Below, one piece after another: positions 1 through 64,000 of a stretch of DNA of 64,000 bases. The notes beneath the pieces are model-generated. The model made no database searches and was not told the DNA's origin. It saw only the letters and a program-made list of their open reading frames with translations. Numbering within the stretch: the stretch's first letter is position 1; every line of letters starts with the position of its first letter. The stretch is from NCBI GenBank assembly GCA_963969495.1, contig OZ018321.1:127287437-127351436 (forward strand), written 5' to 3'. Origin of the DNA: Ceratothoa steindachneri (Eukaryota > Arthropoda > Malacostraca > Isopoda > Cymothoidae). The position numbers and the translations under genes were made by a program.

Positions 1-1767
1 TGAAGGGGAAGCCGATGAGTAAATTTGACAATTTGGATTGGACGAGAACTGTGTATAATGTCCACAATGTTTGTCGGTCGCTGCCCCACGAAGTTTGTGA
101 GACGACTTTCAAAATGTCTAGAGCCCGCAAACAGCCCGTTCGGAGTCGGCGTACGTGTGGTAACCAGGATAACTTTGGATCGAGAGTAACGCCAAGAAAC
201 CGAAACTCGGAGGCAAACTCTATATCTTCGCCTTGTAGGGAGATAGATGGCGGAACAAGAACTCATCTGCCCCGGTGGAAATACATTGCTTTGGTTTTGT
301 TCGTGAAAAAGCGGAATCCCTTAAGTTGTGCTCTTTTGGATACAGCATTCACCACCAGTTGTAGTCGACGCGCTGCTGATGAAAGGCGAGGTGAGGAACA
401 GTATAGTGCTAAATCATCGACAAACAGAGTTGCCGATACACCTTCTGGGAGAGACGAAATAATATCATTGATGGCAATTATAAAACATAAGACACTTAAA
501 ACACTGCCCTGAGGAACTCCCTCCTCTTGGGGTTGCAGGTCAGAGTATGCGTCTCCAACACGTACCTTGAAGGATCGAGATGCTAAAAACTTTGAATATG
601 TGATGGTAAAAGGCCTTTCATCACCCAGACGTATAGCTTCTTCAAGATGCCGTATCTCCATGTTGTGTCGTAGGCTTTCTTGATATCGAAAAATATGGCC
701 AGGACTCGGTGCTTTAATCAGATAGCTTTCCGGACCGATCCCTCGAAACGTACTAGTAGGTCAAGGGTACTATAACCTTTACGGAAGCCACATTGAAATG
801 AAAAGAGAAGGTGATTGGTTTCTAGGAACCAGTTTAGGCGCCCCAACACAATTTTTTCCAGCAACTTACTCAAACAGCTGGTGAGAGCTATAGGGCGGTA
901 GTGATCTGCGTCCAACCCGTCCCAGCCCGGTTTGACAAAGAGAAGAATGATCCCAATGCGCCATGATGAGGGGTAAAAACCCTTCACCCATATAAGGTTG
1001 TACAAATCAAGCAGGAGAAGAGTAGAGTGTGGATGTAGGTGCCGAATCATGTCGAAATGGATCTTATCAAGGCCAGGGGAAGTAGATCTGCAAAGGGACA
1101 AAGCGCTTTACAGCTCATAGATGCTGAATAGAGCGTTATCTGGAAGGTTAGATTTTGTTGTGAAAATGAGAGATTGAGACTCTTCCTTTGATTTGTAGGA
1201 TAGAAAGCCTTATCGTAACGGCTGACACTGCTGACGGCGCAGAAATGGTCAGCAAAAGCATTGCTGGCTGCCAGGCTGTCACTCTCCAAGGAACCGTCTA
1301 AGTTGAGTGTGGGGATATGATGATCAGCATAACGGCCCCTGATCTTATTAATCCTCTTCCAGATCTTAGCGGTATGTGCCATTGAGGAAAGTGATGAAAC
1401 GTAACGGCACCATGAATTTCGGCGAGCCTGACGAAGGGTTCTTTGGCGAAGCGCACGAGCTCGGTTTCGGTCGACCTTGTTGCACAAAGTTTGGTTCTTT
1501 CGGAATCGGGCATAGGCTAACTTGTAATTTTTGATAGCTGTTGCACACGCCGAGGTCCATCAGGGAACGGTTAAGCGAACCAAGGCGGGTCGCCTTCGTG
1601 GGATGGTCTGTGTTGCTGCATTGTAGATAGACGATGTAAAGTATTCTAGTGCCGCGTCGAGTCCATTGAAGGTCCCCAAGGATGCATTTGTGAAGGACGC
1701 CCCTCGGAAACCTTCCCAATCTGCATGACCTAAGTCCCACTTAAGGGGCATGGTTGTATGAGGGCTA
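1..1767 (-). pseudogene. Element A ORF2, linker and reverse transcriptase part
   Basis: Minus-strand frames give, in order: the linker (MPLKWDLGHADWEGF near 1751-1707; NKVDRNRARALRQRTLRQ near 1481), the RT fingers (SPGLDKIHFDMIRHLHPH, HYRPIALTSCLSKLLEK, FQCGFRKGYSTLDLL), the palm (EEGVPQGSVLSVLCF, then FVDDLALY around 390-420), and the thumb (FRFLGVTLDPKLSWLPHV around 210-160). The catalytic FVDD is kept. The frame changes near 1100 and 700 and again toward 263, so it cannot be translated whole. It was once the polymerase for target-primed reverse transcription. The left edge of the window truncates it. Confidence 0.88.
1755..1767. repeat. Target-site duplication, left copy (B1 into A)
   Basis: TGTATGAGGGCTA sits immediately outside the T-run that ends B1, and is identical to 5773-5785 on the other side. 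It is 13 bp with no mismatch. Confidence 0.95.
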
Positions 1768-1781
1768 TTTTTTTTTTTTTT

Positions 1782-2052
1782 AAGAGCTCATCTGGCGACT
1801 GCTTACTTGGGCATTAGTCGCCGTATTAAAACTGGCCTAGTTCTAGGCTACTTTAAAATAAAATTAAAGAGAGAGAGAAAAAAAAAACAATACCCCAAAA
1901 GGGGGAAAGGAAGCAAGCTGGTGCGTCGGGGAGAGGTCCCCCCGGCGCAGGAGCGTGCAACTAAAGGAAAAAAACAAACAAAAAAAAACAAAACAAAAAA
2001 AAACAAATGCAAAAAAACAACAAAACAAAACAAAAAAACAAACAAACCTTGC
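1782..2052 (-). other. B1 3' UTR with conserved terminal hairpins
   Basis: Next to the tail, GGCGACT (1794-1800) pairs with AGTCGCC (1816-1822), and CCTA (1836-1839) pairs with TAGG (1844-1847). An A-rich stretch follows (CAAA repeats at 1975-2045). The same blocks recur in every family B copy in the window. A role in recognition of the RNA by the element's own reverse transcriptase is an inference. Confidence 0.75.
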
Positions 2053-4733
2053 TTAAATAATAGGGAGAAGGACGGCCTCCCCCAAGAAGTCAACAAGTCC
2101 ACAAGTCAATGTGCACGAATCTGTCCCGAGCACAAGGGACAGGCGGTAGCGACCCCGCCCATCCCGGTACTGGGACAGGTATCGTGCGCGAAGATCACCC
2201 AGACTGGGACATTCGACAAGAATGTGCCGAACAGTCTGGGGGACGACGCAGTCGTTGCAATAGGGCGCAGGCGAGCGCTCCATCAGATAGCGATGCGTCA
2301 CACGAGTGTGCCCGATTCGGAGACGACAGAAAGCAACCTGAAGCCGCCGCGGCATTGGGGGATAAGTCCATGGGAACAGTCGCGGCGCAATGGCACGCAA
2401 CTTTAAGTTCCCTTCGACCGTCTCCCATCTTCTTTGCCAAGCAGTCCGAAGAGCTGCCCGTATTCCTGCCATGTAGTCGATGTGAGGAAGAGCGAAACGC
2501 TGGTCCGGTCGCAGAGTCCTCGCGGACTCTTTGGCGCCCTCATCGGCGCGCTCATTCCCCGCAATTCCTACATGTCCAGGAACCCAACAGAAGATAATCT
2601 CGACATCTGCCCGGCTCGCCAAAACCGTGGCGTCACGGATATCGCGAACCAGGGGATGCGGATATTCCAATGCCCCGAGAGCACTCAGGGCGCTTTGTGA
2701 GTCGCTATAGATCACAATCCGGTCTCCGAACCGGGCACGTCGCGTAATCTCCCGTACCGAGTGGTGTAGTGCCACCAGCTCGGCCGTGAAGACAGACGCA
2801 GCGCCTGGTAGAGCCCCGCTGACTTCAAACAGAGGGGATACGGCGTGGAAGCCGACCCCCTCTTGGGACTTGGAGCCATCCGTATACACTGGCACGGTAC
2901 CAGCGTGACACGATGTGTGCTCCAAAAAGGTCGAACGCAATACTCCCGGCGCAGTACAAGCTTTGGGAGCAGAGGCGTGGCGACAAATAGCCAAATGTGG
3001 TACCCTCCAGGGTGGCGTCCTGGGCAGAACTAGGGGCGCCACCGGCCCGAGAGCTATATCCACCTCTCGAAGGAGTTTCCGGGCCCTAAACCCAAAGGGC
3101 TTAGGGTATGACTGGCGTCTCTCGGCGGCATAGGCACCATCGAGATCAGCTGCAGATGCAGTGAGAGCTGTTGGCGACTGAGGGAGGCGCCGGGCTCGCG
3201 CGTACAGGCGAGTGATGCACTGCACGCGGCGCAGAGCGAGTGGCATCTCCCCAGCATCGACCAACAGGCTCTCAATGGGGGAAGTGCGAAAGGCACTGGT
3301 CGCAAGGCGAAGGCCGGTGTGGTGGATCGAATCCACCTTCCGCAATAAACGCTCGGCTGCGGATGCATAAAACTCGCATCCGTAGTCGAGCTTCGAGCGA
3401 ACAAAGGATCGATAAAAGAGTAAGGCGGTAGCCCTATCAGCGCCCCAAGCGCTGAACATCACGGAACGGAGAATGTCCATTGCGCGGGTACAAGAGACCC
3501 TAAGGCTGCGAATATGAGCCTCCCAGGTAAGGCGTCGGTCGAATACAAGACCAAGGAAACAGTGCGACTCAACCACATTCAGGCGCACCCCATTAAGAAA
3601 CAAATCTGGGTCGGGGTGAAGCCGTGGATGGCGGCAGAAGTGCACCACCTTAGTCTTGGCCAAAGAAAACCGAAACCTGTGCGCTTCGGCATAGCGAGAG
3701 ACGCGGTTCAATGCCTGTTGGAGTCGACGTTCCAGAGTTGGCATCTGGGCCGCGCCAAAAGAGATCGAAAGGTCGTCCACGTAGAGCGTAGCGAGAACAT
3801 CTTCCGGCAGCACCGAGGTGATGCCATTGATGCTCAGGGCAAAGAGTGTGACACTGAGGACACTTCCCTGCGGGACACCCTCTTCCTGCTCCTTTGGGGC
3901 AGAGAGGGCTCCCCCCACCCGTACGCGGAATCGACGATCTCGCAAAAATTCAGATATAAACATTGGGAGGCGTCCCCTCACCCCCATCGTGTGGAGAGTC
4001 TCCATGATACCGTATCGCCATGCGGTATCATAGGCCTTCTCCAGATCAAAAAACACCGTGGCGTAGTGCTGTCTACGAAGGAAAGCCTCGCAGACGGCAT
4101 TTTCCAGTCGGAGCAGAGCATCCGACGTGGAGTGGAACTTACGGAAGCCGCACTGTGCAGAAGACAGATGGCCTCCGCTGTCCAGGAAATAGGCTAATCT
4201 AACATTTACCAATTTCTCCATCAACTTGCACACGCAAGAGGTTAGAGAGATTGGGCGGAAACCGGTAGGAGTAGAGTGATCTCTCCCCGGCTTGCGAAAG
4301 GCGAGCACAGTAGCGATTCGCCAGGAGTCTGGGAGAAGACCTTCCACCCAGATCCTGTTGAACAAATCTAACAGAAAAGCCATGCCTCGCTCACCCAGGT
4401 GTCGAAGCATGGCGTACGGGACATCGTCCGGACCATGGGCGGTGTCCGCGCACGAAGCGAGAGCGGAACGCAACTCACTCACAGTAAACTTGTCGTTGAA
4501 GGGTTCTCCGCCTCTGGAGGTAAAGTCCAGCCGGCGGCCTTCCACGACATCACGACGTGCATTGAATGCTGGCGGAGCAGCATCACGGCTAGAGAATGCG
4601 GAAAAAGCGGTCGCTAAGGATTTCGCCACGGACGCGGGGTCCGAGATTGCGATCCCATTCTCCTGGAGAACGGGAGGGGGGTCCTTCGAGAACTTGCCCC
4701 GAATCCTTTTGACTCGCTTCCACACCTCAGCTG
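2053..4733 (-). pseudogene. B1 ORF2: reverse transcriptase and RNase H
   Basis: One open frame, 2053-4881, gives 942 codons; the first ~50 are out of the element frame because of a 1-base insertion near 4731. Visible blocks: linker (AEVWKRVKRIRGKF, ~50-65); RT fingers with FRPISLTSCVCKLMEK (~208) and CGFRKFHSTSDALLRLE (~244); first RT aspartate in FFDLEKAYDTAW (~278); EEGVPQGSVLSV (~334); catalytic YVDD (~367); thumb with CFLGLVFDRRLTWEAH (~441). RNase H I follows with VPVYTDGSKSQ (~664), TAEL, IYSDSQSALSAL (~725) and GNERADEGAKE, so all four acidic positions are present. A terminal Cys/His motif (CNDC..H..C, ~876) matches I/R1-type elements. The polymerase and RNase H parts look functional, but the upstream stop and frameshift break the full protein. 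Confidence 0.9.
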
Positions 4734-5772
4734 AAAGGGGTCTTCCCGTTAAGTGAAGACACGTATGCCCGCCAAGAAGAGCGGCGGGCGTGCTTCGAAA
4801 TATACCGGAACCTAGCCCTAGCCCGACGAAATTCAGCGACAGTGAAATCGTTCGGGCGGCGCTTATAGCGCATGTAGGCATAACGCTTCTGTTTCAGGGC
4901 CGTCTCACACTCGGCCGACCACCATGGGAGTGGTCGGCGTGCAAAACGGCCAGACGTCCTAGGAATAGTAGTCAGGCCCACGGCGATGAGGTTGCCGGAG
5001 AAGAACTCAACGGCCTCATCTACCGACCTAAACTCCTCGACTGAGATAGAGAATTCAGTCATTTCCTGAAATGCAGGCCACCGCGCCCGCGCCAAGCACC
5101 ACCGAGGTGGTCTCTCAGGCGGCAGTTGCCCTGAAAATGATATTTAAATGGGAAAGTGATCACTACCATGGAGGTCATCGACCACCCCCCAATCAAAATC
5201 AGGCTGTGCATTCGAAGAGCACAAAGATAGGTCAAGGCAAGAAAATGAAGCGGTTCTCGGACAGTGATGCGTAAACTCATCCACGTTTAGGACACCCATC
5301 TCAAGCTCTTCGATCAGATCGGCAAGGACTTGTCCCCTGGGATTTATGGAGTAATCTCCCCAGAGAGGATGCCTGCCGTTCAGATCTCCAAGCAAGAGAT
5401 AGGGCCTCGGCAACCGTGCCACGACGCGGCGGAAGTCCTCCGCGTCGAAGTCAGCTGATGGTGGAATGTACGCAGAAATGATAGTATACCTCCTATCCAG
5501 GTGCAGCTGCACAGCCACTGCCTGAAAGGAGGTATCTAAAGACAAAGGAAGAACGGAGACATCATGCCGGGTGTAAACCGCGCATCCCCCAGCGCGGCCA
5601 TCCCGCGTTGGTGGGGTCGTAAGACCCTTATACCCCAGGAGGGCAGGCAGGGGGCACGCGCCTAGCATGGTCTCCTGCAAAAAAATAGCTAACGGGGAAC
5701 GGGACGAGGCGAGTCTCCGCAGCTCCTCCCAGTTGGCCCGGAGTCCACGGCAATTCCATTGAAGGAATATGC
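4727..5772 (-). pseudogene. B1 ORF2: APE-type endonuclease and linker, broken
   Basis: From the 5' truncation the frame reads LQWNCRGLRANWEELRR, AIFLQETMLGACPLP, YTIISAYIPPSADF, LLLGDLNGRHPLWGD, SCLDLSLCSSNAQ and DLHGSDHFPI. These match the APE endonuclease motifs: the N and E metal/active positions, GDLN, and the terminal SDH. A TAA then replaces a CAA seen in B4. After it the linker resumes (ARARWPAFQEMTEFSISVEE to SSWRAYVSSLNGKTPFS). Nothing remains of ORF1 because the insertion is truncated here. The original role is nicking the target DNA for target-primed reverse transcription. Confidence 0.85.
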
Positions 5773-5785
5773 TGTATGAGGGCTA
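5773..5785. repeat. Target-site duplication, right copy (B1 into A)
   Basis: TGTATGAGGGCTA, identical to 1755-1767, directly adjoining the 5' truncation point of B1. Confidence 0.95.
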
Positions 5786-6450
5786 ACTTGAAGGGCCGGC
5801 AAGACAATAGGGAAGTGGTCCCTCCCATGGATATCGTCAAGAATTAACCATCGAAATTCCGTGAAGCAATCCGGGGAACAGACATACAGGTCAACACAGC
5901 TGAAAGAGTCCGTCTGGACGTGATAAGAGGGTAAAATCGCCAGTGTTTAAAACACAAAGAAAGTCAGATAATAAAAGAGACTCTAAAACACTGCCTTTGG
6001 CATTTCGAGTGATGTCACTCCAGTATGGATGACGGGCGTTAAAATCTCCTAGTAATAAGAATGAGGAGGGCAACTGGTCTATAAATTCTTGACAATGATA
6101 AACAATGGGGTAGGTAAATAGAGCAAACGGTAAATAACTTATTAAGGAAAAAACCCTCACGGCATCAGCTTGGAGGGTAGTATGTAAGGGGATAGGAGAA
6201 ACATGGTGGGATGAAGATACTATGATTGACACCCTCCCATGAGAGAAGCTTCCAGCAGGAGCAATATAGTTAAAAGTGAGAAAGCCAGGTACCGGCGGAA
6301 AGGGCCGTATACCCAGTAAATTCTCCTGAAGACAAATAACAGCGGGGTGGAGAGTCGTCAACAGAATTTTGAGTTCTTCCCACTTTGAAAAAACGAATCG
6401 ACAATTCAATTGTAAAATGGAAGATATTATCTGGGACGGTTAGATACCAC
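5786..6450 (-). pseudogene. Element A ORF2: endonuclease part
   Basis: The minus-strand frame starts around ISSILQLNCRFVFSKWEEL (near 6436) and continues with LHPAVICLQENLLG, SSFLLLGDFNARHPYWSD and VLNTGDFTLLSRPDGLF. A 1-base change near 5900 shifts the frame, after which CVDLYVCSPDCFTEF and ILDDIHGRDHFPIVLP complete the endonuclease. The GDFNARHPYW and RDHFP blocks are the APE catalytic signatures. The next codons cross the B1 insertion site and continue at 1767. Confidence 0.85.
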
Positions 6451-8177
6451 TGTGGATATCTTTTTCTCTTTTGTGGCCGATATTGTATTTGAGGTTCGTC
6501 TCAAAGAGCTTGGGAGACGGAGAGCAGATTTTGAGGAGCCTGCTTTTGCAGGGGAAGAGATCCTAGAGGGAGCAGTAACTGGGGCTTTATTCCGAGGGTT
6601 TTGGAGAACCGACCGAGGCCCTTGATTGTAATTCGGGCTCACAACCTGGCGGAAAAGGAAGATCGAAAAGGGATTTGTGGCCGGTAGATCCGGATTCTTG
6701 GGACGAGGGTATTTTCGGTGTCTGTGGAGTGGGTCCAACCGCCGCGATTGGTGATTTTGGAGTATCAACTGCTTCCATCGGATCATGGGTAGAAGGGTGA
6801 GTAGAACGAACAGGCGATCTGAGCGAGGTGTGTAGAGCTGGGTGTATATATGCCATCGTTTGCATCAGGATGGGGCCTAAGTCCTGTGAAGGGCGGGACG
6901 GACTTAAGGGCATAGAATGTTCAGCCATAGGAGAAGAGTCCATTGAAGATTCTCGGGGTTCGGCCGAGTCAGCTCAAGAGGCTGCCCGCTTATTGGTGGT
7001 CGATGACCCAGGTGAGGAATCCTTCCTCTGACCACTAGGCTTTGGATCTCGGGGCCGGGTGGATGAATCTTCACTGGTCGATGTTGAGGATTCTTTCGGA
7101 TAGCGTCTGATGTCTTCAAGCGTCTCACCCTGAGCGTCTCTCCCAGTTAGAGCTGCTGGAGAGAGGGGGGTTACATTGGTTATCTCGGTGTGAGAGCGAC
7201 ACTTCGACTGCATATCCTAATGTTTCTGCCGCTGCGAGTAGATGTAGAATGAAGTGCTTCAGGCTGGTCGGAACTCGAGCATGATGGTCGGTTTCGTTCA
7301 GCGTCACGTAAAACGTCAAAGAAGAGCCGGCCGAGTGGCGACGTTTGTGCTCGAGCACGCTGGCGGGCTTCTCTTATATCTAGACGTAGGGAGTCACGCA
7401 AAGCTAGCACCTCCTTTTCATATAAGAATATAGAGCAGAGTTTTGACGCAGCACTGTTGGCACAGCGAGGTATTTTGGTGTATTCAGGGCCATGCTAGTC
7501 AGAGCTACAATTCACGCAGGAGCGGGGGTGCCGACAGGCACGGCCAACATGTCCAAATTGATTGCAATTGAAGTAGCGTCTGAGTAGTTCGATGTAGGGA
7601 CTTACCGGGACACGAAGGTACCCAGCTTTAATATACTGCGGCAGTTCTTGTCATTCAAATGTTAAAATTAGTGGGGCGGTTGGGACCCTAGTGGAGCCTA
7701 ATGTTTTAGCCCCCCCCCCCGTGTACGTGTGTGGCACGTTGGGTACTAAGCTTGCTCTGAAGGCGGGTGGGGTCGTAGTCCCTTAGTTCGTTTGAACGGA
7801 CGACACCCTTGAAAAAATTCAAACGCGGATGGGGCAAGAGTTACTGGAATTTCAGCTATCGAAGATAGATTTCGCACAGGGTTGTGTTGAGAGTGGGATG
7901 ACACCTCGACTACGACATTACCACTACTTCTTGACCACATCCGGCGGGGTTCACCACAGCGGGACTCAAAAGATTCATTGACGTCAAACACATCGACTTT
8001 TGCAAGTGGGATGTCAGATGATGAACTCATAACAAGAAAGCGAGGATAATCTAAATCTGGGTCTACTTCGTTGAAATAGGGGTCCAACGAGCGAGGGAAG
8101 GCTGAAAGGGGAGCTAAGGAACGTTTCGCACGAGAACCCTTACGGGAAGGGGTTGTTTTTGGTTTATAGCTAGCCAT
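6427..8177 (-). pseudogene. Element A ORF1 (gag-like, zinc knuckle)
   Basis: The first ATG in good context is at 8177 (MASYKPKTTPSRKGSRAK, a basic N terminus). Downstream are a gag-like domain (KVDVFDVNESFESRCGE, VVVEVSSHSQHNPVRNL) and, near 7580-7490, a knuckle reading CNQFGHVGRACRHPRSCVNC with missing outer residues. Next is a helical block, FLYEKEVLALRDSLRLDIRE, then a Ser/Pro-rich tail ending at a stop at 6427, just before the endonuclease. Frame changes near 7746, 7400, 7180, 6970 and 6600 break it. Proteins of this type bind the element RNA. The block order matches ORF1 of B4. Confidence 0.75.
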
Positions 8178-9278
8178 TGCAAAAATAAAAAAAACTACGC
8201 ATTCTCCCTCGGGACTCCCCACCATGGAAGCCTACAAGGGCCCGGCACTACTGCAACTCTACAATCAGTTACGTCCGGTATGTCCTCTTGGAGAATGGAT
8301 ACGGATCCACACCATCTTTAGAAACATAAGAGGCTGCCCGAGTTCTCCTACGCACGGAGAAAAGGGGCCAACGATGGGTTTCTTCCCGGGTATTCGGCAG
8401 ACAAAGGCGGTGGAGATGCCCAGCCTCTTCCACCTTCATGAAAGAACAATTCGGAATCAATCCGTAAGACGAGCAGAGGTGTGGTATCTATAAGGGCCAC
8501 TAGATAGGTGAAGGAAGGAGAAATAAAGGGCAGTGGAAGAATGTAATATGGGAGGAAAGAAAGAGGGGCATGTTAAAAGTATTGTTGGCAGCACCATGGG
8601 CCCCTTAAGGGGCCCACGGCTGACCCCCCTCGCCACGAGAAGGCCAGAGCCTCTCTGGCACAAACCCCTGAAGAAAAGATCCCGGAGAGGGAGGGGGATT
8701 CTGAGATAAATATAACCTCTGGGTCACATTGTCGTATTACGTTACCTTATCATATTTGGGGGGTCGTCCAACCGTCTGAGTTAAAATGTAGTATTTTTAA
8801 ATTCTCCATTGTCTTGTTACCTAAAGATTCATGTGAGTGTTCGCGTTGTTTTTTGGACTTCTCCTCTTGCGAGCTTAGGTCCTTGTGGAGTGTTTGGTGG
8901 CGTGATTGTTTTTCCTGTACGTTTTTTTTTCTGTATTCGCCGTGCGTTAGAATGATAAAGGTTTCGGGTGTAAGTTTTATTAAGCCTTGAAGTAAAGACT
9001 CCTCGACTTGTTTTTTCGCTGCAGTGGTCCGAGGTGAATTCCCATTTGTATCTTACGGATATCACTCCTTCCGATACATCAAGGACATCCATCTTATTAC
9101 GGAAAGGGGACCTTTCGGCAGCGAATACCTTCAAGTTAATTTTCCTTGAATAGTAAGGGTGCCTAGATTCTCTCTTACAAGAAGAGGACGATCTCTGACG
9201 TCTTTGAGGCTGTGACGTTTTCCATGAGCAGAGCGAGCGTGCCCCCTCCCCCGCCTCAGGTCTCGCTGTCTGTCACCG
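8178..9278. other. Element A leader and unassigned sequence
   Basis: 8178-8715 probably holds the element A 5' leader: it includes GC-rich self-complementary blocks such as GGGCCCCTTAAGGGGCCC at 8598-8615. A minus-strand open frame at 8829-9134 (101 codons, Lys/Arg-rich C terminus) is not recognised. It lies downstream of the D gag remnant in the same orientation and could be a decayed part of that element. No RT motif was found. Confidence 0.4.
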
Positions 9279-10330
9279 TCACCTCATTATCCTTCTGTGT
9301 GTGTGTGTATGTGTGATTGAGTTTGCTTGTACAATTTTTGTATCGTTCTGCTTCTCAGTGCGTGTCTTTGCTTCCTTTGCTACCTGAGCCTGGATCCAAG
9401 GTTCCCTGGAGAGAGCGGAGGCGCTGCTGGGGGTGGGGAACTTCTGGCAACTAGTCTCGCACTGGGGTTTGAGACTAATCTTAAGAATCTCCTCCGACCG
9501 TAGGTTTGGGGGAAACCACATTTTCTCCATCCCATTGTGCGTCAGCATTCTATTTAGTTCATCCGCAAAGCACCCCGGGGAGGAGAGATTTGCGATGTGA
9601 GCATAATAGATGCAACAAATAATTTTGGTCCAGTTTTCATTATCGACGTGGGGGTATGTTTTATTTTGCCGAGACTCTGCAACAGCAGCTTTAGCAACCT
9701 TGGCGTAGATACTGTTCACTTTGTTTATTTCGATTAGCTTTTCTTTTCAAGAGTTCTTTTTTGACCGGGCAAGCTATGGATAGCGTCTTATGTTCTCCTG
9801 CACACTTCGGGCACTTCATAGAGGTGCTATTACATCTTCTCAAAGACTGTGCATCTGACGAGCAAATAGAGAACAAAAAAACGTCCCCCCTGGGGCAGGT
9901 GGCCGTGGTGTGCTCTTCGTACTTATGGCACTTGAAACACATCTAGAGGTCGATAAACTCCTCACGTTCGATCTGCTCAGGGCAGACACGGACATTAAAG
10001 AGGAGCATACCTCCCTCCGTAGGCTTAACCGCCATTGCCGTATCATAGAATACTATTTTGAATACGTGTATGTACTCCTTCAATTTTATAATCTCAGCTA
10101 CCTTCGCCCAGGTGTGGTTTTTTCCACCTCGCATGAATTTCTTCAACGGTGTGTTCCGAAACCCATGGGTCGAGGAGTCTAAGGATAATGCTTCTCTGAG
10201 TCTTAATTTGCGGCGGTGTGTGAGGTTTTAGGTTAAGTGTTTTTAGGCATTCTGCTGCTTTAGGAGAGGTGAGTGCTTCGCAATCACTCTCATTTGAGCA
10301 AATGGCCGCGTACCCATTATGAGTGTCAAT
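9279..10330 (-). pseudogene. Element D: gag-like ORF1 remnant with zinc knuckles
   Basis: On the minus strand the order is: CEALTSPKAAECLKTLNLKP and IILRLLDPWVSEHTVEEIHA near 10290-10130; frame-broken gag sequence (WAKVAEIIKLKEYIHVFKIV); then FKCHKYEEHTTATCP and MKCPKCAGEHKTLSIACPV (9940-9765), two Cys/His knuckles; then SIYAKVAKAAVAESRQNKTY and CFADELNRMLTHNGMEKMWF. This resembles the ORF1 of Jockey-type or related elements. It is a single decayed ORF1, with no endonuclease or RT attached. Its limits are the limits of recognisable coding. Confidence 0.6.
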
Positions 10331-11272
10331 TAGTCTTACGACTTCAATTTCAGATCCTGATAAATTTTAGCGACCCCCCCCCCCCCGATCAGGCTTGGGG
10401 CCATCGGAGAGGGTCTTCAGCGGTATCCGCCGGGTCTCCCTCATTTACCCTTCCATATCCTCATATGTGATGTTGGAAAAAATAAACTTCAATCGGAAAA
10501 TCCCCACGGAGTAATTGTGTGATTGTTTATGTTTATATGTGTGCGTGTGTGGTTTGAAAGAGTATCACCAGGTTTAAGAGAAAAGAGAGTTTAAGAGAGG
10601 TGTCCCAGCCCCCCCCCCCAAAAAAAAGGCACTTTACCTTCCGTGTAGGGCGCTTTTCGAATGCCTACAGATTGTTGTCCGACCAAGGAGACGCGATGAT
10701 GAGCGGGGAGGGGGAGGGGGAGGGGTAAACAAGTTCACTCCTCGCCACGGGCGCACGAAAGCGAGTGAAAATTTTCACAATTTTAAATGCAAAATTCGTG
10801 AATGAATTTCTTAATACTGCCAAAACTTATCCAAAAAGATTCACCAAACACGCGGTACTAACGTACAATTCTCAGTGCGATAAATATTAAGGCACGAACA
10901 AAGTCTTTACGAAAGCAATAGGAATTTGACGAGCTAAGGCAACAAGAGAAGTCCATCATTTTGTCCGCCTCAAATTGGTCCTATATTAGCGATAGAGTGT
11001 ATTAGTGTACAAATTCGTCCAAATCATGGTTCAGCTATGGGCACAAGGCCCGCAGAAGGCCCCTGGTATGCTCCTCAACCCTACTGCCTCCCTCCAAGCA
11101 TACCTATCATCAACTTCCTCAGTTAGGAACGATTCGTTAAGGAATAGAGCGCGGAAATGCATCGTAGGACTAAAGATTAGATGGACTTGGAAGCTACTAA
11201 ATTGCTTCCGATGAGACCCGTGTTTCCCCTTATTAATTCTAAAGACACGACTCGCTCCTGATTCCTTTAGCG
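10331..11272. other. No gene recognised
   Basis: AT-rich sequence with homopolymers (C-runs near 10374-10386 and 10611-10619, G-rich 10698-10725). No open frame with recognisable protein character and no element boundary was found. Confidence 0.5.
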
Positions 11273-11634
11273 CAGGTGTTCTTAAACTTGTGCCTCAATA
11301 CCCCCAGGGGGTATCGAAACCGCTTCTTCGGGGTATCTAAAAAGGAATCTTGGACCGGGTGCCCCCTAGAATTGAGGGTTTGGCTGCTTCGGAAAAAGAG
11401 GAGCACAAGACTCATGCATCTCACAACAATAATGCAACAATAATGTAATGTGGGAAAATGTACAATAATGTAATGAGTACAATATTGTAATTATTACTGC
11501 TATATTTATTTATTTACTGAAAATAAAAAAAGTCCATAGAACTTGAAGTTAAAAGTTAGGAGTAGAAGGCTAATATTGGTTGACTTGGAGTTGAACTTTG
11601 GGGTATCGGAGATGAAAAACAATAAGAACCACTG
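11273..11634. mobile_element. Short non-autonomous hAT-like element
   Basis: The left end reads CAGGTGTTCTTAAACTTG. The reverse complement of the right end reads CAGTGGTTCTTATTG. Both resemble the hAT consensus start CAGNGGTTCTCAA. The flanking octamers CTTTAGCG and TTTTAGAG match at 6 of 8 positions, as expected for an old 8-bp duplication. The 362-bp interior has GGGGTATC repeats (near 11317, 11332 and 11600) and no transposase. The subterminal GGGGTATC motif in both halves supports one unit. Confidence 0.6.
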
Positions 11635-13592
11635 TTTTAGAGTTTTGCGAGAAAACAAAGACGCGCTCCGAATTTTTTTTTTAATATTATGGGAAAACGA
11701 CCAACAAGTAGAGCGCACACTTTTTGGAATAGGTTCGTGAAGTGGTGAACTTATAAATTATTAGAAGATACATAGCAACCGTTTTGGGGACGATAGAGGA
11801 AGAGCGTGCATACCTCTTTTTAGCAGTCTCGTTCACCAACGAAGCTTTTGAAAGGAATAGAGTAAGGGGCACTTCCGAAAGCATAGCGCATTATAAATAA
11901 TAAAGAAAATCACAAAGTTGTAGAATTTAGCTCGAATGTTAACCGATCCAGTACCAGAAAGGTGATATGGTCAAAACTACCTCGATACTCCAAGTTAACC
12001 ACTATCTTCTAGACTAAAAAATAAATTAAAGTAAGGTAGCTACAGTGTAAGTTATATCGAGGTGAGTAAAAAAAAGTCATAAAAGCTTTCGAGTAAAAGT
12101 AAATATTTGCCGAATTTACCTATGGTAGATTAACAAATTCAGAGATTATCATTATTGATGTGTGTATGTAGGTGAGGAGTCTGAGGACGAATACCCATAG
12201 TCATCAGGCGATAACTTTAAAAAAAGACTAAGCCAGGACAGTTTTGTTACAACGAATGCAATACACAACGGCGTTCGAGGCGCACCATATTTTGAGAAAA
12301 CAATTGAAAAGAAAAAGTATTATTATTAAAATAGGGGACTACTATCTGTTGCCGTATTATTTGTGGCTATTCTTCCTCCTCCGTTCCTTCTCGGGATATA
12401 TCGTAACCTTTTTGTTAGGAACAAAGGAAATGGTGAAAACAACGAAGGAATTCCAATGTAGAAAACGAAGGGAGGGTCAGACGGGTGAAAATAATGAAAA
12501 GTTACGGGTATTAGGGAGGCAGAAAGAAGTGAACTGTTGACATAGAACAGAAAGACTCAAAATACGAACTGGTATTTCAAGAGAAAACAGACAATAAAAC
12601 AATAATTTGGTAGAGATTTTACCACCCACCGATCTGTAATCATTTAAGAGGCATTTATTTAGTTCTAAGCACGTGGGAACCTACAGATTAACGCGGGTTC
12701 CGAACCACGAAACAGAGAAGGGATGTCAGACTGAAGCAGAAGTGAAACAAAATGAGTTATGAGAAATGAGTAAAAAAAAAAACAGTCATGGCCCAAAGTT
12801 TTGAGGCTGCTATATTTTTCGATAATTAATAGAACTAATCAAACGTTGCATTTCTTTTTAGTATGTTTGTATCATTATTAGAAGGTGAAATATAAAAAAG
12901 CTACGAGACCAAACCCATTTTATTAATACAGTCAATTGATGCGCACAATCAAGATTTACAATGAGGGCACTCTTTTCAGGAATGTTTCAATTCGTTTTGG
13001 CATGCTGGAGACCAAATTACTCAATTTCTGTTTCAAACAACTCCATACTCCTCGTCCTTCCGACCTAGTTCTTCTTCTCCCGTTTATACATACTAAGTGG
13101 ACAAAATGGAAAAGAAAGCGCGCCTCGCCCCTCATTATTCATTCGGATGCCTCTGATTCTGGACATGGCGGGCGATTCTATAGCAATCCCTACACGTTCC
13201 TTCGACTATATGAATATTTTTGGATTAGGCGAAGGAATGCACAGTTTTATTATAATTATTATTGAAATGCTCAATTTTTAATAAACCTGCAATAACCGAA
13301 ATATTAAAATAACAAGAGCAGCGGCTTCGCCACTCCTTACAGGGAGAGATTGCGCTTTGCAACCAAACCATCGGTCTGTGGCCTACGGTCTATCAGACTC
13401 TAGCAATAGGGTTTTGGCCTACAGGCAAGAAAAAACTTTAATCTGAATTCTTTCGATATAGGAAAAAAAACAATCCCCAGCTCTTTTTTTTCTCCCATCT
13501 AAATTTGCTTTTATATAGGAAAAAAGCATTTTTTTCTGAACTCTTAGAAAGAATTTTGATAAAAGCTTCAGATATACGAAAACTTGCAATAA
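11635..13592. other. No gene recognised
   Basis: AT-rich DNA. Plus-strand frames at 12244-12540 (98 codons) and 12936-13265 (109 codons) have no recognisable motif and are of a length expected by chance. No repeat boundaries are evident. Confidence 0.5.
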
Positions 13593-13594
13593 TA

Positions 13595-14522
13595 CGAGGG
13601 GTGGTCAATAAATTTTGCAATTTGGATATAAGGAAACGAGGTATGAGGAAAAGTGTTTTAGTATTTTTCAATATGACTCCCCTCGACTTCAATGCACTTG
13701 CGCCACTTGTCCCTGAGGCTTCGAATTTCCGATAACCACAAATCTCCCGACTGCTGTTCAATCCACTCCTGGACGGCAAGCTGGACATCTTCATCATCTC
13801 CAAACCGGCTCCACACAGTGCAGCCTTGAGGTGGCGGAATAAAAAGTAGTCGCTAGGGGCCAGATCTGGACTGTAGGGGGTGGTTGAGCTCCTCGAATCC
13901 GCACTGGCGCAGGGCAGCTAGTGCAACTCTGGCCTTGTGGACTTTGACGACGTTGAAGTCGATCATGGGGCGTGAGGTTTCTAGGGACCCAACGGGCAGA
14001 GACCTTGGTCATGGCCAAATTGTCGTGGATGATGTTGAAAACACTTCCATGTGCTATTCCAAGTTCTCACTCGATTTCTTCGACCTTCACCCGTCGATTT
14101 TCGAGGATCCTCCTCTCCACACGGTCCACATTGTCTCGTTGGTGACGTCTGACGGGTGTCCTGGACAGGGATCATCTTCAAGGGACTCACGACCATAGTG
14201 GAACTCCCTATTCCAGCGATCAATGGTTGAATAGGAACGGGCGGTGTCGGTGTACACTGCAACCATGCGTTCATGGATCTCTTTTTCATTCTTGCCTTCC
14301 TTGGTCAAAAATTTGATCACTGTGCGTTGCTCAACCTTCTCCATTGTTGAAAAATTTGTGACTGACGATCTGCGATCAGGTACTGCTTCTTAAATAGACG
14401 AGGCAGGAGCGTGCGGCTGCAGGTCCTGACTTGTCATAACTTGTCCTAAAACCCCCACAAACAGCCATCCCCTTTCCTCTGTTTTTCCCTACCAATTCGC
14501 AAAACATATTGACCGCCCCTCG
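13595..14522 (-). mobile_element. Internally deleted mariner element
   Basis: The ends are inverted: CGAGGGGTGGTCAATAAATT from 13595, and on the other strand CGAGGGGCGGTCAATATGTT from 14522. They are flanked by TA on both sides (13593-13594, 14523-14524), the mariner target duplication. The length of 928 bp is short of the ~1.3 kb usual for mariner. The minus strand encodes a transposase remnant, so the unit is an internal-deletion derivative and could only move in trans. Confidence 0.93.
13640..14344 (-). pseudogene. Mariner transposase remnant
   Basis: It starts with an ATG at 14344 and keeps the N-terminal helix-turn-helix (VEQRTVIKFLTKEGKNEKEI, YSTIDRWNREFHYGRESLED) and the second DNA-binding part (VKVEEIESELGIAHG, SARWVPRNLTPHDR). 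It then jumps to the C-terminal catalytic end, where HPPYSPDLAPSDYFLFRHLK is readable near 13890-13830. The segment between, which would carry the first two catalytic aspartates, is missing, and frames shift more than once. No functional transposase is possible. Confidence 0.88.
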
Positions 14523-14524
14523 TA

Positions 14525-15468
14525 TATGAAAAGGTTAAACATGACAATGTGAAATAGTTGAGAGTGGAATTTTAACCCAACTTTGAGAAGATGTGCTTCA
14601 TTTACCCACCACACTCCTTTAAAGATGAGACCATTACCTACCCCATCCACACCCAAAGCCCCAAAACAAACGGTAAACGAGAAACTCGTTAATATAATCC
14701 ACCCAACACATCAACTTAATGAAGAGGCGGAAAAAACTAGCATTGCAACCAAGGCTGATTCAGCCGAAACACTCCGCACTCCTCGCGACAGCCAGAGAGA
14801 GCGCCCAACTTCCTGGATCGACAGGATAAAAATGCGGCAGTGTTCCGAGAGATAGCGAAACAAAGCAGAGATCGGCGCCGGAATGCGTTGCTGAGAGCCT
14901 ACAAGAGAACAACATAAGAAGCTCGAACGAATATCAGAGGGGAGGGGGGAGGTTAGAGATGTGCGCCTTTTGTTTACCCGCTGTAGTGGGGCAGGTGATA
15001 GAATAGAAGAAGATTGGCTACAAGCGCAATCTTTCAGAGTCGAGGATGAATGTGTATTTACGTACTCAAGTGGCTTAATACTTGGTTTCTTCTTTGTTCA
15101 CGCTAAATTCTTTTCCTCTTCTAATTAAACGGAGCCAAGGGAAATTATGTCTTACCTAAATTTTCAAATGTCAACCTTATCGATATACTAATGTTGAATC
15201 AATAAGGCCAAATTTAAGAACTTATTTAATAATTTTTACGAAAAGGTTCCTAAAAAGTGTTAAAGTTAGGTGACGTGAAAACAAATATACAACCAATGTA
15301 GCCAAAAGAAGACGGGGGAGGCTAGTTTACAATTATCATGAACCCACCTTCTTTAATAATCAAGACAACCTTTGGTAGCTAGCTTAAGGAGACGATATCC
15401 ACCCATTAAAAAAAACCCGCTCAAGAACAACCCAATAAAAGCACATCATCTTACAAGTAAAAATAGCT
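14525..15468. other. No gene recognised
   Basis: A plus-strand open frame at 14583-14855 (90 codons, Pro/Thr-rich, ending in DSQRERPTSWIDRIKMR) is not recognised and has no neighbour to support it. The rest is AT-rich with no motif. Confidence 0.45.
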
Positions 15469-15521
15469 CACTCTCTCTCTCTCTCTTTTGAGAGGAGAGA
15501 GAGTCACAAGGAGTCACAAGG
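15469..15521. repeat. C1 3' tail: tandem 10-mers plus CT/GA run
   Basis: (CT)n at 15470-15487, GAGAGGAGAGAG, then AGTCACAAGG twice, directly before the conserved C1 3' UTR. The C2 and C4 tails have the same design with AGTAACAAGG. Confidence 0.8.
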
Positions 15522-16970
15522 AATAGTAGTACCTCAAAAGACATTGCTGACCATACCGTGGGGGTATTATTTTGGGAAAGCCCTAACCTAGAGCAGAAGA
15601 GAAAGTATAGCATAGATGAAGGCTCTCCCCACCCAACTTTCTCACCCACATTTGCGGGCCAGAAAGCTGAAACGATACCTGAATGTGCTGATAAAAAACA
15701 CAAACGGGAAATTTTTATTAAGAATTGTTGAAACCTATCTACCTTACTCAGATCTATAATCTATACTAAGGTGGTACCATCTAGGTCAGGGGTGTGGATT
15801 ATCTTGTCAAGTCGAGATTTGAACTGTTCCACTGATGAACTGTTCACCACTTCTGGCGGTAGACGGTTCGACGTTCCGCAAATTTTGTACGAGAAGTTGC
15901 CGAAAATGTTAGGATGGAATTGCGGTAATTTCAGGTTGTACCGTGGTTACGTGTAGCATTTGCGTTCAACGTGAACAACTTCCTGTGATCTACGTTTTCA
16001 ACTCCTCGAATTATCTTACAAGTTTCAATCAGAAGGCCTCTTAACCTGCGCGTCTCCAAGGAGAACAGCCCCAGTTCTCGTACCTATGCTGATACCTTTT
16101 ATGTCTAAGAGGGGGGGGGGGTCAATTTTGTGGCTCTGACCTGCACCCTTTCCAGCCGTTCAATATCCTTCCTCAGGGTTGGGGACCAAGATTGTACGGC
16201 GTATTCAAGGTGTGACCGGACTAGAGAGTTGTACAAGGCGAGAACAATCTGCTTATTTCGTAAGCGAAAATGCCTCTTTATGTACCCCCAGCATTCGCTG
16301 GGCCCTCTTGTCCACCTGGAAGCACTGCTTGGAGAACTTTAGATCACTGCTGATTAGCACGCAGAAATCTTTCTCACAGTCAGTGGTATCTAGTCGTTTG
16401 CCTAGCAAGGAGTAGTTTTCCAGAGGGTTAGCATGGCCGATGTGCATTACCTTGCACTTGTCAAGGTTAAATGGCATCTGCCACCTTTCTGACCACTCGC
16501 CTATCCTGAGAAGGCTATTTTGCAGGCGTTCCACTCCTTCTCGCGAGCTTATAATATCTCCTAGCTTGCTATCGTCGGCGAACTTGGCTATCGAGCATAT
16601 TAGTCCTTCGTCTATATCATTGATGTAGACGATGAACAATAGATGACCAAGCGCTGAGCCCCGGAAGCACCCCAGGGCATCCCGCTACTGGCTGGCGTTC
16701 ATTGCGAGGCTATCCCGTGGATCTTTACTCGCTGCCTCCGTCCCGAGAGCCAGTTTTCTATCTATTCGGCTACATTGCCGATAATGCCTAGGGCGCGGAC
16801 TTTATTTATCAACCTGCGGTGTGGTACCATATCGAAAGCTTTTTGAAAGTCCAGGTATAAGATATCCACACCTTGACTCTGATCATACTCACTCAAAATA
16901 CCGTGGAAAAATTCTAGTAGATTAGTGAGACATGAACAGTTCTTACAAAATCCGTGCTAGGAATCTAAGA

Positions 16971-16983
16971 TCAGGTTGTGCGA
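16971..16983. repeat. Target-site duplication, left copy (B2 into C1)
   Basis: TCAGGTTGTGCGA, identical to 17567-17579. It is 13 bp. Confidence 0.93.
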
Positions 16984-17566
16984 TTTTTTTATTTTTTTTT
17001 TAAACGCGTTCAAGGCCATGCCCACAACTCAGCTTTCCCTTGAAATACCAGAGATAATTCCCAAGAACTGCTCAGTAGCGTTCCTGCTTCCGCGCGAATT
17101 TTTTTTTTAATAAAAGATATTTCATTTATCAAACTCTTTCCTTCCATTCATATGTTAGTTTCTGAAAGTATATAAACATACAATTAAATTTGAAATAATA
17201 TTTTTTTTAAATTGTGAAATGTAGAACCTGTGGTACATGTGGTATTTGAAAGGAATTCTGTCTGTACCACCGGTGGCGCATGTGGCCTTGAACGTGTTTA
17301 TTAAGAGCCTATCTGGCGACTACCCACTTGGGAACAAGTCACCGCACTCACAACAACCTAGCACTAGGCTACCTTAAAATATGAATGAAAAACAATAACA
17401 GCAATAATAAAAGAAAATCGTAACGAGGAAGCAAGCTCCTGCGTCGGGGAGGGGTGCCCCTGGCGCAGGAACGTGAGACCGACAAAGAAAACAACAAAAA
17501 AATAGCTAAATAAAAGGGAGAAGGCCGGCCTTCCCCCAAGTCCACCAGTCAATGTGCACGCACTCG
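16984..17566 (-). mobile_element. B2: short 5'-truncated family B copy
   Basis: It contains a T-run (16984-17001), a putative nested inverted-repeat element (17002-17300), then the family B 3' end: the CTATCTGGCGACTACCCACT block, the CCTAGCACTAGG hairpin (17357-17368), the GGAAGCAAGCTCC block, and GGAGAAGGCCGGCC up to TCAATGTGCACGCACTCG. Only the 3' UTR and the last ORF2 codons are kept. A 13-bp duplication flanks it on both sides. No other part of family B is present. Confidence 0.9.
17002..17300. mobile_element. Candidate MITE nested in the B2 tail
   Basis: The left end AACGCGTTCAAGGCCATG and the reverse complement of the right end AACACGTTCAAGGCCACATG form imperfect inverted repeats. Similarity extends inward: a TTGAAATACCA on the left matches TTCAAATACCA on the opposite strand of the right part. 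The block lies between the B2 T-run and the conserved family B 3' end, where no other copy has extra sequence. No transposase and no certain TSD were seen, so the superfamily is unknown. Confidence 0.55.
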
Positions 17567-17579
17567 TCAGGTTGTGCGA
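17567..17579. repeat. Target-site duplication, right copy (B2 into C1)
   Basis: TCAGGTTGTGCGA, identical to 16971-16983. On the minus strand it falls in the RT frame (DSHNL). Confidence 0.93.
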
Positions 17580-20174
17580 GTCTAAGTGCTGCACTATACG
17601 GTCTGCGATTATTCCCTCGAGTAGTTTGCCTACGATAGATGTCAGACTAATAGGCCGGTAATTACCTGGGCATTCGCGGTTCCCCTTCTTATAGATGAGA
17701 GTTACGTCTGCTATTCTCCAGACTTACGGCACCTCTCCAGTTTGCAAAGATTTGTTGAAAATGGTGGCGAGGTGTGGAGCGACCTCTTCACTAACTTCTC
17801 GGAGGACTCTAGGAAGAATCCATTCGGACATGGAGAAATATATGGGTTAAGGTTTCCTAGTCTGGCTACTACTTCGTTTCTCTTTAAGACTATTTCGCAT
17901 AGGTTTTCGCTCTCTTCGAGATGAACCCCCGGCCTCGGAGCTAGACCGTCAACTTCCCTCGTACATACGGAGGCGATATATGGTTCTGAATTCCGTAACA
18001 CGCCATTGTCATCTCTCAGCGGTCTTATGCTATAGCGAATCGGCTTGCGGCTATTGACATGCAGGAAGAATTTTTTCGGGGGGTCTCTTTAGAGAGGGAG
18101 GCAACCCGAACTTCTTTGCTGCGCTTAGCTCTGCGTACCAGTGCCTTAACTTGCCTACACTTTTCCCTGTATTTAAGAAGAAGCCTTTCTTCATTACGGT
18201 TGGCTTTCCAGTTATTGTAGGCAGTTTTCCTGTTCCTTATCACTGCGGCGATGCCTCGATTGAACGATCTCGGTTGAAGAGGCTTGCCGCTCCACCTTCT
18301 GATGGGAACAAACGCGGACTGTTGGGTCATAACATTTTCTTTAAAATACAACCATTTGTCCGAGGCTCCTTCTCATGCTAAGGGCCCAAGCTGAGCTATT
18401 GCATCCCGAAAACCGACAAAATATGTGCGTTGGAAGTAGTGTTTAAAGATAGCAACATGAGAGCGTCTCTCACATGGAATGCGGACGGAAAACATGACTG
18501 TGCGGTGATCGCTCCCGCCTACACAATCACCCACGTTGAGTCCGGATACCATGTCTTCCTTGGTGGTAAACAGCAAGTCTAACATGTTCTCACCCCTCGT
18601 TGACTCCTCTACCCATTGTGTCAGGAAGTTATCCTGAGCGAACTCAATCAATCTTCTCCCTTCCGCATTGCCTGTCCAGTTCCTCCAGTCAGTCCCACGG
18701 CAGTTGAAGTGACCAATAACCAAAGTCGTGCGACTATTTATCAGGTCGGTGAGCTTTGCGTACAGGCTTGAGTCTAACTCTTCTGACTGTCTTTGCGGTC
18801 TGTAAACCACCACTACTCGAAAAGAGGAGCTGGTACAATCTATGTCTAGCCCTAAAATCTCGTGACCAGATCACACATGACATTCGACAGCGGGGAAACA
18901 GTTCCGGACGTATACCAAAACTTTGCTGCCCTCTCGACAAAGCCGGTCACGGTGGAACATTATATAACAGGGGATCGCAAACTCACCCTCGAAATCTCGC
19001 TTGTCAGTATGGATCCACGTTTCTACGATCGCCACGATATCTATTCGGTTATCAGAGGCCAATACAGCCACAAGTTTGTCCCACTTGTTCCGTATCGACC
19101 TCGCGTTAAAAAATAAAACGTTTACGGAACGATGGCTAGTCCGCACGCTCCTTCCTCTAACACGTTTCCCGACGATTCGGAAGAAGTGTTGTTCTGAGAA
19201 AGGGACGTATTACCATGAGCTTCCTCCAGGTTGCCTGTATCTTCTCCACCAGGAACCGGTTCTTCGTCATCGGCAGGGCTTCCATTACTCTCTGATTGTG
19301 GTGCAAGAGGGCCTCTTGAGGTACAATGTTCCGCATTAAGTTGCTCTCGCGGCTCATCTTGAGTCTCCTGCTCGGTGTTACCCGTCGAGTTGCCGCTTGG
19401 CTCGTCCCGTGCAACCCTCAACAACAAGAAGGCATTCCTGTCGATTAACTCGGCCAGAAACCTCCTTCCACGGTCGTTTAGGTGGACCCCGTCCTCCGTG
19501 CATATGTCATCTCAGCCTAAGAACAAGTCGACCGGGTCTACAAACTTAAGTCCTGTCAAGGCACAAAGGTGACCTAGACGTAAGTTAATAGCAAGAAGTT
19601 TGTTATTTTCGTGCGCTGTAATAAACTTCCTGGGTAACATCCCCACGAACAAGGCATTGCTCGTCTTTGAGAGATCCTCTGTAATCTTCATCGATGTCTG
19701 GACTATATGTTCCGTTCGCAAGACGCTACCTCCTCTAAGGAAAAGGTCGTTTCCACTAACCATTGAGGCAAGTACGGAGTTCCTGGAGAAATTCCGTACA
19801 TTCCTGACTTCGTCTTGTAGCGCCTCGTTATCCCTCCCGGGAAGACATCGTACTTCCATCTGTGGCACTTCCCCCTCACCCAGGTGGTACTGAAGGCCTC
19901 GCAGCTGCGAGTCTCCCACCACTACGCAATGCGCGCCTCGTCCGACAGGACGGCAAAGCGATTTAGGATTATCAAGGGGTCATCTGCGGCAGGGGAGATC
20001 GTCATCTGCTTCTTCTTCTTGCCACTTTTCTTTTCCCTTCGTTCGAGCTCGCACCCCTAAACTCGGGTGAACCATCCACTGCCGGTGCCGATGTGCTCGT
20101 CATGGTCGGCTCACTGTTGATCACTGGTGCTTCCATCACAGCTACTACCTGACTTATCTCCTTTCTTCTTCATT

Positions 20175-20187
20175 TCTTTTTCTTCGA
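20175..20187. repeat. Target-site duplication, left copy (B3 into C1)
   Basis: TCTTTTTCTTCGA, 12 of 13 identical to TCTATTTCTTCGA at 23847-23859. Confidence 0.8.
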
Positions 20188-20399
20188 TTTTTTTTTTTTA
20201 GGAGCCCATCTGGCGACTGTCCACTTGGGCATAAGTTGCCGGAATCACGACAGCCTAGCACTAGGCTACTTTAAAATAAAAATAACAATGATAAAAATGG
20301 GAAAAACGTAATAATTAGGAAGCAATCTCCGGCATCGAGGGAGGTCCCCCTCACCCCGGCGCAGGAGCGTGAAACCTACAAAGAATACAATGAAAAAAT

Positions 20400-22566
20400 A
20401 AAAAAAATAAAACCTACTTAAACAAAGTGGAGAAAACCGGCCTCCCCCAAAAGTCAACAAGTTCAAAAGTCAATGTGCACAGACTCGTCCCGAGTACAAG
20501 GGACAGGCGGTAGCGACCCCGCCCATCCCGGTACCGGGACAGGTATCGTGCGCGAAGATCACCCAGACTGGGACATGCGAGAAGAATGTGCCGAACAATA
20601 TGGGGGACGACGCAGTCGTCACAATAGGGCGCTGGCGAGCGCTCCATCAGATAGCGATGCGTCACACGAGTGTGCCCGATTCGGAGACGACAGAAAGCGA
20701 TCTGAAGCCGTCGCGGCATAGGACCATGTGAACAGTCGCGGCGCTATGGCACGCAACTAAGTTCCCTTCGACCGTCTCCCATCTTCTTTGCCAAGCAGTC
20801 CAAAGAGCTGCCCGTATTCCTGCCATGTAGTCGGTGTGAGGAAGAGCGAAAAGCTGCTCCGGTCGCAGAGTCCTCGAGGACTCTTCGGCGCACTCATTCC
20901 GCGCAATTGCTACATGTCCAGGAACCCTTCAGAAGATAATCACGACATCCGCCCGGCTTGCCAAAACCGTGGCATCACGGATATCGCGAAACAGGGGATG
21001 CGGAGATTCCAATGCACTCAGGGCGCTCTGTGAGTCACTATAGATCACAATCCGGTCTCGGAGCCGGGCACGTCGCGTAATCTCCCATAACGAGTGGTGT
21101 ATTGCCACCAGTACGGCCGTGAAGACAGACGCAGCGACTGGCAGAGCCCCACTGACTTCAAACAGAGGTGAAACGGCGTGGAAATCAACCCCCTCTTGGG
21201 ACTTGGAGCCATCCCTATACACTGGCACGGTTCCAGCGTGATACGGTGTGTGCTCCAAAAAGGTCGAACGCAATACTCCCGGCACCGTATAAGCTTTGGG
21301 AGAAGAGGCGTGGCGACAAATAGCCAAATGTGGTACCTTCCAGGGTAGCGTCCTTGGCAGAACCAGGGGTACCACCGGCCCGAGAGCTATACCTAGCTCT
21401 CGAAGGAGTTTCCTGGCCCTAAACCCAAAGGGCTTAGGGTATGACTAGCGTCTCTCGGGGGCATAGGCAACGTCGAGATCAGCTGCGGATGCAGTGAGAG
21501 CTGTTGGCGACTGAGAGAGGAGCCGGGCTTGCGCGTACAGGCGAGTGATGCACTGCACGCGGCGTAGAGCGAGTGGCTTCTCCCCACCATCGACCAACAG
21601 GCTCTCAATGGGGGAAGTGCGGAAGGCACCGGTCGCAAGGCGAAGGCCGGTGGGGTGGATCGAGTCCACCTTCCGCAATAAACGCTCGGCTGAGTATGCA
21701 TAAAACTCGCATCCGTAGTCGAGCTTCGAACGAACAAAGGATCGATAAAAAAGAAGGGCAGTAGCCCTATCAGTGCCCCAAGCGCTGAACGTCACGGAAC
21801 GGAGAATATCCATGGCGCAGGTACAAGAAACCCTAAGGTTGCGAATATGAGCCTCCCAGGTGAGGCGTAGGTCCAATACAAGACTAAGGAAACGGTGCGA
21901 CTCAACTACATCCAGACAATTTCCAGGCGTACCCCATTAACAAACAAATCTGGGTCGGGGTGGAGCCGTGGATGGCGGCAGAAGTGCACCACCTTAGACT
22001 TAGCCAAGGAAAACCGAAACCTGTGCGCTTCGGCATAGCGAGAGACGCGGTTCAATGCCTGTTGGAGTCGACGCTCCAGAGTTGGAATCTGGGCCGCGCC
22101 AAAAGAGATCGAAAGGTCGTCCACGTAGAGCGTAGCGAGAACATCTTCCGGCAGCAGCGAGGTGATGCCGTTGATGCTTAGGGCAAAGAGTGTGACACTG
22201 AGGACATTTCCCTGCCGGACACCCTCTTCCTGCTCCTTTGGGGCGGAGAGGGCTCCCTCCACCCGTACGCGGAATCGACGATCTCGCAAAAATTCAGATA
22301 TAAACATTGGGAGGCATCCCCTCGCCCCCATCGTGTGGAGAGTCTCCATAAAACCGTTTCGCCATGCGGTATCATAGGCCTTCTCCAGATCGAAAAACAC
22401 CGTGGCGTAGTGCTGTCTACGAAGGAAGGCCTCGCAGACGGCATTTTCCAGTCGGAGCAGAGCATCCGACGTGAAGTGGAACTTACGGAAGCCGCACTGT
22501 GCAGAAGACAGATGGCCTCCACTGTCCTGGAAAAAGGCTAATCTAACGTTTCCCAATTTCTCCATC
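20400..22566 (-). pseudogene. B3 ORF2: RT palm to RNase H
   Basis: It keeps VRLAFFQDSGGHLSSAQCGF, FFDLEKAYDTAWRNGF, EEGVRQGNVLSVTLFAL (P to R change in the usual GVPQGS), catalytic YVDD, and thumb KLDYGCEFYAYSAERLL. RNase H has VPVYRDGSKSQ, where the first catalytic aspartate remains but the preceding Thr is changed; then TAVL instead of TAEL, losing the catalytic glutamate, and YSDSQSALSALES. A Cys/His tail (CDDCVVPHIVRHILLACP) is present. Frame breaks occur near 21440 and 21910. It is not functional. Confidence 0.85.
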
Positions 22567-22845
22567 ATTTTTTTATTTTATTTAAGGGGCTATCTGGCAA
22601 CTGCCGACTTAGGCATAAGTCGCCGTAAACAAACACCTAGTTCTAGACTACTTTAAAAAATTGAACAGGAAACAACAATAAAAATAAATAACAATAACAA
22701 AGCAATAGCAAAAACAATAACAAAAACAACAACAACAATTAAACCTGGTTAAATGAAAGGAAGAAGGCAAAAATATGGAACACTTCACGATTTTGCGTGT
22801 CATCCTTGCGCAGGGGTCATGCTAATCTTCTCTGTATCGTTCCAA
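22567..22845 (-). mobile_element. U6 snRNA / family B chimeric retroinsertion inside B3
   Basis: On the minus strand, a 5'-truncated U6 snRNA (22845-22769) is joined to a 5'-truncated family B 3' end (22768-22584: AAACCTGGTTAAATG, CACCTAGTTCTAGAC, CTGGCAACTGCCGACTTAGG) that ends in an interrupted A tail (22583-22567). Both parts have the same orientation, and the U6 3' oligo-U lies at the join. Compared with B1, about 169 bp of RT sequence (B1 4224-4392) are missing at the insertion point. I see no TSD, so a target deletion accompanied the event. Confidence 0.85.
22769..22845 (-). ncRNA. U6 snRNA fragment (nucleotides ~31 to the 3' end), retropseudogene
   Basis: The minus strand reads TTGGAACGATACAGAGAAG, then ATTAGCATGACCCCTGCGCA, AGGATGACACGCAAAATCG and TGAAGTGTTCCATATTTTT. 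This is U6 from about nucleotide 31 to its terminal U run. It has the catalytic ACAGAG box and the AGC element. Differences from the usual sequence are few (GACCCC for GGCCCC; GTGTTCC for GCGTTCC). The 5' hairpin needed for a real U6 is absent and no snRNA promoter can be expected, so it is a dead retrocopy. Confidence 0.92.
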
Positions 22846-23232
22846 GGTGACCCAGGTCTCGAAGCATGGCGTATGGGACATCGTCCGGACTATGGGCGGT
22901 GTCCACGCACGAAGCAAGAGCGGAGCGCAATTCGCTCACAGCAAACCTGTCGTTGAAGGGTTCTCCGCCTCTGGAGGTAAAGTCCAGCAAGAGGCCGTCC
23001 GCGACATCACGACGTGCATTGAATGCTGGCGGAGCAGCATCCCTGCTAGAGAATGCGTTAAAAGCTGTCGCGAAGGATTCCGCCACGGACGCGGGATCAG
23101 AGATTGCGGTCCCATTCTCCAGGAGAACGGGAGGGGGGTCCTGCGAGAACTTGCCCCCAATCCTTTTGACTCGCTTCCACACCTCTGCTAAAGGGGTCTT
23201 CCCGTTAGGTGAAGACACGTATGCCCGCCAAG
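22846..23232 (-). pseudogene. B3 ORF2: linker/RT N-terminal part beyond the nested insertion
   Basis: The frame reads SSPNGKTPLAEVWKRVKRIG, then GKFSQDPPPVLLENGTAIS, AFSSRDAAPPAFNARRDV, FTSRGGEPFNDRFAVSEL and SPDDVPYAMLRDLG, and stops at the U6 join. It matches B1 and B4. At 23232 homology switches to the family 5' region with about 2 bp shared at the junction. Confidence 0.82.
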
Positions 23233-23846
23233 AGCTGCCCGAGGGCGGCTCCGTTGATGTGCAAGGGGAATTGGGGAGAGATTTGTTTTTTTGTTTTTTT
23301 AATTTTCATACATGGGCATGGTGACCCTCTTTGTTCTACGGGAAGCAATAGTCCATCACCTCTCGCAGTTGCCCTCATTGCAAGAGGTGCTTATAGGCCT
23401 GGCAGAGCCAGGTGCCACCATTCAGGACCACCCCTCCCGCCTGGTGGCCTGGCAGTACATCGGCATGGTGGCTCCACCTTAGACGCGGCGTAAAAACATA
23501 GATTGTGAAGAGGAAAGGAAAAGGGATTCGGGGAAGATATGGGTGGGGATGAAGCAGGTTGTTAAAAACCAACCACCCCAGACCGGAGCTCAGGGGTTAG
23601 GGAACATTGTCCCCTCCCCCCTCAGCCAAAACCGGGACGGTTGGCTGAGAAGAAGGTCAGCATCTACCCTGTGAAATTAAAGGCTCACCTGAGAAAGTTG
23701 TGGGAGAGGTTGTATGAAAAGCGACGAAGTAGGGGATAATACAGGCTATCTGAAGGAAGGAAGAGAGGCTAAGCTGGGGCCGGACGGAGCGCTGAGTCCC
23801 GTCAGCACGGTGGCCAGGATGGCAAATCGCCGCGCCCCTTACGGAG
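23233..23846 (-). other. B3 5' region (ORF1 start and 5' UTR of family B)
   Basis: It is collinear with 50170-50757 of B4. It includes the ORF1 start region and a GC-rich leader with self-complementary blocks (CCTGGCAGAGCCAGG at 23398-23412). It ends at CGCCCCTTACGG, the inferred 5' terminus of the family, beside the TSD. Confidence 0.75.
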
Positions 23847-23859
23847 TCTATTTCTTCGA
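23847..23859. repeat. Target-site duplication, right copy (B3 into C1)
   Basis: TCTATTTCTTCGA, matching 20175-20187 at 12 of 13 positions. Confidence 0.8.
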
Positions 23860-24613
23860 ATTGGTCCGAAGATTTACTGCAGCAGCTTCAATGGGAGCTC
23901 CTGCAGCCCAAGTATTATCGTGCTCGATATTCTGTGGGCTCGTTCGAGCTGCGCCCGATACAGGAGTTCCCACCATCTCGAGGCATGCCGTGTATCTAAC
24001 GACGTCAGCATATCTTGTCTCTGTTCTTCTACCCCCTCTTTTAGCTCTATCCTGGTCTTTTCCGCGAGCTCCCTGTCCGAATTGGGCGGTACTGCTCCCT
24101 TGCATCGTGTCTGCGGCATTACTGTCCGCAACAACAGTTCCTCTAGTCTCGTTCCTATTACCTGGAGGTGACCTGGAGATGACAGGTCTCCTGAATTCGT
24201 CAACTGCTTCTTGAATTTGGCCCACCTGATTCTTCAGGTTAGTCAATTCCACAATGGAGTTTTCTTCGAATTGACCAAGTTGGTTTCTCACGACGGCCAG
24301 TTCGCAGTGGTGACGTTCTTCCGCTTCCCTCATCTTCCTCTCCATTACTAATTCTATGTCAAAGAACTAGCAGACGCTCTGACGAGTGATGTTCCTAAAG
24401 TTTTCCTCTTTAAAATATATACCAGACGAATGCCTCCGCACCTAGGACATTGAATTTTTAATTGTTGGGGCCCAGGCATTTTTCTCTATTTACTTTTGTG
24501 CTTTTGTCAGCTGAATAGGCGCGCGCTAATATCTTCGATGCTTGTGATCACTAAAATGAGATGGAAAATTTTAGTGCTGGGTCTCCCGCCGGCCGCATCC
24601 GCCTAGCAGGAAG

Positions 24614-26725
24614 GAAGAGAGAGGGTAGAGTTAGAGAGTAACAACAAGGAGTAACAAGGAAACAAAGTACCATAGAAAACCTTACGGTCCATTCAATGAA
24701 GGTACCTTTGGACTAGCAGTCGAGCGGGCACATGGCTGCTCAATTGTTTTGCGTCCATAAACGGCCACTTTTCAAGACTTTGTCTAGTCTTGACTTGAAC
24801 TGGTCAACAGATTCACTGTTGACAACTTCCACTGGAAGTGCGTTCCACTTACCGCAGATAATGTAAGTGAAAAAATTTCCACACAGATTGCGGTTGTAAC
24901 GCTTCAGTTCAAGTTTGAAGCCGTGATTGCGCGTTTTGTTCTCACTCATTGTGAAAATATCCCGGTAGTCAACATTGTCGAACCCTCGAAGTATTTTGAA
25001 AACTTCGATGAGCTGACCACGCAGTCTACGGGTTTCCAGCGAGAACAGATCTAATTTCCTTAGTCTATCCTCATAACTTTTATGTCAGATAGAGGGAATC
25101 AGCTTGGTTGCCCTGGCTTGTACGCGTCCAACCTTACGATATCCTTTCGAAACGAAGGACTCCAAAATTGTACGGCATACTCCAGGTGCGGCCGAACGAG
25201 GGAGTTGTACAGACAAAGTACTATCTGCTTGTTACGGTATCCAAACTGGCGCTTTATGTAGCCTAACATCCTTTGGGCTTTCTTCTCTGCCTCGATGCGC
25301 TGTTTCAAGAACTTGAGGTCGCTAGTGATAGTTACACCCAAGTCCTTCTCAGTGTCACTCGATTCAAGAGCAGTGCCCTTAAGGATGTACTGAGATTTGG
25401 GGTTTCGGTGGCCGATATGCATTACTTTGCATTTCCCAACGTTGAAAGGCATTGGCCACGTTTTCTGACCACTCCCCAATCCTTTGCAGGTCCTCTTGGT
25501 GTCGTCGGCAAATTTGGAGATTTTGGCAACCATGTCTCCGTCCATTTCGTTGACATAGATAATAAACAGTAGTGGTGCCAGGACGGAACCTTGAGGGATA
25601 CCGCTAGATACGGGCACCCATTCAGAGGCCTGTCCATTAAAAAAAAACTCGTTGCCGTCTGTCACTTAGCCAGCTCTCTATCCAACTTGCTACCTTGCCG
25701 TCTATGCCTTGCGCACGCCCTTTCCGGAGAAGGCAGCGGTGTGGTACCTTGTCAAACGCCTTTTGGAAGTCAAGGTACACAACATCCACCGCTTTATCCC
25801 GATCATGCTCACTGAACACGAAGTGGAAGAATCCCACAAGGTTTGTCAGGCATGACCGTTGCCTTCGGAAGCCGTGCTGGGAACTCTTTAGTAGCAGGTT
25901 TGACTCTAAATAAGACGCTATCTTGTCCACTATTATGCCTTCCATGAGTTTACCGAATATCGAAGTCAAACTGATGGGTCGGTAGTTTGACGGATGGCCG
26001 GGGTCTCCTTTCTTGAAGATCGGAGTCACCTCCGCCTCACGTTGGTCTCTAGGAACGCATCCGGTCCGGATTGACATGTTAAAGATAGCGCACAGATGTC
26101 ATGATACTTCATCCCACACTTCCTTCAACACCTTGGATAGAAACCCGTCCGGTCCAGGGGACTTATTCGTCTTTAGGTCAGCGATCTTTTTCTTTATTTC
26201 TCCTTCGGTGAAGTCCATTGCCTCCAGCTTCCCCCCCCCCCCGAGTAGGAATCCGTGGGCTGGGGGATGGGACCACACTCTTCAGTAAACACTGAAGAGA
26301 AGTAGACATTGAGCTAGTTAGCATTTTCTGCATCTGAGTGAGTTAATGCACTCCCCTCGTCCACTAAGGGCCCAATCCTACGATGGATTGGTTTACGGCT
26401 ATTTACATAGCCGAAGAACTCCTTGGGATTCTCCTTGCAGAGTCTCGCCACTCGGAGTTTCTCAGTACGCTTAGCCGCCCTTATGCTGGACTTCACTCTT
26501 CTGGTTAGCCTCCGGTACTCGTCAAAGGCACCCGAGATCTTCGATCGCCGGTACGCATTTCTCTTCTCCCTAAGCAGTTGGTTGATTTCTCGATTAATCC
26601 ACTTTGGTTGAACAGAAGACCGACGGATGCATTTCAGAGGGATACAACTTGATTGAAGACTCATGAACTTATTTTTTAAATTGTTCCACGAATCCTCAAC
26701 ATCTTCGCATACCGCTAGCCTTATT
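24614..26725 (-). mobile_element. C2: CR1/L2-like element, same family as C4, 5'-truncated
   Basis: The 3' tail has AGTAACAAGG-type repeats beside a GA-rich stretch (24614-24661), then a 3' UTR matching C4 (ACCTTACGGTCCATTCAA). ORF2 remains from the linker (MSLQSSCIPLKCIRRSS, KENPKEFFGYVNSRKPI) through RT (SNYRPISLTSIFGKLMEG, YLDFQKAFDKVPHRCLL, SSGIPQGSVLAPLLFI, KISKFADD) to the C terminus (VVNSESVDQFKSRLDK). There is an internal deletion after FADDTK (near 25495), and frames change near 25100, 25640 and 26080. The 5' break at ~26725 lands in C3 sequence. Confidence 0.9.
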
Positions 26726-29520
26726 CCTCTCAAAATTTTCTATACCTCTATTAATTGACCTCTAATGCGTCTTATTTCCAGGCTGAAAAGGTTTAACTTT
26801 TCCAGTCGTTTACATATATAATGAAGAGTAATGGTCCCAACACTGACCCCTGTGGAACTCGACTACTAACAGATGTCCAATCGGACGCTTGACCATTAAT
26901 TACAACTCTCTACCTACGATTTGAGCCAGTTGTCAATCCAATTTGCAACTTCTCCCATTATTCCTAATGTTCTAATTTTTGTCATTAACTTTCCGTCTGG
27001 TAGGTACTTTATCAAAAGCCTTCTGAAAATCTAAATACAAAATGTCAACTGACCTTTCTGTGTCATAAATTGAATTTAGGGGGTGAAAAAATTCCAAAGA
27101 TTAGTCAGACACGAACGTTGTTTTGTGAAACTATGTTGAGAGTCACGTAATAATGCATTCACTTCAATATGTTCAACTAACTATTTTTTCTGCGATAAGG
27201 CGCTCGAGCATTTTTCCCACCACCGATGTTAAACTTATAGGGCGGTAATTGCTGGCTGACTCTTTGCATCATTTCTTAAATATTGGCGTTATATTAGCCA
27301 ATTTACAATCTTCTGGGACACATCCTCTTTCGAGAGAAAATAAAAATTTGTGTTATATGTTCGGCTATGGAATCTTTAACTTCTTTTATGACCCTTGGGA
27401 AGATCATGTCCAGACCAGGCGATTTAAATTTATTCATTTTGTCGATGAGTCTCTTAACATCATTAACTGAATACTCTATTGATTTTAGAGGATCATTGCC
27501 AGAATATCTGATGTTAGGCTTTAGAATAACGTCGGATTCATCTTTGTTGAATACTGTTGCAAAGTATTAGTTTAAAACATTTCCTATTTTAACATCGTTG
27601 TATTGCAAAACGCCATTCTTGTCTTTGATAGGTCCTATACTATTTTGGATTGGTTTCCTACTGTTTACTAGTGCGAAGAATTCTTTGGGGTTTGTCTTAC
27701 AGTTTAAGGCCACTCTAATCTCTTCATTTCGTTTGGTTCCTTTAATTTAACTTTTAACTTTTTTTTCAGTTGGATATAGTTTTCTTTGTCTCTAATGTTT
27801 TTCTCAATTTTCTTTGTAAACCATTTTGGTTGTTTGACACTACCAACTTCCCATGATTTTGATGGAATGAAATGCGACTGTTTGTTCATCAGATTTTCTT
27901 TAAAATTTATCCAGATTTCATTTATATGGCTAAAACTTAGGTTGTGATGAGACAAGCTCTTTTTTAACCCCTCCAGATTAGCTCTTTTGAAGTTTAGCTT
28001 AGTATCTATTAAAATAGATTACATTGTGGTCAGTATTACCAAATTTATCTCCTATGCTCAGATTTGAAATCAAATCATCGTCACTAGTTAAAACTATATC
28101 TAAGATATTAGGACCTCTTGTGGCTTCGTTCACCCAGTGGGTTAGTAAGTTATCGTCAATAAAATTAATTGATCTCTACCCTTCGGCGTCAGAGGTTTTC
28201 GTTGACCAGTCTACTCGTCCGCAGTTGAAATTGACAATAATTAGAGAAAATTTGTTGTTTATCTCATTTATTAAACAGTCATAGAATCTTTGATTTAAAT
28301 CTACTGTTTGATGGGTGCTTCTGTATGCTAAATATACATACATATCTTTTTCAAGATTTAGCTTGACTCGTCTCAGTTCGAAGTCTGTTGGATAGATATT
28401 ATTTCGTACATATAAAATCACGCCTCCACCCTCCGTCCCTACTCTGTCTTTATGGAACATTTTATAACCTTCTAATTGAAATTCACCACTGAAATCTCTG
28501 AGTGACAATAAATCCAGCTCTCTGTAATGCCTATTATATTATATGTTCCTAGTGCTACAAACGCTTTAAGCTCTACTAATTTATTTCTAATAGACCTGGC
28601 ATTAACCAAAGCAGCTTTTAAATATTTTACCCGTTTACTTGTGCTTCTGAGGTTGCATCGTTTCTCCGAGGTCGTAAGTGAAGTACATATTATCGGAGCG
28701 CCTTTTCGAGAGTATTATATAAATTCAAGTTGATTAAATCTCCATATATTTCTTTACCTTTTGTGCTAAGATGGGTTCCGTCATGAGCGAAACATTCTTT
28801 GTTGTTAATGAAGCTCATCCAAAGGTCGACGAAGTCAACATTCTCCCGTTCACATATCCTTTGCAGGCGTTCGTTTATTCCAATTGCCCAACTCATCATC
28901 GTTTCATTTTTCTCATTTAATCTTGGTAATATGCCGACAATTATTCCATGATCCGTTTTTTATTTGATTTTTGCAATCATTTCGGTATAGTCATTCATCA
29001 ATTTTTCTGTTCCACAAAGTTTTACCACAGAAAACATCGTAAATTCCAACATGAGCAATTACACGAGATTTTCTATTCTTCAGGTTTAAATTGCTTATCT
29101 CTTCAGCCACTTTCTTGATTCCTGCCCCGGGGTAACATCTGCATTTCGCGTTCTCATGTTTTTCGCACTAAAGTGATCAATCAATTCGATTTCTTATTAT
29201 AGAGTCTCCAATTAAGTATGTGTCATCTTCTGCTTCGGACAAAGCTAAAATCTATTATGCGTCTTTATTTCAATCAGTTCAGTAAGTATAGGTCTAGATG
29301 GATGTGTATTGCTATCAATATTATTACTCTGCTCTCGTTGATTTTACAATCACATTCTTTTTGTTCTAAAGCGTTAATTCTGTTTTTTCTTTATCATGTC
29401 GTTCAGCAAGTTTACAGAATAAACAAACACTTGACGCTGTGATTCTTTGGTATCATTGTTCTGAAAAATCCGTACATTTTTAATGCCAAGTGCTAAACTA
29501 ACTTAAGTATCAGTCACCTA
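26726..29520 (-). mobile_element. C3: second CR1/L2-like lineage, AT-rich and degraded
   Basis: ORF1 end: YLIGDSIIRNR (GDS block near 29215) and CFAHDGTHLSTKGKEIYGDL (esterase D..H block, 28795-28735). ORF2 endonuclease: SLRDFSGEFQLEGYKMFHKD, IIVNFNCGRVDWSTKTSDAE. Linker: KQPKWFTKKIEKNIRDKENY (27820). RT: RVPQGSVLGPLLFIIYVND at 26870-26815. This then runs directly into the C-terminal block RLEKLNLFSLEIRRIRGQL, so the FADD catalytic segment is deleted. Sequence stops at KILRG beside C2. It is more AT-rich than C1, C2 and C4, so it is a distinct family. Confidence 0.82.
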
Positions 29521-29620
29521 AAAAAAATCAGATCTATCTACGAATAATGTAATATGTAAATACTCCTAAGTTGTAATTTTTGCGAAGAACAATAAGTGTA
29601 AAACACTAAGGGTTTTTGAA

Positions 29621-29784
<164 letters not shown>

Positions 29785-29890
29785 ACAAGGAGTAACAAGG
29801 AGTAACAAGGAAAGTAAGTACCCTAGGAGACCTTACGGTCCATTCAAAGAGGGTACCTTTGGACTAGCAATTGAGCGGGCACATGGCTGC

Positions 29891-32660
29891 TCAATTGTTT
29901 TGCGTCCCTAAACGGCCACTTTTCAAGACTTTGTCTAGTCTTGACTTGAACTGGTCAACAGATTCACTGTTGACAACTTCCACTGGAAGTGCGTTCCACT
30001 TACCGCAGATACTGTAGGTGAAAAAGTTTCCACACAGATTGCGGTTGTAACGCTTCAGTTCAAGTTTGAAGCCGTGATTGCGCGTTCTGTTCTCACTCAG
30101 TGTGAAAATATCCCGGTAGTCAACATTGTCGAACCCTCGAAGTATTTTGAAGACTTCGATGAGCTGACCACGCAGTCTACGGGTTTCCAGCGAGAACATA
30201 TCTAACTCCCTTAGTCTATCCTCATAACTTTTATGTCGGATAGAGGGAATCAGCTTGGTTGCCCTGGCTTGTACGCGTTCCAATCTCGCGATGTCCTTTC
30301 GCAATGAAGGACTCCAAAATTGTACGGCATACTCCAGGTGCGGTCGGACAAGTGAGTTGTACAGGCACAGTACAATCTCCTGGTTCCGATAACCAAACTG
30401 GCGCTTAATATAGCCTAGCATCCTTTGGGCCTTTTTCTCCGCCTCAATGCACTGTTTCGAGAACTTGAGGTCACTAGTGATTGTTACACCCAAGTCCTTC
30501 TCAGTGTCACTCGATTCAAGAGCAGTGCCCTTAAGGATATACTGAGATTGGGGGTTTCTGTGGCCGATATGCATCACTTTGCATTTGCCCACGTTAAAAG
30601 GCATTTGCCACGTGTCCGACCACTCCCCAATCTTCCCAAGATCTTCCTGCAGGCGGGCAGTATTTCCATCCTTTGCAACGTTCATACCAAGCTTGGTATC
30701 GTCGGCAAATTTGGAAATCTTCGCAACCATGTCACCGTCCATGTCGTTGACGTAGATGATGAATAGTAGTGGTCCCAGGACAGAACCTTGAGGCACCCCG
30801 CTAGTAACGGGCACCCAATCAGAAGACTGTCCATTCACCACCACCCGTTGCCGTCTGCCACTTAGCCAGTTCTCGATCCAGCCGGCTACCTTTCCGTCTA
30901 TGCCAAGCGCTCGCACTTTCCGGAGAAGGCGGCGGTGTGGTACCTTATCAAAGGCTTTCTGAAAGTCTAGGTAGACCACATCCACAGCCTTGTCCCGATC
31001 GTGCTCGCTGAAAACGAAGTGGAAGAATTCTACAAGGTTCGTCAGGCATGACCGTTGCCTTCGGAAGCCGTGCTGGGAACTCCTCAGTAGCACGTTTGAC
31101 TCTAAATACGACGTCACTTTGTCCACCATGATGCTTTCCATGAGTTTACCGACTATCGAAGTCAGACTGATAGGTCGGTAGTTCGACGGTTGGTTACGGT
31201 CTCCTTTCTTGAAGATCGGAGTCACCTCCGCCTCACGCCAGTCTCTAGGAACGCATCCGGTCCGGATTGACATGTTAAAGATAGCGCACAGATGTCGTGA
31301 TACTTCATCGCACACTTCCTTCAACACCTTGGGTAGAAACCCGTCCGGTCCAGGGGACTTATTCGTCTTTAGGTCAGCGATCTTTTTCTTTATTTCTCCT
31401 TCAGTGAAGTCAATTGCCTCCAGCTTTTCCCCCGAGTAGGAATCCGTCGGCTGGGGAATGGGACCACACTCTTCAGTAAACACCGAAGAGAAGTAGTCGT
31501 TGAGGAGGTTAGCATTTTCTGCATCTGAATGCTTTAATGTCCCCTCCTCATTCCTCAAAGGGCCAATCGTTCGACGGATTGGTTTACGGCTGTTCACATA
31601 TCCAAAAAACTCCTTGGGATTCTCTTTACAAAGTCTCGCCACTCGGAGTTCCTCAGACCGCTTAGCCGCCCTTATGCTGGACTTCACTCTCCTGGCTAGC
31701 CTCCGGTATTCGTCAAAGTCACCCGAGATCTTCGATTGCCGGTACACATTTCTCTTCTCCCTAAGCAGTTGGCCGATTTCTCGATTAAACCACTTTGGTT
31801 GAACAGACGACCGACGGGGGCATTTCAGAGGGATGAAACGCGATTGAAGACTCATGAATGTGGTTTTGAAACTGTTCCAAGAGTCTTCAACAGCCTCGCA
31901 CTCTTCTAGCCTCGCGTCAGTCAGTTCCGCGCGTAGACCTGCAAAGTCTGCTCTTCTCAAATCCAGTTTCCTTGATTTACTAGTTGCAGACTCTGCCTTG
32001 GGGACTTTGACTACGAATCTAATTAGTCGGTGGTCACTGCCACCGAGCTCTTCGCCAACAGAGAGGTCCTCAACGATGTCATCCTCAGAGGTGAAAACCA
32101 AGTCGAGGATATTGTCTCCTCTCGTTGGCTCTCTCACCCATTGAGTGAGGAACTCGTTGTTCGTGAACTCCAGGAGTGGTGCGTTCTCGCCACAGGGTTC
32201 TCTGGTTTCCCAGTCAACTTGTGTGTTGAAATCACCCATGACGATACACACTCTGTCTTCGACAAGTTCTCCTAGTAGCTGGTACAGATCTCTGTCCTTT
32301 TCAACGAGTTGGGCAGGAGGTCTATAAAGCACCAGGGTCCTGTATTTGGCAGCACCTATCTCTAGGTCAACACCTAGTAGTTCATGGTCGGATACGATGT
32401 TGCAATCCGTCGAGTTGAGAGTATCCTTGACATACAACATCACACCGCCACCCTCTCTGTCTGGCCTATCTTTCTGGAAGAGCTGGTAACCGGGAATCGT
32501 GAATTCGCCTTCAAAATCTCGGCTTGAGGTTTTAATCCACGTCTCCGTTATGGCCACCATCTCAGGTTCCTCTGTTGCTACGAGGCCACGGAGCTCAAGA
32601 AACTTATTCCTGATTGACCTCGCGTTGAACAGAAGAACTTTTAGGGAGTCCCCCAGTGTA
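29891..32660 (-). CDS. C4 ORF2: endonuclease and reverse transcriptase
   Basis: The frame is open for at least 889 codons from the Met at 32560. In-frame coding continues upstream (VLLFNARSIRNKFLELRGL), so the true start lies near or above 32640. Endonuclease: N in LFNARS, E in ITETWIK, IVMGDFNTQVDWE, LDLVFTSEDDIV, GGSDHRLIRF. Linker: QPKWFNREIGQLLREKRNVY. RT: SPGPDGFLPKVLKEV, SNYRPISLTSIVGKLMES, HGFRRQRSCLTNLVEFF, VYLDFQKAFDKVPHRRLL (first Asp), SGVPQGSVLGPLLFIIYVND, SKFADDTKLG (catalytic FADD). C terminus: VVNSESVDQFKSRLDKVL. There is no RNase H, as usual for CR1/L2. It nicks DNA and primes reverse transcription of its own RNA. It is a retroelement gene, not a host gene. Confidence 0.93.
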
Positions 32661-32667
32661 GGACTCC

Positions 32668-33800
32668 CTACGCTCTTCCGTTTCCCGGCTTCTTTTGTGT
32701 GGTAGTACCCCTCTTTGCCACATCTAAGAACGTCGTTCCAGGAGTGACACGGGCATACTCTCTTATGTCCGCCTTCACTCTGGGTCGGACGCTCCTCTGC
32801 GTCCGCTCTACGACATCCTGGATTAGGTTACAGAGTACAGCCTTTCCCTTGAATGAAAGGTGCACTCCGTCCCTTTGGTAAAGGTCGTTTCGACCGTAAA
32901 AGGTGCGGTAAGGGTCCAGAAAGAAGACCCCTTCCGCCGTACAGAGGTCGGACAGGCGCTGGTTCAGGGTCACGTTCCTAGAGTGAGCTGTCCGGCTAGG
33001 ACCTCTTCTTGGGAGCATCCCTACAACGACCCGTTTGCGAGTTCTCAATCCACAGTCGTCCACGGCTCCCATGACCGTGTTGAGAATTTTCTCGCTGGGG
33101 CCTACTTTGCCTCCTCGGAGGTAGAGGTCATTCCCACTCACCATCAGGGCAACGACTGAATTCTCGGAGATCTGAGATTTCTCAGCCTCTACCCTGATGT
33201 GGTGGTTTCCCCGTCCTGGCTGGCAGCATACCTCCACACTAGTGCGAAGGCGGGCCGCTAGCAGGGGCCGCAAACCTTGTGCTTGGGAATCGCCCACAAG
33301 GGTAACCCTCGGACATTTCCGTGCAGCAGAGGTTTGATGCTTTCCTTGCGGAAGCGAACTCTCGGTTCCCGCTTTCTTCTCCATCTTATTTTTCTTCTTC
33401 TTTTTCTTATTCATCTTTTCCGCGCTATCTTCCTTTGTTTTTATCTTTTCTTCCTCTGCTTCAACTTTCTCTTTTTCAGCTTCTACTTTATCTTCTGTTT
33501 CAACTTTCTCTTCTTCCTGTTTCTTTCGCTTCCTTTTCTTTTTCTTTGGGGGTTTATCCGTAGCATGCGGACCTAGCTCTGGGGGTAGTACTGCAGAAGC
33601 AGTGTTTGGTACAGGGCTTGCCGTTAGCTCTGCTATTCTCACCTCTAGCATGCGAATCAGTCCGGCGTGTTCTAATTCGAGTCTGCTTATTTTCTCCTCC
33701 AACTTCCTGGATCTTTCCTCGGAAACCCTGCACGTTTCCTTTAGCTCCTTGATTTGGCCGTTTAAAATACAGTCGGTGCAGGAACTGGCCGGGTGGCATT
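32668..33800 (-). CDS. C4 ORF1: zinc-finger, coiled-coil and esterase-like protein (5' end in gap)
   Basis: The frame is open from the gap edge to the stop at 32668. It begins with CHPASSCTDCILNG, the end of a Cys/His finger (PHD-like, inferred), followed by a coiled coil (IKELKETCRVSEERSRKLEE). Next is a long Lys/Glu stretch (~50-110 of the visible part), then an SGNH/GDSL-type domain: VTLVGDSQAQGLRPLLAA (Ser nucleophile), LMVSGNDLYLRGGKVGP, KRVVVGMLPRRGPSRTAH and YQRDGVHLSFKGKAVLCNL (Asp-His). PHD and esterase domains in CR1-type ORF1 are established knowledge. Its substrate is unknown. The true start is in the N run. Confidence 0.88.
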
Positions 33801-34000
33801 NNNNNNNNNNNNNNNNNNNNNNNNNNNNNNNNNNNNNNNNNNNNNNNNNNNNNNNNNNNNNNNNNNNNNNNNNNNNNNNNNNNNNNNNNNNNNNNNNNNN
33901 NNNNNNNNNNNNNNNNNNNNNNNNNNNNNNNNNNNNNNNNNNNNNNNNNNNNNNNNNNNNNNNNNNNNNNNNNNNNNNNNNNNNNNNNNNNNNNNNNNNN
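33801..34000. other. Assembly gap (200 N)
   Basis: Exactly 200 N, the usual placeholder size, so the real length is unknown. It hides the C4 5' end. Confidence 0.99.
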
Positions 34001-34197
34001 AGTGGAGTGAAAATGAATATGATAAAGTCTGGAAAATAGGTAGCAGAATAGAGTCAATAAACAAATGGTTGAATGACAGTTCTGTGGCGACAGTTTGTTG
34101 ACCCACAGAAAGATAACTGATCAAGACCAGATCAAATGGTCGTTGCTGTCAGGTCAGAACACGTGGGTGTGTGCAACTTTTGTGTAAATAGATCACG
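34001..34197. other. No feature recognised
   Basis: Unique-looking sequence between the gap and the TA-rich microsatellite. It has no element signature. Confidence 0.5.
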
Positions 34198-34207
34198 ATA
34201 TATATAC

Positions 34208-34252
<45 letters not shown>

Positions 34253-34315
34253 TATATACATATATACATACATACATACATATATATATATATACATACA
34301 TATATATATATATAC

Positions 34316-34414
<99 letters not shown>

Positions 34415-34505
34415 TATACACATATACACATATACACATATACACATATACACATATATACATATATACATATATACATATATACATATATACATATATA
34501 CATAT

Positions 34506-34566
<61 letters not shown>

Positions 34567-34580
34567 ACATATATGTATGT
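34198..34580. repeat. TA / TATACA compound microsatellite
   Basis: Interleaved (TA)n with TATACA, TACACA and TACATACA variants over about 380 bp. It is open in several frames as Tyr/Ile-rich peptides on both strands, an artefact of the repeat. Confidence 0.97.
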
Positions 34581-34869
34581 AGCTCTCCGGGCTGGTGATG
34601 GGCCATGAATGCATGGATAAACGTCTTGCAGTTGCTTTCATATAAAGAAAAACCAAACAATTAAGACCACAACGAAATAAAACATTAAGCATTATTTCTC
34701 TAAAGTCGCCGTACAATATTGCGTCGGCAAATGCTATTATGCAACTAGAAATTTTATAAAAGAAAGCAGTTGTATATAAATAAGTTTGCAAGAAATTTAT
34801 AGTATGTCGTTTTGAGAAGAAAATAAATACTCTAGTTATATAAATCATTTCAAATTTGTTGCAAGCATT

Positions 34870-35465
34870 TTCTAAATTTAGCCAGTAATGCCTAGATACA
34901 GGATACTATATAAATTTAGCCAGTAATGCCTAGATACAGGATACTATATAAATTTAGCAGTAATGCCTAGGCTATTGCCAAGTTTAATCAGTAATGAAAA
35001 GACTTACAAATTTAACAAGTAATGCCTGTCTTTTCTAAAGGAGTAATGCCTTTTACCTAGAGCAAGTAATGGCTATGTTTTTTTTTTATCTAGAGCCAGT
35101 AATGCTTAGGCCTTTCTTCTAGAGCCAGTAATGCTTAGGACTTTCTTCTAGAGCCAGTAATGCTTAGGCCTTTCCTCTAGAGCCAGTAAAGCCTAGGCCT
35201 CTTTTCAAAAGCCAACAATACCTAGGCCTTGTTTTTCTAAGCCCAGTAATACCCAAGGCTTTTTTTATAAGGCCAGTAATACACAAGCCTTGTTTTGTAA
35301 AGTCATTAATGCAAAGGCAATAATTCCTAAGCCTTTTTTCTAAAGCTAAGGATGCTTAGCCCTTTTTAAAGCACGTAATGCTTAACCTTTTTAAAGTTAG
35401 AAATGCTTAGGCTTTTTTCTAAAGCCAGTAATACACAGGGCTTTTTCAATTCAAGCTAGTAATGC
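34870..35465. repeat. Degenerate minisatellite with core AGCCAGTAATGCCTAGGC
   Basis: About 15-20 imperfect units of roughly 30-50 bp. It begins with two near-exact 45-bp units (AAATTTAGCCAGTAATGCC, then TAGATACAGGATACTATAT) and shifts to T-rich spacers (CTTTCTTCTAGAGCCAGTAA at 35110-35160). Units decay toward the right end. Confidence 0.88.
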
Positions 35466-36881
35466 ATACAGTAAGTCTTATTAACGGCATATTTTGTTTT
35501 ATAACATTTATTGGCTCGAAAAGTCCGTGAGTATTTCTTGACATAATTGTTACGCGAGATGAAAAGTGGGTTATTAACTCCATTATTAAAGGCAAAAAAA
35601 CAATGGTTTGATTGCAAATAGAAAGAAGGTCTGCTGACCCAAATTTGCGTGTTCTCACTTATTCTAATTTATGACCTTAAGAGCTTCAAAACTTTCAATA
35701 ACTCCCGGATTAACCTTGGGAGGGCCTTGGCAATTATATCATTCGAAAGAGAATGTAAAACAACATAAGGGTTTCAAGATTCGTTAAAATCGGCCGAATA
35801 GTTACAGTTATTACCCCCCCCCCAAAAAAAAAACGACAACAACAAACCAAACGGGTACCGACCGACCGACGTCAGTGAGATATAGAGTCGCCCGCGACTA
35901 GACACGCACGCGACTAAAAAAAAACAAACTATTTCTAGACGTGGTCTCCAACAGCAGATGTGAAAGGATTTATTCATTATAAGCACTTCATTATTAAGCA
36001 AACAGTTAATGCCGACCTATGTGTACAATGCAACCCTCCCCCCCCCCCTCCACACGTGGAACTTTTAGCCTCGGAAAAACATTATTTCGTCAGGTTGGGA
36101 AGTTCTTCCCAATCTTCCCTATTTATCGAACATTGGACCACCTGATCACCATTTATTTAAGTACGAGTAATTATAACATCACCTACCATAAAAAAAATAT
36201 ACTACACAGATTATTTAATTATTTTTGTACGTTTGAAAATCGCTGTTAGACGTTGGGTAGATATGCTATATTCCGCCTGGTTAAAGGTGCATACATAGTA
36301 TTCTACTAGAAAGAAGACATTGGCATCTCCTTCAGAAGGTTTGTCAAGAAATTCGTAAAGAAAGTGGAAGATTGGAGAAGTTAAAATGTGTATAGGAGGT
36401 ACCAAGCCTGAATGGTATGCTGAGTGGAAACTTAGTTTTCGTCATTAATTATTTCTTGGTAGTAGGAAGCAAGTAAAAATGACAAACCAAATTAGTGCGC
36501 AAAGAAATACATGTACTTAAACTAAACGTAATTGGTTTATAGCCCCAAAATATTACTGACAAAGAAATTCTAGTAAAATATCGACATTAATAATAAAGAT
36601 AAACAGTAATACATTAATAGTGTACGCAATGGCGCTATGATATGAAAGCTGATATTCAGAGCTGGAATAATAAGGACTGCTGGGCAACACTGATTGCGCT
36701 CGATTTGAAGTGAAGGGCGCGGGTGGGGGAGGGGGGCAGGTGTACCTCGATTTGACAGATGCTAAAGCGATGAATTACGACGCCACGGCAATATTAACAA
36801 ATGTGAAGCATCATTTGGGCTACATTTTAGAAAGCTGTTACTCATAGACCAGCTGACCTGATTAACACTGGTCTTAAGAGA
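35466..36881. other. No gene recognised
   Basis: AT-rich sequence with homopolymers (C-run near 35814-35823). Short open frames have no motif. The segment 36710-36760 is G-rich. Nothing supportable as a gene. Confidence 0.5.
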
Positions 36882-37290
36882 GCTTGTTAGCCGAGTGGAC
36901 ACGGTGATGATCGTCCAAAGTCGCAGTACTGGGTTCGATCCCAGCATGAGCAGACACAAACGTCAGCGCACGAAGAGAGATCTGGCTACGGATTGGTGGA
37001 CGCGTTGTGCTCACCCGTCCCTGTATTGGGGTGGGTAGATCTTACACTTCTCATCACACACATAGCCAATTACACGACACTGCTTTCCTTCCTCTCCCGT
37101 CTTCGCAGCACAGCGCACACACTGTCTGTTCCAAGGGATCTTGTCGATGGATATCTATATCCACATACCCCTGACGCGGAAAAGGTCCCTTTGCCCCGGG
37201 GCGACCAAGGTTGCATATGAACGCTATTTGGTGGCACCTCTCCTCTAAGAGGACCGACCCTTGGTGCCCTCGGGCTCACCAGCGATTGTC
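36882..37290 (+). mobile_element. tRNA-derived SINE candidate
   Basis: 36882-36955 looks like a decayed tRNA: TTAGCCGAGTGGACACGG fits the pol III A box region, and GGGTTCGATCCCAGC fits the B box, about 50 bp downstream. The acceptor ends pair poorly, so it is not a working tRNA. A non-tRNA body follows (TGGTGGACGCGTTGTGCTC, CACATACCCCTGACGCGGAA, GGTGGCACCTCTCCTCT). The right end and TSD are not clear. A single copy is visible here, so assignment rests on the promoter-like boxes. Confidence 0.55.
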
Positions 37291-38589
37291 ATACTAACCT
37301 TTATGTTAATTTCATTAGGTCGGGGATCCTCCTGGATAAAGGAAGGTTGGCGAACCGAAACGAAACAGTGGGTCTTCAAGAAAGGACTCGGGTGAGAGAG
37401 TGAAGAGTTCATTGGGGTTGGTACCTTAGGAACTCTTACCCCCCCCCCCCTCCGACATTATTACAAAGCTAAGACAAAAGTATAGCAGTGAGCAAAAAAA
37501 TAATAACAGGGGAACAGACAGTAAAAAAAAAAACCCGCCTGAAGTACAATGCTTGGGGTTGTAAAGTGAAGATGAGTGGAAATTACACGGACAAAAAAAA
37601 AACAATTTACTTGGAGGTATCATTGTGTGCGTGTCCATTTTCAGTCTTTTTGTCCTTTTTATAGTCGGTCCTCAGCCAACGTACACGAAAAAGAATACGA
37701 CTCCGAACAAATACCAAAACCCCATGAAAAATAACATTAGAATTAGGCAACTGGAATAAATTGCTTTAAATGACGATAGTTACATATAAAGACATGATGC
37801 TAGAAATGCACACATGTGCGTACTGTACAAGCAATAGAGACATGGTAATTTAATTCGCTCCGCGGATAATAATCTAATTTTGCCTTTCAGCTCAGTGAAT
37901 ACTGTGAAAATTAATTTCCTGACAAGGCGAGAAGCTCAGGGAAGAACTGCACTATGCACGTGTCTTGCTTGCATCGCAGCCTTTTGCAAATAACAGATAC
38001 GACCGAATAATACGGGCAATGTAAGAAGCAAGGGTTAAATTAACACCGAGTGCACGAAGGACGAAGGCGAGATCGCAAAATTTAACCTATTCGCATCGGA
38101 AAAGATGATTACCCAGAATTTTCTAGTTTACCGCGCAATATATATTCAGAAGTAATATTTTTTATTCGGCAGATGGCAAATAAACTTTGAGGAAGACGGA
38201 GGAAATCGTTAAGGGGAGAAAAGGAAACGAACGCGAGTGACTTTAGACCAATTATGTAGGTCAGGATTTTTTTTCTTAAATCTTAAGTATTTTTACTCGA
38301 GGGACAAAAAAAAAGTATGCTTTGGTACCAATGTATTTTTTTTCTGGTGTGCAGATACAATGCTTTCCGGATATGCAGAAATAATTGGATCTTTGAAATG
38401 AAGTTTGTGTTGCTTTGGTAAATAATTTTAGGAATTATCAATTAAAGGAAATAGAAAAATAAAGAAATTATTTATCTCTGAACATTTGCCAAATACTTCA
38501 GGAATGAAGGAATTGGTTTGGTTCTGCCGTACGAAATTGCCGGCAATGGATGGGCGAGGGAAAGCAAGTCGAAGTTCTTCGCCATTTTT
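37291..38589. other. No gene recognised
   Basis: AT-rich DNA with a C-run (37439-37450) and A-runs. No coding or repeat signature was found. Confidence 0.5.
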
Positions 38590-40080
38590 TTCCATAGCGC
38601 TATCTAGCGAATGCCTACAAGGGTATAAATCGCCGTACAAGCCAAATACTAGGCTAAATTAATATAAAAATAAGTAAATAACCCCCCCCCCCCTCCAAAA
38701 CAAAAAAAACGTATGCAACAAAACCAAAAGACAAAAAAAAACAAAGCAAAATGAAGAAGGAAGCACGCTCCGGCGTAGGGGGAAGGGAGTAAAATAAAAT
38801 AGGAGACCGGCCTCTTCCAAAGATCAAGAGTGTCTATGTACAAGAACTCGTCCCGATTACAAGGAAAGCGGTAGCGACTCCGAGGTAACATTCAACAAAA
38901 ATGTAGGGGGCAACGCAGTCGTCGCAATAAGGTTCCGACGAGCGCTCCATCAAACGGCGGTGCGTCGCTCGAGAGTGCCCAATTCGAAGGACCAAAAGAA
39001 ACCATAAGCCATCGCAGAACTGGGGGGATATGTCCATAGGAACAGTCGCGGCGCAATGACAGGCAACTTTAAGTTCCCCTCGGCCGTCTCCCATCTTCTT
39101 CGCCAGGCAGCCGGAAGCGATGGCATGACTCCTGCCATGAAATCAGCGTGAGAAAGAGCGAGACACAGGTTTGGTCGCCCCAATCCTCGCAAACTCTTTG
39201 GCACCCTCATTCCCTACAATTTCCACATGTCCAGGAGCCCAGGAGAAGGTTATCTCGCCATCCATCTGATTGGCAGCAACCGTGGCGTTACGGACCGTAC
39301 ACTACGCTTATCTTCCAAACCGAGAGGTGTATTGTCATCAGCTCTGCCGTCAAGACAGACGCAGCGCCTGGTAGAGCCTCGCTTACTTCAAGTAGAAGGG
39401 ATACGACATGGAAGCCGACTCCCTCCTGGGATTTGGAGCCATCCCTATACACTGGCACGGATCCAGCGTGACAAGAAGTGAGCTACAAAAAGTTAGAACG
39501 CAATGTGGTCTGATATATACACCGAGCTCTCGCAGAAGTTGCCTATCCTTCAACCCTAAGGGATAGGGCATGACTGGCATATAGGCACCATCGAGAATGG
39601 CCGCGGATGCAGCGAGAGCAGTTTGCAACTAGGGGAGGGGTGGGGTCCGTGCGCATAATGCACTTAGTGAGTCACACTTCTCTAGCTTCAACAAGTAGGC
39701 TCTCAAAAGGGGAACGTGAGGAAGGCACCGGTCGCCAAACGGAGACCGGTGTGGTGGATCGAGTCCACCTTCTGCAATACATGATCGACTGCGGATGCGT
39801 AAAACTCTTATCCGTAGTCAAGCTTCTAAAGAAAAAAGGATGAGTAAAAGAGTTAGGTTATAGACATATCAGCCCCTTAAGTGCTGAAAGTCACTGAACG
39901 AAATGCCCATGGCAGGAGTACAAGAGACCCAAAGACTGCGGATATGAACTTCCCAGGTGAGAGGCGTCGGTCCCAGACAAGACTAAGAAAAGATTGAGAA
40001 TCTACAACTTCAAGGCGAACTCCACCAATTAGGAAGAGGTCCGGATTGGTGTGGAGCCGTGGATAGCGGCTCTTCATTCG
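38590..40080 (-). mobile_element. B5: old, degenerate family B-related copy, 5'-truncated
   Basis: The 3' end carries a weakened hairpin block (CTATCTAGCGAATGCCTACA, 38600-38620) and ATACTAGGCTAAATTAA. RNase H and RT-thumb remnants follow on the minus strand: HADFMAGVMPSLPAAWRRRW, RIGHSRATHRRLMERSSEPY, CDDCVAPYI, VDSQSFLSLVWDRRLSPGKF. Indels occur every few hundred bases. The 5' break at ~40080 lies in the RT. No TSD was found, and it is much older than B1 and B4. Confidence 0.82.
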
Positions 40081-41045
40081 TTGAACAACAGATCTAAATC
40101 ATGATGCAAACGAAAGCGAAGAAAATTTTTAAAAGTTCAGAACCTGTTAAAAAAAAAACCACTCTCGACTCACTGAAATCTGACCAAACGCGACCACGAT
40201 TACTCACTCCACATCCAAAACAAGAAAGAAGCCTCGTGACTAAAACTGGTTTGGGCACTTGAGCGAAGGTGTTTCCAGACAAGACCTGCATTCGGAAAAC
40301 GCCTCTCTGCATCAGCTCGCAGTCTCTCTTAGGGATCTTCCCGAACGACCATTGGGCGATTCAGGAGGAGGAAACTTTCAAAATAGTCATTAAATTATCC
40401 CATTTGGGAATTATCACGCACACACTGTGACGGGCATTCTATCAACGACACATTTACACTACTTTGAAGAACAATCCTACTCTATGATTAAAAAAAACAC
40501 ATTTTGTGCTAACTCAATGTTTGGTGTACATGTAAAAAAAAGAAAATAAAGCGAAAATGAGCGAAGGCCTCCGACAAAAGAAAACGATGAGATCAGGGAA
40601 AGGATAACTCGAGGAGATGCGGGGGCCCTCTTCGAAGGGAAGATCCTCACGCTAAATGCTCAATAATCCTCGGTAAATATGAAAGAGAAAAGAAAGAAAA
40701 AAGAGGGGGAAAGAGAGGAGAAATGGGAGAATGTGAGAGAGAGAGAGAAGGAGAGAACAGAAGGAATAAAATAATATAAACTCTTTTACTCCTTGTTTGG
40801 TCTATATATGAAAAAGACGAACTCGCTTGTATATCCTTATTTTCCATGGGTAAAGTGTGGAAAAAATGAAGTATTAAAAGTCCTCCCCAAACTGGAGCAG
40901 GGAGGGGAGGGGGGTGTTAATCAGTCCCTAACCAGATGAATGGACGAAAGCCGGTCGGCGAGCGGCTCGAGGAATCATCTGCTGGTCAAGAAAACAGGTG
41001 AAGCGAGGCTTGTTATTAAAGTCGTGAATAGGGGAAGGAAAGCAT
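40081..41045. other. No gene recognised
   Basis: AT-rich to 40600, then GA-rich low complexity at 40680-40770. No coding signature. Confidence 0.5.
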
Positions 41046-41820
41046 GGCTAAAAGGAGGGAGGACGGGTGCATGGAGAAAAAGAGGGAGGGAAGTGAATGG
41101 CGAAAGGGGGGAGGGCGAGTGCATGGAGAAAGGGGGAGGGCGAGTGCATGGAGAAAGGGGGAGGGCGAGTGCATGGAGAAAGGGGGAGGGCGAGTGAATG
41201 GAGAAAGGGGGGAGGGCGAGTGCATGGAGAAAGGGGGAGGGCGAGTGCATGGAGAAAGGGGGAGGGCGAGTGCATGGAGAAAGGGGGAGGGCGAGTGCAT
41301 GGAAAAAGGGGGAGGGCGAGTGCATGGAGAAAGGGGGAGGGCGAGTGCATGGAGAAAGGGGGAGGGCGAGTGCATGGAGAAAGGGGGAGGGCGAGTGCAT
41401 GGAGAAAGGGGGAGTGCGAGTGAATGGCGAAAGGGGGGAGGGCTAGTGCATGGAGAAAGGGGGAGGGCGAGTGCATGGAGAAAGGAGGAGGGCGAGTGCA
41501 TGGAGAAAGGGGGAGGGCGAGTGCATGGAGAAAGGGGGAGGGCGAGTGCATGGAGAAAGGGGGAGGGCTAGTGCATGGAGAAAGGGGGAGGGCTAGTGCA
41601 AGGAGAAAAGGGAAAGGGTGAGTACAAAGAGAGAAGGGAGAAGGGTGAAAGCAAGGATAAAATGGGGCGAAGGGCAAGTGGATGGAGAAAAGGGGAAGGG
41701 CGATTACATGAGAAAAGGGTGAAGGGCGAGTGCATGGCAAAAATGGAGAAGGGCGAGTGCATGGAGAAGAGTGGAGAAGGGCGAGTGCATGGAGAAGAGG
41801 GGCGAAGGGCGAGTGCATTT
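41046..41820. repeat. 25-bp minisatellite, G-rich
   Basis: Tandem unit AGGGCGAGTGCATGGAGAAAGGGGG (shown here in full only as a 25-bp consensus description: AGGGCGAGTGCATG then GAGAAAGGGGG). It is nearly perfect at 41100-41600 (about 20 units) and degenerates toward both ends (variants GTGAATGG, AAAAGGGTGAAGG). Because 25 is not a multiple of 3 and the unit lacks stops, several frames stay open on both strands (up to 256 codons). Confidence 0.96.
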
Positions 41821-43139
41821 TAGGTAACGCCGAGAATCACTTTAATCTCACTTTTGTTTCCTTAAAGAATCAATGTACACCGACACCACTCCAAGTGATG
41901 TCTAAATTTGCGTGCCCTCCTAGCCTCAACGATTTCCGAGGGGTGAGTCTGCTTTAAAAGTGAAGATTGTAAGGGTTCTGCAGATTTGGGCGCCATCTTG
42001 ATCGCGAGAACTTCTGAGCGTCTCCTCTCTACATGCCTATTTTTAAGTCTCTCCCTGTTCATTACTTTCTTTACGAACTTTTCCTCCCGATTATCGGAGA
42101 TGTTTTTGTTTGTTTGTGTTTTACTTTTGGGTAAAGAAACTACAACAAAGATACTTACGATTGTATTTTTAAAGCACCGTTCGGTCATTACCAAGTGATG
42201 AAGTTACCTTTCGTCACCTTTCCTCTTTCATTTTTTAACCCCCTCTTTTTTGCTATTTATGCATCTTTCTCTGATTACAAAATCCATTTTTTACAATAGA
42301 AAATCATATCCCTTGTTTTTAGATGTTTATATATTTTCTTTCCAAGAATATTTGTGTTTATTCACCGGGCAAACCTTTGTATACATACAATTGTTTTTTC
42401 TCGTCCTTAAATAACATGAAATTCTGGATAAGATATTCTTTAAAAATTCATCCCTCCCACCCCCCAAAAATATTGCAGATAAGTTGATAGGGAAACGGCT
42501 CTAAAAAAGAAAAAAACGTTAATAGATGTTTAAATAAATACCTGCACCCCACCTAAAAAAAATATCCCAGACCCTTGTTTCTTTTGAAGATGCTCATTAG
42601 AGACTGCATCATGAGATGAGTTTGAATTTGGTCGAGAAGACACCAAGGTAATTCGATACGAACTAGAGTTGGCTTTCTGTCAAACGAACATGATATTCTC
42701 CTTTTCATATATGACTTCCATCTTTGCTGGGGCGAGTGGTCAAAGGCTTACCTTTCAAAGGGTCACCGACCCGTAACTTAATCCATTTATTCCGAGTCGC
42801 TTGCTCTAATATCAGATAGCAGCCATCAAAAGCACGGGGATCAAATGAAATATTCATAAAAAAAAATCAATACAACGCGACACAAGTGATCTTAACCGTT
42901 TTCCAGCAATCTTGTTGTATTATCTTCTTTCAATATTAAACGAAATATTAGACCATTTTTCCTTCAATGTGGTTTATTATATTTTTTTTCGTTTGGTTGC
43001 TTGAAGATCAACCAACCAATAAATCAGGCATCCAATCACTGCAGTGAGATTTCTAAGACAGAATGAGAGCAGTTGAGGGAGAAAATAACCCTCAGGTAGA
43101 GAGAGAGGAATAGTGTAAATCAGGAATATGAGACAATAA
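41821..43139. other. No gene recognised
   Basis: AT-rich sequence. Frames at 41862-42198 on both strands are short and without motif. Nothing identifiable. Confidence 0.5.
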
Positions 43140-43400
43140 CTAAACAGTTAATTGCCGCACAGAAGACGAACATTCCATATAGGGAAATTAGAACCAAGGT
43201 TGTCGGCCCTAAATGGATGTCAGATAAAATTAAGCATTAAAAGCAGCATTTATAGGAAAAAAAAACCGGCGAGGCTTAATTAAGGCAGAGATACAATGAG
43301 TTAACTCAGAAAATTAAAAAGTTAATTAGTGGAGCAAAAAGAAATTATGAAATTAATGACAAATAAAACAAAGGAAGGTCCCAAATGTTTCGTTTATTGG
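43140..43400 (+). pseudogene. CR1-like ORF2 linker fragment, plus strand
   Basis: One plus-strand frame reads, with several stops, IPYREIRTKVVGPKWMSDKI, then EKKTGEA, LRQRYNELTQKIKKLIS and GAKRNYEIN. This matches the linker between endonuclease and RT in CR1/L2-type elements (compare QPKWFNREIGQLLREKRN and SSIRAAKRSEELRVARL in C4). Five or so stops make it a fossil. Neither flanking domain is recognisable. Confidence 0.65.
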
Positions 43401-43496
43401 GTTAAGGAATAAGTTCTTGCGGTTAAATCAAATTTATACATTACCATTAACAATTTTAGAAAAACTTCATTTTTAATTGATACCAATATGCAATTT

Positions 43497-43925
43497 AATC
43501 AATAATGTATTCTCCGATGTTATTTACGACTTCTTCCCAACGTTCAACTAGTTTTTCGATGCCTCTGCCATAAAAATCTCTGGATTCTGACTGGAAGAAT
43601 TCGTCTAACCAGGTTCTTAATTCCACATCAGTATTGAACGAAACGCCGCGCAAATTGTTGGAGAGCGATCGGAAACAATGGAAATCCGATGGAGCAAACT
43701 CTGGCGAATGTGGAGGATGCGGCAGGAGTTCTCAATTAAGCGTTTGGATAGCGTCTTTCGTCGTATCGGCAATGTGAGGACGAGCATTGTCGTGTTGCAG
43801 AAGGACTCCATAACGTGATCAGGTCGCTTTTCATGAATAGCTTCGGCGAGTCGATACATTTGTTGAACGTAGAGTTCTGCATTGACAATCTCGTTGATGG
43901 CAAGGAGCTCATTAAGATTTTTTTC
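43497..43925 (-). pseudogene. Mariner-like transposase C-terminal remnant
   Basis: Across frames on the minus strand: ELYVQQMYRLAEAIHEKRPD, then (shifted) LQHDNARPHIADTTKDAI near 43800-43750, ELLPHPPHSPEFAPSDFHCF, RSLSNNLRGVSFNTDVELRT, WLDEFFQSESRDFYGRGIEK and ERWEEVVNNIGEYI. This is the C-terminal catalytic end of a mariner-family transposase, including the HDNARPH block. It belongs to a different lineage from the 13.6 kb mariner. Upstream is cut by the B4 tail at 43926-43936, and no inverted ends were found. Confidence 0.82.
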
Positions 43926-44149
43926 GATTTTTTAATCTCATCTGGCGACTGCCTACTTGGGCATTAGTCACCTTATTAAAACTGGCCTAGTTGTAGGCTA
44001 CTTTAAAATAAAATTAAAGAGACGAAAAACACCCCAAAAAGGGGGAAAGGAAGCAAGGTCTGCGTCGGGGGGAGGTCCCCCCCGGCAAAGCAGCGTGCAA
44101 CATAAAGGGAAAAAACAAAAGCAAAAAAAACAAAAAAACAAACCCTTCT

Positions 44150-46691
44150 TAAATAATAGGGAGAAGGCCGGCCTCCTCCCAAAAGTCAACAAGTCCACCA
44201 GTCAATGTACACGAACTTCCCGAGTACAAGGGACAGGCGGTAACGACCCCACCCATCCCGGTACCGGGGCAGGTAACGTGCGCGAAGATCACCCAGACTG
44301 GAACATTCGCGAGCGCTCCATCCAAAAGCGATGCGTCACACGAGTGTGTCCGATTCGGAGACGACAGAAAGCGACCTGAGGCCGTCGCGGCATTGAGGCA
44401 TAGGTCCATGGGAACAGTCGCGGCGCAATGACACGCAACTTTAAGTTCCCTTCGACCGTCTCCCATCTTCTTTGCCAAGTAGTCCGAAGAGCTGCCCGTA
44501 TTCCTGCCATGTAGTCGGTGTGAGGAAGAGCGAAACGCTGGTCCAGCCGCAGAATCCTAGCGGACTCTTTGGCGCCCTCATTCCCCGCAATTCCTACATG
44601 TCCAGGAACCCAGCAGAAGATAATCTCGAGATCTGCCCGGCTCGCCAAAACCGTGGCGTCACGGATATCGCGAACCAGGGGATGCGGAGATTCCAATGCC
44701 TCGAGAGCACTCAGGGCGCTTTGTGAGTCGCTATAGATCACAATCCGGTCTCCGAACCGGGCACGTCGCGTAATCTCCCGTACCGAGTGGTGTATTGCCA
44801 CCAGCTCGGCCGTGAAGACAGATGCAGCGCCTGGTAGAGCCCCGCTGACTTCAAACAGAGGGGATACGGCGTGGAAGCCGACCCCCTCTTGGGACTTGGA
44901 GCCATCCGTATACACTGGCACGGTACCAGCGTGACACGATGTGTGCTCCAAAAAGGTCGAACGCAATACTCCAGGCGCAGTACAAGCTTTGGGAGCAGAG
45001 GCGTGGCGACAAATAGCCAAATGTGGTACCCTCCAGGGTGGCGTCCTGGGCAGAACCAGGGGCACCACCGGCCCGAGAGCTATATCTACCTCTCGAAGGA
45101 GTTTCCTGGCCCTAAACCCAAAAGGCTTACGGTATGACTGGCGTCTCTCGGCGGCATAGGTACCATCGAGATCAGCTGCGGATGCAGTGAGAGCTGTTGG
45201 CGACTGAGGGAGGCGCCGGGCTCGCGCGTACAGACGAGTGATGCACTGCACGCGGCGCAGAGCGAGTGGCATCTCCCCAGCATCGACCAACAGGCTCTCA
45301 ATGGGGGAAGTGCGGAAGGCACCGGTCGCAAGGCGAAGGCCGGTGTGGTGGATCGAATCCACCTTCCGCAATAAACGCTCGGCTGCGGATGCATAAAACT
45401 CGCATCCGTAGTCGAGCTTCGAGCGAACAAAGGATCGATAAAAAAGTAAGGCGGTAGCCCTATGAGCGCCCCAAGCGCTGAACGTCACGGAACGGAGAAT
45501 GTCCATGGCGCGGGTACAAGAGACCCTAAGGCTGCGAATATGAGCCTCCCAGGTGAGGCGTCGGTCGAATACAAGACCAAGCAAACGGTGCGACTCAACC
45601 ACATCCAGGCGCACCCCATTAAGAAACAAATCTGGGTCAGGGTGAAGCCGTGGATGGCGGCAGAAGTGCACCACCTTAGTCTTGGCCAAAGAAAACCGAA
45701 ACCTGTGCGCTTCGACATAGCGAGAGACGCGGTTCAATGCCTGATGGAGTCGACGCTCCAGAGTTGGCATCTGGGCCGCGCCAAAAGAGATCGAAAGGTC
45801 GTCCACGTAGAGCGTAGCGAGAACATCTTCTGGCAGCACCGAGGTGATGCCGTTGATGCTCAGGGCAAAGAGTGTGACACTGAGGACACTTCCCTGCGGG
45901 ACACCCTCTTCCTGCTCCTTTGGGGCAGAGAGGGCTCCCCCCACCCGTACGCGGAATCGACGATCTCGCAAAAATTCAGATATAAACATTGGGAGGCGTC
46001 CCCTCGCCCCCATCGTGTGGAGAGTCTCCATGATACCGTATCGCCATGCGGTATCATAGGCCTTCTCCAGATCAAAAAACACCGTGGCGTAGTGCTGTCT
46101 ACGAAGGAAAGCCTCGCAGACGGCATTTTCCAGTCGGAGCAGAGCATCCGACGTGGAGTGAAACTTACGGAAGCCGCACTGTGCAGAAGACAGATGGCCT
46201 CCGCTGTCCAGGAAATAGGCTAATCTAACATTTACCAATTTCTCCATCAACTTGCACACGCAAGAGGTTAGAGAGATTGGGCGGAAACCGGTCGGAGTAG
46301 AGTGATCTCTCCCTGGCTTGCGAAAGGCGAGCACAGTAGCAATTCGCCAGGAGTCTGGGAGAAGACCTTCCACCCAGATCCTGTTGAACAGATCTAACAG
46401 AAAGGCCATGCCTCGCTCACCCATGTGTCGAAGCATGGCGTACGGGACATCGTCCGGACCATGGGCGGAGTCCGCGCACGAAGCGAGAGCGGAACGCAAC
46501 TCACTCACAGTAAACTTGTCGTTGAAGGGTTCTCCGCCTCTGGAGGTAAAGTCCAGCCGGCGGCCTTCCGCGACATCACGACGTGCATTGAATGCTGGTG
46601 GAGCAGCATCACGGCTAGAGAATGCGGAGAAAGCGGTCGCTAAGGATTCCGCCACGGACGCGGGGTCCGAGATTGCGGTCCCATTCTCCTA
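44150..46691 (-). pseudogene. B4 ORF2: RT and RNase H
   Basis: An open frame of 788 codons (44289-46655) carries the same blocks as B1: YVDD, VPVYTDGSKSQEG, TAELVAIH, YSDSQSALSALEA and GHVGIAGNEGAKES. The last lacks the ERAD residues found in B1, so the final RNase H aspartate is missing. A TAG at 46689-46691 replaces a Gln codon just upstream. Near 44309 a deletion removes the Cys/His tail up to RARYL, and the terminal codons (GLVDFWEEAGLLPII) continue in another frame. Confidence 0.88.
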
Positions 46692-47909
46692 GAGAACGGG
46701 AGGGGGGTCCTGCGAGAACTTGCCCCGAATCCTTTTGACTCGCTTCCACACCTCAGCTAAAGGGGTCTTCTCGTTAAGTGAAGACACGTATGCCCGCCAA
46801 GAAGAGCGGCGGGCGTGCTTCGAAATATACCGGAACCTAGCCCTAGCCCGACGAAATTCAGCGACAGTGAAATCGTTCGGGCGGCGCTTATAGCGCATGT
46901 AGGCATAACGCTTCTGTTTGAGGGCCGTCTCACACTCGGCCGACCACCGTGGGAGTGGTCGGCGTGCAAAACAGCCAGACGTCCTAGGAATAGTAGTCAG
47001 GCCCACAGCGATAAGGTTGCCGGAGAAGAACTCAACGGCCTCATCTACCGACCTAAACTCCTCGACTGAGATAGAGAATTCAGTCATTTCCTGAAATGCA
47101 GGCCACCGCGCCCGCGCCAAGCACCACCGAGGTGGTCTCTCAGGCGGCAGTTGCCCTGAAAATGATATTTGAATGGGAAAGTGATCACTACCATGGAGTC
47201 ATTGACCACCCCCCAATCAAAATCAAGCTGTGCATCCGAAGAGCACAAGGATAGGTCAAGGCAAGAAAATGAAGCGGTTCTCGGACAGTGATGCGTAAAC
47301 TCATCCACGTTTGGGACACCCATCTCAAGCTCTTCGATCAGATCGGCAAGGACTTGTCCCCTGGGATTTATGGTGTAATCTCCCCAGAGAGGATGCCTGC
47401 CGTTCAGATCTCCAAGCAAGAGATAGGGCCTCGGCAACTGTGCCACGACGCGGGGGAAGTCCCCCGCGTCGAACTCAGCTGACGGTGGAATGTACGCAGA
47501 AATGATAGTATACCTCCTATCCAGGTGCAGCTGCACAGCCACTGCCTGAAAGGAGGTATCTAAAGAGAAAGGAAGAACGGAGACATCATGCCGGGTGTAA
47601 ACCGCGCATCCCCCAGCCCGGCCGTCCCGCGGTGGTGGGGTCGCAAGACCCTTATACCCCGGGAGGGCAGGCAGTGGGCACGCGCCTAGCATGGTCTCCT
47701 GCAAAAAAACAAGCTAACGGGAAACGGGACGAGGCGAGCCTCCGCAGCTCCTCCCAGTTGGCCCGGAGGCCACGGCAATTCCATTGAAGGAATATGCCCT
47801 CCAGGCCTAGCTCGGAGGAGACGCGGGGGCCCTCCTCGAATTGAAGACCCTCACGGGAATGGCCGTACGCTTCCCGGGGGCAGAACCCCGGGCGCTGTTG
47901 GCCGGACAA
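46692..47909 (-). pseudogene. B4 ORF2: endonuclease and linker
   Basis: The start region FLQWNCRGLRANWEELRRL lies near 47795-47740. A frameshift follows in the T-run at 47704-47710, after which QETMLGACPLPALPGYKG, YTIISAYIPPSAEFDAGD, YLLLGDLNGRHPLWGDYT and SCLDLSLCSSDAQ follow. A 1-base deletion near 47200 disrupts the block before SDHFP. The linker (ARARWPAFQEMTEFSISVEE) is open to 46692. It overlaps the end of ORF1 by about 100 bp in another frame. Confidence 0.85.
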
Positions 47910-50250
47910 AGCGCTGGAGGCGCTGTCGCCTTCGAGGACTTATTGGGGGAGGTTGACCTCGCCATGCGAGTCTTTTCCTCCCTCCGCCTCGAAACCTTAG
48001 GCGGGCGCTGCGGCTTCAAAGGCGGGGGGCCCTCTTTTCGAGGAACCACCGTCTCCGAGCCACTCGCTCCACCTCGCGGCGTGGGCGAAGGAGCCGAAGC
48101 TCCTTTGTTGCTGTCCTCCTTTCGGGGGACAGCTTTAGGAACCCCCGAAGATGGCCTAGCGACCATCTTCAGGGGTGTTGCATCCTGTGAGTCTAACGAC
48201 TCTGTGGAGGCGCGTGGCCGTTTCGCCTTACGGGAAACGGTCACGCTTGGGGAAGAGGGGGGAGCCCTGGTTTTAGCCGGGGCTGGGTGTGAACCCTTTT
48301 TGCCGCCAGCTCTACCAGGGGAGCGCCCGGGTTGGGTAGAGCCCGCAGAAGGGCTCCAAATGGGCGCGGAAACAACCGTGCTCGTTGGCATGGATGGGCC
48401 AGGAGCAGAGGGTGCCTTTCGAACTACTGAGGCATATGACGTCCCAGGCAGAGCTGGGCGCGCCAGCACCAAGTCCTTAGCCTCGCGGAATGAGAGTCTA
48501 TCCTGGGCCTGAACGGCCAGGATTTCTTTCTCCAGGAGATATGCACCACATTGCTTCGAAGAAGCAGGGTGCGGCTCTCCGCAATTGACACACTTGGCCA
48601 CACACGATTTGGACTTATCGTGTGCGACCTTGGAGCAATTTACACAGACTTCGGGTGACCCCGACTTTGCACGTCTACATGAGCGATTCGTATGGCCGAA
48701 GCGGTGACAGTAATAGTACCGCCGCGGCAGTGGCACAAATGCCTTCACGCGGTAGCGGTACCAACCGGCACGCACCGACTCAGGGAGCTTGTCACAGTCG
48801 AACGTGACGAAGAGTGTAGGGGTGGGTCTCGAGGCCCCTCCCTGTTTTCTCATCACACGTTCGACCTTGACCGCCCCATGGTCGGCCAGCTCTAGGGTGA
48901 TGTCTTCAATGGAGTAGTCAACGAGTTCCCTCGCATAAACTACTCCTTTCACAAAGTTCATGGTAGAGTGCGGCGTCACACTCACCGGGGTGCCATGAAG
49001 TGTCCAAGGATCACTTATCTTGGCCGCCTCGGCGGGATTCGCCGCATTCGCCAGAAGGCTGCCGTCCGAGAAACGGGTCACCTTCGGCTCTCTACCAATT
49101 TACCAATTGCACTAGCTAATCCTCTCCTCTGATGGATCATGTTGCCCTTGGACAACATGGTGCCATCAGTGGAGCGAATAACGAGGAAGCGTTTGAAGCC
49201 AGCGGGCTCGAAAACGCCAGGTAACCTCTGAATCAGGGGCCCCGATGTCATCGAAGCTCCGCCCTGTGCACTTTTGGTGTTAGTCTTGGTCAGGGGCTCC
49301 GCACACGAGGGGGTAGAGGGGCCGGATGTGCCGATCTTGGCTTGGTCGCCTACCAAAGTGGCAGCAGACCTATCCGTCCCCGCAGCCCCCGCGGATGGAG
49401 AGGATCCCCGAGTCTTTTTCGTCTTTTTCTTTTTTGGAGAGGAGGGCGGGGAATGAACCCGCTTTTCACCTCGGCCGGCAGAAGCCCCCAGGCCAGATGG
49501 ACCGGCCTCAGCCAGGTCCCTCTCCGAAATGGAGAAGGTCCTGGTTGTCGTAGGGGCACCTGTCGGAGGAGATCCCTCCCCTCCTTTTACTGCCTCGGAG
49601 CCCTCAGCCATTTGAGGAGGACCTTGTATAGGGGCGGATTCGGGTACGGTGCTTGGCGCCGAGCCCGAATTCCCCCCCATGGAAGGCCCTACCGTCTGAG
49701 GCTGGGTCTCCTCAAAGACCATGTTTATCACAGGAGGGGCCTCCAGTTGGCCATCCCCTCCAGGACATCACAGGTCCCCTTGGCAGTGTCGCCAGTCTTG
49801 TGTGGGGAGGCACAGGCCTTGACCCCAGCAAGGTTTAAAATTCTTGCCAGCAGGTCTTTTGAGGGAAGCGACCGAAGGGGCCAGGCTTCCCTCTCCCCCC
49901 TAAGGGGGTTTGCCCTACCGAGCCGCTTTGATGGGGAGCGGCTGGCTAAGGGCTGCCTGCTGGCTTTCTTGGCAGTCCCCTTGGAAAGAAAAGAGGGGAC
50001 TGCCGCTGGGAAAAGGGAGGTGCCCGAAAGCACAACCAGAGAAGGGGGTGAGGGGGAGTCCCCTGCACCCGTAGGCGAAGGAGAGGAGTAAGCCTCCTCT
50101 CCGGTTAGAGAAATATGGAGGGTCCCCTGTGCAAGCACAGGGGGGGGGGACCTCCATTTTTTTGCTGGAGCTGCCCGAGGGCGGCTCCGTCGATGGAACA
50201 GGGGAAGTTGAGGGTTGGGTTTGTTTTGTTTTTTTATCATCATTGGGCAT
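47807..50250 (-). pseudogene. B4 ORF1: gag-like RNA-binding protein with zinc knuckles
   Basis: The probable start ATG is at 50250 (MPNDDKKTKQTQPSTSPVPS). The N-terminal third is Ser/Pro-rich with frame shifts near 50150 (a run of nine G) and near 49735. The middle has a basic patch (SSPKKKKTKKTRGS). A gag/RRM-like core follows (FKRFLVIRSTDGTMLSKGNM, then after a shift at ~49090 VTRFSDGSLLANAANPAEAA, DYSIEDITLELADHGAVKV). Three knuckle-like motifs come next: CHRFGHTNRSC, CVNCSKVAHDKSKSC and CVNCGEPHPASSKQC. After them are LLEKEILAVQAQDRLSFREA and a long basic Pro/Ser tail. It coats the element RNA. A full protein would be about 800 residues. Confidence 0.82.
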
Positions 50251-50757
50251 GGTGACCCTTTTTTAAACACGGGATGCAATCGCGCACACCTCTCGCAGTA
50301 GCCCGCACTGCGAGAGGTGCTTACAAGCCCGGCCAAGCCAGGCGCCGCCATTTGGGACCACCCCTCCCGCCTGGTGGCCTGGCAGTCCATAGGCATGGCG
50401 GCTCCACCTTAGACACGGCGTAAAAATTAATAGATTGTGAAGAGGAGAGGAAAAGGGATGTGAGGAAGGTATGGGTGGGGATGAAGCAGGTAGTTAAAAA
50501 CCAGCCACCCCAGACCGGAGCTCAGGGGTTAGGGAACATTGTCCCCCACCCCCTCAGCGGGACGGTTGGCTGAAAGGAAGGTCAGCATCTACCCTGTGAA
50601 ATTAGAGGCTGACCAGAGAAAGTTCTGGGAGAGGTTGTGTGAAAAGAGAGGAAACAAGTGTTTTGAAGGAAGGAAGAGAGGCTAAGCTGGGGCCGGACGG
50701 GGTGCTGAGTCCCGTCAGCACGGCGGCCAAGATGGCAAATCGCCGCGCCCCTTACGG
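50251..50757 (-). other. B4 5' UTR
   Basis: A GC-rich leader shared with B3. It has self-complementary blocks near 50327-50345 and CCTGGTGGCCTGGC at 50371-50384. It ends (minus-strand 5' end) at CCGTAAGGGGCGCGGCG. Internal promoter activity is expected for this element type but is not visible as a motif. Confidence 0.65.
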
Positions 50758-51779
50758 GGTTTTCAGGGGTAAGGAATTCAAATATACCATCAGTAGGTCA
50801 TGAAGTAAATTCAAGATGGCCGTCAACGGCAATGTCCATTACCTGTTCATTGGCGTTTATCATGTTCTATAACAGTACAAAAATGATTCTAGGGATTAGA
50901 TATAGGTTTTTAGGGTGAAGGAATCTGTTTATTCACTTTTTACAGCCATATAGAGGCATTCCACTCAAGTACATGGACCTAGAAAAACGTACTTAGAATC
51001 TTGCTTGGAGGAATTTAATTAAAGTTGCGCCGTCCCGACTGGAGGATGTAAATCACTAGCAAGAGCGAAGCATCAGGGTCATCATAACTCGATGGTGGGG
51101 AGAAGGGGACAGGAAGACCTGTATATTTGCCAGCAACGAGCGAGCAGGGAACTGTTCGTGGCTTAAAGGAGAGCCACACGCACTACGTCAGAGGTTATGT
51201 AGATATTGGGACAGACCCAATAGGCAGTTTCCGGTACGAAAGAGTAATGTGTGTGCAAGGTGCTCGCATTTGAGCACCCTCTGGCACTTCCTCCTGGCCC
51301 CAGTGCCCCCAGGTGGGCAGCACTACTGCCCCCTGCTCCAAGTGCCAGGGTATGATAATAATAGGCAATCGCCCTCTCTAATCATGTGTGGGCCCGCCTA
51401 GCCCTATTCTTCTTAATTACATACAGTCTACCGCTTCCTAAAGAAGTTTTGGTGGTTCTGTGCACTTTCCGCCTTTGGCCGAGTGCCATTATACGCTTCA
51501 GGGTCCTTACCTCCAGCGAGGGCCGAAAGCCCGATTGGCTGAACAGGTATCAGATGCTGGGTTGTCGACTCTTCACTGATTCTAGTGCATATATGAAGTG
51601 GCTACGTCGGCCTCATCTTTTTTGGGTCAAGCCGCAAGAACAAAGTTACCTTATACGGCAGGTCGAGTTGTCATGGCCCAGCTTAACTCACACTTGCAGG
51701 ACAAATATGTACAAATTATCACATTCTGACCGTATAGAGACTTTTACTTTACACTGACAAAATATTTAGAGATCGTATC
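50758..51779. other. No gene recognised
   Basis: Includes an imperfect hairpin, CCCTCTGGCACTT (51277-51289) against AAGTGCCAGGG (51340-51350). A plus-strand open frame at 51386-51757 (123 codons) is not recognised. Confidence 0.4.
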
Positions 51780-52435
51780 TTGTTCCATGCATTCGCGTTC
51801 CGCTCTCGCTTAATACGCGGTCAGAACGATGTCTTATAAGCCATTCTTCGACACCTAGGTGAGCGAGCCATTTCTGTTAGACTATTTTGCCCTGAACATC
51901 AACGGTATAACTACTGTGCAGCCAAAAGAGTTTCTCGCTAGGCTTTATGTTGACGAAACTTTAGATCTCTTTGGGTGCGACCCAGATGCCGCCAACTCTA
52001 GAGCGTCGAGTGAGACAGGCACTGCACCTCTCTATATGCTGAACCGCAGCCGAGCGTGTATCGCAGGCGTTGAGAGCCTACTTGTTGATACCGTGTGTAT
52101 GCCACTTGCTCTGCGCCGTACAATATGCATTCATTATGCGCTTGTTTGCTTCCGTGGCCGATCTCTATGCTGCCCATGCCAACGAGAGGCGATAGTCATA
52201 CCTTAAACCCTTTGGCTTTATCGCTAGAAAACTCATTCGACAGCTAAGTGTAGCTCTCGGGCCACTGGCGCCTCTGGTTCTGCCCAGGAAGCCTCTGTTC
52301 CCAAAGCCTGGACATCACCGGGAGTAGTGCGTTCGGCCTCTTTCGAGCACACCTCGTGAGAAAGATGATGGGAACCTGCTGACGAGAACCTAAAACTACA
52401 TGAGTGTGCCCGATTCCGAGGACTCGCTTGAACCT
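51780..52435 (+). mobile_element. B6: plus-strand family B relic with internal deletions
   Basis: Read forward: AILRHLGERAIS (51830-51870, matching AMLRHLGERGMA of B1) joins directly to YFALNINGITTVQPKEFLAR, then LYVDETLDLFGC (catalytic YVDD changed to YVDE), IAGVESLLVDTVCMPLALRR, and beyond a stop KPFGFIARKLIRQLSVALGP and LAPLVLPRKPLF. At least three internal deletions and several frame breaks. It is one of only three elements on the plus strand. Confidence 0.8.
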
Positions 52436-52439
52436 TACT

Positions 52440-54164
52440 AAACCGTGCTCCGACGGCTGAGTATGCTTTTTTCCTTTATTTTTCTTAGGTTTTTTACCGT
52501 CTTTTTTTTATTTGATTTAATATAGCTCAACAAATAGGCTAAAATTAATTGCACCGGCTTATCCTCCTTGATAGCAGTCGCCATGCGTCACCTCCTAAAA
52601 TTAAAAAAACACTTTCTTCACCTTTCTTTTTACTAATCTTTCCTTAAAGACAGTACAGGGCATGCTCTCGTTAGTTTTAGCTTTATATTTAATTAAAAAA
52701 GTATCCTAGCCGACTAGAGCTCCCTCTAAATTGGTCAATATTTTTTTTAATTCCAGTTAATTTTGATTAGCATTCCAATAATTATAATGTTTTGATAATT
52801 GCATCTAAACGTATTTCTAGTTTTTCCCTTCTTTTATTAGCATTCTGAATTTCTATAAGTGAATTGAAATTATCTTTAAATCATGTTCAAACTGAGACGA
52901 TAAAAAGGAGCACATGAATCGTATTACTCTTTCCTCATTTGACGTTTCAGTTGAACTAAATTCCACTATTTTTACCAAGTCTCTTTGTCTACTTTTGTTC
53001 AGGAAATTTGTTGAATAACGCTTCTAGATGTGCGACGGCATCAAATGTTTGTCGGATATGAGTGAACTAGGCCCTCATCATCGGAGACGGGGTTTTTCAT
53101 CACGGTAAAAAGAAAAAAAAAATGTCTGGCGTCGACGGAATGGAAAACAGCTACAAAAGAGGTACATTTCCAAAACGCTCGAATAATATCGGCACCTATT
53201 TGACTTTCCGCTCTGCACCGGCGGTTTGTGACAAGGACTGTTGTTTGCAGGATTTATTTTCTCCGATCAGTCAAGAAACGGGATGTATTTGATTCACGTC
53301 GCGTTACATGTCATGGGAGGCCAGATGGATGATTGCTTAGATTGAATGTCGAGCTAGGTTGCTCCCCCCTCCCCCACTCTTTTTCCGCCTTTCTAATTAT
53401 GGGAATCCTTGCGTGCTTCTGAATGACACGAGCCCCCTCGTATAGGCTATTGAATAGCCTTTTTTATGTAGGTTCTAATGATTAGCATTTTTTTCTTATG
53501 TAGGTTCTATTGATTAGCATTTTTTATGTAGATTCTATCACATGACTATAAAGTTAGTATTATCTAGATGTAGGGCTGCTTCATGATTGATAAATTAGTA
53601 ACGAGAAATAAAATGGCTTTAGTCATGTAGATCTTACATTAGTTTATTTTAATCCTTTATATTCAACGCCATTGCCCCGCAAGGGGTGTCAAGGGGAGAA
53701 TCAGGCAACCATGCCGCAGCTCACAGCTGGATTATGTGTCCTTCCGACCCCAATCCTCCAGGACGATCTGCGTGTCGAGGTTTAGTGAGTGAGTAATCCC
53801 AGTCCCACTTCCTGGACATATATTTTATTACCGCACCGAGGTGAAGCGGAGGTGAAGCGTATCCAATACACCTACCTTAGCCACTTCCGGTGAATAAGAA
53901 TAACCCCGGTGCGTACCTTTTGATCCAAACTAAGATGATCCCCTGAGTGTGTTCCCCACTCAGTAAAAGCCAACCATGGGTGGGGCGGTGGAATATTGAG
54001 ATTTAGGCCGAGTGGATTGCTTAATAATTGCCAAAGGATAGTCCAAAAATAGTTAAACACACAAATACAAAAATAATCTTTAATGTACATGAATTTGAAA
54101 TAAGCAGCAGCGTATATAAATATAAATAGAATTAATCTTGCACTGAATAAGTAAGTCTACAAAA
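52440..54164. other. No gene recognised
   Basis: AT-rich to 53640. A more GC-rich stretch at 53660-54020 (GCCCCGCAAGGGGTGTCAAG, CTCACAGCTGGATTATGTG) looks like part of a dispersed repeat but matches nothing I can name. Confidence 0.4.
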
Positions 54165-56149
54165 ATGTCGTGGGGATTACTTGAAAATTACTCACTGGGA
54201 TGCTTGCGTGTTAATGACACCCGACAGAACGAAGGGAATATTATTATTGAGTTAAACACTGAATTAAGCACTTCTAATACTCGAGGTAATAGGCTCGTGA
54301 TGGGAAGTCTAGTTCACAAACAAACTGGTCAAGTTAGGGGAGGGGATAATTCAATTAACGATGCCTTTGAGTTCGTAACTATTTTTGGAAGTGACGGTGA
54401 AGATATTCTTCTGGTGACTATGATCGTACTTAGTCCAGCCGTCCGAGGTTACCGAATGAGAGGGTAATCCTAGACCGGTGATATACTGATCCTATGCCGG
54501 ATCACGAAGGCGAGCCAAACTGTGGCTCAAATCGGACTTCTTCCTCCAAGTGCCTGTCTGATTATTCGGCTCCTGGAGTGGGTAGCCAAAACCGATTACC
54601 TAGCTACGTCTAGGGTAATCCGCAGAGGGTGGTCCTGTGTAACCTCCGACTCTGAAGGAGGGGGTCTGCGAGAATTTTGGCGCCTACAAGTACCGTGACG
54701 GCAACACACCAATTCTCCGAGAACGGGCCAACTGTTTCTTATGTGGAATGAGCTCCACCTCACAACGTAGGTCCAAGGTCTTCTGCTGGAATCCAGGGAG
54801 AAGTTTTTCTTATATTTCTCTCGCGAGCAGAGATCGAGAGAGCACCGAATTCTCCAAATCCGTGGGCAGACAGTGTCTTTCACACCTTCGAGCCACGTCG
54901 GAGTTTACGATGGCGCGAAAAAGGGGCGAGAGAGAATTCGAGGCTGGTGCATTTGGGAATATGGGAGGGACGGGTAGCTTGTGTCGGAGTATTTCTGCGT
55001 ACACTTATGTACGCGTTATTTAGACTTCTACATCGCGATTAGACATTTTACACACTTTTTTTCACTTCCCCCGTCTTCACCACATTTTGTACACATCTCT
55101 CATTGCAACCTTTGTGCGGGAGATGCCCTCGTTGGTACTTCGCTCGTTGGACACAACTTTCGGATGCGCGATTTCCCAAGTCAGCGCCCCCTATCTGGAC
55201 TTAAGTTCCCTTTCATAACACAGGGAGTCTCCTAATATTAATATAATATTAGTGCGTTTATGAATAGCGCGCGGCGAGGGCACATGCCTTAGAGAGCCCC
55301 CGTCTACCAACTAACTCTCGAGAAAAAGCGACACCTACAGAAGACTATTAAGAACAAGCCCTAGGGGGTAACAGAGAAACTTTCCCGCAGGAGAACAATA
55401 AGTGGAAGGGGTGTAGGAATGAGAAAAGGGAGTCACAATATTCAAAGCGGGAGGTAATGAAAGTGTAGTTAGCGATCTCGAAACTCTTGCGACCGATGCC
55501 GATATGATTACGAATAAAACAGGGGATTTTGTAGACATGGGCTCTGTGACGTAAGTGAGATTCAAGGTTGAGCGGGAAGCCACCGCGGATAGTTGGATAG
55601 TTTCACGAGTGACATCCAATGGAGTACTCGCCAGTAGCACCTCTTTTGTCGTGATTGAGTTTTAGAAAGTTGTCCCTGAGTCATTAAGTAATGGTGTCCT
55701 ATGCGGTTATTAGATTTTCAAGTTCTGAGCTAATGAGGCTGGGGAAGACGAACTTCAGAAAGCTGTTGCCGTATCAGTGCCACGCGGGCGATCAGCCCAA
55801 AGCCGAGTTTCTTTGTTATGCAAAAAGAACCAAAGAACCAGAGAACATCTCGTCGTCGGCGAGAGGTTGTGGGAGAGAAGGAGAGCGCGGACGCTTCAAG
55901 GTGGATTATTCGGAGAAAAGGAGCGAAGGAATGATTCGGGTCAGAAGTAGTAGGCGTAAAGAGACCAGCAAAGGAAGGATTAAGGCATCAATTAATTCGG
56001 TAGTCCTTTTTATTTCACATGGCTATGTACCTTCCTCACATTATCCATACATTATTCACTTTCTTTCACATCATTTCGTCAGAAATTGTACAGTTGGCTT
56101 TTGCACTTAAAAAAAATAAGGAAATCAGTGTCAAGAACGGAATATGATA
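54165..56149. other. Unassigned sequence with two unrecognised open frames
   Basis: Plus-strand frames at 54165-54467 (100 codons, MSWGLLENYSLGCLRVNDTR) and 55691-56110 (139 codons, Arg/Lys-rich centre) have no motif, no clear splice context and no support from neighbours. They could be exons or chance frames. The segment 54470-55230 is GC-richer than its surroundings. Confidence 0.3.
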
Positions 56150-56300
56150 TAGTCTTGTGATAGAAACGTCACCCCTGGAGACTTTTAAAAATAGACTGGA
56201 TAGATTTATGGATGAGGATGCTAGGTAGGCCTGGACTGGGTGATGGGGGCAGGGACTGCTTCGTATAGGCAGGCTCCTTTTCTTACGTTCGTTTGTATTC
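56150..56300 (+). mobile_element. CR1/L2-like 3' end fragment, plus strand
   Basis: The frame VIETSPLETFKNRLDRFMDE (56158-56215) matches the CR1/L2 C-terminal block (compare SESVDQFKSRLDKVLKS in C4). A stop and a short 3' UTR follow (GGACTGGGTGATGGGGGCAG). It is a 5'-truncated fragment of about 150 bp. The family differs from C1-C4. Confidence 0.65.
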
Positions 56301-56739
56301 GCTATTCTTGACATACTAAAATTGGATTCGATATTCTTGAGATGATAAAAAATTGAGTAAAGCGTGGCAGAGGAACAATGTTCAATTGCTGCTCTATCAA
56401 AAAGACACCAGAGGTGTGTATTGAGAAGGTATGTAGCCCACAACTAAGGTCTGGTTACAAACTAGAGGACAGAAAAGGCTGAGCATGGCAACTCCGTCGG
56501 GAGGGAGAGAAGTAGCATATTCTAGTTTAAAGCAAGCAATAGTTCAAGGTTACGTTTGGTAAATCTAAAAACTTAGTGTGATATGGTAGCCGAGTCAACT
56601 AAGTCCATTCAAGATAATTGGTTATGATTAAATAGCTATAAAACTAAACTTTTAAGCTTTCATTCTAATATTCGAAGGAAGTGTATGGAGTATCAAATGG
56701 AAATAAACGGTAGTCTCCAATAAAATCCTCCCTCTAGAT

Positions 56740-57212
56740 CAGTGGTTTCCAACCGGGGTGCCGCGGGAGCGACCAAGAAATCATATTTAGAATGCATAAA
56801 TTGCAAAAAATAGGTATTTCAAACATTTCTAAAAATTCTAAAGGCACTTGAAAATATTTTCAAATTCTCTTCTCTGCATTGTGCAACATAAAAACAAGGA
56901 AAAGAGAAAGATTCAAGACAGTGAATGAAGAAATGAGAGTTGCCTGGTCAATTATACTTACGTCCCAATATTAAAGAATTATGCAATACTCAAAGTTAAA
57001 ATTTCTCATTAAACTTTTAAAGCTAAGATATATTTATTTTCATTTTCTTTAAGTCTTATTTCGATTAAATTAGGTAAATGTCAATCGTGGTTAATTTTGA
57101 AGTGCTTTCCATGTAATTATGTATGTATACGTAAATTATATTAGATTGGGGTGTCGCGGCAGCTTCTGGATAGCAATTAGGGGGCCACATCATAAAAGGC
57201 TGAATACCGCTG
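56740..57212. mobile_element. Non-autonomous hAT element (MITE) with perfect TSD
   Basis: The left end reads CAGTGGTTTCCAACC. The reverse complement of the right end reads CAGCGGTATTCAGCC. The flanks carry a perfect 8-bp duplication CTCTAGAT (56732-56739 and 57213-57220), the hAT hallmark. The 473-bp AT-rich interior has no transposase. GGGGTGCCGCGG near the left end and GGGGTGTCGCGGC near the right are direct subterminal repeats. It relies on a hAT transposase elsewhere. Confidence 0.93.
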
Positions 57213-57220
57213 CTCTAGAT

Positions 57221-59568
57221 TTTATGAAGTTTGTAAAGCAAGGACCGTTCATCAACTCTAATACATGATAGAGATGGACAACAAATAAACATTATTAGCA
57301 AATTTGATTATCTTAATGGAGCCGATATGCGAAAGTTTGCTTCGAAAGATAACCATAAATTCTAAGTTTGCAGCAACAAATGCTCTTTTAGGACTTTTTG
57401 CCTGCAGATATTCCATTTTCTTAACCTTCATTCATGTTACTATTTTGTGTTTCTTTTATCTTTCTTCCACTGATTCTTCCATTAAAAGGTCAGGAATACA
57501 TCTACGATGTAATAATGTAAATTTCTTAAAATGTGAAAACACAAGATTCAATGGCACATTGAATCTTTGCCTCGTCCGTGGATCGTGTTTCCGTTTGTTG
57601 GAAAATGCAACGAAATAAGCATCACGCAGCAATGAGTCTTGAGCGAACAATCGTTATGGGTGGATTTGATTCGTAAAAAACAACTTTTGCCAAGTTTCGT
57701 TTATGTGAATTGTTGGCGGAGTGAGAGGAAGACAAGAGAACGTGGGAGAAAAGCAAAGGCCTCATTTATCCCCAAAAAACTTTTCACAATCTTTCGATCG
57801 GTTCTAGGTAGTGGAATTTAGTAACATCGGAGCTTATTCTGAAACTTGGGCTGAAATTCGAGTTCATTTACTATCCGGATCCATACAGTTACGACACCCA
57901 CAGCCAGTCTATAAGTGCAATTTGGAAACTCTCTTGAAATAAGGTGGGAGGATTTGAACTACCTTGTAGGAATAGGAATTGTAAACACCGAAAAGGAATC
58001 AATGGCTGGAACTCTACTAGCTAAATGGCCCTATACGTTCTTGGAGCAAATAAAGTGTGAGAATCATTCCGTCCGCACAGCAATTTTACGTGACCTCAGG
58101 ACGTTACGGGTTGCAAGGGATCACGTGCTCTTCTCCCTAAGGTCAAAGAAAAGCCTTAGAGGTAAGGGGAGTGGGGAAACTTGCATGGCCTCGCAAAGGA
58201 AGTTTATCAACCCATGGCGCAATGCCTCGAAGGAGTACTCAGAACGATAAACCAAGGCGGAGGTTTGGGAGACTAGATGACGTGAGAAAAGGATATAAAG
58301 CGTATTAATGAAGCGTTAAATGACAAAAGATGCAAAGAAAATCTTAAGAGGCCCATATAATTTCAAAGATGAAGCACATTTTGATAGGAAATTAAAAAAA
58401 CGACGAAAATTAGAGAAACAGCCCCCAACCTCCCTACATGCAAAAATTAGAACGTCCACTATTATAATAATCTTAATAGATGGAGGAGAGATTTGCTAAA
58501 AAAAAAAAAGAGATTCCCAAAACAACTCTCGCAAAATTCGAGGTGTAGTAAACGAAGTATGGATGAGTTGAATAACAATAGCGAGGAGGAAATCCAAGTG
58601 ATTTGAGAAAGAATACGCCTATTGAATCCTGAAGTCTCTCTCACAGTAGCTCTCAAACGACCTTAACAGGAAGTAGATTTCTAACGCTAATTACGCTACG
58701 CCGTGTGAAAAAAAATCAGATCATCTGCACACACAGTTTCATTCACACCGGAACTTTGGAATTTGGAGCCTAAATAGATATTTATCACGCCTGAATGATT
58801 CTACATCTAACATTCTTGCATTTTCATCCAAGTTAATGAAAGAGAAGAAGAAACAACGATAATATCTGTTCAAAAAAGCAAATAATGGATCGAGTATCAC
58901 TTTTTCCCCTGGATGAAAAGAGAAGCAAAATGGAAGAGGGAAAAGTCACGCACCACTCCTGGTTCTTAGCGCCTTAAGTTAGCTAGTTTGGAAAGACACT
59001 TTCCCCCTCTTCTAATTTTACCGCTTTCTATATTAACCACTACAAAAATATGTCTCATATCTTCTGGTTTTCGCTCTGATTTCTGAAATACAAAAAAATA
59101 GTGGGGGAGGGAGGTTTGTTCTCCTGAAGCTGCAATTTCCGTGACGAAGTCAGGTTGCCCTCCCGAGGGGGCTGAGGATAAAGACACAGGAGCGTAAAAA
59201 GGAAGGTGCAGTTAATGGACCTCGCCAATGACTGGCGAAAATACAAACGTGTGCACGAGCCTACTAAACACAATAAAATCAACCGCAGCCAAGATTCAAT
59301 GAGTAAGCGGTAAGTGTTAATGGTGGTCGCGTAACCGTGCATCAGCTTGGCAAGTCATCCATTACAAGGAGGTTACTGGCTTACTGCAGCCTTCGGTTGT
59401 GTAAGTAGGCCCATAGGATAAAGAATGAACTGTTCACATTCACGGAAACCTACGGATCCACAGGCAGTGCAGAGCAGCATTTTTTTGTTTGTGAAAAACT
59501 TGCACTACTTCGAATCTAAGAATAGAGTCCAACACCTTACAAACACACACACATCAATTTCACTAAAC
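57221..59568. other. No gene recognised
   Basis: AT-rich DNA. Open frames (for example 57304-57618 and 57915-58250, both plus strand, about 105 codons) have no recognisable motif. No repeat boundary found. Confidence 0.5.
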
Positions 59569-59869
59569 ACTACAGGGTGACCCATAAGTCTCAGGACACT
59601 ACACGTACAACAATTAATAAAAACATTACATTTGTTTTTCGTTATACTACATTCAATAAGGTATTGTACTCCGCAAAGAACCCACAAAGGGGTTGGCACG
59701 CCTGGACTTGAGTACTGTGCGCTACCGAAACTCTGAAAGAGGTATGAAGAACTTATACGGGCATTAGATGTTATAAAAGACGCCCTTAAGTGTTTATGCT
59801 TTAAGAGTGATGTCTAAAAAAAAAAGTAAAGATCAATATTTGAGACGACCGGTGTACCCTATATGGCCC
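59569..59869. mobile_element. Possible Tc1/mariner-type end or fragment
   Basis: TACAGGGTGACCCATAAGTC at 59572 resembles terminal sequences of Tc1/mariner-like elements (CAGGGTGNCCCANAAGT type, from memory). The opposite strand near 59866 reads TATAGGGTACACCGG, only a weak partner. No transposase lies between. Confidence 0.3.
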
Positions 59870-62280
59870 AACTCGTGGTCAAAGTGTTTAGGTTGATAGC
59901 GATGCTCGTTATAGCAACATCTACCATCTCGTTTATTTTCTTGTCAACTTTTATTCATCACCCCTAGACCCGACTATGTGATTTTTATCTTCTCGAGTTT
60001 AAAGTACAATAGCAACGAGGCTGTATGGCGTATAATGTTAGTAAGGACAAATCTGTAGAGACAATGGTGAAGGTAGACGAAGTGAAAATAATAGAAGATA
60101 TATAGCGCAGGTGTTCGTGCAGGCAGTGGGACCGAGTGGGCGGGATATAAGTAAAAAGATGAAAGAGAGAGGGGGGAGGGGGATAACCGTTTTTATGAGC
60201 GAAGTAAACAGTCAGGAGTGTCGCGTTCTTCCCATTTTGGTACCGCCCTTTCACAAGTTAGGAAATCAGTTTTAAAAAGTTCGTTTGTAGTGACGAAACC
60301 AACGTGAAAATCTATTTCCACGCGAACATAAGTAACAAGACCATCCACCCAATCTCCCAACTCTGCCGGCGACGCCTCCATTTCCGACCGAAAATAAAAC
60401 GTGGGAGAAAAAAAAAAACTTGTAAGGAAACGACTCCCGACTCTCATTTTAGAACAAGACACGAGGTGAGAAGGGGAGAGGGGGAGGGGGGGGACCAAAG
60501 AATTACGGGTAATAATCGCGTTCCTTTTGCGTGAGAGGAAATGACTGTTGATGAAATGCTTTAAGTGAAATCTCTCTTTTTGCTAAGGAACCCAAGATCT
60601 CCCAAGCGCATCATACACGACGCCTCGTTGCTTACAAGGCGACGTCTAGACGGCCCACGCTTTGGGATAAGATGAACCAACTAACTCTTGAAGAGACATG
60701 CTAAGTGCTGAGACCTCTTTTGAGGTCTGAGGGTCCAAAGTGATTCTACAATTTTTCGAACCCAAACCAATTGACACTTGAAAAGATTCCTTTTCATCGA
60801 GGAAAACTGCCGCATTAACGAATGCCATTGACATAGGGGAATCCATTACATTTTCTTTGCATTTCCATTCAGCGTTCCCTACTCTGCTTTTCCATGCAAA
60901 TCAAAGATCGACGTGCAACGAATACCCGTCACTGAAAGCGTCCGTAGTCTAGCTGGAAATAAAAGGCCTTTTCTCACTCATTGGTTTTCGCTCGTTCGGT
61001 TAAGGCTGATAAGGCTACAAACTCCCGCCATGATAGAAAATCGCAATCGACGCACACACGACATTATATGAATGTACAAAACAATGCCCTTTCTCGCAAG
61101 ATTCAATCTACAGATGAAATGTTATCAAAGGAGCCGAGATTTTTTATTTTCCGACCTAGTAAAACCAGTAAATGAATTCTGGGAGCATTAGCAGCCATGG
61201 GGACCATGTAGCAATAATTTGGGGAAAAATGAAAATCGGCGGCGCGCCCTAAAAAGTTTATTTTTTAGCGTGTATGTTTCGTTCACCCTCGCATGCATAT
61301 TCATGCGCGTTTAGTTAAATAAAAACGTTAGAACATTATTCTATAAACAATTTTGATTATATACTGGGGGCTGTGCTTCCCCCCCCCAAATGATTGAAAC
61401 TCAGGATCATCGTAGGAGGTCCACCTGCAGTGTTTAAACCCCCTCACGAGCAGTCCCCTTGAATTTACTCAAAGAGGTGAAACATATTGGAACACGGACG
61501 AAATAGTTTACGTCCCATCGTTCGAGCCGCCGATCGTAATGTTTACCATAATTTTTCCCTTTGCGCCCTTCATTTCTGTCACAATGACGTTTAGATAACG
61601 TTTACTCTTCACGCCTCAATTTATATGGTGGCATCAAAAACAACGCTAGCAAAATACACGAGGCTACATAAGTTCCAAAACGATGAGACCACTAGCGTCC
61701 TAATATGAGCCATTTGCTTCCTTGCTGCAGAGCAGAGTCGAAAAGCCAGACACTCAAAGCTATTTCGGGGAATGAGCTCCCAATTAATCCGCCTTGCCAT
61801 CGCTCTAAATTTTCTTTACACCTCATCGCTGCCTCCCCACCCAACCAGAACATTCTGGCAAAAATGGAACCAAATTAAAAAAAAAACATTACAATGCATC
61901 TTATTTCCTCTAGCTGCCAGCAACTTAATCACAAATTAGGAAATGTCCCAAAACCGCGAAAAGGAAACGTGCAACTGGTTATTTACACACCAAGACAAAC
62001 GAAACAAATATGCGTAGAAAAAACAAAGGTCTAATAAAGACTAACACACACAGGAACTAGTCTAATAAGAACACTCACTCTAAATTACGAACTTTATGAA
62101 CCCACTTGTGGGTTTAGAGAAGGGAAAAACGAAAGGAAAAGGACGCGTATTAACCCTTCCGCAACATAAATTTCACAAAACGTCCACATTCCACACATTT
62201 TTGTAAGCGCCAGATAAGAAACAGCAATATAGCAAACATCTCAAAAGCAATAAAAGGATCCGTAAATCTCTTAGGTGGGA
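59870..62280. other. No gene recognised
   Basis: AT-rich DNA with short unrecognised frames on both strands. There are G-runs near 60162-60182 and 60475-60492 and a C-run near 61379-61387. Confidence 0.5.
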
Positions 62281-62670
62281 TTTGTTTTTTTCGTTGTTGA
62301 AGCCCATGTGGGGACTGCTTACTTGCATAAGTCGCCGTACACAACACAGGCTACTCAAGGCTATATTAAAAAACGAATAACAGAACAAATAATAATAGGT
62401 AACTAACAAATAACGATAAAAAAGAACAAGGGCGAAAAAGAAAATAACGAGGAAAAGCAAAAGGACAAGGAAGAATGCTCCGGCGTCGGGGATAGGCCCG
62501 CGTCCCCGCGGCGCAGGAACATGCGAGCTAGAAAAAGAAACAAAAAAGGGTCAAAAAAAGTGGAGTAGGCCAGCTTCCTCCAAAAAGTCGTAAAGTCCAC
62601 AAGACAATGTGCACGAATCCGTCCCGAATGCAAGGGACAAGCGGTATTGACCCTCCAGCATAGTAACGTG
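62281..62670 (-). mobile_element. B7: short family B-related copy, 3' part only
   Basis: The T-run is at 62281-62291. The hairpin block is changed (GGGGACTGCTTACTTGCATA, then AGTCGCCG). A compact 3' UTR and terminal ORF2 codons follow (GTGCACGAATCCGTCCCGA, AAGCGGTATTGACC). It is cut at 62670 by the B8 tail. The rest may lie beyond B8, outside the window. Confidence 0.82.
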
Positions 62671-64000
62671 ATAGTTTTTTTTTTGTTTTTTGTAGGAGCC
62701 TATCTGGCGACTACCCAATTGGGCATAAGTCGCCGCAATAACGAACGCCTAGCACTAGGCTACTTTAAAGTAAGAATATGAAAATACATCAATAAAAAGG
62801 GAAAATGGCAACAATTAGGAAGCAAGCTCCGGCGTCGGGGGAAGGTCCGCCTCCACCCAGCGAAAGAGCGTGCGACCTACAAATAAAACAACAACAACAA
62901 AACCTAGTAAAATAAAGGGGAGAAGGCCGGCCTCCCCCAAAAGTCTATATGTCCACCATTCAATGTGCACGAACTCGTCCCGAGTAAAAGGGACAGGCGG
63001 TAGAGACCCCGCCCATCCCGGTACAGGGACAAGTAACGTGCGCGGAGATCGCCCAGACTGGGACATTCAACAAGAATGTGCTAAACAGTCTGGGGGACAA
63101 CGCAGTCTTTATAGCAGGGCGCTGACGAGCGCTCTATCAAAAGGCGGTGCGTCCCGAGAGTGTGTCCTATTCGGAGACGACAGAAAGCAACCTGAAGCCT
63201 TCGCGTCATTGAGGAACAGTGGCGGCGCAATGGCACGCAACTTTAAGTTCCCTTCGACCGTCTTCCATCTTCTTTGCCAAGCAGCCCGAAGAGCTGCTTG
63301 TATTCCTGCTATGTAGTCGGTGTGAGGAAGAGCGAAACGCTGGTCCGGTCGCAGAGTCCTCGCGGACTCTTTGGCGCTCTCATTCCCCGCAATTCCTACA
63401 TGTCCAGGAACCCAGCAGAAGATAATCTCGACATCCGCCGGGCTCGCCAAAACCGTGGCGTCACAGATATCGCGAACCAGGGGATGCGGAGATTCCAATG
63501 CCCCGAGAGCACTCAGGGCGCTTTAGGAATCGCTATAGATCACAATCCGGTCTCCGAACCGGGCACCTCGCGTAATCTCCCGTACCGAGTGGTGTATTGA
63601 CACCAGCCCGGCCGTGAAGACAGACGCAGCGCATGGCAGGGCCCCACTGACTTCAAACAGAGGGGAAACGGCGTGGAAGCTGACCCCCTCTTATGCTTAT
63701 GACTTGGAGCCATCAGTATAAACTGGCACGGTACCAGCGTGACACGATGTGTGCTCCAAAAAGGTCGAACGCAATACTCCCGGCGCAGTACAAGCTTTGG
63801 GAGCAGAGGCGTGGCGACAAATAGCCAAATGTGGTACCTTCCAGGGTGGCGTCCTGGGTAGAATCAGGGGCGCCACCGGCCCGAGAGCTATACCTAGCTC
63901 TCGACGGAGTTTCCTGGCCCTAAACCCAAAGGGCTTAGGGTATGACTGGCGTCGCTCGGCGGCATAGACACCGTCGAGATCAGCTGCGGATGCAGTGAGA
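62671..64000 (-). mobile_element. B8: family B copy running off the right edge
   Basis: The T-run is at 62675-62695, then GGCGACT (62706-62712), AGTCGCC (62728-62734), CCTAGCACTAGG and the GGAAGCAAGCTCCGGCGTCG block. Minus-strand RNase H and Cys/His tail follow, up to the window end (APKACTAPGVLRS region at 63760-63800). It is inserted at or within B7. Confidence 0.9.
62900..64000 (-). pseudogene. B8 ORF2: RNase H part
   Basis: Readable blocks: ESPHPLVRDICDATVLASPA, EIIFCWVPGHVGIAGNESAK and ALPHTDYIAGIQAALRAAWQ (63498-63250), with ERAD replaced by ES. A TAA-type break near 63520 interrupts the SDSQSAL block, and an insertion near 63690-63700 lies just after the DGSK motif. The Cys/His region is frame-shifted. 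The upstream part is outside the window. It is inactive. Confidence 0.82.

Follow-up and report, generated by a model that had tools for sequence, protein, structure and literature searches.

Organization of the U6-LINE chimera

The stretch of DNA analysed here, 64 kb in length and referred to below as the window, contains a chimera of U6 snRNA and the 3' end of a LINE, nested inside another copy of the LINE family that we designate family B. The chimera is real and well preserved, which confirms the observation made in a preliminary description of the locus. It spans window positions 22568-22849 on the minus strand and consists of 4 nt of filler, 77 nt of U6 and 201 nt of LINE 3' end (Table 1). 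The span previously assigned to it was 22567..22845; the insert itself is as described, but it starts at 22849 when the filler CACC is counted, and base 22567 belongs to the target.

Table 1. Features of the chimera, its host copy and related family-B copies in the window
Feature	Position	Strand	Basis
Filler, CACC in the minus strand, 4 nt, between target and U6	22846..22849	-	neither U6 nor the empty-site sequence at this place
U6 snRNA, nt 31 to terminal U-run, 77 nt	22769..22845	-	cmscan E 8.9e-22; 74/77 identical to Rfam consensus
Family-B LINE 3' end, 201 nt: final ORF2 codons, stop codon, 3' UTR, A tail	22568..22768	-	blastn against six other 3' ends and alignment
Stop codon, position common to ORF2 of copy c1	22749..22751	-	3'-end alignment and ORF list, read from the sequence
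Conserved 3'-terminal hairpin, GGCGACU...AGUYGCC	22596..22624	-	consensus fold of 6 copies
Host LINE copy c2 (family B) with internal rearrangement and the chimera nested inside	20188..23846	-	88-92% identity to c1 and c3 on either side of the insert
5' target duplication of host c2	23847..23859	-	12/13 identical to the 3' one
3' target duplication of host c2	20175..20187	-	12/13 identical to the 5' one
c1 counterpart of the lost 169-bp target	4224..4392	-	alignment to c2
c3 counterpart of the lost 169-bp target	46250..46418	-	alignment to c2
Six matching family-B 3' ends	c1 to 1768; c2 20188; c3 43940; c4 62678; c5 17297; decayed one 62306

Our cmscan analysis places the Rfam U6 match at 22869-22769 on the minus strand (90.1 bits, E 8.9e-22). 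The match stops with the U-run and is the only one in the 64-kb window that reaches the gathering level. A permissive scan (to E 1) yields 11 matches; the 10 besides U6 score under gathering, and nine of them are microRNA models in a simple repeat at 34.2-34.6 kb. The leading 24 bases of the U6 match, which cover approximately the first 28 model positions, are host LINE and filler, where the alignment is poor and contains chance short matches such as UUCG. True U6 identity begins at TTGGAACG, at window position 22845, corresponding to Rfam model position 29 (counted on the cmscan alignment) and to what we take to be U6 nt 31 in human numbering. From this point 74 of the 77 nt are identical to the Rfam consensus, in agreement with the earlier statement that the minus strand carries U6 from about nt 31 to its terminal U-run.

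Read along the minus strand, the insert passes from CACC to U6, which extends from TTGGAACG to the terminal T-run, and then to GCCTTCTTCC and onward to an A-rich tail. The natural 3' end of U6 and the LINE abut directly in the same orientation, with 0 bases between them and no A tail at the junction. The last U6 base is insert base 81, and three of the four LINE matches beside the junction (E 1.9e-7 to 0.014) start at base 82, the fourth at base 83. The same-orientation fusion of U6 to a family-B 3' UTR with an A tail is thereby upheld by both blastn and alignment, and microhomology to the U-run at the presumed switch point is absent in copies c1-c5. Two independent insertions that came to abut, one a retrocopy of U6 and the other a piece of LINE, would also yield a U6 and LINE pair with no target duplication enclosing both; such a coincidence, however, would have to bring together, with no intervening base, a LINE fragment and a U6 that has no tail and ends at its natural 3' terminus, and we regard it as very unlikely.

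The bases CACC recur in homologue c1 on the upstream side of the join, at a distance of 9 to 6 bases (a match of 4-5 bases). A templated origin of the filler was considered and found unconvincing, because the nearby match is confined to c1, the c2 flank reading GACC and that of c3 CACA.

The inserted LINE 3' end and its family

By blastn, the inserted LINE end is similar to six further 3' ends in the window (E 2.6e-18 to 2.3e-6); the two best matches cover 120 bp with 76.7% identity and 122 bp with 76.2% (E 2.6e-18). A weak seventh match at 38599-38637 (E 0.014) may represent an eighth family-B 3' end in the window. The ORF2 stop codon is shared in the alignment, so the presumed switch point, as read from the sequence, lies 17 nt before the stop. 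A C/G-rich block of approximately 45-50 nt, present in all six other 3' ends (c1-c5 aligned, the sixth read directly), is missing from the inserted end, which therefore comes from a related, divergent subfamily. The insert had been called a copy of the same family as its host; this holds in so far as it carries a related family-B 3' end, but the term is loose for a divergent subfamily whose best-piece identity is 76-80% to c1-c5 and 73% to the decayed end.

SINEs typically consist of a small-RNA head and a LINE tail, and this general likeness, together with the distinct 3' UTR subfamily lacking the C/G-rich block, would suit membership in a multi-copy SINE family headed by U6 and ending in the LINE 3' end. 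Against such an origin, U6 stands on one of the seven family-B 3' ends in the window (the inserted one and six others), and the U6 piece is without its first 30 nt, so truncated a U6 being expected to have no promoter of its own. The related possibility, raised in the preliminary description, that the U6 piece forms part of the family consensus fares worse than the chimera: Rfam U6 is found nowhere else in the window and is therefore absent from the six other family 3' ends. On the evidence of the 64-kb window, a SINE copy is in our judgment highly improbable.

Pfam analysis of six proteins (two without a match) shows that c1 and c3 both encode reverse transcriptase and RNase H and that c3 also encodes an exo_endo_phos-type endonuclease, and family B therefore falls in the RNase H-bearing group. 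In two protein searches (the best 120 of 2050 matches and the best 120 of 296), the minority of listed matches with an organism name come from the sea slug Plakobranchus, the limpet Patella, the spider Trichonephila (two), the sea spider Nymphon and Seison, along with a Bacteroidota bin; the host is likely an invertebrate. The 201-nt fragment encodes no such domain itself; by its 3'-end homology it probably derives from an RNase H-bearing APE-type LINE of the I-like group. The earlier naming of an RNase H-type element as its source is accurate for the relatives c1 and c3, but not for anything encoded in the fragment.

The inserted LINE 3' end is complete, including both a conserved hairpin and the A tail. 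In the consensus of six copies, with the decayed end left out, two hairpins together fold at -17.4 kcal/mol, and pairing over the two holds in 95.6% of 90 cells, as compared with 18-52% in slid versions. None of the 15 pairs is altered on both sides, as a compensatory change would require, and hairpin pairing shows no excess over column shuffles; the argument for the hairpin is therefore one of conservation only. The family-B hairpin pattern, with at most 3 mismatches allowed, gives 6 matches in the window versus 0 expected, and 0 matches in viral_contigs, a collection that may omit records near the window's genome. The 3'-terminal hairpin is possibly a recognition element for the reverse transcriptase.

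Host copy, empty site and target duplications

The host copy c2 is collinear with its homologues c1 and c3, and it is bordered by TCGAAGAAATAGA and TCGAAGAAAAAGA, which agree at 12 of 13 positions. As c2 has this duplication of its own, the two flanks of the chimera belong to one element rather than to two juxtaposed pieces. An assembly join of unrelated sequences could be suspected in a region this rich in repeats, and the window does include 200 N, elsewhere; across 21800-23700, however, there are 0 N, and the host halves are collinear within one copy with a matching duplication. The same observation tells against a junction made by assembly of two separate insertions, which the preliminary description had named as a refuting finding, and we consider an assembly join next to impossible.

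Comparison of c2 with c1 and c3, in which the breaks fall at 4223|4393 and 46249|46419, respectively, reconstructs the empty site from these two copies and reveals that the target absent at the insertion amounts to exactly 169 bp, the approximate figure first reported. Apart from this, c2 is without approximately 3.4 kb internally at 23233, where sequence matching ORF2 ends at 46802 and the next base already belongs to the c3 match from 50168 (5' region); c2 may have arisen by internal deletion or by a template switch. Because c2 is rearranged elsewhere in this manner, the 169-bp loss is not certainly datable to the insertion, and it is tied to the insertion because it is located exactly at the insertion point.

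Target duplications of 13 bp flank all three resolved copies (c1, c2 and c5) among the six other copies, being identical at 13/13 positions in c1 and c5 and at 12/13 in c2. The survey covered c1, c2, c3 and c5, as c4 continues past the edge of the window; the longest word shared by the ends of c3 is 8, which was not placed as a duplication. The 3' flank of the chimera after the A tail begins with T, as it does in c1, c2 and c5. No target duplication is seen around the chimera: no 13-mer of the 71-nt 5' flank matches at more than 6/13 positions, a value that 1858 of 2000 shuffled flanks reach, and the case for a single event therefore depends on the junction together with the empty site.

Elsewhere in the window, at 16984-17566, a 5'-truncated family-B copy lies within a CR1-like element, is flanked by a 13-bp target duplication (TCGCACAACCTGA) and holds an inverted-end element of approximately 300 bp in its A tail. 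This arrangement, a family-B end and approximately 300 other bases inside one 13-bp duplication, was considered as a second chimera and rejected, since the extra stretch has inverted ends (17/18 bases) and therefore looks like a small DNA transposon, a later insertion into the A tail.

Proposed mechanism of formation

We propose that the chimera arose in a single retro-insertion event, in which the reverse transcriptase switched from LINE to U6 RNA during target-primed reverse transcription and end joining with loss of target followed; we consider this account probable, and the evidence for it is a single example within the 64-kb window. The tail and the cut site suggest that a family-B RNase H-type LINE would have nicked an older family-B copy and primed reverse transcription at its own A tail. 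After approximately 200 nt, 17 nt ahead of the ORF2 stop codon, the reverse transcriptase would have left the LINE RNA at the point where the junction is now found, and it would have resumed at the extreme 3' end of U6 RNA, copying 77 nt before a halt at U6 nt 31 that would account for the observed truncation. The 5' end would then have been joined to the target 169 bp from the nick, presumably by end-joining repair that added the 4-nt filler, and joining 169 bp off would have produced the deletion seen here in place of the family's usual 13-bp duplication. A template switch to the 3' end of U6, as already put forward in the preliminary description, is supported by the orientation of the parts, their abutment at the U-run, the 5' truncation of both, the A tail and the nesting in a host with its own duplication. 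The missing target duplication is a real weakness of the template-switch reading, and the lack of U-run microhomology in c1-c5 and of covariation in the hairpin likewise weighs against it.

The locus is a probable member of the U6-LINE template-switch chimeras, within group IV of PMC4476161. It has the natural U6 end in a U-run, the direct same-orientation join to a 5'-truncated LINE 3' end and the A tail, but not the enclosing target duplication that is usual, not universal, in this class. We file it as probable because PMC4476161 draws no conclusion on two opossum cases that have no obvious target duplication, and the same caution applies here.

Ligation of U6 RNA to a broken LINE RNA prior to insertion, with the fused RNA then copied through, has been named as the alternative to template switching for mammalian U6/L1 chimeras (PMC13174262). 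It predicts an identical, precise junction at the U6 U-run and the same DNA as switching would give, but it requires the LINE RNA to have broken just ahead of the ORF2 stop, and we think it unlikely as the origin of this insert.

Comparison with known chimeras

Two of the LINEs compared here deserve a word on their classification: L1 is not known to have an RNase H domain, and MGL belongs to the Tad1 clade. The vertebrate U6 chimeras in print involve L1, L2 and RTE (PMC4476161), and the earlier remark that such chimeras are known for mammalian L1 is in line with both PMC4476161 and PMC13174262. The mammalian U6/L1 chimeras resemble the present one in that sense U6 lies on the 5' side of the LINE 3' end and is fused to it through its own 3' end, and in being ascribed to template switching (PMC4476161, PMC13174262). 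They differ in that their U6 is consistently full-length and duplications are frequent (PMC13174262), whereas the present U6 starts only at nt 31 and part of the target has been lost. Duplications are also reported in 19 of 21 repeat-associated U6/U6atac copies (PMC4476161).

The closest architecture is that of the platypus U6/L2 chimeras, in almost all of which U6 is 5'-truncated, as here, and precedes a short stretch of L2 (PMC4476161); L2 is said in the same source to recognise a 3' RNA structure. Chimeras of U6 with L2 and with RTE are described from Anolis as well (PMC4476161). The platypus and Anolis cases involve other LINE clades and vertebrate hosts, and duplications of 1-9 bp accompany 72.5% of 40 platypus U6/L2 chimeras (PMC4476161), in contrast to the present chimera, around which none is found. 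Outside vertebrates, the WEIRD/MGL sequences of Magnaporthe are likewise template-switch chimeras made by a non-vertebrate LINE, with their parts in the same orientation; their 5' partner, however, is in most cases WEIRD RNA, reported to share no homology with U6, and direct repeats flank them (PMC2104539).

The preliminary description had treated a U6 chimera made by an RNase H-type element in a probable invertebrate as undescribed. As a claim of novelty this is too strong with respect to the mechanism, which is known and published for L2 and RTE besides L1 (PMC4476161); what is possibly new is the RNase H-bearing LINE as the maker, and the probably non-vertebrate host. Among the papers listed by our literature search, which covered titles and abstract openings and in which subscription journals mostly fell outside coverage, none concerns a U6-LINE chimera from an invertebrate or one made by an RNase H-type LINE; as evidence of absence this is weak. 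The words "invertebrate" and "insect" are absent from the main text of PMC4476161, as are "Tad" and "RNase H" from that of PMC2104539.

It is quite possible, if somewhat short of probable, that RNase H-type LINEs in this probably non-vertebrate genome make a recurrent habit of capturing U6 at the terminal U-run. If it is recurrent, U6 capture would be common to all target-primed LINEs rather than a quirk of vertebrate L1, L2 and RTE. Recurrence would also extend U6 template switching to another LINE group and probably to another animal group, and it would back the proposal in PMC4476161 that SINEs arise in part through template switching at LINE 3' ends; for either of these a single copy is insufficient.

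Other features of the window and U6-like sequences elsewhere

A long open CR1-like frame of 978 aa occupies 29891-32827, and among the protein matches listed it has a relative with 90% identity across 90% of the 501 residues used as query; this CR1-like element has perhaps been active recently. At 41051-41818 a 25-bp unit is repeated in tandem approximately 30 times, and both strands carry long open frames. The U6 core pattern has 0 matches in viral_contigs and 1 match in genome_contigs, both collections that may omit records near the window's genome. That one match is a U6-like sequence with an apparent 5' stem at L001:2250-2360, in a contig of a pond Verrucomicrobiaceae bin, and this contig is likely a eukaryote contig misbinned with a bacterium.
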